Shown here: piece after piece, positions 1-48,504 of the stretch | Position numbering within the stretch: position 1 is the stretch's first letter | Layout: every line of letters starts with the position of its first letter | Source: an uncultured Clostridia bacterium | GTDB taxonomy: Bacteria > Bacillota > Peptococcia > Peptococcales > Peptococcaceae | Assembly: GCA_944391285.1 (NCBI GenBank) | Contig: CALXSY010000013.1 | Coordinates: forward strand, 1-48,504 | Length of the DNA stretch: 48,504 nucleotides | Direction: 5' to 3' | The notes under the pieces: model-generated | Seen by the model: the letters and a program-made list of their open reading frames with translations, nothing else | Told to the model about the DNA's origin: nothing | Database searches by the model: none | Program-made: the position numbers and the translations under genes

Positions 1-591
1 GCAAATTATCTGAAAGAAGAAAACTTTACAGTTGTAGAAGCCAAAGACGGCGAAGAAGCTTTGGCACTTTTTGCTGACAGTGAATATGATTTGGTGGTGC
101 TGGATTTGATGCTGCCTAAAGTAAACGGCTTTGAAGTCTGCTTGGATATCAGAAAATCCTCCAAAGTTCCAATTGTCATTTTGACTGCCAGAGATACCGA
201 AACCGATGAACTGCGGGGATTTAACTGCGGAGCTGATGAATATATTTCCAAGCCCTTCAGCCCAAATATTTTGATTGCCCGCATTCGGTCCCTTTTAAAA
301 CGCTGCGACATGTTTTTGGAAAACACCGTTGAGTTTGAGGATTTTTCCATTGACAACCGCCAAAGGCTGATTTATTATCAAGGCAAACGAGTCATCACTA
401 CGCCTAAAGAGTTTGATCTGCTCTACTACTTAGTTAACAATCCCAATATCGCTTTAAGCCGTGAGCAAATTCTTAATGCTGTTTGGGGCATGGATTATTA
501 CGGCGATACCCGCACTGTTGACAGCCATATCAAATGTTTGAGAGCAAAATTAGGCGATTTTGGCGAAAAATTAAAACTGTACGTAAAATAG
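1..591 (+). CDS. OmpR/PhoB-family response regulator, 5' end outside the window, C-terminus frameshifted
   Basis: The frame is open from base 1, so the start lies upstream. The receiver domain shows the phospho-acceptor Asp in the strand VVLDLMLP (codon near 103), the Thr of ILTARD and the Lys of ISKPFSP. The C-terminal winged-helix DNA-binding domain spans roughly 315-590 (TPKEFDLLYYL, TVDSHIKCLRAKLG). The protein would be phosphorylated by the kinase encoded 24 bases downstream and then bind DNA. As read, it ends KLKLYVK at a TAG. Re-reading one A at 573-576 gives the normal family ending KTVRKIGYKLEV and a stop at 609-611, three bases before the kinase start. The last turn is therefore either disrupted or affected by a one-base sequence error. 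The regulon cannot be told from the sequence. Confidence 0.9.
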   Translation, partial: ANYLKEENFTVVEAKDGEEALALFADSEYDLVVLDLMLPKVNGFEVCLDIRKSSKVPIVILTARDTETDELRGFNCGADEYISKPFSPNILIARIRSLLKRCDMFLENTVEFEDFSIDNRQRLIYYQGKRVITTPKEFDLLYYLVNNPNIALSREQILNAVWGMDYYGDTRTVDSHIKCLRAKLGDFGEKLKLYVK

Positions 592-614
592 GCTATAAAT
601 TAGAGGTCTGATTT

Positions 615-2189
615 ATGTTTAAAACCCACACTATTGCAAAAAAGCTATTCTTTTCAACTATCTTTATAATGCTGGCAGCTATTATAACCACGGTGCTGTT
701 TGGTTCACAGCTGATGGAACGCTATTATCTGCACAACAAAACAGCAGAGCTCAAGCAAACCTACCAGTCCTTTACTGCTGCCCTAACTCAAAACGAAAAT
801 GTTGAGGATGCTTTGCAGCCTATCAGTGATGTCTTGTATGATTTGGAAAAAAGGAATATCAATGCGATGCTTTTTACCATTGAAAGCGACGGCAGTATTA
901 GCCAAATTATTGTTAACAGCCGCTATAATGACTGGTATAATAAGCAAAATTCCCCTATCTTTGATTATCTGAAGCCGGAATTTGACCCTGTGTTTTGGCT
1001 GGATCGAGCTAAAGCGGCCGGAGCTTTTACTGAGGATATACAATCAAGTCCGCTAATTATCTCAGGTGATGATAATCGTTCCCAAAATACAATTGATTTG
1101 TATAGTCAATTACCCAATGGTGCATATCTTTTTTTAAGTACGCCCAGAGAGCAAATAACCTTAGCCACTCAGCTGGCTACGCAATACTATGTAATTTTGG
1201 CTTGTGTAACCTCACTGTTATTGATCATTGCCACTTATTTTCAAACCAAACGATTTACTCGTCCTATTCAGGCTATTGACTCTACAGCGAGGAGAATCAG
1301 TCAAATGGATTTTACTCTTCCCTGCAATATCAATACCGGTGATGAACTGCAAACCTTAAGTGAATCGATCAATATTATGTCACAGAATCTGCAAAATTAT
1401 ATTGAAGAAATTAAGCTCAATCAGCAGCTTCTGCAAAAAGATTTAGAACGAGAAACCAAAACTAATTCCATGCGCCGGGATTTTATCGCCAGTGTTTCTC
1501 ATGATTTTAAGACTCCTTTAACTTTAATAAGAGCGTATACTGAAGATTTAGCCGAGAAAAATCCGCAAAATAAAGCAGTTCAAGAAACCTGCAATATTAT
1601 TTTAAAAGAAGATCAGCGCATGACCAATTTAGTTACACAGCTTTTGCAGTTATCCAAATTGGAAGGCGGAGTCGGCACCTTAGAGGTATCTTTGTTCCCC
1701 ATTGATGATGCTATCGGCGATATTATAAATAACAGCCGCATTTTATCGGAAAGCAAAAATATAAGCTTGACCTTTAACAGCAATGATCCCGAGGAGCATT
1801 TAGTTTACGGGGATTACAACAAAATTTTGCAGGTTTTGCACAATCTTATTGAAAATGCCTTGAAATATTGCCCCGACGGCGGGGAAATAGCAATTGAAAG
1901 CAAAAATGTTGCAGAGAATAAATATCGTTTCAGCATTACTAACTCCGTTGATAAGCCTTTAAGCAATGAAGAATTGGAGGATATTTTTATCAGCTTCCAT
2001 CGTTTAGATAAAGCCAGAAGCAATGACGGGCAAAACTTCGGTTTAGGCTTAGCTATTGTTAAGGCAATTATGAATCTGCACAACCAGAAATTTGGCGTAT
2101 ACAATCTGCCGGATAAACAAATCTGTTTCTTTTTTGAGCTGGATTCGGATACTGATGCAGCCAATAACGATGAAGAAATTGACGAATAA
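615..2189 (+). CDS. Membrane sensor histidine kinase of the upstream response regulator
   Basis: 524 aa. There are two membrane segments (about 11-30 and 190-208) around an extracytoplasmic sensor region of about 150 residues, then a HAMP linker (about 209-262) and a dimerisation/phospho-acceptor domain with SVSHDFKTPLT (His296). The HATPase domain has the N box NLIENALKYC (about 410-419) and the glycine loop FGLGLAIVK. Architecture and length are those of an ordinary orthodox kinase. The ATG is preceded by TAGAGG at 601-606. It is co-transcribed with the response regulator, and a bidirectional terminator follows at 2196-2242. The sensor region has no recognisable named domain, so the signal is unknown. 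The D/E-rich C-terminal tail (about 510-524) is probably unstructured. Confidence 0.93.
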   Translation: MFKTHTIAKKLFFSTIFIMLAAIITTVLFGSQLMERYYLHNKTAELKQTYQSFTAALTQNENVEDALQPISDVLYDLEKRNINAMLFTIESDGSISQIIVNSRYNDWYNKQNSPIFDYLKPEFDPVFWLDRAKAAGAFTEDIQSSPLIISGDDNRSQNTIDLYSQLPNGAYLFLSTPREQITLATQLATQYYVILACVTSLLLIIATYFQTKRFTRPIQAIDSTARRISQMDFTLPCNINTGDELQTLSESINIMSQNLQNYIEEIKLNQQLLQKDLERETKTNSMRRDFIASVSHDFKTPLTLIRAYTEDLAEKNPQNKAVQETCNIILKEDQRMTNLVTQLLQLSKLEGGVGTLEVSLFPIDDAIGDIINNSRILSESKNISLTFNSNDPEEHLVYGDYNKILQVLHNLIENALKYCPDGGEIAIESKNVAENKYRFSITNSVDKPLSNEELEDIFISFHRLDKARSNDGQNFGLGLAIVKAIMNLHNQKFGVYNLPDKQICFFFELDSDTDAANNDEEIDE

Positions 2190-2195
2190 CAAACA

Positions 2196-2242
2196 AGAGG
2201 ATACTCCGATGAAAGAATCATGGGTGTATCCTCTGTTTTTTT
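2196..2242 (+). terminator. Bidirectional Rho-independent terminator
   Basis: The 9-bp arms AGAGGATAC (2196-2204) and GTATCCTCT (2226-2234) are followed by a run of T on the plus strand. The hairpin lies between the convergent ends of the histidine kinase gene and the SASP gene and can serve both. Confidence 0.8.
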
Positions 2243-2253
2243 CAGCACATATC

Positions 2254-2496
2254 TTACTTAGACTGATAATTTGCAGCGCTGCTCATGCTTTGGTTAGGCA
2301 TGTTTTGCTCAGCGTACTGAATCATTTTTTTAACCATGTAGCCGCCTACATAACCGTTTTCACGAGAGGTTAATTGACCTTTGTCAATGTTTTGGTAGTT
2401 GTTCATACCTAATTCGTTGGCTACTTCATATTTGAAATTGTTTAAGAAGCCATAAGCATTAGGAGCTGCTGGTTTATTAGAACTGTTTCTGGACAT
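2254..2496 (-). CDS. Alpha/beta-type small acid-soluble spore protein
   Basis: 80 aa. SASPs coat and protect DNA in the dormant spore and are degraded at germination. The sequence has both family signatures. The first is FKYEVANELG, with the expected GPR cleavage point between Glu24 and Val25. The second is the DNA-binding block TSRENGYVGGYMVKKMI. The start was set at ATG 2494-2496 because AAGGAGGTG lies just upstream; a longer in-frame start at 2541 would bury that ribosome-binding site and add 15 non-family residues. Met residues in the C-terminal third are frequent. GPR, the protease that would cut this protein, is encoded at 35.4 kb in the same window. Expression is expected in the forespore, consistent with the sigma-G-like promoter at 2526-2554. 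Confidence 0.95.
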   Translation of the reverse strand: MSRNSSNKPAAPNAYGFLNNFKYEVANELGMNNYQNIDKGQLTSRENGYVGGYMVKKMIQYAEQNMPNQSMSSAANYQSK

Positions 2497-2525
2497 TTGT
2501 TTCACCTCCTTACTGACTATGTCTA

Positions 2526-2554
2526 TATTATGCCTGAGCATTTTAGAATTATCC
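2526..2554 (-). promoter_or_regulatory. Sigma-G-like promoter of the SASP gene
   Basis: On the minus strand CATAATA (2526-2532) matches the sigma-G -10 consensus CATNHTA. GGATA (2550-2554), 17 bases upstream, is one base off the -35 consensus GMATR. The match is by eye; forespore control of SASP genes is well established, which raises the prior. Confidence 0.55.
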
Positions 2555-2660
2555 TATGTAGATTTTAGAGGAAATAATAATTTTTTCCATATGATATTAC
2601 TGTTTTTTTTACATAAATAACCAAAAAGGCTAAAAAATAGACAAATTTTTCCTAAAGCAG

Positions 2661-2689
2661 TTGACATTTTTTGTATATTATGTTATAAT
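2661..2689 (+). promoter_or_regulatory. Consensus sigma-A promoter
   Basis: TTGACA (2661-2666), a 17-base spacer and TATAAT (2684-2689) form a perfect vegetative promoter. It drives the gene at 2718. The predicted transcription start is near 2696, giving a very short leader that is little more than the ribosome-binding site. Confidence 0.9.
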
Positions 2690-2717
2690 AAAGCATATTA
2701 TTTAAGGAGGGATTCTT

Positions 2718-3296
2718 TTGTTGGATAACTATGCTTCTGAACCATCTTTTTTACGCGAGCAAGCATTAATATATCAAGAGCCTCCTGAAGTGAGCTTCTC
2801 TTGGCTGAGTATTGATGAGTATTTTTATGAATTTGCCAGCGACTTTTTTGATGACTTTAAAGATTTAAATGAGCATTTCGTTTTTGAAGACGCTTTGCCT
2901 TATAATATTGATTCTCTTTCTATGCAGAATGATCTTAAACTGCTTTTTCAAGAAAGGGATTCAACTTTTTCGCAAAAAGTACTGTCTATTATCCACGAAC
3001 AAGAGAAAAAAGAAATCGATATTTACAAGCGCGCTCATTTAGACCGCAAGGTTTTCTCTAAACTGCGCAATAATATTGCTTACCAGCCCAGTCGTAACAC
3101 TGCTATAGCTTTATCATTTGCTCTTGAGCTTGATTTCAGCACAGCCCAAGATCTTTTGCGCCGAGCAGGTTATGCTTTATCTCACGCTACCATCAGCGAT
3201 TTAATTATTGAATATTTCTTAAAAAATCAAATTTACAGCTTAGCTCTTTTAAATGAAACCCTTTATAGTTTCGGTCAGCCGATTATAATTTATTAA
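2718..3296 (+). CDS. Acidic protein with C-terminal helix-turn-helix-like domain, function unknown
   Basis: 192 aa. I do not recognise a named gene. Residues 1-75 are strikingly acidic and aromatic (EYFYEFASDFFDDF). Residues 80-192 contain the conserved block IYKRAHLDRKVFSKLRNN, then PSRNTAIALSFALEL, DLLRRAGYALSH and LIIEYF. That block recurs in small Firmicute proteins usually annotated as XRE-like helix-turn-helix regulators of unknown role. TTG at 2718 is preceded by AAGGAGG at seven bases; the adjacent TTG at 2721 is an equally possible start. The gene is monocistronic, with a perfect sigma-A promoter and a strong terminator, so it is probably well expressed in growing cells. DNA binding is inferred only from family resemblance. 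Confidence 0.8.
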   Translation: MLDNYASEPSFLREQALIYQEPPEVSFSWLSIDEYFYEFASDFFDDFKDLNEHFVFEDALPYNIDSLSMQNDLKLLFQERDSTFSQKVLSIIHEQEKKEIDIYKRAHLDRKVFSKLRNNIAYQPSRNTAIALSFALELDFSTAQDLLRRAGYALSHATISDLIIEYFLKNQIYSLALLNETLYSFGQPIIIY

Positions 3297-3300
3297 AAAA

Positions 3301-3329
3301 ACCGACAGTTAAAAAACTGTCGGTTTTTA
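3301..3329 (+). terminator. Bidirectional terminator between the orphan gene and pheT
   Basis: ACCGACAGTT (3301-3310) pairs with AACTGTCGGT (3315-3324) around AAAA. A-tracts and T-tracts on both sides let it end the plus-strand gene at 3296 and pheT on the minus strand. Confidence 0.88.
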
Positions 3330-5762
3330 TTATGCCCGCAGATGAGCCTGAAACTTTTCAGCCAATTTATTTAAAATTTTATCGTAAACTTCGTTTACTT
3401 CACCATCAGTTAAGGTACGGTCCTCAGCTTGAAAAGTTAGCTTAAAGGCCAAACTCTTCTTGCCTTCGGCTATTTGTTCACCTTGGTAAACGTCAAAAAT
3501 CTGTGCATCCTGCAAAAGCGCACTGCCGTTAGCCTTAATTACTTCCAGCAGCTCTACTGCCGGCACATCTTTATCGACTACCACTGCCATATCTCTGCCG
3601 GTAGAGGGGAATTTTGGCAAACGGCTGACGCTTAAGCGTCCGCAGCCTAAGGCAAATAATTCTTCAATATCGATTTCTCCGGCATAAATCCGTGATTTCA
3701 TACCGTAGTTTTCTACTACCTCTGGATGCAGCTCGCCGATGACGCCCACTTTCTTGCTGGAAATGTAAATTTCCGCTGTTCTGCCGGGATGATAAGTCGG
3801 ATTGTCCTTGCAAGGCACATAAACCCGCTGTTCTAATCTAAAGACGTCAAACATCTCTTCCATCAAAGATTTAAGATAATAAAAATCATACTCGCTGGCA
3901 GTGCTATTCCAGTTAGAAACAGTTTTGCCGCGAAGCACTACGCCTAAATTGTATCTTTCAATAGCTAAGTCGGTGCTGTTTAATTCGCCGTCCAGCCAAA
4001 AAACTTTGCCAATCTCAAAAAAAGCTAAATTTTCATTGCGGTGGTTGATATTGTTGGCTAAGACATTGAGCATGCCGGGCAAAATACTGGTGCGCATATG
4101 CCCCTGATCTTCGCTCAAAGGATTCATCACAGCTATGCTCTTGCGACGAGGATCGTCCTCTTTCATGCGCAGCTTATCATCGTTATTTTTATTGATAAAG
4201 CTGTAGGTAATAATCTCATTTAAGCCCAATGCCATCATTTTATCAGTGATCTGCGCACGCATTTTTTGGGCTGGAGTAACTCCTCCGCGGCTGGCTGCTC
4301 CTCCCGGCAAAGTGGTAGGAATATTGTCATAGCCGTAAATACGGGCTACTTCTTCAATCAAGTCCTCGGCAATGGTGATATCCGGTCGCCAGGAAGGCAC
4401 TTTATAATAATTTACACCCTTTTCGCTCTTAACTTTTTCCAAATGCAGATTAGCCAAAATACGGTCGATTTCTGTTTCGGCTATCTCAATGCCGACAACC
4501 TCGCCGACTTTCTGCGGATTTAACGGAGCGATTACTTCCTCATGCACAGTAGGATATTCATCAATCATGCCGGAGAGAATCTCACCGCCGGCTAATTGCT
4601 GCATCAGCTGAGCAGCTCTCTGGCAAGCATAAGGAGTGCGGGAAATGTCAATATTTTTTTCAAAACGCAGGGAAGCTTCACTGCGCAAGCCCAATGCTAA
4701 GGAAGTTCTTCTGACCGAAACCGGTTGGAAATAAGCAGCCTCAATAAAGACATCGACCGTATTGTCGGTAACCTCGGTATTTTCGCCGCCCATGACTCCG
4801 GCTACGCCGACAGCTCGATTATCATCGCAAATTAAGAGTATTTCGGAGGTTAATTTTCTTTCCTGCGAATCTAAGGTGCGAATTATTTCGCCTTCGTTAG
4901 CTCTTCTGACAGTAATTTTATGTCCAGCTAATTCATGATAATCATAAGCATGCAAAGGTTGTCCCAACTCCATCATGATGTAGTTGGTAACGTCAACGAT
5001 GTTATTAATAGGTCTTACGCCTGCTACTTGCAGATAATGCTGCATCCAAAACGGTGACGGAGCGATTTTGACACCTTTAACCATCATGCCCACAAAACGA
5101 TGGCACAAGTCATCAGCAACAATCTCTACTTTTGCCAAGTCATGAATATTTTCGCTGTTGGTTTGGTATTTTAATTCCGGCACTCTCACTTCTTTGCCCA
5201 AAAGAGCGCCTACTTCATAAGCCACATTTAAAGCGCTCAGGCAGTCGGAACGATTAGGTGTTAAATCCAGCTCCAAAATGTAGTCATTTAAGCCTAAAAT
5301 CTCGCAAATATCCGTGCCTAACGGAGTATCTTCCGGCAAAATGATTATGCCGTCTTTTTGCTCCGGCGGAATTTTGTCGACCTCGATGCCCAATTCTTTG
5401 GCAGAACAAATCATGCCGTTGGAATCTTGACCGCGCAGCTTGGCTTTTTTGATTTTTACGCCCTCGGGCAATGTAGCGCCCACTACAGCGAAAGGCACTA
5501 CCAAGCCGGCGGCAACATTAGGCGCACCGCAGACAACCTGAATTGGTTCAGCGCCGATGGTAACTGTGCAGAGGTGCAAATGGTCTGATTCGGGATGCTG
5601 CTCACAGGTCAATACTTTAGCCGCATAAACATCGCTGACTCCTTTATTGCAAGGAATAACATGCTCGACTGCTACACCGCTTTTGGTCAATACTTCGGCT
5701 AATTGCCAAGGATCTATCTCTATATCTACATATTCTTTTAACCAATTATAAGATACTTGCAT
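3330..5762 (-). CDS. pheT: Phenylalanyl-tRNA synthetase beta subunit
   Basis: 810 aa, the usual length of bacterial PheT. With PheS it forms the cytoplasmic (alpha-beta)2 enzyme that charges tRNA-Phe. Visible in order are the N-terminal tRNA-binding EMAP-like domain (about 40-155, with the core QVVCGAPNVAAGL), the B3/B4 editing region (LDLTPNRSDCLSALNVAYEVGALLG, then VDVTNYIMMELGQPLHAYD), the B5 domain (about 405-480), the catalytic-like core and the C-terminal FDX-ACB anticodon-binding domain (SRLPKFPSTGRDMAVVVD). AGGAGG lies just upstream of the ATG. It sits 11 bases after pheS and is controlled by the T-box upstream of pheS. Confidence 0.98.
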   Translation of the reverse strand: MQVSYNWLKEYVDIEIDPWQLAEVLTKSGVAVEHVIPCNKGVSDVYAAKVLTCEQHPESDHLHLCTVTIGAEPIQVVCGAPNVAAGLVVPFAVVGATLPEGVKIKKAKLRGQDSNGMICSAKELGIEVDKIPPEQKDGIIILPEDTPLGTDICEILGLNDYILELDLTPNRSDCLSALNVAYEVGALLGKEVRVPELKYQTNSENIHDLAKVEIVADDLCHRFVGMMVKGVKIAPSPFWMQHYLQVAGVRPINNIVDVTNYIMMELGQPLHAYDYHELAGHKITVRRANEGEIIRTLDSQERKLTSEILLICDDNRAVGVAGVMGGENTEVTDNTVDVFIEAAYFQPVSVRRTSLALGLRSEASLRFEKNIDISRTPYACQRAAQLMQQLAGGEILSGMIDEYPTVHEEVIAPLNPQKVGEVVGIEIAETEIDRILANLHLEKVKSEKGVNYYKVPSWRPDITIAEDLIEEVARIYGYDNIPTTLPGGAASRGGVTPAQKMRAQITDKMMALGLNEIITYSFINKNNDDKLRMKEDDPRRKSIAVMNPLSEDQGHMRTSILPGMLNVLANNINHRNENLAFFEIGKVFWLDGELNSTDLAIERYNLGVVLRGKTVSNWNSTASEYDFYYLKSLMEEMFDVFRLEQRVYVPCKDNPTYHPGRTAEIYISSKKVGVIGELHPEVVENYGMKSRIYAGEIDIEELFALGCGRLSVSRLPKFPSTGRDMAVVVDKDVPAVELLEVIKANGSALLQDAQIFDVYQGEQIAEGKKSLAFKLTFQAEDRTLTDGEVNEVYDKILNKLAEKFQAHLRA

Positions 5763-5773
5763 ACTTTTACCTC

Positions 5774-6796
5774 CTAAAATTGACGCAAGAAGCGCAAATC
5801 ATTTTCAAACATCAAGCGCAAATCATCAATGCCGTATTTTAGCATAGCAATACGTTCAACACCCATACCGAATGCAAAGCCGGTTACTTTTTGGGGATCA
5901 TAACCGCCGGCCCGCAAAACATTGGGATGCACCATACCGGCGCCTAAAATCTCTAGCCAGCCGGTATTGGAGCAAACCCGGCAGCCTTTGCCGCCGCAGT
6001 TAACGCAGGAAATATCAACCTCTACGCTGGGTTCGGTAAAGGGGAAATAGCTGGGGCGCAAGCGCAGGCTGACCTTTTCGCCGAACATTTCCTGGATAAA
6101 CTCCAGCAAAATACCTTTTAAATCAGCCATAGTGATATGCTCATCGACAACTAATCCTTCGATTTGATGAAACATCGGAGAATGAGTAGCATCGTCGTCC
6201 TTGCGGTAAACCTTGCCCATGCAGACCATTTTTACCGGCAAAGCACCGTTTTTCTTTTCCATGGCGCGCACCTGCACAGCCGAAGTTTGGGTTCTTAACA
6301 CGATATCCTTATTGATATAGTAAGTATCCTGCATATCTCTGGCAGGGTGATCTTTGGGCAGATTCAAGGCTTCAAAATTGTAATAATCGCTTTCTACTTC
6401 CGGTCCTTCTGCTACTTCAAAGCCTAAGCCAGTGAATATTTCCTTGGCATCGTCCATCACCAAAGTCAGCGGATGCTTAGTGCCCTCCGGCAATGCTTTG
6501 CCCGGCAAGGTTACATCAATACTTTCTAAAGCTAACTTAGCATTTAATGCTTGCTTTTTAATATATGCGGATTTTTCGTCCAAATATTTATTGATATCGT
6601 CACGAATTTCGTTAGCTAACTGACCGACTACCGGTCTTTCTTCGGCTGAGAGCTTGCCCATTTCCTTTAAGATGCTGGTGAGCTCACCTTTTTTGCCTAA
6701 AAACTTAACTTTCATTTCATTTAAGCCTTCTAAGCTGTTGGTTTCTTCCATGGCAACCAAGGCTTTTTGCTTAATCTTTTTTAATTCCTCTTGCAC
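5774..6796 (-). CDS. pheS: Phenylalanyl-tRNA synthetase alpha subunit
   Basis: 340 aa, the normal PheS length. It is the catalytic subunit that activates phenylalanine with ATP and transfers it to tRNA-Phe. There is an N-terminal coiled coil (about 1-85), then the class II core with motif 2 ([17 protein letters not shown]), [12 protein letters not shown], a CxxC pair in [17 protein letters not shown], and motif 3 ([20 protein letters not shown]). The start is GTG, nine bases after AAGGAGG. It is first in the pheS-pheT operon behind a T-box leader. Confidence 0.98.
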
Positions 6797-7046
6797 AGCC
6801 TAAAACCTCCTTCAAAATAAAAAAACCTCCGTCCCCACAAGGGACGAAGGTATATTCGCGGTACCACCCTAATTACTGCCGAAGCAGTCACTTAAATCAT
6901 TTAACGCATGACTTACGTTGGCGACTACATATCACCGCCACAGCTCCAAGGCGAACTCCCAATTGCACTCTCACTTACAGAAAGCTTCCAGTCACGGCTT
7001 TCATTCCCTCTTCTAAGCGATCATACGGGCTCCTTTTCATTGCTTT
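6797..7046 (-). promoter_or_regulatory. T-box leader of pheST (tRNA-Phe sensing)
   Basis: The minus strand carries the hallmark T-box bulge AGGGTGGTACCGCG (6857-6870), immediately followed by a terminator hairpin, CCTTCGTCCC (6841-6850) pairing with GGGGACGGAGG (6826-6836) and a T-run. Upstream lies a stem I region with an AGAAGAGG and CCGTGACTGG pattern. A TTC codon at 6953-6955 (minus strand) is placed where the specifier should be, matching phenylalanine. Uncharged tRNA-Phe would stabilise the antiterminator and turn on pheST. The specifier assignment is by position and not by folding. Confidence 0.9.
6820..6850 (-). terminator. T-box-associated attenuator terminator
   Basis: CCTTCGTCCC TTGT GGGGACGGAGG followed by T residues on the minus strand. 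It competes with the antiterminator containing the T-box bulge just upstream and ends about 24 bases before the pheS start. Confidence 0.88.
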
Positions 7047-7052
7047 TATACT

Positions 7053-7081
7053 ATTATAATAGCTTTCTCTTCATTTGTAAA
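7053..7081 (-). promoter_or_regulatory. Sigma-A promoter of the pheST T-box transcript
   Basis: On the minus strand, TTTACA (7076-7081), 17 bases, and TATAAT (7053-7058). One mismatch from consensus in the -35 box. It lies directly downstream of the rplT terminator. Confidence 0.8.
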
Positions 7082-7093
7082 GAGAAAATATGT

Positions 7094-7118
7094 AAAAACT
7101 CCGCTATACTTGCGGAGT
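7094..7118 (-). terminator. Terminator of the infC-rpmI-rplT operon
   Basis: ACTCCGC (7112-7118 on the minus strand) pairs with GCGGAGT (7098-7104), followed by TTTTT. It begins seven bases after the rplT stop. Confidence 0.85.
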
Positions 7119-7124
7119 AATAAA

Positions 7125-7496
7125 TTAGTTAGCTTTGTTTACAGAGCAATGTTTGGCGGATAATTGGCACAAATCGCTGAAAGCTTTTGCGTCATTAACA
7201 GCTAAATCTGCCAACATTTTGCGGTTGATTTCTACATTAGCATTTTTCAAACCGTTGATAAATTTGCTGTAGCTTGTACCATTCATGCGGCAAGCAGCGT
7301 TGATACGAGCGATCCACAATTTGCGGAAATCTCTTTTAACTAATTTTCTGTGAGCGTATGCATACATTTGAGCACGCATTACAGCTTGGTTAGCAACTCT
7401 ATAGATTTTAGAGCGATTGCCATAGTAGCCTTTCGCTAATTTCAAAACTTTTTTATGTCTGCGGTGAGTAGTTACACCACGTTTTACTCTAGCCAT
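7125..7496 (-). CDS. rplT: 50S ribosomal protein L20
   Basis: 123 aa, slightly longer than the usual 117-119. It binds 23S rRNA early in large-subunit assembly and, in Firmicutes, binds the infC leader to repress its own operon. Diagnostic stretches are [20 protein letters not shown] at the N-terminus and [19 protein letters not shown] in the middle. AGGAGG-type ribosome-binding sequence precedes the ATG. It is last in infC-rpmI-rplT and is followed by a terminator. Confidence 0.98.
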
Positions 7497-7514
7497 TTCT
7501 AGCCCTCCTAACTA

Positions 7515-7712
7515 TTATTTATATGGAATTAACTTAGTTACTCTTTGTGCATCACCTTTAAACATAATTGCACTCTTGCGCAAGTTGCGTTTTCTTTTTG
7601 GAGATTTTTTCTCTAAAATATGGCTGGTGAAAGCATGGTTTCTTTTAATTTTACCGCTGCCGGTTTTGGAAAATCTTTTAGCAGCACCTCTATGAGTCTT
7701 AATTTTTGGCAT
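7515..7712 (-). CDS. rpmI: 50S ribosomal protein L35
   Basis: 65 aa, very basic, with the family pattern [13 protein letters not shown] at the start, then [17 protein letters not shown]. It is a small structural protein of the large subunit. It lies between infC and rplT with short gaps (26 and 18 bases), the standard operon order in most bacteria. Confidence 0.98.
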
Positions 7713-7738
7713 AATTATTTCCTCCTCTCAATCCATAA

Positions 7739-8251
7739 TTATTCTTTAGAAGGAGCTAAGATCATAGTCATATTTCTGCCTTCAACCTTAGCTTCTTTTT
7801 CAACTTTGCCTACGCCTTTAATTACTTCGGCCAATCTATCGCAAAGGGTTTTGCCCAACTCCGGGTGAGTAATCTCGCGACCACGAAACATAATAGTGAC
7901 TTTGACTTTATCGCCGTTTTCCAAAAATTTCACAGCGTTTCTGGCTTTAGTCATAAAATCGTTATCCTCGATATTGGGACGCAGCTTAACCTCTTTAATA
8001 TTCATGACCTTTTGGTTTTTCTTAGCTTCCCGCTCTTTTTTGTTTTGCTCGTAGCGGAACTTGCCGTAATCCATGATGCGGCATACCGGCGGTACAGCAT
8101 TTGGTGCTACTTCAACCAAATCCAAGCCTCTCTCCTGGGCGATTTTGACCGCCTCTTTAGGGCTCATCACGCCTAACTGCTCACCCTCATTGTCGATTAA
8201 ACGAATTTCTTTTGTTCTGATCTCCTCATTGATCCTTAACTCTTTGCTAAT
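7739..8251 (-). CDS. infC: Translation initiation factor IF-3, AUU start
   Basis: 170 aa when begun at ATT 8249-8251. IF-3 keeps the 30S subunit free and proofreads initiator tRNA and start codons. The N-domain (SKELRINEEIRTKEIRLID) and the linker plus C-domain (KEVKLRPNIEDNDF, then VKVTIMFRGRE) are complete. No ATG or GTG precedes the conserved N-domain: the first standard starts are GTG 8170 and the ATG after it, which would remove about 27 conserved residues. GGGGGTGA (8258-8265 on the minus strand) is six bases from the ATT, and an in-frame TGA overlaps it, fixing the start. An AUU start is the known device by which IF-3 limits its own translation in other bacteria; that it works here is inference. 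First gene of the L20-regulated operon. Confidence 0.95.
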   Translation of the reverse strand: MSKELRINEEIRTKEIRLIDNEGEQLGVMSPKEAVKIAQERGLDLVEVAPNAVPPVCRIMDYGKFRYEQNKKEREAKKNQKVMNIKEVKLRPNIEDNDFMTKARNAVKFLENGDKVKVTIMFRGREITHPELGKTLCDRLAEVIKGVGKVEKEAKVEGRNMTMILAPSKE

Positions 8252-8413
8252 CTTAATTCACCCCCGAAATAAATAAAAAAGCGGATGAGAAACTCATCCG
8301 CCCAAAAATCAGACTAATCCTACAGTCTAAAAAAATAATTAACCACATCGACTAAGCGCCATGAGGTGAGAAACGGATGGTTTCTGCTTAAAATAGTAAT
8401 CAATATTTAACCC
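8252..8413 (-). promoter_or_regulatory. L20-type autoregulatory leader of infC-rpmI-rplT
   Basis: This 160-base leader lies between a strong promoter and infC and contains a terminator hairpin (8275-8301), a small hairpin AGACT/AGTCT (8311-8330 region) and an upstream CCATCCGTTTCTCACC segment that can alternatively pair with part of the terminator stem. Position and architecture match the ribosomal protein L20 leader known from Bacillus, where L20 binding favours termination. The fold was not computed. Confidence 0.75.
8275..8301 (-). terminator. Attenuator terminator ahead of infC
   Basis: GCGGATGAG TTT CTCATCCGC followed by TTTTTTATTT on the minus strand, ending about 24 bases before the infC start. 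A nine-pair GC-rich stem makes it a strong conditional stop. Confidence 0.88.
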
Positions 8414-8419
8414 TTAGAT

Positions 8420-8448
8420 ATTTTAGCACCTGCTTATCTATTTGTCAA
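8420..8448 (-). promoter_or_regulatory. Sigma-A promoter of infC-rpmI-rplT
   Basis: On the minus strand TTGACA (8443-8448), 17-base spacer, TAAAAT (8420-8425). Only one base off consensus. Confidence 0.88.
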
Positions 8449-8523
8449 GCATTTTTTTAAATAAATTTTACTTTTTTAGTATAACTCATTTAACGGCAAA
8501 ATGCAAGCCTTTTTAATGCTTAA

Positions 8524-10155
8524 TTACTGCAAAGCATCATAACCGCTTTCACCGGTACGGATGCGAACCACGTTTTCAATATCGTAAACGAAAATTTTAC
8601 CGTCGCCGATATTGCCGGTATACAAAGCTTTGCGGGCTGCCTGAATTACCTCATCTACCGGTACTTTAGATACAACGATAGAAACCTGCATTTTCGGCAG
8701 TAAAGTCATACCCACTTTGACACCACGATAGGTTTTGTCGGCGCCTTTTTGGGTGCCGCAGCCCATCACCTGCGTAACGGTCATGCCGGTAACGCCGATT
8801 TTTTCCATCGCATTTTTCAGGTTTTCGAAGCGTCCCTGGTCGGTGATTATCTCAACCTTGGTCATCTTCTTCTCTTTAAATTCTTCCGAAGGTTCTTTCA
8901 AATAAACCGGAATCGCTTCTGTCATGCTCTTTTCGCCGAATTCTTCATGAGTCATAGGAATAAAATCGGCATAAGCACTGATTAAGCCATGTTCGCAGGA
9001 ATCTAACCCTGCAATTTCTTCTTCGGCGCTGACTCTTAAGCCGATTGTTCTTTTGATGATAAAGAACAAAGCTGTCATCGTTACCACTGTCCAGGCAATG
9101 ATTGAAACTATGCCAATTATTTGAATAATCAGTAAATCAAAACCGCCGCCGTAAAATACCCCACCGTCATAAGCAAATAATCCAACTGCTATTGTTCCCC
9201 AGATGCCGCAGACACCGTGAACAGAGAACGCACCAACCGGATCGTCAATGTGCAGTTTTATATCTACAAACTCAACAGCTATTACTACCAAAAATCCGGC
9301 AACTAAGCCAATGATTATAGAGCCCACTGCATCTACGCTGGAACAGCCTGCTGTAACACCGACCAGCCCTGCCAAAGCGCCGTTTAAGGTTAAGGAGACA
9401 TCAGGTGCGCCGCTTTTAATCCAGCTTGTGGTCATTGCGCCGATCGAGCCCATAGCAGCAGCGATAGTGGTTGTGCCTAAGATTTGGGCTAACTGGATAC
9501 TGTCGCCGGCGGCTGCGCCGTTAAAACCGTACCAGCCAAACCATAGGATAAATACTCCCAAGGCTCCCAAAGTCAAGGAATGTCCCGGAATAGCTCTGGC
9601 TTCCTTGGTGCCGTCTTCTTTAACCACATATTTGCCGATGCGCGGTCCTAAGAAGATTGCTCCAATCAATCCGGCAACACCACCCACGGTATGAATAGCC
9701 GCCGAACCGGCAAAGTCAATAAATCCTCTGTTAATTAACCAGCCATTGCTGCCCCAAACCCAAAAGGCTTCGATAGGATAAATAATTGCACTAATAATGA
9801 TACTGTAAAGCAAATAAGAGGTAAACTTTGTTCTTTCTGCTACCGCACCGGAAACAATAGTAGCGGCTGTGGCGCAGAACACTAAGTTAAAAACAAATGA
9901 TGACCAGTTTGCTTCTGAAAAGTTTGAAAAAATATCATACTGAGGTATGCCCATAAATTCGCCCAGAGAATTTCCCGAGCACAAAATACCATATCCTATT
10001 GCCAAAAAAGCAATCGTACCCATGCAGAAGTCCATCAGGTTTTTCATGATGATATTGCCGGCATTTTTGGCTCTGGTAAAGCCTGCCTCTACCATTGTAA
10101 AGCCGCATTGCATGAAAAATACCAAAATCACACCTGCTAAAAACCAAATTTCCAT
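8524..10155 (-). CDS. amt: Ammonium transporter with fused C-terminal PII signalling domain
   Basis: 543 aa, about 110-140 longer than a plain Amt. Residues 1-400 are an Amt/MEP channel in the cytoplasmic membrane with about eleven hydrophobic segments. The two pore histidines are in SAAIHTVGG (His155) and FSVHGVCGIWG (His313). Residues 431-543 are a complete GlnB/GlnK-type PII domain: T-loop GCGTQKGADKTYRG, B-loop TGNIGDGK and C-loop ENVVRIRTGESG. The residue aligned with the uridylylated Tyr51 of enteric PII is Val481, so that modification is not possible. PII normally plugs Amt when nitrogen is plentiful, so a tethered copy could gate the pore in cis (inference). AGGGAGG precedes the ATG. 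It has its own promoter and a leader with a terminator-like hairpin. Confidence 0.96.
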   Translation of the reverse strand: MEIWFLAGVILVFFMQCGFTMVEAGFTRAKNAGNIIMKNLMDFCMGTIAFLAIGYGILCSGNSLGEFMGIPQYDIFSNFSEANWSSFVFNLVFCATAATIVSGAVAERTKFTSYLLYSIIISAIIYPIEAFWVWGSNGWLINRGFIDFAGSAAIHTVGGVAGLIGAIFLGPRIGKYVVKEDGTKEARAIPGHSLTLGALGVFILWFGWYGFNGAAAGDSIQLAQILGTTTIAAAMGSIGAMTTSWIKSGAPDVSLTLNGALAGLVGVTAGCSSVDAVGSIIIGLVAGFLVVIAVEFVDIKLHIDDPVGAFSVHGVCGIWGTIAVGLFAYDGGVFYGGGFDLLIIQIIGIVSIIAWTVVTMTALFFIIKRTIGLRVSAEEEIAGLDSCEHGLISAYADFIPMTHEEFGEKSMTEAIPVYLKEPSEEFKEKKMTKVEIITDQGRFENLKNAMEKIGVTGMTVTQVMGCGTQKGADKTYRGVKVGMTLLPKMQVSIVVSKVPVDEVIQAARKALYTGNIGDGKIFVYDIENVVRIRTGESGYDALQ

Positions 10156-10202
10156 TTAAATCAATCCTCCCTTTCAAAACTAATCTATCAATAAAAGCAA
10201 AA

Positions 10203-10235
10203 ATGGCGCCATAGAATTAAATTCTATGACGCCAT
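10203..10235 (-). terminator. Terminator-like hairpin in the amt leader (possible attenuator)
   Basis: The minus strand reads ATGGCGTCATAGAAT, a short loop, then ATTCTATGGCGCCAT and TTTTTGCTTTT. The 15-pair arms have one mismatch. Because a consensus promoter lies upstream at 10279-10307, the hairpin is inside the amt 5' untranslated region, not simply the end of the preceding operon. It could be bypassed by an antiterminator under nitrogen limitation (inference). Confidence 0.65.
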
Positions 10236-10278
10236 CGCCATTATTTTTTATTTAGTTTGCTGAATTAATATGTCGCTT

Positions 10279-10307
10279 ATTATATGCCTTAATTTTTCAT
10301 TTGTCAA
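10279..10307 (-). promoter_or_regulatory. Consensus sigma-A promoter of amt
   Basis: On the minus strand TTGACA (10302-10307), exactly 17 bases, TATAAT (10279-10284). The expected transcript starts near 10272 and has a leader of about 115 bases. Confidence 0.87.
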
Positions 10308-10387
10308 GAGCAAATTGAAAAATTTTTCATTTTTTTACTCTTAATTTTCACCAAAGCCTATAAGTCTTAATGCATGAGTTTGCCCTT

Positions 10388-11038
10388 TTAAATTTTCCCC
10401 ATTGACGGCAGCTGAGTGGCTAACTGCATCATCATAAAATAATTCATCACCAAAGCGCCGATGCACAGGATAGTTACTATCGTTTTAGTAGTCTTTTTCC
10501 AGTCGGTAAATGCCCACATGGTAATCAAGCCCAACGGAGTCACAAACAAAATCAGCAAAACATTAAACCAAGTGCTGGCATAAAAGGGTTTCGGAGCAGC
10601 GGGCTTGTTGTAAGGCTGTTCATAGCGTTCATAGCGGTCGTATGAAGGCTGATGCTGATAAGTTTTTTTATCATCGAGCTCATATTCCTCATCGCTCACC
10701 TCATCAATCCATTCATAAGGTGCTTCGTAGGGAATATAAACAGTGGCGGCAAAATTTTCGCCGTCTTTAGCCCGATAGATGGCTATTTCAATATCATCAA
10801 AGCCAATACCGTCTCTGTTGTCCAAAATAAACTGGGTTTTATCCCTGGGGATATTGCCGATAATCTCTCCGTCTACCAAGACATGAAATGCCGGTTTGCC
10901 CTTATGCTCATGCTCTAAAAGGGAAACGGCTACCTCATCTACCGCGTCAAACTTGCGCAGCAATTCCTGGCGGGAAGTACCGTCTTGATTATTAAATGTT
11001 ACTCCTGCTACTTTAATTTCCTTTACTCCCTTAAACAT
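10388..11038 (-). CDS. HIRAN-domain protein with C-terminal membrane segments
   Basis: 216 aa, not a named gene. Residues 7-105 fit the HIRAN domain (VAGVTFNNQDGTSRQELLRKF, later DGEIIGNIPRD), found in DNA-processing proteins and proposed to recognise damaged or stalled DNA ends. Residues about 115-150 are a charged, Tyr/Pro-rich linker. Residues 152-207 hold two hydrophobic helices (STWFNVLLILFVTPLGLITMW and IVTILCIGALVMNYFMMM), so the HIRAN domain is probably tethered to the inner face of the membrane. It starts 19 bases after recN with AAGGATG upstream and is the last gene of the asp23-recN operon. In many relatives spoIVB and spo0A follow recN at this point. A role in DNA repair is only suggested by the neighbour. 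Confidence 0.85.
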   Translation of the reverse strand: MFKGVKEIKVAGVTFNNQDGTSRQELLRKFDAVDEVAVSLLEHEHKGKPAFHVLVDGEIIGNIPRDKTQFILDNRDGIGFDDIEIAIYRAKDGENFAATVYIPYEAPYEWIDEVSDEEYELDDKKTYQHQPSYDRYERYEQPYNKPAAPKPFYASTWFNVLLILFVTPLGLITMWAFTDWKKTTKTIVTILCIGALVMNYFMMMQLATQLPSMGKI

Positions 11039-11057
11039 TGCTTCACATCCTTATTGA

Positions 11058-12722
11058 TTATCTCTCTTCTTTCATTGCTTTTGCCGCTGCCAGCTGATAA
11101 TCACTGACTCCGCCCAGCATGCGCGCCAACTCTTTGATCTCCTCCTGCGGAGTCAATTTTTCTACCGTGGTGACAGTGCGTTCGTTTTCATTGTACTTGC
11201 TGATTAAATAATGGCTGTCGGCTTTGGCAGCAATCTGCGGCGCATGGGTAACGCAAAGCACCTGAGCAGACTGGCTGACGCTTTTTAGTTTTTCTGCCAC
11301 CTTGACAGCGATATTGCCGCCGATGCCGGTATCGATTTCGTCAAAAATCATCGTATCCGTCTCTTCATAGCGGCAGAGAATAGTTTTAAATGCCAGCATA
11401 ATCCGGCTCATTTCACCGCCGGAGGCTATCTCCGCCAAAGGCTTTAAGGGTTGACCGACATTGGCAGAAAACATAAACTCCACATCGTCCATGCCTTTGG
11501 CGCTTACGATTGGTTTATTGAATCCCACCTCAAAGCGTGCCTTATCCATAGCCAGATCAGCTAAATGCCTTAACATTTCTTTCTCCAATTTTTTACTGAT
11601 TTCCTGTCTCATTTGCGAAAGTTTTCGCGCTTCTGCTTGAAATTGTTCCTTGGCTTTGGTGTATTCCCGCCTTAATTCCTCGGCGGTAATGTCCAAATCC
11701 TCTAATTCTTGCAATTCGTTAAATACTTTCTCTTTTTCCGCCAGCAATTCTTCAAAGCTCATATTGTATTTGCGCTTGAGTCTGCCTAAATGATAGAGCT
11801 TTTCTTCCAGCTCCTCTTTTCTTTGCTGCACATTAAACTGCTCGCGGGCAAATGAACCAATCACATGGGATTTGTCCTCCGCTATGTAATAAATTTCCCG
11901 CAAAGCCTGCAAGGCTTCCGCTAAATTTTTATCCAAATCCGCTACCGCTTCCAAATGAGCACAAACCTTTTCTAAATTTCCAACCACTCCGTTATCCGAG
12001 CCATACAAAAGCTCGTAAGCCTGATTGGTGTGATTAAAAATCCTCTCCTTCTGCTCATATTGCGCCAGCTCATCTTCAAAGCGTTTTTCGTCGCCCTTTT
12101 GCATATCCAAGCTCAGCAGTTCTTTGGAGATGAATTGCAGGTATTCCTGCCTCTGCGCCCGATTTTTCATTTTTTGGGCAACCTCTTTTAAGGCTTTGGC
12201 TAAATCGTGAGTTTCTTTGTATTTTAAGGCAACTGCCTTCTTTTGTTTATTGAACTCTTCATCGCCTAAGCTGTCCAATAATTTTAAATGCTTATGCTTA
12301 TCGGAGACCTCCTGATAATCATGCTGCCCGTAAATATTGATGAGCATTTGCCCCACCAGTTTAAAATTGTTTAAGACCAAGACCCGATTGTTTATCCGGC
12401 AGATATTTTTGCCGTTGGCACTGATTTCGCGGGTCAAAATCAGCGGCTCTTCGGCGGAAATATCCTCAAAGCCTAAATCAGCCAAAATTTTTAAGACCGG
12501 ATGGTTATCCCGCAGCAAAAATACTCCCTCGACAATAGCTTTGCTTGCTCCGATGCGCACATCGCTGTTTTTGGCTCTCGCTCCCAAAAGCAAGGATACA
12601 GCATCAATGATGATAGATTTGCCGGCTCCGGTTTCACCGCTGAGCACATTGAAATGGTCGGAAAATTGGATATGAATATTTTCAATAAGTGCAAAATCTT
12701 TGACCTTTAAATCCATCAGCAT
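11058..12722 (-). CDS. recN: DNA repair ATPase RecN
   Basis: 554 aa, normal length. RecN is an SMC-like protein recruited early to double-strand breaks. The N-terminal half-ATPase has Walker A GETGAGKSIIIDA. A long coiled coil runs about 155-370. The C-terminal half has the ABC signature LASGGEMSR-type (AEIASGGEMSRIML), Walker B TMIFDEIDTGIGG and the H-loop VLCVTHAPQIAA. The ATG follows AGGAGTG. It lies 12 bases after argR, the standard Firmicute pairing. Confidence 0.98.
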   Translation of the reverse strand: MLMDLKVKDFALIENIHIQFSDHFNVLSGETGAGKSIIIDAVSLLLGARAKNSDVRIGASKAIVEGVFLLRDNHPVLKILADLGFEDISAEEPLILTREISANGKNICRINNRVLVLNNFKLVGQMLINIYGQHDYQEVSDKHKHLKLLDSLGDEEFNKQKKAVALKYKETHDLAKALKEVAQKMKNRAQRQEYLQFISKELLSLDMQKGDEKRFEDELAQYEQKERIFNHTNQAYELLYGSDNGVVGNLEKVCAHLEAVADLDKNLAEALQALREIYYIAEDKSHVIGSFAREQFNVQQRKEELEEKLYHLGRLKRKYNMSFEELLAEKEKVFNELQELEDLDITAEELRREYTKAKEQFQAEARKLSQMRQEISKKLEKEMLRHLADLAMDKARFEVGFNKPIVSAKGMDDVEFMFSANVGQPLKPLAEIASGGEMSRIMLAFKTILCRYEETDTMIFDEIDTGIGGNIAVKVAEKLKSVSQSAQVLCVTHAPQIAAKADSHYLISKYNENERTVTTVEKLTPQEEIKELARMLGGVSDYQLAAAKAMKEER

Positions 12723-12734
12723 CTGCTTTCACTC

Positions 12735-13184
12735 CTACTCTAAATAACCTTGGATCTTTTCGATAACCTTTTTTACGTCTTCCCGGTGCTTGACAATCAT
12801 TAAAATAGTATCGTCGCCGGCGATAGTTCCCAATACCCCCTGCCACTGAGCCTTATCAATAGCCGAAGCTACGGCATTGGCATTGCCGGGAGCGGTGCGA
12901 ATCACCAACATATTTTCGCTGCTGTCAAAACTGATTACAAATTCCCTCAGCATAAAGCGCAGGCGGCTGTCGGAAACCACCGAATCCTCGCTGGGCTCTG
13001 CATAGCGATATTGCTCGCCGTCGTAGCTGACCTTGATTAACGCCAGCTCTTTAATATCACGGGAAACAGTCGCCTGAGTGACATTAAATCCGGAAGCCTT
13101 CAGCTCATTGGCCAGTTCCTCTTGGGTCGAGATTTTCTTCTCCTGAATTATTTCCAAAATCTTGCGATGTCTTCTTGATTTCAC
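12735..13184 (-). CDS. argR: Arginine repressor
   Basis: 149 aa. ArgR senses arginine and represses biosynthesis or activates catabolism as a hexamer. The N-terminal winged helix has STQEELANELKASGFNVTQATVSRDIKEL. The C-terminal arginine-binding/hexamer domain has RTAPGNANAVASAIDKAQW and LGTIAGDDTILMI, the GTIAGDDT motif supplying the Asp pair for arginine. The start was taken as GTG 13182-13184 (protein start KSRRHRKILEII), because AAGGAGG lies six bases upstream. An upstream in-frame ATG at 13205 would include that ribosome-binding site. No arg genes are nearby, so its targets lie elsewhere. Confidence 0.97.
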   Translation of the reverse strand: MKSRRHRKILEIIQEKKISTQEELANELKASGFNVTQATVSRDIKELALIKVSYDGEQYRYAEPSEDSVVSDSRLRFMLREFVISFDSSENMLVIRTAPGNANAVASAIDKAQWQGVLGTIAGDDTILMIVKHREDVKKVIEKIQGYLE

Positions 13185-13212
13185 CTTGCTCCTCCTTCTA
13201 CTCATCTTTTCA

Positions 13213-13557
13213 TTAGCTATTTTCCACTTTAGCCCTTTCTTCCTCTAAGGGCGCCCGCACGAATTTTAAAAAGCGTTCTTCCACCGCTCCAAATCTTTTA
13301 AAATTTGCTCTTCCTTCGTTTAAACTTTTGCCATGGTTCTCATCACTGGGCTCGTCATCGCTTTTAGTAAAAACATCATTCTCCCAGAAGCACACCGGGC
13401 AAATATAGGCAATGGCTTCTTCTTTGGGCACGGGAAAGGTTAAATACCCACAGCAGGGACAAGGATATGTTCCCGCTGCTGCCTTTTCCTCAACTTTTAT
13501 CGTGCTTTCTTCAGCATTATTTATCGCTGTCGGTAAATATTTAAATGGTTTGCCCAT
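13213..13557 (-). CDS. CPCC-motif cysteine-rich small protein
   Basis: 114 aa. The core CPCCGYLTFPVP, then ICPVCFWENDVF and DENHGKSLNEGRANFKRFGA is the CPCC cysteine-rich family, which probably binds a metal through the CPCC and CPVC pairs. The function of the family is unknown. ATG 13555-13557 starts seven bases after the nadK stop, with TGAGG overlapping that stop as ribosome-binding site. A 20-residue upstream extension would overlap nadK and is unlikely. The N-terminal 40 residues are poorly conserved. It is part of the asp23-recN operon, between nadK and argR. Confidence 0.85.
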   Translation of the reverse strand: MGKPFKYLPTAINNAEESTIKVEEKAAAGTYPCPCCGYLTFPVPKEEAIAYICPVCFWENDVFTKSDDEPSDENHGKSLNEGRANFKRFGAVEERFLKFVRAPLEEERAKVENS

Positions 13558-13564
13558 AGCTGCC

Positions 13565-14437
13565 TCATTTGAATTTATCGAAAGTTGCTTTTTGAAATTT
13601 TTCGTGCATGACCTCAAAAAAGCCTATATTTTTCACTTTTACCAGATAAGTGGCATACTCGGCTTTTTTAATCACCACTCGATCGCCGTTTTCCAAGCTT
13701 ACGCCCAGCTGTCCGTCAACCGTGAGCATTCCTTCTGTATCGGTCGCAATCGAAATCTCCAAAGTGCTGTCGGAAGAAAATATTATCGGACGAACACTTA
13801 AGGAATGAGGACAGATGGGCGTCGTTAAAAAGACATCCAAATCGGGATAAGCGATCGGTCCGCCTGCCGAAAGGGAATAACCGGTGGAGCCGGTAGGAGT
13901 GGAAATGATTAAGCCGTCGCCTAAAAATTGTTCCACCGGAATATCGTTCATTTTTACTTCGACATTGATCAGCCTTGCCAAGGCACCTTTAGTGATAACC
14001 ATATCATTTAAAGCTACTGTGGTGCCTAAAAGCTTGCCGTCCCGATAGGTTTTGGCTTCCAGCATCGTGCGTCTTTCCCGGTGAAAATCGCCTTCTAATA
14101 TCTGCTGAAGGTATTGCTCCAGTTCATCAATCTCTAATTCGCTTAAAAAGCCCAAATAGCCTCGGTTGATACCCAAAATTCCCACTTCATAGCCATACAC
14201 CAAGCGGGCGGCTCTTAAAAGGGTGCCGTCGCCGCCGATGACCATTACCAAATCTATCTGCCGGCAAAAGTCTTCTGCGGAAATTTCCCCCATATTCAGC
14301 GAGCGGGCATCATCACCATATGCCAAAAAATCCACATGATGAGCTTGCAGTATCTTAATTATTTCCTGCGCCAAGAGCACGTTCTCTTTTTTATAGTGAT
14401 TGATGACTAAGCCAATCTTTTTAATTTCTTTCATCAT
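13565..14437 (-). CDS. nadK: NAD kinase
   Basis: About 290 aa. It phosphorylates NAD to NADP with ATP or polyphosphate in the cytoplasm. The signature GGDGTLLRAAR is at about 75, the second conserved region GDGLIISTPTGSTGYSLSAGGP near 170, and HSLSVRPIIFSSDS near 215. ATG 14437 was preferred because GAGGTG lies upstream; the frame continues to a TTG at 14446 that overlaps this site. It follows the membrane-anchored nuclease-fold gene by 14 bases in the operon. Confidence 0.97.
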   Translation of the reverse strand: MMKEIKKIGLVINHYKKENVLLAQEIIKILQAHHVDFLAYGDDARSLNMGEISAEDFCRQIDLVMVIGGDGTLLRAARLVYGYEVGILGINRGYLGFLSELEIDELEQYLQQILEGDFHRERRTMLEAKTYRDGKLLGTTVALNDMVITKGALARLINVEVKMNDIPVEQFLGDGLIISTPTGSTGYSLSAGGPIAYPDLDVFLTTPICPHSLSVRPIIFSSDSTLEISIATDTEGMLTVDGQLGVSLENGDRVVIKKAEYATYLVKVKNIGFFEVMHEKFQKATFDKFK

Positions 14438-14451
14438 GCACCTCAAATTTT

Positions 14452-14964
14452 CTAAGCTATAAAATTATTATAGCCTATAACTGTTAATATTCCCAAGAAG
14501 AAGCAAATAATGCATAGCTTTATTATGGTCTGCTTTTGCACCGCACCCCTAAATTTCACCATGCGCATCTTGCCTCTCTCCATATCCAAAAAAATCACGC
14601 CATGGGGCTGATACATCAGATAATACTCCATCATCTGCCGGCGAACATTGGGCAAAGTAGGCGATGCCTGTCCCTGAGTTTTTACCTCGACAATATATTT
14701 AAATAAACCTTTGCGCACGATCATATCGGCAATTATCGTACTTTCGTGGGCTGTGCCGTTAATTTCGGTGATAATCTTTTTTCTGCATTGCAGCTCCACT
14801 ACTCTGTAGCCTCGCTGCTCCATAAAGCTGATTGCCTTTTTCTCGCCGCTTCTGGCTCGTTTGAGAATCTTCTTCAGGCGCATTTTTTTTAATGTTTTTA
14901 CAACTGCGAAAAAAATGACTATCCCCAATAAAACTGCCCAAACTAACAAATCACTTTTAATCAT
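14452..14964 (-). CDS. Membrane-anchored protein with restriction-endonuclease-like fold
   Basis: 170 aa, no gene name. One hydrophobic helix at each end (about 7-26 and 147-166) brackets a basic cytoplasmic domain. The middle shows EKKAISFMEQRGYRVVE, then ADMIVRKGLFKYIVEVKTQG, a D...ExK arrangement like NERD, YraN and other PD-(D/E)XK nuclease-fold proteins, followed by RRQMMEYYLMY. The Asp of ADMI and the Glu and Lys of VEVK are the expected metal-binding set. Nuclease activity is inference from the motif. The start codon overlaps the tlyA stop by four bases, so the two genes are translationally coupled. It lies between tlyA and nadK, a position with no such gene in the classic order. Confidence 0.8.
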   Translation of the reverse strand: MIKSDLLVWAVLLGIVIFFAVVKTLKKMRLKKILKRARSGEKKAISFMEQRGYRVVELQCRKKIITEINGTAHESTIIADMIVRKGLFKYIVEVKTQGQASPTLPNVRRQMMEYYLMYQPHGVIFLDMERGKMRMVKFRGAVQKQTIIKLCIICFFLGILTVIGYNNFIA

Positions 14965-15761
14965 TTTTCCCCCGCTTGCTCATGAGCCAAATCCACCAAG
15001 GCTTTAATGTCGATTGCTGCCGGCGCAATATTTTTACCTGCCCAAAGGAGATACTCGATATTGCCCTCGGGACCTTTTATAGGCGAAAAATCCACTCCGC
15101 CGATGATAAACCCCTCTGCCTGAGCAATACCCAGCACCTTTTCAATTACTTCCAGATGCACGTTTTTATCCCGCACGACTCCTTTTTTGCCGACCTTTTC
15201 CTTGCCGGCTTCAAACTGAGGCTTGATTAACGCCAAAAGCATTCCGTCCTCATGCAAAAGATTATAAGCAGTGGGTAAAATTTTATCCAGCGAAATAAAG
15301 GAAACATCGGTAGTTACCACATCAACCCTTTCGCCCAAATCCTCCCAGGTCAAGTAGCGGGCGTTGGTTTTTTCCAAATTCACAACCCTTTCGTCAGTGC
15401 GCAGCTTCCAGGCTAACTGTCCATAGCCTACATCGACAGCATAGACTTTTGCGGCGCCGTTTTGCAAGGCGCAGTCCACAAATCCGCCGGTCGATGCGCC
15501 CAAATCAGCAACCGTTTTCCCCACCAGCGACACCGGAAACACCTCCAAAGCTTTCTCCAGCTTTAAGCCGCCGCGGCTCACATATTTTAATCCCTGACCT
15601 ATCAGCCGGATAGGCAAATCAACGCCTACCTCGGTGCCGGATTTTTCAATTTTCTTTTCGTCTACTAATACCAGCCCTGCCATGATTAAGGCTTGGGCTT
15701 TTTGGCGGCTTTCTGCTAAGCCTTTTTCCACTAAGAGTACATCTAAGCGTTTTTTGGTCAT
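14961..15761 (-). CDS. tlyA: TlyA-family rRNA 2'-O-methyltransferase
   Basis: 266 aa. An S4 RNA-binding domain at about 4-65 (RLDVLLVEKGLAESRQKAQALIMAGLV) precedes an FtsJ-like S-adenosylmethionine methyltransferase domain (KTVADLGASTGGFVDCALQNGA, TTDVSFISLDKILP, LALIKPQFEAG). Family members methylate 16S and 23S rRNA ribose and confer capreomycin sensitivity in mycobacteria. It starts 18 bases after dxs and overlaps the next gene, the usual Clostridia order dxs-tlyA-nadK. Confidence 0.95.
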   Translation of the reverse strand: MTKKRLDVLLVEKGLAESRQKAQALIMAGLVLVDEKKIEKSGTEVGVDLPIRLIGQGLKYVSRGGLKLEKALEVFPVSLVGKTVADLGASTGGFVDCALQNGAAKVYAVDVGYGQLAWKLRTDERVVNLEKTNARYLTWEDLGERVDVVTTDVSFISLDKILPTAYNLLHEDGMLLALIKPQFEAGKEKVGKKGVVRDKNVHLEVIEKVLGIAQAEGFIIGGVDFSPIKGPEGNIEYLLWAGKNIAPAAIDIKALVDLAHEQAGEK

Positions 15762-15779
15762 TCTGCTTTCCTTCTCGCT

Positions 15780-17645
15780 TTATTGTAATCGTTCCTTTAT
15801 TCTCTCTGCTATACTCGGAGCATCGATTTTGCAGTCACGGAAGAGCAATTCCTTTTTGCCGTGAGGCACAAACTGATCATCAATGCCGATATTTAAAACC
15901 GGCGCCTGCACCTTTTGCTCTGCCAATAATTCCAATACTCCGCTGCCGAAACCGCCAGGCAAAACATTTTCCTCCAAAGTCACCAGCAGGCGGCATTCTT
16001 TAGCTAAGTTTAGAACTGTTTTTTCATCCAAGGGTTTAACAAAGCGCATATTGACGATGCGGCAGTTTATGCCGTCCCGAGCTAAAATTTCGGCGCATTC
16101 CTCGGCAGTCTGCACCATGCTGCCTACGGCTAATAAGGCGATTTCGCCGTCATTTTTGAGCATCTCGCTTTCGCCTAAAGGCAGCAATTTCAAATTTTCG
16201 TCCAGCTCTACTCCTCTGCCCTCGCCTCGGGGGAAGCGAATCGCTGTTGGCTTATTGTACATTAAGGCGCTGTAAAGCATATGCTGCAATTCGTTTTCGT
16301 CCTTGGGACACATAATCGTCATATTGGGAATATTGCGCAGGTAGGATAAATCAAAGACGCCATGATGAGTTGCCCCATCGTCTCCGACCAATCCGGCTCT
16401 GTCCAAGGCAAAAACCACCGGTGCTTGCTGCAAAGCGACATCGTGCACCAGCTGATCATACGCCCTTTGCAAAAAGGTTGAGTAAATAGCCACCACCGGT
16501 TTAAAACCGCCGATTGCCATAGCTGCCGCCATAGTGACCGCATGCTCCTCGGCTATGCCCACATCAAAGGTACGATCGGGAAAAGCTCGGGCAAAATTAT
16601 TAACCCCGGTGCCGGAGCCCATCGCAGCGGTAAGCGCCAATATTTTTTCGTCCTCGTGTCCCAATCTAACCAAAGTGCGGCTGAAAATATCGGTATAAGT
16701 CGGATGTTTCTTTTGTTTTTTCAGCTCTCCTGTAGCAATCTCAAAGGGAGAAACTCCGTGAAATTTCTCCGGATTGGCTTCTGCCGGCTTATAGCCTTTG
16801 CCTTTTTTAGTTAAGACATGGAGCAAAACCGGACGGTTGATATTTTTGATATTTTTCAAAATCTCAATTAAATCTTCCAAATCATGCCCGTTGACCGGTC
16901 CTAAATATTTAAAGCCCATTTCCTCAAAGATCGTTCCCGGCACCAATAAATAGCGCAGGGAATCTTTTAAGCGGTCGGCTATTTTTAGCATCTTGCCGCC
17001 TACATTGGGAATTTTGCGCAAAAGCTCTTCTACATCTTCCTTGCTTTTAATATAAGCCGGATCGCTGCGGGCTCGGTTTAAATAATCAGACAAGCCGCCG
17101 ACGTTATGGTCGATGGACATATTGTTGTCGTTTAAAATTACCAGCATCTTTTTCTGCAAATGCCCGGCGTTATTCAAAGCCTCGTAAGCCATGCCGCCGG
17201 TCAAAGCACCGTCGCCGATGACCGCTGTCACCTGATACTTTTTGCCCGCCAAATCCCTGGCTATTGCTAAGCCCAAAGCCGCTGAAATAGAGGTACTGCT
17301 GTGCCCGGTGCCAAAGGCATCATAGGGGCTTTCCGTAATTTTCGGAAAGCCGCTCACTCCGCCGTAGGTGCGCAAAGTTTTAATGCTCTCTTTGCGCCCG
17401 GTTAATATTTTATGCACATACGCCTGATGACCTACGTCCCAGACTACCCGGTTTTCCTCCTCGGGAAAAACATGGTATAACGCCAAGGTTAATTCTACTA
17501 CACCCAAATTAGGCGCCAGATGACCGCCGTTTTGCGAGGTAACCTCTATCAATTCTTTGCGAATTTCCGTAGCCAACTGCTTCAGCTCATCAATATTTAA
17601 TTTTGCTACATCTGCCGGTGTATTGATTTTATCCAGTATCCGCAA
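15780..17645 (-). CDS. dxs: 1-deoxy-D-xylulose-5-phosphate synthase
   Basis: 621 aa. It condenses pyruvate and glyceraldehyde-3-phosphate, using thiamine diphosphate, as first step of the MEP isoprenoid pathway. The TPP-binding motif is GDGALTGGMAYEALNNAG...NDNNMSID (about 150-185). The pyrimidine domain has DVGIAEEHAVTMAAAMA, and the transketolase C-terminal domain follows (about 495-610). The start is a TTG preceded by AGGGGAT; no nearby ATG gives a better N-terminus. It follows ispA by 16 bases, so consecutive steps of prenyl supply are encoded together. Confidence 0.98.
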   Translation of the reverse strand: MRILDKINTPADVAKLNIDELKQLATEIRKELIEVTSQNGGHLAPNLGVVELTLALYHVFPEEENRVVWDVGHQAYVHKILTGRKESIKTLRTYGGVSGFPKITESPYDAFGTGHSSTSISAALGLAIARDLAGKKYQVTAVIGDGALTGGMAYEALNNAGHLQKKMLVILNDNNMSIDHNVGGLSDYLNRARSDPAYIKSKEDVEELLRKIPNVGGKMLKIADRLKDSLRYLLVPGTIFEEMGFKYLGPVNGHDLEDLIEILKNIKNINRPVLLHVLTKKGKGYKPAEANPEKFHGVSPFEIATGELKKQKKHPTYTDIFSRTLVRLGHEDEKILALTAAMGSGTGVNNFARAFPDRTFDVGIAEEHAVTMAAAMAIGGFKPVVAIYSTFLQRAYDQLVHDVALQQAPVVFALDRAGLVGDDGATHHGVFDLSYLRNIPNMTIMCPKDENELQHMLYSALMYNKPTAIRFPRGEGRGVELDENLKLLPLGESEMLKNDGEIALLAVGSMVQTAEECAEILARDGINCRIVNMRFVKPLDEKTVLNLAKECRLLVTLEENVLPGGFGSGVLELLAEQKVQAPVLNIGIDDQFVPHGKKELLFRDCKIDAPSIAERIKERLQ

Positions 17646-17661
17646 TCTTCTATCCCCTAAC

Positions 17662-18543
17662 TTAATTTTCCCTCTCTAACAGATATTCTGCCAAAGCTAA
17701 CAGATTATCATTATCAGCTAATGCTGCTATGGCTTCTTTGGCTTTGGCTACTGATTGTTCTGCCATTTTGCGGGCTTCTGCTAAGCCGTAAAGCGCCGGA
17801 AAGGTTAATTTATGATTTTTGTCATCACTGCCCACCGGCTTGCCTAATTTAGCTTCATCACCGGTTACATCTAAGATATCGTCGGTAATCTGAAAAGCCA
17901 AGCCTAAATGATAGCCGTACTCTGCTAAAGCTTTTCTTTGCTTTTCGTCGCTTCCGGCGGCTATGGCACCCATGATTAAAGCACCGATAATCAAATCTCC
18001 GGTCTTGTGGTTATGGATATAGTTCAATTTTTCGGCATCGACCTCTTCGTTCTCTGCCATAATATCCGCCGCCTGTCCGGCACACATGCCGCCGCTGCCA
18101 GCACGCTTGCTCAATTCTGTGATCATCGCCAAGGCTTTCTCCGGCTCCTTGGCACCATAATTGCTCAAAACCTCATACGCCATGCTCTGCAAGCCGTCGC
18201 CGGCTAAAATAGCCATAGCTTCGCCGAACACCTTATGATTGGTGGGATTGCCGCGGCGCAAATCATCATTATCCATGCCCGGCAAATCATCATGAATTAA
18301 CGAATAAGTATGTATCGCCTCCAGCGCCAAAGCTGCCGGCAGAGCTTCTTCCTTTTTTGTCCCGCACGCTTCGCAGGCGCACAGGCACAAAATAGGGCGC
18401 AGGCGTTTGCCGCCGGCTAAGAGGCTGTAAGCCATAGCCTCCGCCAAACGGTAATGATAGCCTTTTTGATAACAAGCCAACTCTTTTTTCATGTATTCTT
18501 CGAATAATTGCTTATAGTTTTGCATAAATGCCAAATCGCCCAT
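17662..18543 (-). CDS. ispA: Farnesyl/geranyl diphosphate synthase (polyprenyl synthetase)
   Basis: 293 aa. It condenses isopentenyl diphosphate onto allylic diphosphates to make C15 (or C20) chains. The first Asp-rich motif is in HDDLPGMDNDDLRRG and the second in ITDDILDVTGD, both complete; GGKRLRP binds diphosphate. ATG 18541-18543 was chosen because AGGGAGAG lies seven bases upstream; a longer frame to 18573 overlaps xseB. Two residues before the first Asp motif suggest a short-chain product, but chain length cannot be fixed by eye. It is one base after the xseB stop. Confidence 0.95.
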   Translation of the reverse strand: MGDLAFMQNYKQLFEEYMKKELACYQKGYHYRLAEAMAYSLLAGGKRLRPILCLCACEACGTKKEEALPAALALEAIHTYSLIHDDLPGMDNDDLRRGNPTNHKVFGEAMAILAGDGLQSMAYEVLSNYGAKEPEKALAMITELSKRAGSGGMCAGQAADIMAENEEVDAEKLNYIHNHKTGDLIIGALIMGAIAAGSDEKQRKALAEYGYHLGLAFQITDDILDVTGDEAKLGKPVGSDDKNHKLTFPALYGLAEARKMAEQSVAKAKEAIAALADNDNLLALAEYLLEREN

Positions 18544-18544
18544 T

Positions 18545-18766
18545 TTAATTCTCTCCCTGCTGCCATTGACCATCCGTAAACACTTTTAATTCACCTTGTG
18601 CTTTGTTTAAATGATTGTTTAAAACCTCGACCAGCACCAAGCCTTCTTTATACAAGTCCATGGCTTCTGCCAACGGCGCTTCGCCGCGGTCTAATTTGCT
18701 TAAAATAGTTTCTAACTGAGCCAATGCCTGCTCAAAGGTTAAGTTTTCTTTAGTTAAATTGCTCAT
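18545..18766 (-). CDS. xseB: Exodeoxyribonuclease VII small subunit
   Basis: 73 aa, a helical hairpin protein with FEQALAQLETILSKLDRGEAPLAEAMDLYKEG, the whole-family signature. It associates in several copies with XseA to make the single-strand-specific exonuclease VII used in repair. It overlaps the xseA stop by four bases and abuts ispA. Confidence 0.97.
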   Translation of the reverse strand: MSNLTKENLTFEQALAQLETILSKLDRGEAPLAEAMDLYKEGLVLVEVLNNHLNKAQGELKVFTDGQWQQGEN

Positions 18767-19977
18767 TTTTCACCCTCATTATTCCAGCATTCTTCCACTG
18801 TACAGCCTAACATTCCTTTAGTTAAAATTACTTCGATGCGATCTCCTTTTTTTACTTGAGCGGCATCGGTAATAGTCTTTTCATCCTTTTGGCAAACGCT
18901 GTAGCCCCGGCTTAAAACCTTTAGCGGGCTTAAAGCATCCAAGCGAGCCGTTTGCATACTGAATAACTGACGCTTCTTGTTGACATAGTTTTCGCCGCTT
19001 AGGGCTAATTTTTCGCTTAAACGATCCACTCGCTGACAATAATTTTCCAGCAAACGCTCCGGATAGCGCAAAATCGGCGAACTGAGCCATTTTTCCGCCA
19101 TCTTGGCTTTATACTGCACGCAGTTTTGATAGCGTACATTTAAAAGCTCGCTTTGTCTTAGAACTGATTTTTTTAGATCGTTTATGATAGGCACGGCTAA
19201 TTCCGCCGCCATCGAAGGAGTAGCCGCCCGCACGTCAGCAGCGAAATCGCATAAGGTGAAATCACTCTCATGACCGACAGCGCTGATAATGCAAATAGGA
19301 CTTGCCGCTACCTTGCGCACAACCGTCTCTTCGTTAAAGCACCACAAATCCTCGATAGAACCGCCGCCGCGGCCGACAATTATTACATCTAAAGGCATCT
19401 GATACAAAATATCCAGCGAGCGGCAGATAGATGCTGCCCCGTCTTTGCCTTGCACAACAGTCGGCACATGGTAAATATTTGCCAAAGGATTTCTTCTTTT
19501 AATGATAGAAAGCATATCCTGCACCGCCGCTCCGGTAGGTGAGGTGGCAATGCCGATATTCATCGCTAACTTTGGCAATACTCGCTTGCGGCTCGAAGCA
19601 AACAGACCTTCTTTATCCAGCTGCTGTTTTAATTTTTCATACGCCAAATAAAGCTCGCCCGCGCCGCTTACTAACATTTCTTCGGCATAAAGCTGATAAA
19701 CTCCGTCCCGTTCATAGACCTCTATGCGACCGTTTATCAGCACCTTCATGCCGTTTTCCGGCATAAAGCGCACCTTTTGGTTGTTCCAGCGCAGCATCAC
19801 TACCTTTAAAACCCCGCCGGCATCTTTCAGGGAAAAATACCAATGTCCGGAGGAATGATTTTTAAAGTTGGAAATCTCCCCCTGCACACAGACTTTTCTC
19901 AGCGTCTGATCCTGCATGAGCCAAGCTTTAATATGCTGATTTAATTGGCTTACTGTCCAAATATTTCTCTCACTCAT
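18763..19977 (-). CDS. xseA: Exodeoxyribonuclease VII large subunit
   Basis: 404 aa. It degrades single-stranded DNA from either end. The N-terminal OB-fold domain is at about 5-95 (WTVSQLNQHIKAWL, VQGEISNFKNHSSGHWYF). The catalytic domain has IIVGRGGGSIEDLWCFN and ISAVGHESDFTLCDFAAD, with DxRAATPSMAAE next. A coiled-coil segment and a C-terminal KKGDRIEV region follow. The start was set at ATG 19975-19977, which overlaps the nusB stop by eight bases. A frame extending to 20112 would lie fully within nusB and adds no conserved sequence. Confidence 0.97.
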   Translation of the reverse strand: MSERNIWTVSQLNQHIKAWLMQDQTLRKVCVQGEISNFKNHSSGHWYFSLKDAGGVLKVVMLRWNNQKVRFMPENGMKVLINGRIEVYERDGVYQLYAEEMLVSGAGELYLAYEKLKQQLDKEGLFASSRKRVLPKLAMNIGIATSPTGAAVQDMLSIIKRRNPLANIYHVPTVVQGKDGAASICRSLDILYQMPLDVIIVGRGGGSIEDLWCFNEETVVRKVAASPICIISAVGHESDFTLCDFAADVRAATPSMAAELAVPIINDLKKSVLRQSELLNVRYQNCVQYKAKMAEKWLSSPILRYPERLLENYCQRVDRLSEKLALSGENYVNKKRQLFSMQTARLDALSPLKVLSRGYSVCQKDEKTITDAAQVKKGDRIEVILTKGMLGCTVEECWNNEGEK

Positions 19978-20383
19978 CGGCATCGGCACTCTGTCCTTTA
20001 TTAATCTTATCCAGCACGCTGTTGATAAATTTGGGTGAGCTGTCATCGCCGTATTCTTTGGCAATCTCGATTGCCTCATTGATCGCAACCTTATTGGGAG
20101 TTTGCTCATCAAAGGCTATTTCATAAGCAGCCAATCTTAAAATATTGCGGTCCACACTCTGCAAACGTTCCAGTTTCCAGCCGGAAATATTTTGGGCAAT
20201 CAACTTATCGATTTCCTCTTTTTTCTCAAACCAGCCTGCTACCAACTGGCGGCAAAACTCTTTCTGCTTATCATTCAAATTATTTTCTTCGCCTATATGC
20301 TCCAATGCCCTCTGAATATCTGTATCGCCCATATCCAGCTGATAAATGCACTGAAAAGCACTGATACGTGCTAAATGTCTCAC
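19970..20383 (-). CDS. nusB: Transcription antitermination factor NusB
   Basis: 137 aa, all helical. NusB with NusE/S10 binds boxA in rRNA leaders and promotes antitermination. Recognisable are RISAFQCIYQLDMG at the N-terminus, LQSVDRNILRLAAYEI in the middle and AINEAIEIAKEYGDDSSPKFINSVLDKI at the end. The start is GTG sharing one base with the asp23 stop, behind GGGAGG. It is followed by an eight-base overlap with xseA. Confidence 0.97.
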   Translation of the reverse strand: MRHLARISAFQCIYQLDMGDTDIQRALEHIGEENNLNDKQKEFCRQLVAGWFEKKEEIDKLIAQNISGWKLERLQSVDRNILRLAAYEIAFDEQTPNKVAINEAIEIAKEYGDDSSPKFINSVLDKINKGQSADADE

Positions 20384-20811
20384 TATATGCCTCCCTCTTC
20401 TTCGGTATCATCTGCTTGTTCGTTAGGAACGTCGTTTTCAAAAACCATACCTTGAATATGAATATTTACTGCTGTCACATTTAAGCCGGTCATTTCTTCC
20501 ACCGAACTTTTGACTCTTCTTTGTACTTCATTAGCCAAAATGGGCAAGCGAATTCCAAAGCGGGTAATCAAATATAAATCTATGCTGGCATCTTTGCCGT
20601 CTGTTTCTAATTTAACGCCTTTGCTGGAGTTTTTCATGCCCAATATTCCGGTAATATTGGAGGTCACTCCTCCGCTCATGTCTACTACCCCTTCTATCTC
20701 CATAGCAGCCATGGCAGCAATAGTTGCCACTACATCATCGGCAATACGGATAGTACCGTACTCATTGCCATTAATAATTTTATCCTTACTGCTTTGTTTT
20801 TCCTCACTCAT
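20383..20811 (-). CDS. Asp23/Gls24-family envelope stress protein
   Basis: 142 aa. Residues 15-120 contain the Asp23 domain: GTIRIADDVVATIAAMAAMEIEGVVDM and later IDLYLITRFGIRLPILANEVQRRVKSSVEEMTGLNVTAVNIHI. In Staphylococcus Asp23 is a membrane-associated alkaline-shock protein, and in Clostridia the gene is the conserved neighbour of nusB. An acidic tail ends the protein. It is the first gene of the long operon that runs to 10388 and has its own extended -10 promoter at 20842-20850. Confidence 0.93.
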   Translation of the reverse strand: MSEEKQSSKDKIINGNEYGTIRIADDVVATIAAMAAMEIEGVVDMSGGVTSNITGILGMKNSSKGVKLETDGKDASIDLYLITRFGIRLPILANEVQRRVKSSVEEMTGLNVTAVNIHIQGMVFENDVPNEQADDTEEEGGI

Positions 20812-20841
20812 AATGATGCCTCCTTAATGCATACATAGCAT

Positions 20842-20850
20842 ATTATACCA
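20842..20850 (-). promoter_or_regulatory. Extended -10 promoter of the asp23-recN operon
   Basis: On the minus strand TGGTATAAT (20842-20850), a perfect -10 with a TGn extension; no good -35 hexamer stands 17 bases upstream. The AAGGAGG of asp23 follows within about 20 bases. Confidence 0.65.
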
Positions 20851-20969
20851 CCAAATCGGCAAAAAGAAAACAGTTTTTATACACTTTATTCACTATTTAT
20901 GCAAAAATTTTTTAAACTCATCAATAATTTCTACAGCCAATTTGGATAATCCTGCCGGCAAAAAACGCC

Positions 20970-20999
20970 AAAAAACCGGCACTGTCCGCAGTGCCGGTT
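20970..20999 (-). terminator. Terminator of the Cu-amine-oxidase-N-domain gene
   Basis: AACCGGCACTG CGGA CAGTGCCGGTT followed by TTTT on the minus strand. An 11-pair GC-rich stem starting about 14 bases after the stop codon. Confidence 0.9.
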
Positions 21000-21013
21000 C
21001 AAACGCATATTTT

Positions 21014-22390
21014 TTACATCATTGGAGCAATTACTGCTTCTTGGTCGTAATCTACAGGATTAACTTTAACAGTACTGTTTACAGCTTCTTTCCAAGCCAT
21101 ATCCATATCCATACCAACGATATAGCCGTAATCGTTTATTTCAAAGAAAAGATAGATCTTATCAGCATCGCCGCTCATAATGAATTTAACACCATCAAAG
21201 CTGCCATCCACGCTGTAGGAAGTCATTGCACCTTTATCATCTAAGGTAAATTGAATAACTGCACCGTCAAGCTCATTGGTGTAGGTGTTGCCGTTTGCTG
21301 CAAAAGCATCATCGCCTACATATTGGACTGCCATTTGCAATATATTCTCAATCATAGCATAATCATCCACGCTGCTCATATCGGTCATGCTTAAGTAGTA
21401 GGCTATAAAATCGCTAACAGTGGTGATTTGTCCTTGCTGTGCCATAGCATCTTTAATCATTTTATCACTGATGCCTAAATCATGCAAATCCATGCTCAGC
21501 CATACTTCGCCTTCAGTTTGAATTCCGGTCATTTCATCTAAAAGAGGAGATTTAAAGTACATGGTCAAATTATTAATATCCAAAAGGGTCTTCATCTCAA
21601 TTTTCTGACCTAAAAATTCTTGCTTAACATAGCCTTGAGCCGGCAAATTCATTGCCCCGGTCAATTTATCGCTGTCGTTCATTACCATATCAATAACAGT
21701 ATTGCCGTTGGCTTCGGTAATGCCGTCCATCAGCATCTGCATTTCACTAAAAGAAGCCTGAATATCTTCACTGCCCGGATCAATTATATAAACATTGGCT
21801 ACTGCATCATAGGCTAAGGTTTTATTAGCATAAGTAGCATTCAAATCTAAAAACTTCTGCATATAGGTAAATTCACCGGCATATTTATCTGCCAAAGTTT
21901 TGGGATTGAGCATTACTACGGTTTTATTGGCACTGTCCCAACCGATAGCATAGCCCAAAGCTTCGCCGGCAAAGCGCACCGGAACCATGGTTTGCCCGTT
22001 TTCTACATAAGGCGCTGCCATAGTGTTTTTCATTTCACTTTTGCCGTTTTCTTTTACTACTACTGTTGACTGACCGTTAATAAACTGCACTTCGCGCTCA
22101 CCTTTAACGGCAGTAATTAACCCGGTGTTTTCATCATAAGTGACTTCTGCACCCAAAGTTTCAAACAAACTGCGGAAAGGCAGATATACACGACCGCTCT
22201 CCTCATTAATAATCGGGGCTGCACCGTTGGTCAAAGTCAAAGCTTTGCCGTCCAGCTGCATAGCTACTGCACTTTGCGCAGCAGGATTAGGCGCAATCAA
22301 AACCTCATCAGCTAAAGCAGCGGCGGAAAATCCTGTTAACATTGCCGCACTTACTGCTAAAGAAGTCATTTTCTTTTTCCAGCTTTTCAT
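21014..22390 (-). CDS. Secreted protein with copper-amine-oxidase N-terminal-like domain
   Basis: 458 aa. A signal peptide is at residues 1-28 (MKSWKKKMTSLAVSAAMLTG, cleavage probably after ALA). Residues about 45-165 form a Cu_amine_oxidN1-type domain (GRVYLPFRSLFETLGAEVTYDE, TMVPVRFAGEALGYAIGWDSANKTV), a common extracellular module in Clostridia despite the name; no oxidase catalytic domain is present. The remaining 290 residues are a lipid-transport-like beta region without a family I can name. Cysteine is absent from the mature part. ATG 22390 lies eight bases after AAGGAG; an upstream GTG overlaps that site. It is monocistronic with promoter and terminator. The function is unknown, probably envelope-related. 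Confidence 0.87.
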   Translation of the reverse strand: MKSWKKKMTSLAVSAAMLTGFSAAALADEVLIAPNPAAQSAVAMQLDGKALTLTNGAAPIINEESGRVYLPFRSLFETLGAEVTYDENTGLITAVKGEREVQFINGQSTVVVKENGKSEMKNTMAAPYVENGQTMVPVRFAGEALGYAIGWDSANKTVVMLNPKTLADKYAGEFTYMQKFLDLNATYANKTLAYDAVANVYIIDPGSEDIQASFSEMQMLMDGITEANGNTVIDMVMNDSDKLTGAMNLPAQGYVKQEFLGQKIEMKTLLDINNLTMYFKSPLLDEMTGIQTEGEVWLSMDLHDLGISDKMIKDAMAQQGQITTVSDFIAYYLSMTDMSSVDDYAMIENILQMAVQYVGDDAFAANGNTYTNELDGAVIQFTLDDKGAMTSYSVDGSFDGVKFIMSGDADKIYLFFEINDYGYIVGMDMDMAWKEAVNSTVKVNPVDYDQEAVIAPMM

Positions 22391-22434
22391 TAAATCCACT
22401 CCTTATTTTTTAATAACTTGCAAAGTATGTGCAT

Positions 22435-22463
22435 ATTTTATCACATTTCTTATATTATTACAA
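22435..22463 (-). promoter_or_regulatory. Sigma-A-type promoter of the Cu-amine-oxidase-N-domain gene
   Basis: On the minus strand TTGTAA (22458-22463), 17 bases, TAAAAT (22435-22440); two mismatches in the -35 and one in the -10. Confidence 0.6.
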
Positions 22464-22510
22464 CTATTTTCACACAAGACTCAAACATTCTTAACATTTT
22501 CTTGACAATT

Positions 22511-22538
22511 AAAAAGCTCTTCTTAAGAAGAGCTTTTA
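22511..22538 (-). terminator. Terminator of alr-like/femX operon
   Basis: A near-perfect palindrome AAAAGCTCTTCTTAAGAAGAGC with T residues on the minus strand. The stem begins at the stop codon of the FemX-like gene, so translation end and transcription end almost coincide. Confidence 0.85.
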
Positions 22539-23582
22539 ATGTCTGAGTTTTTTCAGCGCTTTTTTTGCCACCGGCATTGCGTGCTCAATAAAATTAAAAG
22601 CAAGGGGATGGAACACATAGCGAAACTCACCGACAAATTCGGTAAACTCTGCATTAAATCCGCTTTTAAAGCGATACAAGCCATATAAATGATTATCCTC
22701 GCTCAAATCTCCGCTGATACCGCGGAAATCATAAATATCACATTTATTTTCAATAGCCCAGCGAATCATTTCCCACTGCAAAAAATAGTTGGGCATCAGA
22801 TTGCGGTGTGCATTGGATGAAGCTCCGTATAAATACCAAACCTTATTGCCCACATGCACGGCAATAGTGCCGGCAATAGGCTCCCCTTCTGCGGTGTATG
22901 CCATGTAAAGGCGCACATCTTCACCTAAATTCTTCAGCATATCAGCGAAATATTGGGCAGGACGAATCATAAAACCATCACGGGAGCCGGTTTCCACCAT
23001 AATTCGGTGGAAATCCGCTACCGCTTCCTCACCGCAGATTTTTACCTGCACATTTTTCTTTATGGCAACTCGAATATTATAACGGGTTTTGGGCTTAAAT
23101 TTAGCCATAACCTCCTCTTCCGACAAGCCTTTAATATCCAAACGCATGACATACTGGGGCTGGATATTGCCGAAATTCGGCGCTTTCGGCGCCAAAATAA
23201 AGCCTAATTGCTGCATTATTTTCCGAAATTCCTCGTCCTCATACTTGACATCGGGATCAATTTTTAACACATAGGAGCGAAACTCTTTTGCCAAGGCTTT
23301 GGCTCCGGCTAAAATTTCAGCTATCACAGCTTTGTCATGTACATCACAGACCGGTCCCCGGGCTGCATACATCAAAGTATAAGGAGTAGCCGGAATTTTT
23401 CTGATCAAAACGGACATGGCGCCTTTGATTTGTTTTTCTTCATCGCGGACTATGATACCTCTAAATATCCAATAAGGCTTTTGCTTACTCCAAGCATAAG
23501 TTTGCAGCATATGCCCTTTGGGGTGATTGCGGACAAAAGCTTCAAATTCTTCATGATTGGCGGCTGTTATAATTTCATACAT
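22536..23582 (-). CDS. FemAB/FemX-family peptidoglycan interpeptide ligase
   Basis: 348 aa. FemX-type enzymes transfer an amino acid from aminoacyl-tRNA to the lysine side chain of lipid-linked muropeptide at the membrane. The double GNAT-like fold is visible: HMLQTYAWSKQKPYW near 23, MYAARGPVCD near 70, FKPKTRYNIRVAIKKNV near 160, FMIRPAQYFADM, and WYLYGASSNAHRNLMPNYFLQWEMIRWA with DIYDFRGISG. The length lacks the long coiled-coil insertion of staphylococcal FemA, as in FemX and MurM relatives. It starts three bases after the racemase-like gene. The amino acid added cannot be told. Confidence 0.92.
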   Translation of the reverse strand: MYEIITAANHEEFEAFVRNHPKGHMLQTYAWSKQKPYWIFRGIIVRDEEKQIKGAMSVLIRKIPATPYTLMYAARGPVCDVHDKAVIAEILAGAKALAKEFRSYVLKIDPDVKYEDEEFRKIMQQLGFILAPKAPNFGNIQPQYVMRLDIKGLSEEEVMAKFKPKTRYNIRVAIKKNVQVKICGEEAVADFHRIMVETGSRDGFMIRPAQYFADMLKNLGEDVRLYMAYTAEGEPIAGTIAVHVGNKVWYLYGASSNAHRNLMPNYFLQWEMIRWAIENKCDIYDFRGISGDLSEDNHLYGLYRFKSGFNAEFTEFVGEFRYVFHPLAFNFIEHAMPVAKKALKKLRH

Positions 23583-23585
23583 GGC

Positions 23586-24704
23586 TTATTCGTTCCCCTT
23601 TACAATTTCTTTCGCAACTGAAACAGGTACATAAAGCGGATTAACATTTAGTCGGACAATATCTCCTGCTTGAACCTCGCTGTCCGTTAAATCCAACAAA
23701 GTATGCGACACTCCGCTGCGCCCGATTATCGGCAAATTAGCCGTGCCGATTTTAGCATATTTCTGATAGCGTTTAGGCAAAAGTGTTAAAGCGATTTGGT
23801 GCAAAACACCATGCCAAAAATTGCTTTTGCCGTCGGTGGTGCCCATGGCTACGCCATCATTATGCCCGGCTTTCACCAATCCTAAGCGCGAATCCCGCTT
23901 TAATTTATAACTGCCTAAATAGCCGACCGTGGTTCCTTTGGGATAATAGCTCACCTGGCAAATTTCCGCCTCCAGCCACACGGCTGTGCGCAAAGCCTGC
24001 CCTCCTCTGGCGCATTTGCCCAAAAATGCTGAGCCGATGCGCACCGCATCTAACCCGCCGTCGCCGATAGTCATCGTGGCTGCTGAATTGCTCATATGGG
24101 TTAGCCCTGTTTCTATGTCCATTTGGCGCAAACCTGCCAAGGCTTCCTTAAAGCGCTTAAGCTGAACAGGCGCCATTTTCTCCTGATTATTAAAATGGCT
24201 GTAGGTGCCGGTAATCTCCACCACCTCATTAAAGCTCCCGCATTCTTTGGGCAGTTTATTCCACAAAAAGCCGTAGCGTCCCATGCCGGTATCAATGGCT
24301 AAATGTACCTTGGGTCTAATGCCCAAACGCTCTTTTACTTTTTTATAAACTTCTATTTGACTCAAATGCCCCAGCATCTGTGTTATATCCTGCGCGCACA
24401 AAGCCTCTGCTGTTTCAACCTCATAAAAGGGCGCAAGCAGCAAAATAGGCTCAGTTGCTCCGTATCTTCTGAGTGCCAAAGCTTCCTCGGCGCTGGTGGT
24501 CGCAAAATATGCTATGCCGTTTTGGCGCAAAATTTCGTATTCCTTTTGCAGTCCCAGACCATAGCCGTTTTCTTTAACCACACCAATGATCAGGGCATTG
24601 GTCTTTTCTTTTATTACGCGAATATTTGCTTTGATTGCTTCTAAATCGATTTTCAAAACGCTTTCCTTAGGAAATATTTCCTCGCTGAACGCTTCCATTT
24701 CCAC
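23586..24704 (-). CDS. Alanine-racemase-family PLP protein with altered catalytic region
   Basis: About 372 aa. The N-terminal TIM barrel has the PLP-binding lysine in VVKENGYGLG and IDTGMGRYGF, with HMSNSAATM and GLDAVRIGSAFLG, all as in alanine racemases. In the C-terminal domain the usual GYADG, whose Tyr is the second acid/base catalyst, reads KAGHNDG, and the GRxxMD motif reads GRSGVSHTLLDL. It may therefore act on another amino acid or have a different mechanism. The start is uncertain: GTG 24704 follows GGGGAAG by eight bases, ATG 24698 and a TTG at 24731 are alternatives. It is co-transcribed with the FemX-like ligase, suggesting a role in wall-peptide amino acids (inference). Confidence 0.85.
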   Translation of the reverse strand: MEMEAFSEEIFPKESVLKIDLEAIKANIRVIKEKTNALIIGVVKENGYGLGLQKEYEILRQNGIAYFATTSAEEALALRRYGATEPILLLAPFYEVETAEALCAQDITQMLGHLSQIEVYKKVKERLGIRPKVHLAIDTGMGRYGFLWNKLPKECGSFNEVVEITGTYSHFNNQEKMAPVQLKRFKEALAGLRQMDIETGLTHMSNSAATMTIGDGGLDAVRIGSAFLGKCARGGQALRTAVWLEAEICQVSYYPKGTTVGYLGSYKLKRDSRLGLVKAGHNDGVAMGTTDGKSNFWHGVLHQIALTLLPKRYQKYAKIGTANLPIIGRSGVSHTLLDLTDSEVQAGDIVRLNVNPLYVPVSVAKEIVKGNE

Positions 24705-24736
24705 TTTTTTCACTTCCCCGTCATCAGGCAAAATAC

Positions 24737-24765
24737 TTGCCGCAGTTTAAGCATTACTGCGGCAA
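24737..24765 (-). promoter_or_regulatory. Leader hairpin upstream of the racemase-like gene
   Basis: TTGCCGCAGT (24756-24765 on the minus strand) pairs perfectly with ACTGCGGCAA (24737-24746) around nine bases. It lies between the promoter and the ribosome-binding site and is not followed by a T-run, so it is a structured leader and not a terminator. Confidence 0.6.
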
Positions 24766-24785
24766 AAATTTTTAGGTATTATTTG

Positions 24786-24814
24786 ATTTTATCATGCTTT
24801 AAAATCTTTGTCAA
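24786..24814 (-). promoter_or_regulatory. Sigma-A promoter of the racemase-like/femX operon
   Basis: On the minus strand TTGACA (24809-24814), 17 bases, TAAAAT (24786-24791). Confidence 0.85.
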
Positions 24815-24855
24815 TATGCCAAAGGAGCGTTACCAATTCTTGAAAAAATTTTTTT

Positions 24856-24888
24856 AAAAAAAGCATTTGCCTTTGGGACAAATGCTTT
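24856..24888 (-). terminator. Terminator of the 24894 gene
   Basis: AAAGCATTTG (24879-24888 on the minus strand), a nine-base loop, CAAATGCTTT and a long T-run. Confidence 0.87.
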
Positions 24889-24893
24889 AATTT

Positions 24894-25979
24894 TTACATA
24901 TTAAATTTAAGCAATATCTGCACCAGTTCTACAGTCTTCAGCTCTTCTTCCAGCAGAAACAAGCTTGGCATATCGTTCAAAAGATTGACGCTCAAATATT
25001 CCCTTAACTTTGCTACTTTTTCCTTGCTGTCGGCACAAAGCCACATTTCTTTGCTGCTCAGAATAATTTTTGCCGAAGAATTTTCCTTGGCGAGCAAAAA
25101 TTCATAAATTTGATAATATTCCTTTTCACCGCTTAATAATAAATTTTCGTCATCGCTTAAAGGCTTAATGAGCCAGCGACCGTCCGGCAGAAAATATTTT
25201 TCAAGATAGCTTTTCGTGCGCAGCTCCTCTTTAAAGCTCAGTTTATAGGTATCCAGCGGAATAAATCTATTCAGCCAATAGCCTTCCTGCTTTAAGATCA
25301 ATTCATAATAAGCATATGTTTGACAATGTAGGTTTTCAGCGGTATTCATTTCCCAGCGAATAATGCCGGCAAGCACCTCTTCGCCTAATTCGTTGGTAAT
25401 TTTCTCCGGCTCGGCAAAATCTATGCTTCCGTCAACAATGCTGTTGCCTTCACCAATAATATTTTTCTGATGAATGAAATTATGCTTGTTTTCCGCCTTA
25501 TTCCTGATTTTCTCATCAGCTAATTCATAAAATAACCCGAAATCGTTAAACAGCAAGATTTCTTTTAAAGTTTCCAAACTCTGCTGCCAATCAAAACTGT
25601 AAATAGGTAAAAGATCGGTCTTTTTATCAGCATTATGCAAAAGATAATTGGTAATGCTGTCATAATAAGCAGCATCTTTCGCTTTCAACTTTACACCTTT
25701 ACTGAGTACGCGATCATAGGCTTCTTTCAGCAAACTCATTGCCGTCGGATAACTTATTTCCACCCATTCAGCCTCATTTATTTTATCTTTCAGCTCCGCT
25801 TCTGCAACCTTACCTTGATGAAAATCCAGCTCATAGCATTGATTATTTTCATTTTCCTGAAGAAAAGCTATCCGACAATAGCCTTTATGCCTGGTTTTGG
25901 TCAGATAAATTTTCGGAGTTTTAATTGCGCTTGATTTACTCTTTTGCCATGTGTTGATACTAACGACTTTGTCACTCAT
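24894..25979 (-). CDS. Uncharacterised cytoplasmic protein, 361 aa
   Basis: I recognise no family. The protein has no signal peptide and no membrane segment, is rich in Lys, Glu and aromatic residues, and opens with a basic segment (TWQKSKSSAIKTPKIYLTK) followed by RHKGYCRIAFLQE. A central region has GIIRWEMNTAENLHCQTYAYYELILKQEGYWLNRFI, which looks like an ordered domain. The C-terminus is Leu-rich and helical. The ATG is preceded by GGAGGCAGGG. It is monocistronic, bounded by the strong terminator at 24856 and by a 210-base gap upstream that holds only a weak TATAAA-like -10. The composition is that of a host gene and not obviously a recent arrival. Confidence 0.8.
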   Translation of the reverse strand: MSDKVVSINTWQKSKSSAIKTPKIYLTKTRHKGYCRIAFLQENENNQCYELDFHQGKVAEAELKDKINEAEWVEISYPTAMSLLKEAYDRVLSKGVKLKAKDAAYYDSITNYLLHNADKKTDLLPIYSFDWQQSLETLKEILLFNDFGLFYELADEKIRNKAENKHNFIHQKNIIGEGNSIVDGSIDFAEPEKITNELGEEVLAGIIRWEMNTAENLHCQTYAYYELILKQEGYWLNRFIPLDTYKLSFKEELRTKSYLEKYFLPDGRWLIKPLSDDENLLLSGEKEYYQIYEFLLAKENSSAKIILSSKEMWLCADSKEKVAKLREYLSVNLLNDMPSLFLLEEELKTVELVQILLKFNM

Positions 25980-26189
25980 CTAAGCATCCCTGCCTCCAGT
26001 TAAAACTCGGATTTATAATCATATTTTAACATTTCGCGCAATAAATTACAATATTCTTTTTCTTTGATTAACTAAAAACTATTTGTACATTCAATATTTT
26101 TTCAAATCATTTTCCGGCAATTATCGAAATATTTTTCTTTGCCTCAGCATTTTTTTTGTTAAACTCCGATATTTTTTTCATTTATCCCC

Positions 26190-26984
26190 TTAAACGCTCA
26201 AATTGGCAATGGCTTCATGGTAACAGTCAATCAGTGCTAAAAGATAACTCTGTGCCAGATACAAAGCTTTATCATTTTGCGCTTGCTCAATAATATCTAA
26301 ACCATTTTTATAATCTTTCAGGGCTTCATCGATTTTAAGCATCTCCTGAGCAATATTCTCGTCTTCGTCCATTAGGATTACCGCTATTTCGGTGTCAATC
26401 TGCTCTAAGCTTTCGTCCAACGCATCAAGCATCACCTGCCAGCTTTCTTCAGTGTACTGTTCGTAAGCGGGCTCTTCAAACATTTTTAACGACTGCTTCA
26501 GCAAAACATCAATAGACGCCACAAGCGGCGCTATATGCTCTGAAAATATCTGGTCGTTATCTTTAAATTTCAGTGAAACAGTGTTTAAAGTGTTTTTAGC
26601 AATGTAGACATCAGCACCGATTTCCTGAAATTCCTTAGGCAAGGCATTTAAATCCGCTTCTTGGCTCCAGCAGCCTAAATACAAATGATAAGGCTCTTCA
26701 CCCACCGCATAAACTCGATAACCGTTTTGGGCAAAAAGGTCGATTTCTCCTTGAGCCAATGCCAAATCGCTGATAGCTCCTACATGGCAAGTATAATATT
26801 CCATCGGCTCCAAACGCAAAATGGTCTTTTCCACCACTTCGACCGTCACCTGATCCTCGTCCAAAGGCTCATTATAAGATGAAATTTCGCCGATCAAATA
26901 ACGCCCCAAGCCCTGCACCAGAAAAAATATTATTGCCGCCAAAATCAAAATCAACACAAACCGCAGTAAATGATTTTGTCTCAT
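26190..26984 (-). CDS. Membrane-anchored SPOR-like protein of unknown function
   Basis: 264 aa. A basic N-terminus (MRQNHLLR) and one hydrophobic helix (about 7-30) anchor the protein, with the rest outside. Residues 52-130 (YYTCHVGAISDLALAQGEIDLFAQNGYRVYAV, YHLYLGCW, ADVYIAKN) resemble a SPOR domain, which binds denuded glycan strands at septa; the match is by pattern and moderate. Residues 140-264 are helical. ATG 26984 was chosen because GGGGAGG stands nine bases upstream; ATG 26990 would be only three bases from it. It is single, between typA and the 24894 gene. In Clostridia, small SPOR-like proteins often function in division or sporulation, but nothing here proves it. Confidence 0.78.
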   Translation of the reverse strand: MRQNHLLRFVLILILAAIIFFLVQGLGRYLIGEISSYNEPLDEDQVTVEVVEKTILRLEPMEYYTCHVGAISDLALAQGEIDLFAQNGYRVYAVGEEPYHLYLGCWSQEADLNALPKEFQEIGADVYIAKNTLNTVSLKFKDNDQIFSEHIAPLVASIDVLLKQSLKMFEEPAYEQYTEESWQVMLDALDESLEQIDTEIAVILMDEDENIAQEMLKIDEALKDYKNGLDIIEQAQNDKALYLAQSYLLALIDCYHEAIANLSV

Positions 26985-27049
26985 GATCATCACCCTCCCC
27001 TTTTATTTATGCTAAGGCTTGGGCAATTATGAGTATTTTCTTACATTTA

Positions 27050-27077
27050 AAAAAATCCCTCTTTTTCAGAGGGATTT
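27050..27077 (-). terminator. Terminator of typA
   Basis: AAATCCCTCT pairs with AGAGGGATTT around five bases, with a T-run on the minus strand just after the typA stop. Confidence 0.87.
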
Positions 27078-27079
27078 AA

Positions 27080-28906
27080 TTACTCTTTATTAGCTGCTTG
27101 CTGAGCTTTCAGATAACGCAGGCGATCCTGCGGTTTCAAATATTTTTTACGCAAACGTAAGAAATGAGGCGTTACCTCTAAATATTCATCGTCATTTAAG
27201 AAAGCGATGCACTCTTCCAAGGACATTTCCCGTGGAGTGCTCAAACGAATAGCTTCATCTTTATTGGAAGAACGAATATTGGTCAAATTTTTCTCCTTAC
27301 AGACATTGACCGGAATATCCTGCTCGCGGTTGCTTTCGCCGGCAATCATGCCTTCATAAACCTCTACACCGGGTCCGATAAAGAGCGTGCCTCTTTCTTC
27401 AGCGGCTGCCAAGCCATAACTGCTGCTGATACCGGTTTCATGCACGATTAACACGCCGCTTCTTCTGCCGGTGATTTGCCCGGAATAAGGCTTGTAGCTG
27501 TCAAAGCTGGCATTCATAATGCCGTAGCCGCGGGTATCAGTTAGAAATTCGGTACGGAAGCCGACCAAACCTCTGGAAGGAATCAAATATTCCAAACGAG
27601 TTTGTCCGTTATGGGTGCCCATGTTTTGCATTTCACCATGGCGCTGAGCCAATTTTTCCATGACGGAGCCCATGTATTCCTCCGGCACATCAAAGGTGAC
27701 ATATTCATACGGCTCGCATTTAACGCCATTGATTTCTTTGATAACTACCTGCGGTTTGGATACTTGGAACTCCAAGCCCTCCCGGCGCATAGTTTCAATT
27801 AAGATCGATAAATGCAGCTCACCTCTGCCGGCTACTTTAAACATATCGGCGCTGTCTGTAGCTTCAACACGCAAGGCCACGTCGGTTTCCATTTCTTTGA
27901 ACAAACGGGCAGACAATTTGCGGGAAGTTACCGGCTCGCCGTCCTTGCCGGCAAAGGGTGAATTATTGACCATAAAGAACATTTCCAAAGTCGGCTCTTC
28001 GATGGCGATGAAAGGCAATGGTTCTAAGCAGTCAGGAGCACAGATAGTTTCACCGACATTGATTTCACCCAAGCCGCTGATAGCGACAATTTCACCTACT
28101 GAAGCTTCTGGAATATCAAAACGTTTCAAGCCTTTGAATCCCATCAGTTTACTGATGCGCACATTGCGGGCTTTACCCTCGCTGTTTAACACCGCTACGG
28201 TGCTGCCGGAGGTAATTTTGCCGCGGTTAATAGTGCAGATAGCGATTCTGCCAACAAAATCGTTATAGTCCATCAAGGTAATCTGTGCTTGCAAAGGACC
28301 GTCGGGATCACCTTTCGGCGCCGGAATTTTTTCGATAATAGTTTCAAAAAGCGGGGTTAAATCCACTGCCTCAACATTCAAGTCTTTAGTAGCTACGCCG
28401 CGGATACCGGAAGCAAAAATTACCGGAAAATCCAGCTGCGCTTCATTAGCTCCTAAGTCAATGAATAAATCCAAAACCTCGTCCACTACTTCTAAAGGAC
28501 GAGCAAACTCTCTGTCCATTTTATTGATAACCACAATAGGAGTCAAATTTTGCGCCAACGCTTTTTTCAAAACAAAACGGGTTTGCGGCATACAGCCTTC
28601 GAAAGCGTCGACTACCAGAAGCACGCCGTCAACCATTTTCATGATGCGCTCAACTTCACCGCCAAAATCGGCATGACCGGGAGTGTCAACGATATTGATA
28701 GTGTAATCTTTATAATTAATCGAAGTGTTTTTAGCTAAGATAGTGATGCCCTTTTCTCTTTCCAAATCATTGGAATCCATCATTCTCTCTGCGAGCTGCT
28801 CATTGGCGCGGAAGGTGCCCGATTGGCTTAGGAGTTTATCTACCAATGTGGTTTTACCATGGTCAACGTGAGCGATAATCGCAATGTTTCTGATATTATT
28901 CTGCAT
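27080..28906 (-). CDS. typA: Ribosome-associated translational GTPase TypA/BipA
   Basis: 608 aa. TypA is an EF-G-like GTPase that assists 50S assembly and stress or cold growth. The G1 motif AHVDHGKTTLVDKL, then DTPGHADFGGEVER, NKMDR and the effector loop EREKGITI are intact. Domain II (about 205-295), an EF-G-like domain III and the BipA-specific C-terminus (PSRGLVGFRTEFLTDTRG, SFDSYKPYSG, REMSLEECIAFLNDDEYLEVTP) follow. The ATG at 28904-28906 has AAGGAGG seven bases upstream; the frame's extra eight codons to a TTG at 28930 are not conserved. A TATAAT sits near 28957 on the minus strand but lacks a good -35. Confidence 0.97.
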   Translation of the reverse strand: MQNNIRNIAIIAHVDHGKTTLVDKLLSQSGTFRANEQLAERMMDSNDLEREKGITILAKNTSINYKDYTINIVDTPGHADFGGEVERIMKMVDGVLLVVDAFEGCMPQTRFVLKKALAQNLTPIVVINKMDREFARPLEVVDEVLDLFIDLGANEAQLDFPVIFASGIRGVATKDLNVEAVDLTPLFETIIEKIPAPKGDPDGPLQAQITLMDYNDFVGRIAICTINRGKITSGSTVAVLNSEGKARNVRISKLMGFKGLKRFDIPEASVGEIVAISGLGEINVGETICAPDCLEPLPFIAIEEPTLEMFFMVNNSPFAGKDGEPVTSRKLSARLFKEMETDVALRVEATDSADMFKVAGRGELHLSILIETMRREGLEFQVSKPQVVIKEINGVKCEPYEYVTFDVPEEYMGSVMEKLAQRHGEMQNMGTHNGQTRLEYLIPSRGLVGFRTEFLTDTRGYGIMNASFDSYKPYSGQITGRRSGVLIVHETGISSSYGLAAAEERGTLFIGPGVEVYEGMIAGESNREQDIPVNVCKEKNLTNIRSSNKDEAIRLSTPREMSLEECIAFLNDDEYLEVTPHFLRLRKKYLKPQDRLRYLKAQQAANKE

Positions 28907-29113
28907 AATTATCCTCCTTAAAATTTTCAAGCTTATTGTTCATTTCTTTGCACAATATTATATTTTAACGCACTTGTCCCAAAAATGCAAGAAAAAATCA
29001 TTATTTTTGCCTAAATATTTTTTCCGTTTGTTCAAGGATTTTTATTTATTTTCATTGAAATTTTGGGTATATTTTGCATAAATTTTTACCACACTATTTT
29101 CAGGTGAACTGAA

Positions 29114-29470
29114 ATGAAAGATAATAAGCTGGTTTTAATTTTAGTAGGGGTCGTATCCGGTCTTTTGTGCGGGCTTTTGGGAGTAGGCGGCGGAGTGATT
29201 GTGGTGTTATACTTTACGCTTATTTTAAAGCAGGAACAGCACATTGCTCAAGCTACCGCCATCAGCGTAATAGTCGCCGCCAGCACAGTCAGCTGCATAG
29301 TTTATTTTTACAGCGGCGCTTTGGACTGGGGGCTTATAGGCGGCAGTATTATCGGCTCGGTAGCCGGCGGCTATGTAGGAGCACGGCTGATGAAAAAAAT
29401 CTCCGCCGTCAATCTGCGCCGGATTTTTGGCTTTTTTATGCTCATTGCCGGAGTTTATATGTTTATCTGA
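29114..29470 (+). CDS. TauE/SafE-family half-transporter, first subunit
   Basis: 118 aa with about four hydrophobic helices. It contains the glycine-rich motif GLLCGLLGVGGGVIVV, the hallmark of the N-terminal half of TauE/SafE (DUF81) anion or sulfur-compound exporters, and TAISVIVAASTVSCIVYF. A normal member is about 250 aa with two such halves. Here the first half is a complete gene, with AGGTGA upstream of its ATG and a TGA end. The second half is a separate gene eight bases on. The two products probably pair in the membrane (inference). Confidence 0.85.
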   Translation: MKDNKLVLILVGVVSGLLCGLLGVGGGVIVVLYFTLILKQEQHIAQATAISVIVAASTVSCIVYFYSGALDWGLIGGSIIGSVAGGYVGARLMKKISAVNLRRIFGFFMLIAGVYMFI

Positions 29471-29478
29471 GGTGAAAT

Positions 29479-29841
29479 ATGCTAATAGTTTTAGGCTTTT
29501 TAGCCGGTATTTTAAGCAGTATGGGTGTAGGCGGCGGCACCCTTTTAGTGCCGTGTCTGGTGCATTTTTATGATGCACCGCAGGTTATTGCTCAAGGGGT
29601 AATTATGACTATCTTTTTGCCCACGGCGGCAGTTGCTTTATTCAGCCATTACAAAAACGGTTACTTGCGGTTGAATATTGCCGTTTATTTAGCCTTAGGT
29701 GGCTTGGGCGGTGCTGTTGCCGGAGCTTGGCTGGCCAATCATTTAGCCAATGATTATCTGAGCTGGATTTTCGGCGCCTTTTTAATCATCACCGGCTTAC
29801 AGCAAATTTTCAGCAAAAAGAAAAAAGCGGAAAAAAGCTAA
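29479..29841 (+). CDS. TauE/SafE-family half-transporter, second subunit
   Basis: 120 aa, about four hydrophobic helices, with the repeated motif GFLAGILSSMGVGGGTLLVP and LANHLANDYLSWIFGAFLIITG. It starts at ATG 29479, with GAGGTGA spanning the stop of the first half-gene. Separate stop, ribosome-binding site and start argue that the split is genuine and not a frameshift. It ends in a Lys-rich tail overlapped by the terminator hairpin. Substrate unknown. Confidence 0.85.
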   Translation: MLIVLGFLAGILSSMGVGGGTLLVPCLVHFYDAPQVIAQGVIMTIFLPTAAVALFSHYKNGYLRLNIAVYLALGGLGGAVAGAWLANHLANDYLSWIFGAFLIITGLQQIFSKKKKAEKS

Positions 29842-29862
29842 ATGCTTCTTTCCGCCTTTTTT
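29824..29862 (+). terminator. Bidirectional terminator between the TauE pair and the SLH gene
   Basis: GCGGAAAAAAGC pairs with GCTTCTTTCCGC, with A and T runs on both sides; the stem overlaps the stop of the second half-transporter. Confidence 0.83.
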
Positions 29863-32513
29863 TATTTCTTCACTATCTCATAAGCTTTATTGTCATCGTA
29901 ATAGATTGTTACGATAGCGTTAGGACTGATGCTGCTTGCCTTAATGCTGGTAGTTGAGGAGGAAGTGTGAATATAGCAACTATCGGTTATTTCATAGCTG
30001 GTCCAGTCACCGGCAGTGGAGGAATTAACCAGATAGATATATTTATCACTGGAAACGCCTACTGTCGCTGTGCGTTCCTGCAAAGCGGCTACGTGAATAG
30101 CGCCGGAACCCTGTTGAGTGATAGCTACACGGTCATTGGTCTTCAAATTAGAAGAGTTGATAGCATTATAGGAATAACTGCCCTTAGTCAGAGTACTTAC
30201 CGGGCTAAAGGTAAAGTAATGGGTATTGCCGTCGTAACCCTTTAAGGTAATAGCTCCGGTAGTGTAGTTAACTGAGCTGATGGTACCGCTGTAAGTGGCA
30301 GTAGCTTCTGCTTTGGTGATTTCATAGCCTTGATAGGTGACGATCAAATGATCTCCTTCGTTCAAATCACCGGCTACCGGATCATTATTGCCGGGGATTA
30401 CAAGATCTACGCTTGCATCTATGCCGATAGTCTGCTTCTTGCCGTCTTCATCGGTTACGCTCACTAAGGTGCTGTTGGAGCCGTAAGCTTTAACTACGGT
30501 GTATTCAACCTCGACGATAACATCAATGGTGCTGATCTTATTGTTGGAGTTTTTCACCATTGCCACTTGGTCGCCGACTTTGAGGGCTGTCAAGCTGTCA
30601 TAGCCGGAGGTTTTCTTATTAACGGTAACATTGCTGGATACATCATAAGTCTGCTCATTGCCGCTGGCTAAGGTTACGGTAATTTCATCATTTTTCTTGT
30701 CTACAGATTCAATTGTGCCGTAAATCTTCGAGTCAGCTTCTATACGAGTAACCTTACCATTTTCTACAGTCAAGGAAACTTCCATATCCTGTTTTAAGGA
30801 GCCTAAAGATGAGCTTGAACCGTTTAATTTAACGGTAACACTGCTGGCTAAAGGATAGTTGCTCAAAATACCGTCATTTTTTACAAAGATGATTCTGTTA
30901 GTGGTATCCAAGGAGTACAAGGTGCCTTTGGTAGAATCATTGACATCACGGTCTGCTACTACTTTAGAAAGCATATTGCCGGAAACAGTTAAACTAACTT
31001 TTTCCCCGCTGATTAAATCATCAGCTCCGCCGGTAGTTTTGCCAAAGACAAAGGCTGTGGAGGAATTATAATATTTAGCGCCGATGTTGTTAGACGCATC
31101 CAAATAATTGATAACCTTATTGTCGGTATCCACCGAAACTATAGTAACTTTGCCGGAAACATCGGCATCAGTTACACCGCCGTCTGCTACTGTGCCGCTG
31201 ACAGCAATAGCAGTCATAGTAGTGCCGGACAGGCTGTACTGCGCCATATCGCCAACCTTCAAACTGCTGGTGGTAGCAGAGAGCATGCCGGAAACGCTTA
31301 CTTTAATATCGCTGGCCATAGTATAAGTCGCAAGCTCACCGTTTTCGTCCATAATGATGAGGTTTTTATATACATCTACCAAATGGATACTGCCGCTTTT
31401 AATATTGCTGTCTCCGCTTTTAATAACGATACTCAGGGCATTTTGCTCGTCATCTACCGACACGGTAACTTCGTCATCCAAGCTTAAATCATTGACACTG
31501 CCGCTGACCGAAGTGCTGCCTTTATAATATTTAGTGTCATTGGTTAACACAATAGTATTTAATTTCTCATCTTCATCGGTAACTACTATCGTAGTACGAT
31601 TAGCGTCAAGATAGCTTACCTTGCCTTCAATAGTAGTTGCAACCGGTACATAAGCATCTTTTTCGCAGATTTCCAAATAACTTAGCAAGCTGCCGTCATA
31701 AACTGCCATGACATAGCTGCCCACTGTCAAATCACTGGCTTTAATTGCCTTAGCTGATTTGTCAAACAAATTGGAATTGTCAACAGCATAAACTACCTTG
31801 CTGGTTGTGCCGTCGGAAATAGTGATGCTGACACCGTTTACTGCGGTCACATCACCGAAAATAACATTGTCAGCTTTAACGCCGATGATATTTTGAATAC
31901 GGGTTAAAAAGGCTGCCATTTCCGCCCTGGTCACATTATTATTAGGCTTGAAGCTTCCATCATCATAGCCTTTGAGCAAATCTAAGGAGTTAGCTACTTT
32001 GACATAGTTTAAATATTTGCTGCCGATTTGGCTGACGTCGGTAAAGGTCAGCTGCTCGGTAGTGGTGTTTATTTCACTCTCTTTATCGGCAATTTTTACT
32101 AAAAGCTTAGCAATCCATTGCCGACTGGCAGAGGTATTGTAAGAAAAATCGTCAGCATCAATTAAATTGGCTTTGTATGCCACTACTGCTGTTTCATAAG
32201 CTCCGTCCCAATCAGGAATATTAAAGGGCAGATACTCGCCTTTGGCGACATTGGCTGTATCTTTGTCCAAGCCCATGACACGCACTGCAAAGCAGATTGC
32301 TTCAAACTGGGTAATATTATTGTCAGCTCTTACAGTAGTGTCTTCATAGCCGGCGATAACATCCTGAGCACTCATTTTATATATACTTTGATATGCCCAA
32401 TGATCGCTGGCAATATCTTTATAACGCACATTTCCTGCCAATGCCATAGTTGATACCAAGCACAATATCAAAACTACGGTCATTATCACTCCAATCTTTC
32501 TCTTAGTCTTCAT
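29862..32513 (-). CDS. SLH-domain surface protein with tandem beta repeats
   Basis: 883 aa. A signal peptide (about 1-27, MKTKRKIGVIMTVVLILCLV then STMALA) is followed by three SLH modules at about 31-80, 95-150 and 165-212 (YKDIASDHWAYQSIYKMSA, FTDVSQIGSKYLNYVKVANS, NNNVTRAEMAAFLTRI). SLH modules hold proteins to pyruvylated secondary wall polymer. The remaining 660 residues consist of roughly seven or eight divergent OB-like repeats of 60-90 residues, each built as G-x-hydrophobic, short strand, DxxN, then a Val/Thr strand and VGDxV. The extreme Val, Ser, Thr, Asp and Asn content and lack of Cys fit an S-layer or surface protein. ATG 32513 follows AAAGGGG. Whether it is the main S-layer protein cannot be said. 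Confidence 0.9.
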   Translation of the reverse strand: MKTKRKIGVIMTVVLILCLVSTMALAGNVRYKDIASDHWAYQSIYKMSAQDVIAGYEDTTVRADNNITQFEAICFAVRVMGLDKDTANVAKGEYLPFNIPDWDGAYETAVVAYKANLIDADDFSYNTSASRQWIAKLLVKIADKESEINTTTEQLTFTDVSQIGSKYLNYVKVANSLDLLKGYDDGSFKPNNNVTRAEMAAFLTRIQNIIGVKADNVIFGDVTAVNGVSITISDGTTSKVVYAVDNSNLFDKSAKAIKASDLTVGSYVMAVYDGSLLSYLEICEKDAYVPVATTIEGKVSYLDANRTTIVVTDEDEKLNTIVLTNDTKYYKGSTSVSGSVNDLSLDDEVTVSVDDEQNALSIVIKSGDSNIKSGSIHLVDVYKNLIIMDENGELATYTMASDIKVSVSGMLSATTSSLKVGDMAQYSLSGTTMTAIAVSGTVADGGVTDADVSGKVTIVSVDTDNKVINYLDASNNIGAKYYNSSTAFVFGKTTGGADDLISGEKVSLTVSGNMLSKVVADRDVNDSTKGTLYSLDTTNRIIFVKNDGILSNYPLASSVTVKLNGSSSSLGSLKQDMEVSLTVENGKVTRIEADSKIYGTIESVDKKNDEITVTLASGNEQTYDVSSNVTVNKKTSGYDSLTALKVGDQVAMVKNSNNKISTIDVIVEVEYTVVKAYGSNSTLVSVTDEDGKKQTIGIDASVDLVIPGNNDPVAGDLNEGDHLIVTYQGYEITKAEATATYSGTISSVNYTTGAITLKGYDGNTHYFTFSPVSTLTKGSYSYNAINSSNLKTNDRVAITQQGSGAIHVAALQERTATVGVSSDKYIYLVNSSTAGDWTSYEITDSCYIHTSSSTTSIKASSISPNAIVTIYYDDNKAYEIVKK

Positions 32514-32601
32514 CACAAAGCCCCTTTCACTTTTTCTTTCTTCAGAAATTACACAAATAATTTCTTTTTAATTGCTTTTTTATCAACTTTCACAATTTAC
32601 T

Positions 32602-32628
32602 ATAGCACATTTTCCTCAAATGCGCTAT
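32602..32628. repeat. 27-bp inverted repeat between divergent genes (operator-like)
   Basis: ATAGCACATTT (32602-32612) and AAATGCGCTAT (32618-32628) are inverted with one mismatch around TCCTC. The element lies between the divergent SLH and HPP genes, 46 bases from the HPP start, where a repressor site or leader hairpin could act. Confidence 0.55.
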
Positions 32629-32673
32629 ACTAAAATAGCTATTTTAAACATTTCATGGGAGGAAATTTTAAAA

Positions 32674-33177
32674 ATGCTTCATTATCCGAAATTTTTAAGC
32701 CAAACCCATCTTTTTTGCAAAATACCATTATCCGAACTTATAGGAACGGCTGTTGGCTGCTTTTGCGGCTTGGGGCTGGTTTCCCATTTAAGCATGCAGG
32801 AGCATATGCCCTTGCTGATTGCTTCTTTCGGAGCTACGTCTCTTTTATTGTTTGCCTACCCACAGGCGCCCATGGCTCAGCCCCGCAATGTAATCGGCGG
32901 GCATTTTATCTCTGCTTTGATCGGAGTGAGCTGCTACAATCTTTGGGGATTGAGCTGGTTATCCATAACCTTAGCCGCTACCCTTGCCATCTTAGCTATG
33001 CTTATCACCGATACTGCCCATCCGCCCGGAGGAGCTACAGCGCTGGTTGCCATTATGGGCGAAGCTGACTATTCCTTTGTTTTCACGCCTATTTTATTCG
33101 GCGCAGTTATTTTGGTCTGCGTAGCAATTATAGTCAATTATTTTACGCCCGGCAGGCATTATCCCCTTGAGAAATAA
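32674..33177 (+). CDS. HPP-family integral membrane protein
   Basis: 167 aa with four or five hydrophobic helices. The family motif is intact: FGATSLLLFAYPQAPMAQPRNVIGGH and DTAHPPGGATALVAI, the latter giving the HPP name. In cyanobacteria a relative moves nitrite; the function of bacterial HPP proteins is otherwise unclear. The ATG at 32674 has GGGAGG 11 bases upstream; the upstream extension from 32572 crosses the inverted repeat and is not conserved. It is single, divergent from the SLH gene. Confidence 0.9.
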   Translation: MLHYPKFLSQTHLFCKIPLSELIGTAVGCFCGLGLVSHLSMQEHMPLLIASFGATSLLLFAYPQAPMAQPRNVIGGHFISALIGVSCYNLWGLSWLSITLAATLAILAMLITDTAHPPGGATALVAIMGEADYSFVFTPILFGAVILVCVAIIVNYFTPGRHYPLEK

Positions 33178-33525
33178 AGCACAAGATAAAAGTATTTTTT
33201 GCATTTTTATGCATAATATTGCATAAATTATTACTCGTCCGGTTTCTGTTTCTGTGACTGTGATTAACATCACTTGTTTTCCACTTTATCCACAGTTGTG
33301 TGCTTATCTGCTGTGGATATTGTTTATAACTAGTCGCATTTTCGTTATATTCGCTAGAAACTATGTGGATTTCCTGTTAATAATGTTATTTTTTACACAC
33401 ATTTAAAATTAACAAGTTCCCTTTTTTAGGACAGTTTTTGCATTATTTTTTATGCATTTTCTGCATATTTAACCATTATTTACTTTCCTTATACTTCCAT
33501 CTTACTTCCCGGTTTTATCCCTCCT
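33178..33525. other. Gene-free convergent intergenic region with DnaA-box cluster and TGCAT arrays
   Basis: No ORF, terminator or gene start is needed in these 348 bases, since HPP and comF converge here. Candidate DnaA boxes are TTTTCCACT (33277-33285), TTATCCACA (33286-33294, perfect), TGTGGATAT (33312-33320, minus strand), TGTGGATTT (33364-33372, minus strand) and TTTTACACA (33391-33399). Nine-base arms TATCCACAG and CTGTGGATA form an inverted pair 15 bases apart. TGCAT occurs at 33200, 33210 and 33220, exactly 10 apart, and again at 33439, 33453 and 33462 on the other side. The stretch 33376-33420 is very AT-rich. A DnaA-binding reservoir or an origin-like site is inferred. Neither flank carries dnaA, dnaN or gyrase genes. 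Confidence 0.55.
33259..33274. promoter_or_regulatory. CRP/FNR-like palindrome
   Basis: TGTGATTAACATCACT matches the TGTGA-N6-TCACA pattern with one mismatch, and GTGAT/ATCAC is perfectly inverted. No plus- or minus-strand promoter is near, so a regulatory role is doubtful. Confidence 0.3.
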
Positions 33526-34230
33526 TTATTGGATCCCGCTGCAAAGAGTTATCCCGTAAATATCCCCTTTTGTCTGCTCATGCAGTATTTGGGCACAAGT
33601 TAGAATTGTTGCTCCGGTAGTGCATATATCATCTACGAGAATAATATCTTTTCCTATAATCTTTTGTTCGTTTTTGACTGCCAATGCTCCTTGCAAGCTC
33701 TTTTGTCTCTCGGCATAACTGAGAGTGCTTTGCCGAGGAGTATTTTTTATCTTTATCAACACATTTTCTGCATACTCTAAGCCGGTTTCCCGCGCAAGAT
33801 ATTTAGCTAAAAGGGCGCTTTGATTAAACTTGCGCTCCTTTAATCTCTCAGCAGAAATAGGCACCGGAATAATAATATCTCCTTTACTTACCAAAGGCGC
33901 CATCAATTTTGCCAGAGCCTCTGCCAGCCAGGGCTGACCTTTAAATTTAAACTCCAGCAATGTTTTTCGATATTCACCGCAATAAGGCCACAAGCTTTGA
34001 TTGCTTTTTAGATATTGGGGCCATTTACGGTGATTAGGACAGTTTTCTTCCGTCACGCCAAAGGTACCGCAGCGGCTGCAGCGGCAATGATTTTGCCTAT
34101 AAGCCGCCAATTTTTCCCGGCAGGCAGGGCAAATGCCGATTTGCTCCTGCTTTTTTTTGCACAATATACAAATACGGGGAGTGGGAAATATCATCTCCCA
34201 AAGGCTGTCTAATATTCCCAATTTTATCAA
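33526..34230 (-). CDS. comF: ComF-family phosphoribosyltransferase-like protein
   Basis: 234 aa. The N-terminal zinc-finger-like Cys pairs (CILCKKK, CPACREK, CRCSRCG) and the PRPP-binding motif ILVDDICTTGATI near 200 define ComF, which in naturally competent bacteria helps single-stranded DNA uptake. The centre has YCGEYRKTLLEFKFKGQPWLAEALAKLM and VPISAERLKERKFNQS, typical of the family. It starts six bases after the coiled-coil gene. ComF alone does not prove competence; other com genes are not in this window. Confidence 0.93.
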   Translation of the reverse strand: MIKLGILDSLWEMIFPTPRICILCKKKQEQIGICPACREKLAAYRQNHCRCSRCGTFGVTEENCPNHRKWPQYLKSNQSLWPYCGEYRKTLLEFKFKGQPWLAEALAKLMAPLVSKGDIIIPVPISAERLKERKFNQSALLAKYLARETGLEYAENVLIKIKNTPRQSTLSYAERQKSLQGALAVKNEQKIIGKDIILVDDICTTGATILTCAQILHEQTKGDIYGITLCSGIQ

Positions 34231-34236
34231 CTCACC

Positions 34237-34713
34237 TTATTCCTGCGGCATTTGCTGCAAATCTTCTAATGTTTTTTGAATCTCTGCTTTGCCGTCTTGG
34301 ATAACATCAAAGTAAATGGATAATTGCTTTTCGATTTTTTCCATAATATCATTAGCATACTGGAATGCTCCCATGGTAATATCCTGAGCATCTTTATTGG
34401 CGGATAAAATAATCTCCTTGCCCCGCTCTTCAGACATTTTCACTATCTGGCTTTCCTCTACCAAGCGTTCAGCCTCTGCCTGCGCTTCTTTAATAATGCG
34501 CTCGTTTTCCGCAATGGCGTTGGATTTAATGCGGTCTTCTTCTTTCTTTATCCACTGGGCATCTCTGATCTCCTGCGGAACAGAAGTGCGCAGCTGATCG
34601 ATAATATAATAAATTTCCTGCGGGTCTACCAGCACCTTATCTCCGCTCAGAATAGTTTTTTTACCTCCGGCGATAAGCTGTTCCAACTGATCTAATAAAC
34701 TTAAAATATCCAC
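34237..34713 (-). CDS. Coiled-coil protein of unknown function (ATPase-subunit-H-like)
   Basis: 158 aa. Highly charged and helical: residues 55-105 form a long coiled coil (KEEDRIKSNAIAENERIIKEAQAEAERLVEE) and end with an acidic, Gln-rich tail. In Clostridia a protein of this type, annotated as ATP-synthase subunit B/H-like or DivIVA-like, lies next to rsmD and coaD. The start is GTG with AAGGAGG seven bases upstream. The gene sits between rsmD (24 bases) and comF (six bases) on one transcript. The name reflects composition only; coaD is not here. Confidence 0.8.
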   Translation of the reverse strand: MDILSLLDQLEQLIAGGKKTILSGDKVLVDPQEIYYIIDQLRTSVPQEIRDAQWIKKEEDRIKSNAIAENERIIKEAQAEAERLVEESQIVKMSEERGKEIILSANKDAQDITMGAFQYANDIMEKIEKQLSIYFDVIQDGKAEIQKTLEDLQQMPQE

Positions 34714-34737
34714 GATAATTCCTCCTTTTTATCGCTT

Positions 34738-35295
34738 TTAATTTTCTTTCCAAGCTAAAGTAGTGACTTTGGTATTGCCATAATACTTTTCTTTTACTAC
34801 TTGCCAGATATTTTCATCTATCTTAAGCGAGAAATCCCGCTCGCTTTCTACCATCATCAAGCCTTCTTTATCTAATAACTGCCCCTGAGCAATCAGCGTC
34901 AAAACCTGCTCATACAATCCTCCTTTATAAGGCGGATCTACATATATTAAACCAAATTTTGCCCGGCGCTCGCCCAGCTCTTTTAATGCTATTAAGCAAT
35001 CTTTTTTAACCAGCTCACATTTTTCCTGAGCCTGGCAAAGAGCGATATTGGCTGAAATAATCTCCTGCGCTTGGCGGTCTTTTTCAATGATTACCGCTTT
35101 TTGTGCTCCTCGGCTCAGCGCTTCCAAAGCCATATTGCCGCACCCGCCAAAGACATCTAAAAATAAACAGTCATACACATAAGGATTAACAGCGCTGAAT
35201 ACCGCTTCTTTAACCTTATCGGCAGTAGGTCTGACCTTTAATCCCGGCAAAGTTTTCAATTTTCTGCCCCGAAACTCTCCGGCTACAATGCGCAT
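34738..35295 (-). CDS. rsmD: 16S rRNA (guanine966-N2)-methyltransferase
   Basis: 185 aa. It methylates G966 of 16S rRNA in the small subunit. The N-terminal MRIVAGEFRGRKLKTLPG, the SAM pocket LFLDVFGGCGNMALEALSRGA and the catalytic motif IYVDPPYKGGLYEQ are the exact RsmD pattern. It is divergent from gpr; the ATG lies 88 bases from the gpr start. Confidence 0.96.
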   Translation of the reverse strand: MRIVAGEFRGRKLKTLPGLKVRPTADKVKEAVFSAVNPYVYDCLFLDVFGGCGNMALEALSRGAQKAVIIEKDRQAQEIISANIALCQAQEKCELVKKDCLIALKELGERRAKFGLIYVDPPYKGGLYEQVLTLIAQGQLLDKEGLMMVESERDFSLKIDENIWQVVKEKYYGNTKVTTLAWKEN

Positions 35296-35383
35296 ATCTC
35301 ACCAACCTTCTCTCTTTTGCGCGGATAAAATATTGCTTTTGAGACAAAATAAACCATGTAAACTATATTTTGAGGTGAAAAGC

Positions 35384-36379
35384 ATGAATCGTTACCAACG
35401 CTTATTGTCCTTTTGTGAAAAAAATCAGCTTTCCTATGATTTAGCCATCGAATCCCACGATCTCCTGCGGGGAGCTCACGGCGGAGAAGTTAACGGGGTT
35501 TCCGTTCAAGAGGAAAATTTTCCTCAAGCCGAAGTAAAAATCGTTAAAGTCCTGAACGAAGAAGGTGCTCAAAAGATGAAGAAACCCATCGGCACTTACA
35601 TCACCATTTCTTCGCCGGCTTTGCTGATTAACAATCGCCGCCAGCACCAAGAATTAATGGAAATCATCGCCCAAAAACTGAATCAGCTCTGCCCTTTAAA
35701 GGAGCAAGACTTAGTTTTAATCGCCGGTTTAGGCAACCGCCGGGCAACGCCTGATGCCTTAGGTCCTCGCTTGAGCGACAAAATATTAGCCACCCGCCAT
35801 CTGCATGGCAGGATTCCCGAAGAAATCCTTGAAGGAGTAAGACCGGTAGCTACTTTAGCCCCGGGAGTCTTAGGTTTAACCGGCATCGAAACAGCAGAAA
35901 TGATTAAAGCTGTGGTTAATCTCATTAAGCCCAATCTCTTAATCGTCTGCGATGCTTTGGCTGCCGGCGATGTCAGCCGCATCGGCAGCACGGTTCAAAT
36001 TGCTGACACCGGCATCAACCCCGGAGCCGGTCTAGGCAACGAACGCACCCAGATTAACCAAGAAACTATCGGCATCCCCGTCATTGCCTTAGGTGTACCC
36101 ACAGTAGTAAACGGAGTGGTTTTGGCTCACAATATTTTGGAAAGCTTTTTGGAGCAATTACAAAATACTCCTCATTTTGCCCAAATCAGTGAAGAAATTC
36201 CTCCTATCATCTTTGAGCGTTCCATCAAAGAAACCATCAAGCCTTACAGCAATAATCTGGCTGTCACACCTAAAGAGATTGACGATTTAATCGAAAATGC
36301 CGCCAATGTCATCGCTCAAAGCTTAAGCAGTTATCTCCACCCGGAAATGAACAAAGCTTTCTCAGAAATTTTTATCTAA
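35384..36379 (+). CDS. gpr: Germination protease GPR
   Basis: 331 aa. GPR is an aspartic-like endopeptidase that is made as zymogen in the forespore, self-processes late, and digests SASPs at germination. Diagnostic are ITISSPALLINNR, VLIAGLGNRRATPDALGPRLSD, the region VATLAPGVLGLTGIETAEMI and IVCDALAAGDVSRIGSTVQIADTGI; the Asp residues at D-A-L and A-D-T are the expected catalytic ones. ATG 35384 follows TTGAGGTGA; an upstream frame to 35288 has no conserved residues. The first 14-16 residues are probably the propeptide. Its likely substrate, the SASP at 2254-2496, carries the matching cleavage motif. Confidence 0.96.
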   Translation: MNRYQRLLSFCEKNQLSYDLAIESHDLLRGAHGGEVNGVSVQEENFPQAEVKIVKVLNEEGAQKMKKPIGTYITISSPALLINNRRQHQELMEIIAQKLNQLCPLKEQDLVLIAGLGNRRATPDALGPRLSDKILATRHLHGRIPEEILEGVRPVATLAPGVLGLTGIETAEMIKAVVNLIKPNLLIVCDALAAGDVSRIGSTVQIADTGINPGAGLGNERTQINQETIGIPVIALGVPTVVNGVVLAHNILESFLEQLQNTPHFAQISEEIPPIIFERSIKETIKPYSNNLAVTPKEIDDLIENAANVIAQSLSSYLHPEMNKAFSEIFI

Positions 36380-36386
36380 AATATAA

Positions 36387-36426
36387 AAAGGCTATCGCCG
36401 GGCACTTACCCCGGGCGATAGCCTTT
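36387..36426 (-). terminator. Bidirectional terminator between gpr and ftsZ
   Basis: AAAGGCTATCGCC and GGCGATAGCCTTT form a GC-rich stem with GGG/CCC extension. The T-run TTTTTATATTTT is on the minus strand, so it serves ftsZ best and probably also stops gpr. Confidence 0.85.
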
Positions 36427-36479
36427 AGTCATACTTAATCCACAAAGCTGTCGCCACGGTGATAAATCTCCAGCTTGTC

Positions 36480-37658
36480 TTATTTTTTATTACGGCTGTT
36501 CAAAAATTCCGGAATGCTGATATTGTTGGTGTATTTTTTCTTAGCCTCATTTTCCCACTGGCTGATGGTTTTGCTGCTTTCTTCAGCATTGTAGCGGTAG
36601 CCACGTCTTTCAAAGACGGATTGCTCGCCTTGGGCAGGGCGCTCCTTTTGCTCTTTTTCTCTGGCATTATAAGGACGCATAACCTGCTCCTGCTGCTCAT
36701 TGCTGAAGCCGGTAGCAATAACAGTGACCTTAATTTCGTCACCGCTGGTTTCATCATTAAACGCACCAAACATAACCTCGGCGTCACCGTCGCCGGCACA
36801 AGCTGCATCATAAATAAAGTCAGCTGCTTGCTGCGCTTCCATCAGGGTTAAGTTAGCACCGGAAATATTGAATAAAATACCGGTTGCACCTTCGATAGAC
36901 AATTCAAGCAAGGGTGAGGAAATAGCAGCTTTTGCCGCAACAATAGCCCGGTTTTCGCCTTTGGCTGTACCTACACCCATTAAAGCCGTTCCGGTATCGG
37001 CCATGATTGTCCGAACATCGGCAAAGTCCAAATTGATAATACCCGGTTTCGCAATGGTATCCGAGATACCTTGCACACCTTGGCGCAAAATGTCATCAGC
37101 AAAGGAAAATGCCTGTTCCAAGGTAGTTTCACTGCTGGCAATCTGCAAAAGCCGATCGTTAGGAATAGTAACGATGGCATCAACCTTTTCTTTTAAATCC
37201 TCTACGCCTTTCATTGCTCCGTTGGAACGCTTGCGTCCTTCAAAAGCAAAAGGCTTGGTGACGATACCGATAGTTAACGCACCTTGGCTTTTAGCTATTT
37301 CAGCTACGATAGGAGCTGCACCGGTACCGGTACCGCCGCCCATGCCGGCAGTAACAAACACCAAATCAGCGCCTTCCAAAACTTTGCCGATTTCCTCAGC
37401 ACTTTCCTCCGCAGCCTTGCGACCAACTTCCGGTCTGCCTCCGGCGCCCAAACCTTTGGTCAGTTTGGGTCCCAGCTGAATTTTTACAGATGCTTTAGAT
37501 GCCGCCAAAGCTTGGGCATCGGTATTTGCCACGATAAATTCTACACATTCTATGCCGGATTCAATCATGCGATTGACCGCATTGCTGCCGCCGCCGCCGA
37601 CACCAATAACTTTAATATTGGCTAAGTTGTGATTTTCGTTTTCTTCCAATTCAAACAT
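36480..37658 (-). CDS. ftsZ: Cell division GTPase FtsZ
   Basis: 392 aa. The tubulin-like protein that forms the Z ring. The GTP-binding motif [10 protein letters not shown], the T7 loop [17 protein letters not shown] and the earlier [11 protein letters not shown] are complete. A charged linker (about 325-380) leads to the C-terminal partner-binding tail [17 protein letters not shown] 37658 follows AGGGTGAG; a GTG nine bases earlier overlaps the site. It follows ftsQ by 34 bases. The in-frame stretch after its TAA, to a second TAA at 36435, could encode 14 more residues but the tail is already complete. Confidence 0.98.
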
Positions 37659-37692
37659 CTTTCTCACCCTTTTAATTATTTTCTAAAAAATT

Positions 37693-38496
37693 TTACTTCT
37701 CTTTAAATTTTATAACCGGCACATCAGTAAAGCGAATATCGATATACTCAATATCGGCAATATTGATATTTTCCGCTTGAATCTGCGCCAGAATATCTTT
37801 TAGATTTTGCATGCGCAGATCTATATCTTCGGCTGTGCCTACCTTTATTTCAATTCCTTGGTAAGTATAAGCCGATACATAGCTGTTTTGTCCGATATTT
37901 ATTTCGGCAATGTTATTCAATAGCTGTTTATCGCAGGTTTTGATAATGCTCAATGCATTTTTAAAGCTCTCATCATCCAGCACTGCCCCGGGAGAAGGAA
38001 TTTCAGCAATATTGATTCCGGTAATAATCGGCAGATTATACTTGCCCATAGAGCCGGTAACCGCTAAAACCATACCTTCCTGGTCAAACTGCACATAGCC
38101 GTTTGCTGTCACGATAAACCCTAAAGGCTCCCTTTCCGTAACGCTTATAACCAATGTATCCGGCAGCTTGCGTTTTAACTCCGCCTGCGCAATAAAAGGA
38201 TAGGCTGTTAAACGCTGGCAAATCTCCTTTTTATTCATTTTAAATAGTGTCTCTTCAGGAGATATTTCGGCTAATTCTATAATTTTTCCTTCTGTAACAT
38301 TTACATTGCCCTCAACCTTGATTTCTGTTATGGTAAAGACGGACGAGCGTAAAAACACGACCACTCCTATCAAGATTAATAAAATCAACACAAGCCGTTT
38401 GACGCTTTTTTTCACTCTTCTTTTGACTACAGGCTTCTTTGATCCGTTTTCTGATTGCCTGTAATCCGAAATATTGACAATCTTATCCAACACCAT
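37693..38496 (-). CDS. ftsQ: Cell division protein FtsQ/DivIB
   Basis: 267 aa. A bitopic divisome protein that links septal wall synthesis to FtsB and FtsL. A basic cytoplasmic tail is followed by the membrane helix (about 34-50) and a POTRA domain (VFTITEIKVEGNVNVTEGKIIELAEISPEETLFKMNKKEI), then the FtsQ beta domain with VTEREPLGFIV and FDQEGMVL. The start may be ATG 38496 or GTG 38493, which is better spaced from AAAAGG. It heads its own promoter. Confidence 0.92.
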   Translation of the reverse strand: MVLDKIVNISDYRQSENGSKKPVVKRRVKKSVKRLVLILLILIGVVVFLRSSVFTITEIKVEGNVNVTEGKIIELAEISPEETLFKMNKKEICQRLTAYPFIAQAELKRKLPDTLVISVTEREPLGFIVTANGYVQFDQEGMVLAVTGSMGKYNLPIITGINIAEIPSPGAVLDDESFKNALSIIKTCDKQLLNNIAEINIGQNSYVSAYTYQGIEIKVGTAEDIDLRMQNLKDILAQIQAENINIADIEYIDIRFTDVPVIKFKEK

Positions 38497-38532
38497 CAAC
38501 CTTTTCTAGAAACAAAAATCATAGATTACTTT

Positions 38533-38561
38533 ATTATAGCAAAAAAATCTGTGGTTGTCTA
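38533..38561 (-). promoter_or_regulatory. Sigma-A promoter of ftsQ-ftsZ
   Basis: On the minus strand TAGACA (38556-38561), 17 bases, TATAAT (38533-38538). The -35 overlaps the rpe stop codon, so ftsQ-ftsZ can be transcribed apart from the rpe operon. Confidence 0.72.
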
Positions 38562-39221
38562 TAATAATCGTAAATTTTCTGCCGACTTTTTTATATTTCC
38601 AATAGCTTCTCTGCGATCCTTTTGACCAAAGACCGCCGAGCCGGCAACCAAGACATTGGCGCCTGCCTCAACTACCAAAGGCGCTGTTTGGGCAGTGATG
38701 CCGCCGTCTATTTCAATATAGGGTTTAACTCCTTGTTCGTCGCACATTTGTACTAATTTCTTAATTTTTCCGGTAATATCGATAAATTTTTGTCCGCCGA
38801 AACCGGGGTTAACACTCATTAGAAGCACCAGGTCAATCTCCGGCAGGATATAATCCAAAACTGACAAGGAGGTTGCCGGATTTAAGGCAACGCCGGCTTT
38901 TATACCTAAGGATTTTATATTTTGCACGGTGCGGTGCAGATGGGCAACTGTTTCGGCATGGACGCTGATTAAATCAGCTCCTGCCTGAGCAAACTCACTC
39001 AAATATTTATCCGGCTCGGCAATCATCAAATGCGCATCAAAAAATAAATTGCTGTGTCCGCGCAAAGCTTTAATCAGTCCCGGACCAAAGGTGATATTAG
39101 GCACAAAATGTCCGTCCATCACGTCCAAATGCAGCCAATCAGCTCCGGATTGCTCCGCATCTTTCACTTCGTCTTTTAAATTGGCAAAATCAGCTGATAA
39201 TAACGATGGTGCGATAATCAT
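38559..39221 (-). CDS. rpe: Ribulose-phosphate 3-epimerase
   Basis: 220 aa, TIM barrel. It interconverts ribulose-5-phosphate and xylulose-5-phosphate in the pentose phosphate pathway. The signatures WLHLDVMDGHFVPNITFGP, DAHLMI, and LVLLMSVNPGFGGQKFI are intact, with IDGGI and AGSAVFG for phosphate binding. The start is one base from the rsgA stop, the usual Firmicute pair. Confidence 0.97.
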   Translation of the reverse strand: MIIAPSLLSADFANLKDEVKDAEQSGADWLHLDVMDGHFVPNITFGPGLIKALRGHSNLFFDAHLMIAEPDKYLSEFAQAGADLISVHAETVAHLHRTVQNIKSLGIKAGVALNPATSLSVLDYILPEIDLVLLMSVNPGFGGQKFIDITGKIKKLVQMCDEQGVKPYIEIDGGITAQTAPLVVEAGANVLVAGSAVFGQKDRREAIGNIKKSAENLRLL

Positions 39222-39222
39222 T

Positions 39223-40098
39223 TCAATAGCTCCTCTCCTGTGCTATAACTTCGTTTAGTAGGATCAAATAATTTTCATAGCGGCTTTTAGCGATATAACC
39301 CCCTTGCACCGCTTCTTTTACGGCGCAGTCCGGTTCGCTGTTATGAAGGCAGGTATTAAACCGGCATTTTTCCAGATACTCCATAAAATCCGGGAAAAAT
39401 CGCCCTAACTGCTCTCTTTTTATGCCCTCCGGCAAGCTCAAGGCGCTAAATCCCGGGGTATCGGCAATAAAGCTTGTCTCATCCAAGGCAAACAATTCCA
39501 CATGGCGGGTAGTATGCTTGCCGCGTTTGAGCTTTGCGCTGATTTCGCCTATTTGGGAGAAATCCCGCTCGGTAACTCTGTTAACCAAGCTGGATTTACC
39601 TACGCCGCTGTTGCCGGCAAAAACAGAAATTTTGCCGTGCAGCAAATCTTTTAATACATCTATCCCCTCGCCGCTTACGACGCTGGTAAAAATAACCGTA
39701 AAGCCGCTGGGTTTGTAAATTTCCCAAAGGCTCTGCTTTTCCTCTTCATTCAGCAAATCTCCCTTGCTGAAGCAAATGATGGGCTCCAGTTTATTATACA
39801 TAGCGATAACACTCATTCTGTCAACAAACATCAAATCCGGCTGAGGATCTTTAGCGGAAGTGACGATAATTATTTGCTCCACATTGGCAACAGAGGGACG
39901 GATAAGCTGATTTTTTCTCGCCAAAACTCTCTCTATAACGCCCTTATCGTCATTTATCGCTTCAAACTCCACGATATCTCCCGGCAAAAAATCCGTCTTG
40001 CTTTTTCTGTTTTTGCCCCGCAGTGAACATTCGTAAATTTTGTTTTCTCTTGCTACATAGTAAAATCCGCTGTATCCTTTGATAATGTGCCCCTGCAC
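39223..40098 (-). CDS. rsgA: Ribosome-maturation GTPase RsgA
   Basis: 291 aa. A circularly permuted GTPase that helps mature the 30S subunit. The N-terminal OB domain is at about 1-65. The permuted order G4-G5-G1-G3 is visible: TSAKDPQPDLMFVDR, FTSVVSGEGID, GNSGVGKSSLVNRVT and DTPGF. The C-terminal zinc-binding domain has CRFNTCLHNSEPDCAVKEA. It lies between prkC and rpe with short gaps. Confidence 0.97.
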   Translation of the reverse strand: MQGHIIKGYSGFYYVARENKIYECSLRGKNRKSKTDFLPGDIVEFEAINDDKGVIERVLARKNQLIRPSVANVEQIIIVTSAKDPQPDLMFVDRMSVIAMYNKLEPIICFSKGDLLNEEEKQSLWEIYKPSGFTVIFTSVVSGEGIDVLKDLLHGKISVFAGNSGVGKSSLVNRVTERDFSQIGEISAKLKRGKHTTRHVELFALDETSFIADTPGFSALSLPEGIKREQLGRFFPDFMEYLEKCRFNTCLHNSEPDCAVKEAVQGGYIAKSRYENYLILLNEVIAQERSY

Positions 40099-40115
40099 TT
40101 CCTCACTCCTTTAAT

Positions 40116-42020
40116 TTACGGTAAATCGCGGCTGTCGATCAGTTTGCCTGCACAATAAATATTGAGCACAGCCTTCTTGGTTTTATCTTTATAGCGCACA
40201 TCTTGGCTGAAATTTTCCCCCTGCTCCCCGCGGGCTGAGTAAACATCGTTGGTGCCGTTGTCATCAATCAGCTCCAAGATGATAGTTCCGCTTTGGGGAA
40301 TAACAAAACTGATATTGGTAGTTTTATATTCCTCCGGTCCCGGTCCTGAGCTTACGGTCAAATCAATGGTGCTGCCCTGCAAAGTTTGCCCGCTTATGGA
40401 CTGGCTGACCACGACATTTTCGTAATACTCGTTGCTGGTCACATAAGTTATCTCGCCTTCCAAAAGACCGTTGGCTAAAATAATCTGCCGGGCTTGGGCT
40501 AAATCTACTCCTACAACATTAGGCGCAGTTATTGCTTCCGGCTGCGAGCCTAAGCTTATGATCAAATCTACCGTCGTCTCTTCCTCAACCTTAGTCGCTG
40601 CTTTGGGACTTTGGAAGATAATCTCATCTTTTTTATATTCATCGCTGTAGCCGGTGCTGGTCTTGCCGATGGTCAGCCCATAGCTTTCCAATGTAACTTT
40701 GGCTTCCCTTTCCGTCATGCCGGATAAATCAGGCACTTCAATCAAGCTTGGTCCCAAGCTCACTATAACCGTAACATTGCGACCAGCTTTAACTTTTGTC
40801 CCGGCGCTGGGACTTTGAGAAATAATCAAGCCTCTCTCCATCGTGTCAGTGTAGATATTATCCTCGACCTCGATAGTTAAATCATTGTCCAATAAGGTTT
40901 TCTGCGCTTCCAGCACGCTTTGCCCGACGATATCAGGCACGGCAATATCCTCTGCGCTGTCAAACAAGGAAGTAGCAAATTTAAATCCGCCGAAAAGCAA
41001 AAGCACAGCGGCTACCAAAAGGAGCGCCAGCGGTCCTTTTTTGATTTTCATCTTGGTCTGCCGTTTGGGAATTGTGTCAGATTTTTCTTCGGTATTTTCT
41101 CTGACTATTTGCTGTGCTTGCTCATCTAAAGTATTTTCCGCCACAAATTTCTCTAAAATATTGCCGGTAGGTACTTTAGGAGCAATTTGAAAGGTCAGCT
41201 CATTGTCCTTGCCGCACAGTTCCGCCAGCTCCTTTGCCATTTCCTCCGCTGAATCATAGCGCTGCGAAGGATCTTTCGCCATCGCTTTTAAAATAATATG
41301 CTCCAATTTGGGCGAAATATCGCTTTTTAATCTGCTGGGCAAAGCAGGAGCTGCCTGAATATGCTTTAATGCCACAGTCACCGGATTATCTCCGGAAAAA
41401 GGCACTTTGCCGGTAATCATTTCATATAAGACCACGCCGATAGAGTAAATATCCGTTTTATAATCAACCTGCTCGCCCCGAGCCTGCTCCGGCGAAAAAT
41501 AATGCGCCGAGCCCAAGATGCCTTTGCTGTGGGTAATAGTATTATTGCCTGCTGATTGGGCAATGCCGAAATCAGTTACTTTAACCGTGCCGTTTTTCTC
41601 AATCAAAATATTGTGGGGCTTGATATCCTTATGCACAATGTTTTTTTTGTGGGCAGCGGCTACGCCTAAGCAAATTTGTCTGCCTATTTCGGCGGTTTCT
41701 GCTTCGCTCAATGATCCTTTTTCGTTGATATAATCCTTCAGCGTTTCGCCCTCGACATATTCCATGACTAAAAAGGCTCTTTCGTTATTAATGCCAAAAT
41801 CAAAGATATTGACAATATTGGGGTGAGCCAAGCTGGCTACTGCCTTGGCTTCTTTATGAAAACGGCGGATATAATCCTGATCGCCGATATATTCTTCCCG
41901 CAGCACTTTTACCGCCACCGGACGATCCAAAAAAACATCCTTTGCCAAATATACTATTGCCATGCCTCCGCCGCCGATTTTTTTAATAATCTCATAGCGA
42001 TTGCCTAAAATTTCCGTCAT
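40116..42020 (-). CDS. prkC: PASTA-domain Ser/Thr protein kinase
   Basis: 634 aa. Membrane kinase that senses muropeptides/peptidoglycan and controls wall, division and germination in spore formers. The kinase domain is at about 8-270: GGGGMAIVYLA, VAVKVL (Lys38), HKDIKPHN (HKD instead of HRD), DFG (Asp150). The membrane helix is at about 328-346. Three PASTA repeats lie at about 357-423, 424-492 and 494-558. A further domain of about 70 residues (562-634, IPQSGTIILELIDD) follows, which is not a PASTA repeat. The ATG directly follows the prpC stop, with GGAGGGC upstream, so the antagonist phosphatase and kinase are translated in tandem. Confidence 0.97.
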   Translation of the reverse strand: MTEILGNRYEIIKKIGGGGMAIVYLAKDVFLDRPVAVKVLREEYIGDQDYIRRFHKEAKAVASLAHPNIVNIFDFGINNERAFLVMEYVEGETLKDYINEKGSLSEAETAEIGRQICLGVAAAHKKNIVHKDIKPHNILIEKNGTVKVTDFGIAQSAGNNTITHSKGILGSAHYFSPEQARGEQVDYKTDIYSIGVVLYEMITGKVPFSGDNPVTVALKHIQAAPALPSRLKSDISPKLEHIILKAMAKDPSQRYDSAEEMAKELAELCGKDNELTFQIAPKVPTGNILEKFVAENTLDEQAQQIVRENTEEKSDTIPKRQTKMKIKKGPLALLLVAAVLLLFGGFKFATSLFDSAEDIAVPDIVGQSVLEAQKTLLDNDLTIEVEDNIYTDTMERGLIISQSPSAGTKVKAGRNVTVIVSLGPSLIEVPDLSGMTEREAKVTLESYGLTIGKTSTGYSDEYKKDEIIFQSPKAATKVEEETTVDLIISLGSQPEAITAPNVVGVDLAQARQIILANGLLEGEITYVTSNEYYENVVVSQSISGQTLQGSTIDLTVSSGPGPEEYKTTNISFVIPQSGTIILELIDDNGTNDVYSARGEQGENFSQDVRYKDKTKKAVLNIYCAGKLIDSRDLP

Positions 42021-42749
42021 TTATTTGCCCTCCTGCTCGTATAAGCACAAAAGAAGGGTAATATTATCATTACCGCCTCGCTTTAAAGCCAGTTCAATCA
42101 GCTTCTGCACCTTTTCCTGCAATAAGCCTTTCTTAGCCAAAGCTTCCTCTATTTCCTTGTCCTTAACAGTATTGTGCAGTCCGTCAGTGCATAATACTAT
42201 TATGTCACCATCTTCTAATGGATATGAATCAATTTGTCCTTCTACTGACTTTTCCGGACCGATGGCTTTAGTTAAAACATGCTTGCTTTTGTCCTGAGTT
42301 TTCAAATCATCTTCAGTCAGCTCACCGTTTCTTAAAAGCTCTGCTAAATAAGAATGTTCCTGGCTTAATTGCTTTAATTTTCCGTTGTGATAAACATATA
42401 TTCGGCTGTCACCTACATGAGCAATATACATCATGCTTTCTTTAATTACGGCGCCGCTGAAGGTCGTGCCCATCATTTTGCCGTTTGCCTTTTTTTGCTT
42501 GTAATCATACACAGCTTTATTGATAGCCGCTAAAATTTCTGCCAGCTTGTCCGAAGCAAAGTCACTTTTGAGCATCTCATCTTTATATCCGGCAAAAGTT
42601 TTGGTAGCTATATCCGCCGCTACCTTGCCGTTTTCATGTCCGCCCATGCCGTCTGCTACTGCCAAAATCAAGCCTTGTTCATCTATATAATACTGATCCT
42701 CATTTTCTTTGCGGATCTTGCCGATTTCACTTTTTCCTGCAAATTTCAT
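42021..42749 (-). CDS. prpC: PP2C-type Ser/Thr protein phosphatase (PrpC/Stp)
   Basis: 242 aa. It removes phosphates set by PrkC. The PPM motifs are seen: NEDQYYID, LAVADGMGGHENGKVAA, AHVGDSRIYVY, LCTDGLHNTV and GGNDNITLL, with the metal-binding Asp residues all in place. ATG 42747-42749 follows AGAGG; an upstream TTG at 42770 would span the ribosome-binding site. It is the first gene of prpC-prkC-rsgA-rpe. Confidence 0.97.
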   Translation of the reverse strand: MKFAGKSEIGKIRKENEDQYYIDEQGLILAVADGMGGHENGKVAADIATKTFAGYKDEMLKSDFASDKLAEILAAINKAVYDYKQKKANGKMMGTTFSGAVIKESMMYIAHVGDSRIYVYHNGKLKQLSQEHSYLAELLRNGELTEDDLKTQDKSKHVLTKAIGPEKSVEGQIDSYPLEDGDIIVLCTDGLHNTVKDKEIEEALAKKGLLQEKVQKLIELALKRGGNDNITLLLCLYEQEGK

Positions 42750-42802
42750 CGGATAACCTCTTTCCTCCAAAATACCTCAAAAGCACATAATATAACTATT
42801 TT

Positions 42803-42831
42803 ATTGTACACTAAAAGGCAATTTGATACAA
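42803..42831 (-). promoter_or_regulatory. Sigma-A-type promoter of prpC-prkC-rsgA-rpe
   Basis: On the minus strand TTGTAT (42826-42831), 17 bases, TACAAT (42803-42808). In the rest of 42832-43053 I see no clear promoter for spoVT, only AT-rich sequence. Confidence 0.65.
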
Positions 42832-43053
42832 GTTTTTTTAGAAAATAAATTATTAATTTTTTTCCGGCAATTTCCGCAGCTTTTTTTGCCTTTCTTAGGG
42901 CTGTCAAAATATATTAATGGCTTTTTAATCTTTTTATAATAACTTCATTTCGCCTTGATACATATATTTTCCCAAAAAACAAATACTTTACTTAGCACAA
43001 TATCTTTATAAGTCAAATGAAAACTAAACTAATATTGAAGGGAGCAAATAATT

Positions 43054-43617
43054 ATGAAAGCAACCGGCATTGTACGCCGCATTGATGATTTAGGGAGGGT
43101 TGTTATCCCTAAAGAAATTCGCCGCAATTTACGTATTCGTGAAGGAGATCCGTTAGAAATCTTTGTAGATCGTGACGGAGAAGTAATTTTAAAAAAATAT
43201 TCGCCCATCGGCGAGCTGGGCGAATTTGCCAAAGAATATGCTGATTCTTTGTATGAAGCTACCGGTCATATCGCCGCTATTTCCGACAGAGATCAAATCA
43301 TCGCTGTAAGCGGTGCGGCTAAAAAGGATTTTCTCAATAAGCCTATCGGACCGGCAGTAGAGCAGATTATGGAAGAAAGAAAAGCGGTAGTTATCAGCGA
43401 AACAGCTATTCACCCGCTTTTCAGAGGTGCCGCTAAGGATGACAATCCTTTATTGGGCAATCTTTACAGCCAAATCATCGCCCCCATTATTGCTGAAGGC
43501 GATCCCATCGGCGCCGTAATTGTTGCCAGCAAAGACAATACCAGCAAAATGGGCGATCTGGAGTTAAAATTGGCAGAAACCGCCGCCTCCTTTTTAGCCA
43601 AACAGATGGAGCAATAA
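43054..43617 (+). CDS. spoVT: Stage V sporulation protein T
   Basis: 187 aa. SpoVT is a forespore transcription regulator that modulates sigma-G genes and spore germination. The N-terminal swapped-hairpin AbrB-like domain is MKATGIVRRIDDLGRVVIPKEIRR, to about 50. The C-terminal GAF-like domain, about 55-185, has ISDRDQIIAVSGAAKKDF and VIVASKDN. Length and order match SpoVT and not plain AbrB. GAAGGGAG stands nine bases before the ATG. It is monocistronic with its own terminator. Sigma-G control is expected from the family, but I find no convincing site. Confidence 0.95.
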   Translation: MKATGIVRRIDDLGRVVIPKEIRRNLRIREGDPLEIFVDRDGEVILKKYSPIGELGEFAKEYADSLYEATGHIAAISDRDQIIAVSGAAKKDFLNKPIGPAVEQIMEERKAVVISETAIHPLFRGAAKDDNPLLGNLYSQIIAPIIAEGDPIGAVIVASKDNTSKMGDLELKLAETAASFLAKQMEQ

Positions 43618-43628
43618 TCTTTCCGTCA

Positions 43629-43659
43629 AAAAAACCTGTTCAAAATGAACAGGTTTTTT
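43629..43659 (+). terminator. Bidirectional terminator between spoVT and the SpoIIQ-like gene
   Basis: AAAACCTGTTCA and TGAACAGGTTTT around AAA, with T-runs on both strands. It overlaps the stop of the minus-strand gene by a base. Confidence 0.9.
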
Positions 43660-44381
43660 CATTTTGCTTGCCATAGGCTGTATTTTAATGTGCGAGTATT
43701 GGCGATTGTTTGTCCTTTAGTGATCTCATCGCCTTCTTTGACCAAACATTCGTCTACATTGGCATAGACACTCAAGCCCCACTGATGCTTAATGGTAATT
43801 TCCGTGCCTTCTTCAGTAGTTTGACATTGCTCTACCACCCCATCAGCTACCGCCAAAACAGCAAAACTTGCCTCAGCTTGATAAAGGGCGTGGTTATGAA
43901 AGCGGATATCGTTATAAATGGGATCATAGCCATAGCCGTAAGCATAAGTTTCTTCTACGCTGCAAGGTGCATCATTAACACTGGCGATTGCGCCTACAGC
44001 TTCATAGCTTACCTCCGGTTCAGCCGGCTCCTGAACTATTTCCACCGGCTTTGAAGCTGCTGTTTGCTTTTCTTCCTCGAAGGCTTGGCTCTGCTCTTGC
44101 TCCTCCTCAAGCTCATTAGCTGCGGCAATAGTGGGAACTGTGGTTTTATCCTCAGGCTCTGCCTTAACATTCTGCTCGTCTTCGTCATTGTTTGACAGCA
44201 CCGGCGGTTCTTCATCCTGCAGGCTTACCAGCTGGGCTTGATTATATTCACTGCTCATTTTATCTACCAAATAATAACCGTAACTCACTGCTACTGCTGC
44301 CAAAACAAGGGCACAAACCAAGGCACTTTTTACAATTCTGCGCCATTCATTCTGCGAAAATTTTTTGAAAAACTTTTTCAT
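43659..44381 (-). CDS. SpoIIQ-like M23/LytM-domain protein, probably inactive
   Basis: 240 aa. A basic N-terminus and one membrane helix (about 18-38) are followed by a long acidic Glu-, Gln- and Pro-rich linker (about 50-125). Residues 140-240 form an M23-like domain (GYGYDPIYNDIRFHNHALYQA, AVLAVADGVVEQC, EITIKHQWGLSVYANVDECLVKEGDEITKGQTIA). The usual HxxxD zinc site is altered: Asp is missing after the His, and the later HxH is not seen. This resembles SpoIIQ, which partners SpoIIIAH across the forespore membranes. Position next to spoIID supports that role. Peptidase activity is unlikely. Confidence 0.82.
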   Translation of the reverse strand: MKKFFKKFSQNEWRRIVKSALVCALVLAAVAVSYGYYLVDKMSSEYNQAQLVSLQDEEPPVLSNNDEDEQNVKAEPEDKTTVPTIAAANELEEEQEQSQAFEEEKQTAASKPVEIVQEPAEPEVSYEAVGAIASVNDAPCSVEETYAYGYGYDPIYNDIRFHNHALYQAEASFAVLAVADGVVEQCQTTEEGTEITIKHQWGLSVYANVDECLVKEGDEITKGQTIANTRTLKYSLWQAK

Positions 44382-44424
44382 TTTTCAACACCTCCGCTGA
44401 CATTATTGCCAGCAGAGAACTATT

Positions 44425-45459
44425 TTAAACCTTACCCAGCTCAGTTTGTTGATAAAAATGAGCCAAAATTTGCTTATAATCCCAGCCTTCTAAAGCATAA
44501 TAGTTGGCTCCGTACTGGCACATCCCTACTCCGTGCCCGGAACCGTCGGTAGTAATAATCACCTCATCGCCCTTCGTTTTCACCGTAAACACCGTAGACG
44601 GCAAACCTAAAGCGCTTCTGACCTCGTTTCCTTGAAATGCTTCTCCCCCTACTGTTATTTCCGCTACTCTGCCGCTGGCATCTTTAGCGGTTATTTTGAT
44701 TTCGCCCTTCGCCGGCGCACCTAAACTTTCCGCCAGCTCCGCTTTGCTGAAGCGATTTTCTTTTTTGCTGTGCTTATCTTCGCCGTGCGGGCAGTCAACT
44801 GACTGCAAATAAGGTATATATCCGCCCCAGACATCAGCCGCCGATGCTGTTTTGTAACCGCCGCAGCTGGCATGGTAAACTGCTTCGATGACGCTGTCCT
44901 GCCAGAGCAGAACTTCACCCTTAGTTTCTGCTGCTGCTTGGACAATTTTTTGGCGGTAATTTTCATAATTATCTCCCCAGCGTTCCCTTTGCTCCTCCTC
45001 GCTGAGCCAATCCTGGGCACTTACTCCTGCCGGAATATAATCATTTTTGCCCAAATAATAGATACAATAGCTTCTGGCTGCCACAGCCTGAGCTTTCAAC
45101 GCTTCTAAGTCAAAATTGACCGGCATTTCCGCCGCTAAAACACCGCTTACATATTCCTCTAAATTTTGCTCGATAATCTCTCCGTCCTTGCTTTTAACCT
45201 TAACAATAAAATCGCTGGTTAATTCCTGCGTGCTGCTTTCTGAAATTTTCTGCTCGTCTTTGTTTTCCTTGACTGCCGGCGCAGGATAATCAGCCGAAAT
45301 GATAGGCTGACTGTCAGCGCTCGCTTCCCTGGCGGCATTAATCTTCTCCGCATACTGCCCCATTGCCAAAGCAAAAGCTATGACGCTTACTATCCATAAA
45401 GCTCGCCTTAATCTTCGCTTTTTCAGCCTTTTAGCGGTCATGATTTTTCTTTTAGCCAT
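44425..45459 (-). CDS. spoIID: Stage II sporulation protein D
   Basis: 344 aa. SpoIID is a lytic transglycosylase that thins the septal wall and drives engulfment with SpoIIM and SpoIIP. A basic N-terminus (MAKRKIMTAKRLKKRR) and membrane helix (about 20-36) precede the SpoIID domain (about 85-340): EYVSGVLAAEMPVNFDLEALKAQAVAARSYC, containing the catalytic Glu of AAEMP, then YHASCGGYKT and DGSGHGVGMCQYGANYYA. GGGAGG precedes the ATG. It is followed 43 bases on by the SpoIIQ-like gene, a conserved Clostridia pair made in the mother cell and forespore respectively. A CATATAAA on the minus strand (45490-45497) recalls a sigma-E -10 but lacks a good -35. Confidence 0.95.
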   Translation of the reverse strand: MAKRKIMTAKRLKKRRLRRALWIVSVIAFALAMGQYAEKINAAREASADSQPIISADYPAPAVKENKDEQKISESSTQELTSDFIVKVKSKDGEIIEQNLEEYVSGVLAAEMPVNFDLEALKAQAVAARSYCIYYLGKNDYIPAGVSAQDWLSEEEQRERWGDNYENYRQKIVQAAAETKGEVLLWQDSVIEAVYHASCGGYKTASAADVWGGYIPYLQSVDCPHGEDKHSKKENRFSKAELAESLGAPAKGEIKITAKDASGRVAEITVGGEAFQGNEVRSALGLPSTVFTVKTKGDEVIITTDGSGHGVGMCQYGANYYALEGWDYKQILAHFYQQTELGKV

Positions 45460-45520
45460 CTTTTTCCTCCCAAGTTGTCCTTATTTATATTTATATGCCC
45501 GCAGGAAAATTTTTAGCACT

Positions 45521-45547
45521 AAAAAAACCGCCCCGATTCAGGCGGTT
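45521..45547 (-). terminator. Terminator of the 45552 gene
   Basis: ACCGCC and GGCGGT around eight bases, followed by TTTTTTT on the minus strand. Confidence 0.83.
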
Positions 45548-45551
45548 ATAA

Positions 45552-46592
45552 TCATTTGTTGAACTCAATATTGCGCACGATGTGCGAAGTTTTAACCCCG
45601 CGGTCTAAGCTATGCATATGCCTGCCTAAGCTTTCCCGGCGGTTAACTCTTTTTGGCGTAGCAGTGCTTGGAGTTGGTTCTTTCTCCTCTTCTTGAGTTT
45701 GAGGAGCATCGTTATCAGCTTCTTCTTGAACAGCTTGAGGCTCTTCAGCAGGGTCTGGGGTTTCAGCTGTTTCCTCCTGCTGGCTTAACTCTTTTTTTTC
45801 TTCTTTTTCTTCTTCCGCCGCTAAGGTTTCGCCGTAAAGATGATTAAAGCTTTGCAAAGCGATTTCCCGCTCATTGATAAGCTGAGCATTCAAGGAATAA
45901 TAGCCTACCTCCGCCTCCAAAAGCGCTTGCTCTAAAGCGATGCTGAACGGTTCTTCCGTTTGGTAATAGACTATTTTTTCGCCGGCTTGAGCATTTTGAG
46001 CATAAATGATGCCGATATGCCCTGTCATATCCAAAATAGCCTGATCATTCTCAGCCCGGAACTGCGCCTGGTCATACACGATATTAGCCCCGATAATCTG
46101 CTCCATATCGGGCCAGTCTTCCGGTAATACAATGCGGTTTTTGCGCTCAAAATGCCCAATTTTAGCTAAAGAACGGGTCGGAATATTTTTTTTCGGCACC
46201 GAAGTAACTGTTTCCAATAAGATATAGCGATTATTCGCTTTTTGCGCTACGGCATAATTTTCTTCCAAAACGCTTCCCCGGCTCATATCTCCTTGATAAT
46301 CAACGATAAAAGGCACCGCTAAATTAATCTCTTCCTTTTCTCCTGCCTCGTCAGTATAAGCAATAGCCAATATTAATTTTCCGCTCAGTTCTCCTTGGGT
46401 AAACTCACCCAAAATATCCTTCACTTCTGTTTCATCTACGCTTGCAATATCCCCTTTTTCCTTTGGTAATTGAAGCATGGTTTTGCAAATGATAAATTGG
46501 CAGTTTTCGTCATTTACCGCCGCTACATCATTCCATAAAAAATTTACATTATCCAATGATAATGCTTCGTTTTTTTCTTGGTTTTCCTGCAT
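45552..46592 (-). CDS. Uncharacterised protein, probable sporulation gene
   Basis: 346 aa, not recognised. There is no signal peptide. Residues about 10-260 look like beta-rich repeats (FIICKTMLQLPKEKGDIAS, LILAIAYTDEAGEKEEINLAVPFI, NIVYDQAQFRAENDQAILDM, EKIVYYQTEEPFSIALEQA), resembling the general layout of spore-coat or cortex-associated SipL/DUF3794-type proteins, but I cannot confirm a family. Residues 270-325 are a low-complexity Glu/Ala/Pro region. The C-terminus is basic (TPKRVNRRESLGRHMHSLDRG). ATG 46592 follows GGGAGGTG. A sigma-E-type promoter stands upstream, and spoIID follows, so mother-cell expression is likely. Confidence 0.83.
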   Translation of the reverse strand: MQENQEKNEALSLDNVNFLWNDVAAVNDENCQFIICKTMLQLPKEKGDIASVDETEVKDILGEFTQGELSGKLILAIAYTDEAGEKEEINLAVPFIVDYQGDMSRGSVLEENYAVAQKANNRYILLETVTSVPKKNIPTRSLAKIGHFERKNRIVLPEDWPDMEQIIGANIVYDQAQFRAENDQAILDMTGHIGIIYAQNAQAGEKIVYYQTEEPFSIALEQALLEAEVGYYSLNAQLINEREIALQSFNHLYGETLAAEEEKEEKKELSQQEETAETPDPAEEPQAVQEEADNDAPQTQEEEKEPTPSTATPKRVNRRESLGRHMHSLDRGVKTSHIVRNIEFNK

Positions 46593-46614
46593 TATACACA
46601 CCTCCCATGTTTTG

Positions 46615-46644
46615 AGTATATGCTTGACAACAGAAAAATGTGCC
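46615..46644 (-). promoter_or_regulatory. Sigma-E-type promoter of the 45552 gene
   Basis: On the minus strand GGCACATT (46637-46644), 14 bases, CATATACT (46615-46622). The -10 fits CATAYAHT perfectly and the -35 differs by one base from GKMATATT, with the spacing typical of sigma-E. Confidence 0.65.
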
Positions 46645-46713
46645 AATTATCTAAAAATCCAAGGAAATTATCTCATCTTTTATCTTTCAAAGGCTTTTTT
46701 AAAACTCTTCACA

Positions 46714-46742
46714 TTGACATAACAGCTAAAATCAGTTATAAT
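46714..46742 (+). promoter_or_regulatory. Consensus sigma-A promoter of the penicillin-binding protein gene
   Basis: TTGACA (46714-46719), 17 bases, TATAAT (46737-46742). It implies a leader of about 210 bases before the start at 46961. Confidence 0.9.
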
Positions 46743-46878
46743 AATATCGCTATTAGCTGTTTTTACCAAAAATATGCTAAGAAAAATTTTTATTTCATTA
46801 TAGAGGTATTTTTCTTAAATATCTGGAAAATATCTTTGTAAAGCGTTAAAATTTTAAAACAAGCGCAGCAACTAATCG

Positions 46879-46938
46879 GCACCTTTAAATTGGTGCTTGC
46901 TTGCAGTATTATGGCTTTTCGGTCAAAGATAATACTGC
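46879..46938 (+). promoter_or_regulatory. Structured leader of the PBP gene (two hairpins)
   Basis: GCACC/GGTGC (46879-46896) and a perfect ten-pair stem GCAGTATTAT/ATAATACTGC (46903-46938, inner CTTT/AAAG) end seven bases before AAGGAGG. No T-run follows, so the hairpin is not a terminator. It could control translation (inference). Confidence 0.5.
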
Positions 46939-46960
46939 TTAGTTAAGGAGGTTATTTTTA

Positions 46961-48504
46961 ATGCCGCTATCACGCAGTAAAAAAGAGCAGAAAACTAAAA
47001 AGAAATATAAAGTCAATTGGCTGAGGACAGCTGTCATGGTCGCCATTTTAGCTATGCTAATTTGCGGCGGTTTGCTTGTAGGTTTTGTGATTCATGCGTT
47101 AATCGGTCTGCCGGATATTGACAGTGTGGATTTCAATGATTACTCCGTCACTACCCAAATTATGGACATGGACGGCAATTATGTGGAAAAGCTTAACTCA
47201 GCAGAAAACCGTATTCCGGTAGAGTTTGATGAAATTTCCCCCCACGTTATCGCCGGCTTAGTCGCCATTGAGGACCAAAGATTTTATGATCACAATGGAG
47301 TCGACATTATCCGTATCGGTGGTGCGATGCTTGCCAATATTAAAGCCGGACGCACAGTCCAAGGCGGCAGTACCATTGACCAACAGCTGGTGGGCTTGGT
47401 GCTTTTGGACAGAAGCGAAAAATCCTACACCCGTAAAATAAGAGAGGCTGTTTTGGCAATCCAGCTGAACAAAAAATACACCAAAGATGAAATCATCACC
47501 TTTTATCTCAACCGAGCTTTTTTTGGTCGGAGAGCATATGGCATTGAAGCCGCTGCCAATACCTTCTTCAGCAAATCCGCCAGCGATTTGACCGTTGAAG
47601 AAAGCGCCCTCTTGGTTGGTATGATTCAAAACCCATCCAAATGGTCGCCGGTGTCTTATCCGGAAAATGCTCTTTCCCGCCGCAATTTAGTTTTAGAGCA
47701 AATGGTCGATATCGGTTATTTGACCCAGGAAGAGTGCGACCAGTTTAAGCAGACAGAGATTGCCCTCAATTTAAACAGCAACCAAGTAGTCAATGCAGAA
47801 GGCGAATTAGTCAATACTTTCCAATCCTTTGTTGATGTAGTTATCGAGGAATCCTTGGTAGCTTTAGGCTTAGAGGACAGTGAATCCACCCTTTACACCG
47901 GAGGATATATCATTTACACTACCATGGATCCCGATTTGCAAAAGTATATGTATCAGTATTACAATAATGATGATAACTTCCCTGCCAGCGAATACGGCGA
48001 ATTATTGCAGTCGTCAGCGGTAGTTATTGACCCCTCCACCGGTGCGGTTCGTGGTTTGATGGGCGGAAGAAATGTAACCGGTGAGCGCCAGCTCAACCGA
48101 GTGACCCAAATCACCCGTCAGCCCGGTTCGTCCTTTAAACCTGTTGCTGTATATGCTCCAGCCTTTGAAGCCGGATATTCTCCCGGATCAGTAGCCGATG
48201 ACTATCCGATGGATTATAATGGTCATGTTTTCAATAACTATACCCGTGCTTGTAAAGGTCTAATGACCTATAGAGAAGCCATCAAGGGCTCTGTTAATAC
48301 TGTTGCTGTTAAAGTGTTAGACCAAATTGGTATTGCTAACGGCTATAAGTTTGCCGAGAACTTAGGTATCAGCACTTTAGTTCCCAGCGGCACCAATAAT
48401 GATATGAACCTCTCTTTAGCCTTAGGTGGTTTAACTGACGGTGTTCGTCCTATTGAATTAGCGGCAGCTTATGCAGCCTTTGCCAACGAAGGCGTTTATA
48501 TCGA
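46961..48504 (+). CDS. Class A penicillin-binding protein, 3' end outside the window
   Basis: At least 514 aa. A basic cytoplasmic tail and membrane helix (about 21-46) precede the glycosyltransferase (GT51) domain: AIEDQRFYDHNGVD (catalytic Glu104), GGSTIDQQLVG (usually GGSTITQQL), KIREAVLAIQLNKKYTKDEII and FYLNRAFFGRRAYGIEAAA. The transpeptidase domain begins near 370, with the SxxK nucleophile in QPGSSFKPV (Ser390) and SVN (444-446). The KTG motif lies beyond the edge. It would polymerise and cross-link peptidoglycan outside the membrane. ATG 46961 follows AAGGAGG. It is divergent from the 45552 gene. D in place of the second T in GGSTIT is unusual. Confidence 0.95.
   Translation, partial: MPLSRSKKEQKTKKKYKVNWLRTAVMVAILAMLICGGLLVGFVIHALIGLPDIDSVDFNDYSVTTQIMDMDGNYVEKLNSAENRIPVEFDEISPHVIAGLVAIEDQRFYDHNGVDIIRIGGAMLANIKAGRTVQGGSTIDQQLVGLVLLDRSEKSYTRKIREAVLAIQLNKKYTKDEIITFYLNRAFFGRRAYGIEAAANTFFSKSASDLTVEESALLVGMIQNPSKWSPVSYPENALSRRNLVLEQMVDIGYLTQEECDQFKQTEIALNLNSNQVVNAEGELVNTFQSFVDVVIEESLVALGLEDSESTLYTGGYIIYTTMDPDLQKYMYQYYNNDDNFPASEYGELLQSSAVVIDPSTGAVRGLMGGRNVTGERQLNRVTQITRQPGSSFKPVAVYAPAFEAGYSPGSVADDYPMDYNGHVFNNYTRACKGLMTYREAIKGSVNTVAVKVLDQIGIANGYKFAENLGISTLVPSGTNNDMNLSLALGGLTDGVRPIELAAAYAAFANEGVYI

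Follow-up and report, generated by a model that had tools for sequence, protein, structure and literature searches.

The window, by which we mean the whole stretch of 48,504 nucleotides of DNA that was analysed, contains an intergenic stretch of 348 bp (positions 33178-33525) on which two genes converge. One of them encodes an HPP-family membrane protein (32572-33177, forward strand; PF04982, E 1e-51), and the other is comF (33526-34230, reverse strand), which encodes a double zinc ribbon and a phosphoribosyltransferase. An earlier note on this DNA had pointed out that only two gene ends meet here and that no promoter is needed, and the reading of both genes bears this out. The HPP-family gene is absent from that place in the other cluster-bearing genomes that were read. 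A cluster of DnaA boxes lies 3' of comF, as in relatives, and a CRP/FNR-like palindrome, TGTGATTAACATCACT, is found within the cluster region at 33258-33273.

Seen from comF, the element is made up of two abutting boxes that are separated by 17 bp from an inverted one, and another box is situated about 43 bp upstream; all offsets given here are counted from the first box of the pair. The first to be met in the window is the DnaA-like box TTATTAACA (33375-33383, reverse strand) at -54, an offset that is also occupied in G009, G002 and L126, followed by the DnaA-like box AAATCCACA (33364-33372, reverse strand) at -43, which is recurrent at other comF loci and at tsaD loci. The abutting pair consists of the degenerate box TTATAAACA (33321-33329, reverse strand) at offset 0 and the box ATATCCACA (33312-33320, reverse strand) at +9. 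After a spacer of 17 bp (33295-33311), which has a constant length but a variable sequence in family relatives, comes the perfect box TTATCCACA (33286-33294, forward strand) at +35, the inverted member of the conserved trio. The trio, taken in the comF direction, thus reads TTATAAACA-ATATCCACA-N17-TGTGGATAA, in the same orientation as in relatives. An outer inverted box, the DnaA-like TTTTCCACT (33277-33285, forward strand), follows at +44, and the corresponding place in G008 (L015) is taken by TTATCCCCA at +45.

The DnaA-box cluster claimed in the earlier note is real and not a product of chance. In 500 dinucleotide shuffles of the 348-bp stretch, 0.002 perfect boxes were expected and one is present, while two boxes with at most one mismatch stand against 0.14 expected (p 0.004). 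With up to two mismatches allowed there are 11 boxes where 1.6 were expected, a number that none of the 500 shuffles reached. The trio has exact spacing and 3 mismatches in its 27 positions, compared with 8 mismatches in the best shuffle. Several DnaA boxes within about 200 bp and outside oriC are what characterizes an extra-oriC cluster, and this is what the window has, here in the form of an abutting pair, a 17-bp gap and an inverted box directly 3' of comF.

To look for the same arrangement in relatives, we searched 46 genomes of the class for box-box-17 bp-inverted box with at most 3 mismatches. The pattern was matched in 10 of them, and the reversed pattern in none. Besides the window, seven other genomes of the family (G002, G005, G006, G007, G008, G009 and G010) have the trio, with its spacing exact, 44 to 199 bp past the stop codon of comF, and there is a match directly 3' of comF also in G015, which belongs to another family. 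When these are aligned, the invariant columns fall almost only within the boxes, and between them the 17-bp spacer keeps its length while the remainder drifts. Three genomes of the family, G001, G003 and G004, have no boxes after comF. In G020, from the same order, a pair of two mismatch-free boxes is situated 15 kb away from comF, adjoining a gene for a family-3 solute-binding protein like the one that follows comF in relatives. Judged by its sequence, the window site is a somewhat worn member of this conserved element. An ORF of about 32-60 amino acids with a motif like ERLxLxKLxxxV is found directly after comF in three loci of the order (L013, L018 and L022), and none of that type was seen in the window.

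The TGCAT repeats that flank the boxes have fared less well. The earlier note described two phased arrays, and the left one (33200-33224, forward strand) does have its copies at exact steps of 10 bases, at 33200, 33210 and 33220. The right copies (33439-33466, forward strand) start at 33439, 33453 and 33462, and with steps of 14 and 9 they are unphased. TGCAT as such is overrepresented, with 6 occurrences in the stretch against 0.9 expected in the 500 dinucleotide shuffles, but both groups lie outside the conserved element, and since the paired arrays are not conserved together with the boxes they are no evidence for the cluster. As a genome-wide motif the TGCAT triple has a single further occurrence in the same genome, where a tRNA-like gene and an unrelated ORF flank it. 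Among 40 relatives there is no near-identical copy of the whole stretch; the one exception is a segment of G010 that matches the right TGCAT part over 35 bp and precedes a signal-peptide-peptidase-like gene, not near comF. A 16-mer of the left array, TTGCATTTTTATGCAT (33199-33214), is present also in G004 (L291, 2281-2296), where it precedes the gene for a solute-binding protein after comF and so may be the operator of that gene; in the window it is perhaps an operator left behind.

The association with comF extends far beyond the family. In an unselected sample of 109 comF loci across the phylum, found by protein alone (30 + 79), perfect boxes occur within 400 bp downstream of comF in 27 loci and within 400 bp upstream in none (sign test 1.5e-8, although the genomes are related and the loci not independent). 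These 27 loci hold 43 perfect boxes, 38 of them in the orientation of comF. When two selected loci are added, the count is 47 against none upstream and none inside comF, and permuted 9-mers average 0.7. In a set of 126 loci, made up of the 109, the order set and one named locus, an abutting pair with at most 3 mismatches is found downstream of comF in 36, compared with 0 of 252 control stretches taken upstream of or inside comF. Measured from the pair, further boxes recur at -12 (21 loci), at -43 or -42 (11 loci) and, inverted, at +35 (8 loci), counts that do not represent independent events since the sampled genomes are related. By family codes, about 16 families have the cluster at comF. On the other hand, roughly three quarters of the comF loci of the phylum lack perfect boxes, and the site must therefore be dispensable.

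The complete trio pattern is found in 26 of 398 genomes of the phylum, and the reversed pattern in none. Some of these matches are directly after comF (G116, G127 and G015), eight are by tsaD and one is by dnaA. Three adjoin a DUF438-like gene (L126, L127 and L128; family f53), and genomes of f53 with such a trio also carry a cluster after comF (L247 and L283). Clusters with the pair geometry of the comF cluster are present after or beside tsaD, also known as gcp, in several families (L122-L124, L129, L132, L134-L136 and L153).

The tsaD loci connect the comF cluster to a known system. Bacillus subtilis has a cluster between gcp (tsaD) and ydiF that, like the one in the window, consists of several boxes in a short intergenic region between converging 3' ends, with no promoter. 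The tsaD loci of other families have an abutting pair, a -42 box and an inverted box as in the comF cluster, and this shared geometry ties the comF cluster to the B. subtilis gcp kind; the gcp cluster may itself, to judge from these sequences, be part of a widespread kind. The window cluster differs from it by being linked to comF and not to tsaD, after which the window genome has no boxes, and many comF clusters, unlike the gcp cluster, also have a Spo0A box whose position is fixed. Loss of the six DnaA-box clusters of B. subtilis leads to early initiation, an advance that is strong only when all six are lost (PMC5295017, PMC13220808). In the open papers that were searched we found no description of a comF-linked DnaA-box cluster or of a Spo0A box by comF, and the text of PMC4447404 makes no mention of comF. 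What is of interest is the family rather than the worn copy in the window.

The loci datA, DARS1 and DARS2 of Escherichia coli are likewise clusters of DnaA boxes in non-coding DNA, situated apart from oriC, and they control DnaA, as we propose for the window site. Compared with the MG1655 stretches surrounding these loci, the trio has at best 9 to 11 mismatches of 27, and their core arrangement is not shared. They work with IHF or Fis, and these loci as well as IHF are reported to be absent from B. subtilis (PMC13220808). E. coli DnaA prefers pairs of boxes that are 2 or 3 bp apart (PMC11317965), and at many comF loci a gap of 3 bp separates the boxes at -12 and 0, while those at 0 and +9 abut. 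A further cluster of the window's own genome (contig C7, 36963-37046; L007), with boxes at -42, -13, 0, +9 and +33, is located between divergent thioredoxin-like and YigZ-like genes.

The likeness to B. subtilis, together with the lack of fit to DARS and datA, favours a site that would hold DnaA or change its state, and we consider it fairly probable, on the evidence of sequence and position, that the stretch belongs to an old family of extra-origin DnaA-box clusters that are linked to comF in Bacillota and have that function. As for the earlier proposal of a DnaA titration or initiation-control site, the conserved position, the exact spacing and the analogy with the gcp cluster speak for it. 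The best reading, by analogy, would be a DnaA titration or control locus that in this genome is unlinked from any promoter. Because the spacing of the boxes is fixed (9, 26 and about 43 bp) and the intervening DNA drifts, we propose that they are occupied by an ordered DnaA multimer. Binding of DnaA would begin at the abutting pair and proceed to the inverted and upstream boxes, and the resulting complex could hold DnaA away from oriC or alter its state, and thereby help to time initiation. This role in timing is modelled on what the clusters of B. subtilis are thought to do. Most of what is known of extra-origin DnaA-box clusters comes from E. coli and B. subtilis, and the present one bears on the question whether Bacillota have conserved ones in common; a cluster beside the same gene in about 16 families, with nearly base-exact spacing, provides natural variants for studying the rules of DnaA assembly.

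Many of the relatives have a second kind of site at a fixed place. Read on the opposite strand, the heptamer TTCGACA has the sequence of a Spo0A box, TGTCGAA, for which the consensus is TG[TA]CGAA (PMC4285127), and among the 28 loci outside the order that have the pair there are 16 in which the heptamer starts at +53 to +56. Four of those loci also have it at -102 or -103, and in G020, of the window's order, it is present at both +56 and -104. Neither the window nor the cluster-bearing relatives of its family have a Spo0A-type box at these offsets, although the window genome contains spo0A. All genomes with the Spo0A-type box have spo0A, but so do 86% of all genomes, and this co-occurrence consequently proves nothing. 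Within the oriC of B. subtilis, the sites bound by Spo0A overlap with DnaA boxes, and Spo0A hinders DnaA there (PMC4285127, PMC7561715). The sequence of the heptamer and its fixed place suggest that it may be bound by Spo0A, and in many genomes a box at +55, in some also at -103, could allow Spo0A~P to act on the complex that DnaA would form. We tentatively suggest, with somewhat less than even confidence, that this is a composite DnaA/Spo0A element by comF, old in much of Bacillota, which would join the decisions on replication start and sporulation away from the origin. Such an element would comprise a DnaA multimer on the fixed boxes and Spo0A~P at +55 and -103, with the window as a member that has no Spo0A site, a composition that we hold just as loosely. 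Owing to the fixed Spo0A box, a possible connection between the control of replication and sporulation can be tested directly in a spore-former that grows in culture.

One may ask if the window copy still works. It could be a worn-out relic, where the ancestral cluster was functional and the window copy binds too little DnaA to matter, and we regard this as unlikely but deserving of serious attention. The two boxes of the pair, TTATAAACA and ATATCCACA, and the -43 box AAATCCACA fit such a history, as does the lack of the Spo0A box found in G020, and with only one perfect box and a degenerate pair the site may be decaying. Against this stand the perfect inverted box, the base-exact spacing, the extra inverted box TTTTCCACT and the 7-fold excess of near-boxes. 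As the site is partly degenerate and without a Spo0A box, its remaining activity is uncertain.

Another explanation is that the cluster is an operator, at which DnaA, with or without Spo0A, regulates the gene following comF, such as one for a solute-binding protein, a cold-shock protein or a ribosome hibernation factor. In most genomes the cluster precedes a gene of the same orientation, and several of the B. subtilis clusters are places where DnaA works as a transcription factor (PMC4447404). But the following gene varies (family-3 solute-binding protein, csp, hpf), as does its distance, and in the window the genes converge and need no promoter there. Spacing is constant among the boxes and between them and the Spo0A box but not relative to the gene that follows, and this argues that the boxes have a role of their own. 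An operator role in some genomes is possible, but as the general explanation it seems rather improbable to us.

That the conserved feature is instead one of RNA, for instance a terminator hairpin of comF formed by the inverted boxes, is very improbable. The inverted boxes are able to pair (CTGTGGATAA with TTATCCACAG), but many comF loci have the tandem pair and the upstream box only, without an inverted box, and in G009 the inverted box is TGTTGATAA, which breaks the stem and is still a DnaA-type box. Neither a terminator nor an Rfam match was found at the window site.

The earlier note also considered an origin-like element, and this part of its proposal finds no support. Bipartite origins of Firmicutes, which are placed upstream of dnaA and between dnaA and dnaN, do resemble the comF clusters in their DnaA boxes, which in B. 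subtilis are overlapped by Spo0A boxes (PMC4285127), but an oriC is expected beside dnaA or dnaN and at a switch of GC skew, and the window site is away from both genes, in a region where the skew is evenly negative with no local change. The only dnaA above the cut-off is on contig C4 (57187-58566), preceded by the boxes TTATCCACA, TTATACACA, TTATGCACA and TTATCAACA and with an rnpA-like gene on its other side. Genes for dnaN and recF-like and gyrB-like products, named from reading their translations, come after serS on contig C16 (21260 onward), likewise preceded by DnaA boxes. Complete genomes have the cluster-bearing comF about 0.1 to 0.4 Mb away from dnaA (391 kb of 3.72 Mb in G158, about 125 kb of 3.07 Mb in G245). 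Although the boxes adjoin AT-rich DNA, and dnaA and dnaN on different contigs could mean that the parts of the origin are scattered, the position of these genes elsewhere and the unchanged skew speak against a replication origin or half of one at the window site, and we give it next to no credence. The layout of the origin in this genome looks unusual, with dnaA apart from dnaN and its recF-like and gyrB-like followers (L225, L286). Around dnaA the skew has no clear switch over 20 kb, and the gene is followed by an amidotransferase-like ORF and then by groEL on the other strand.
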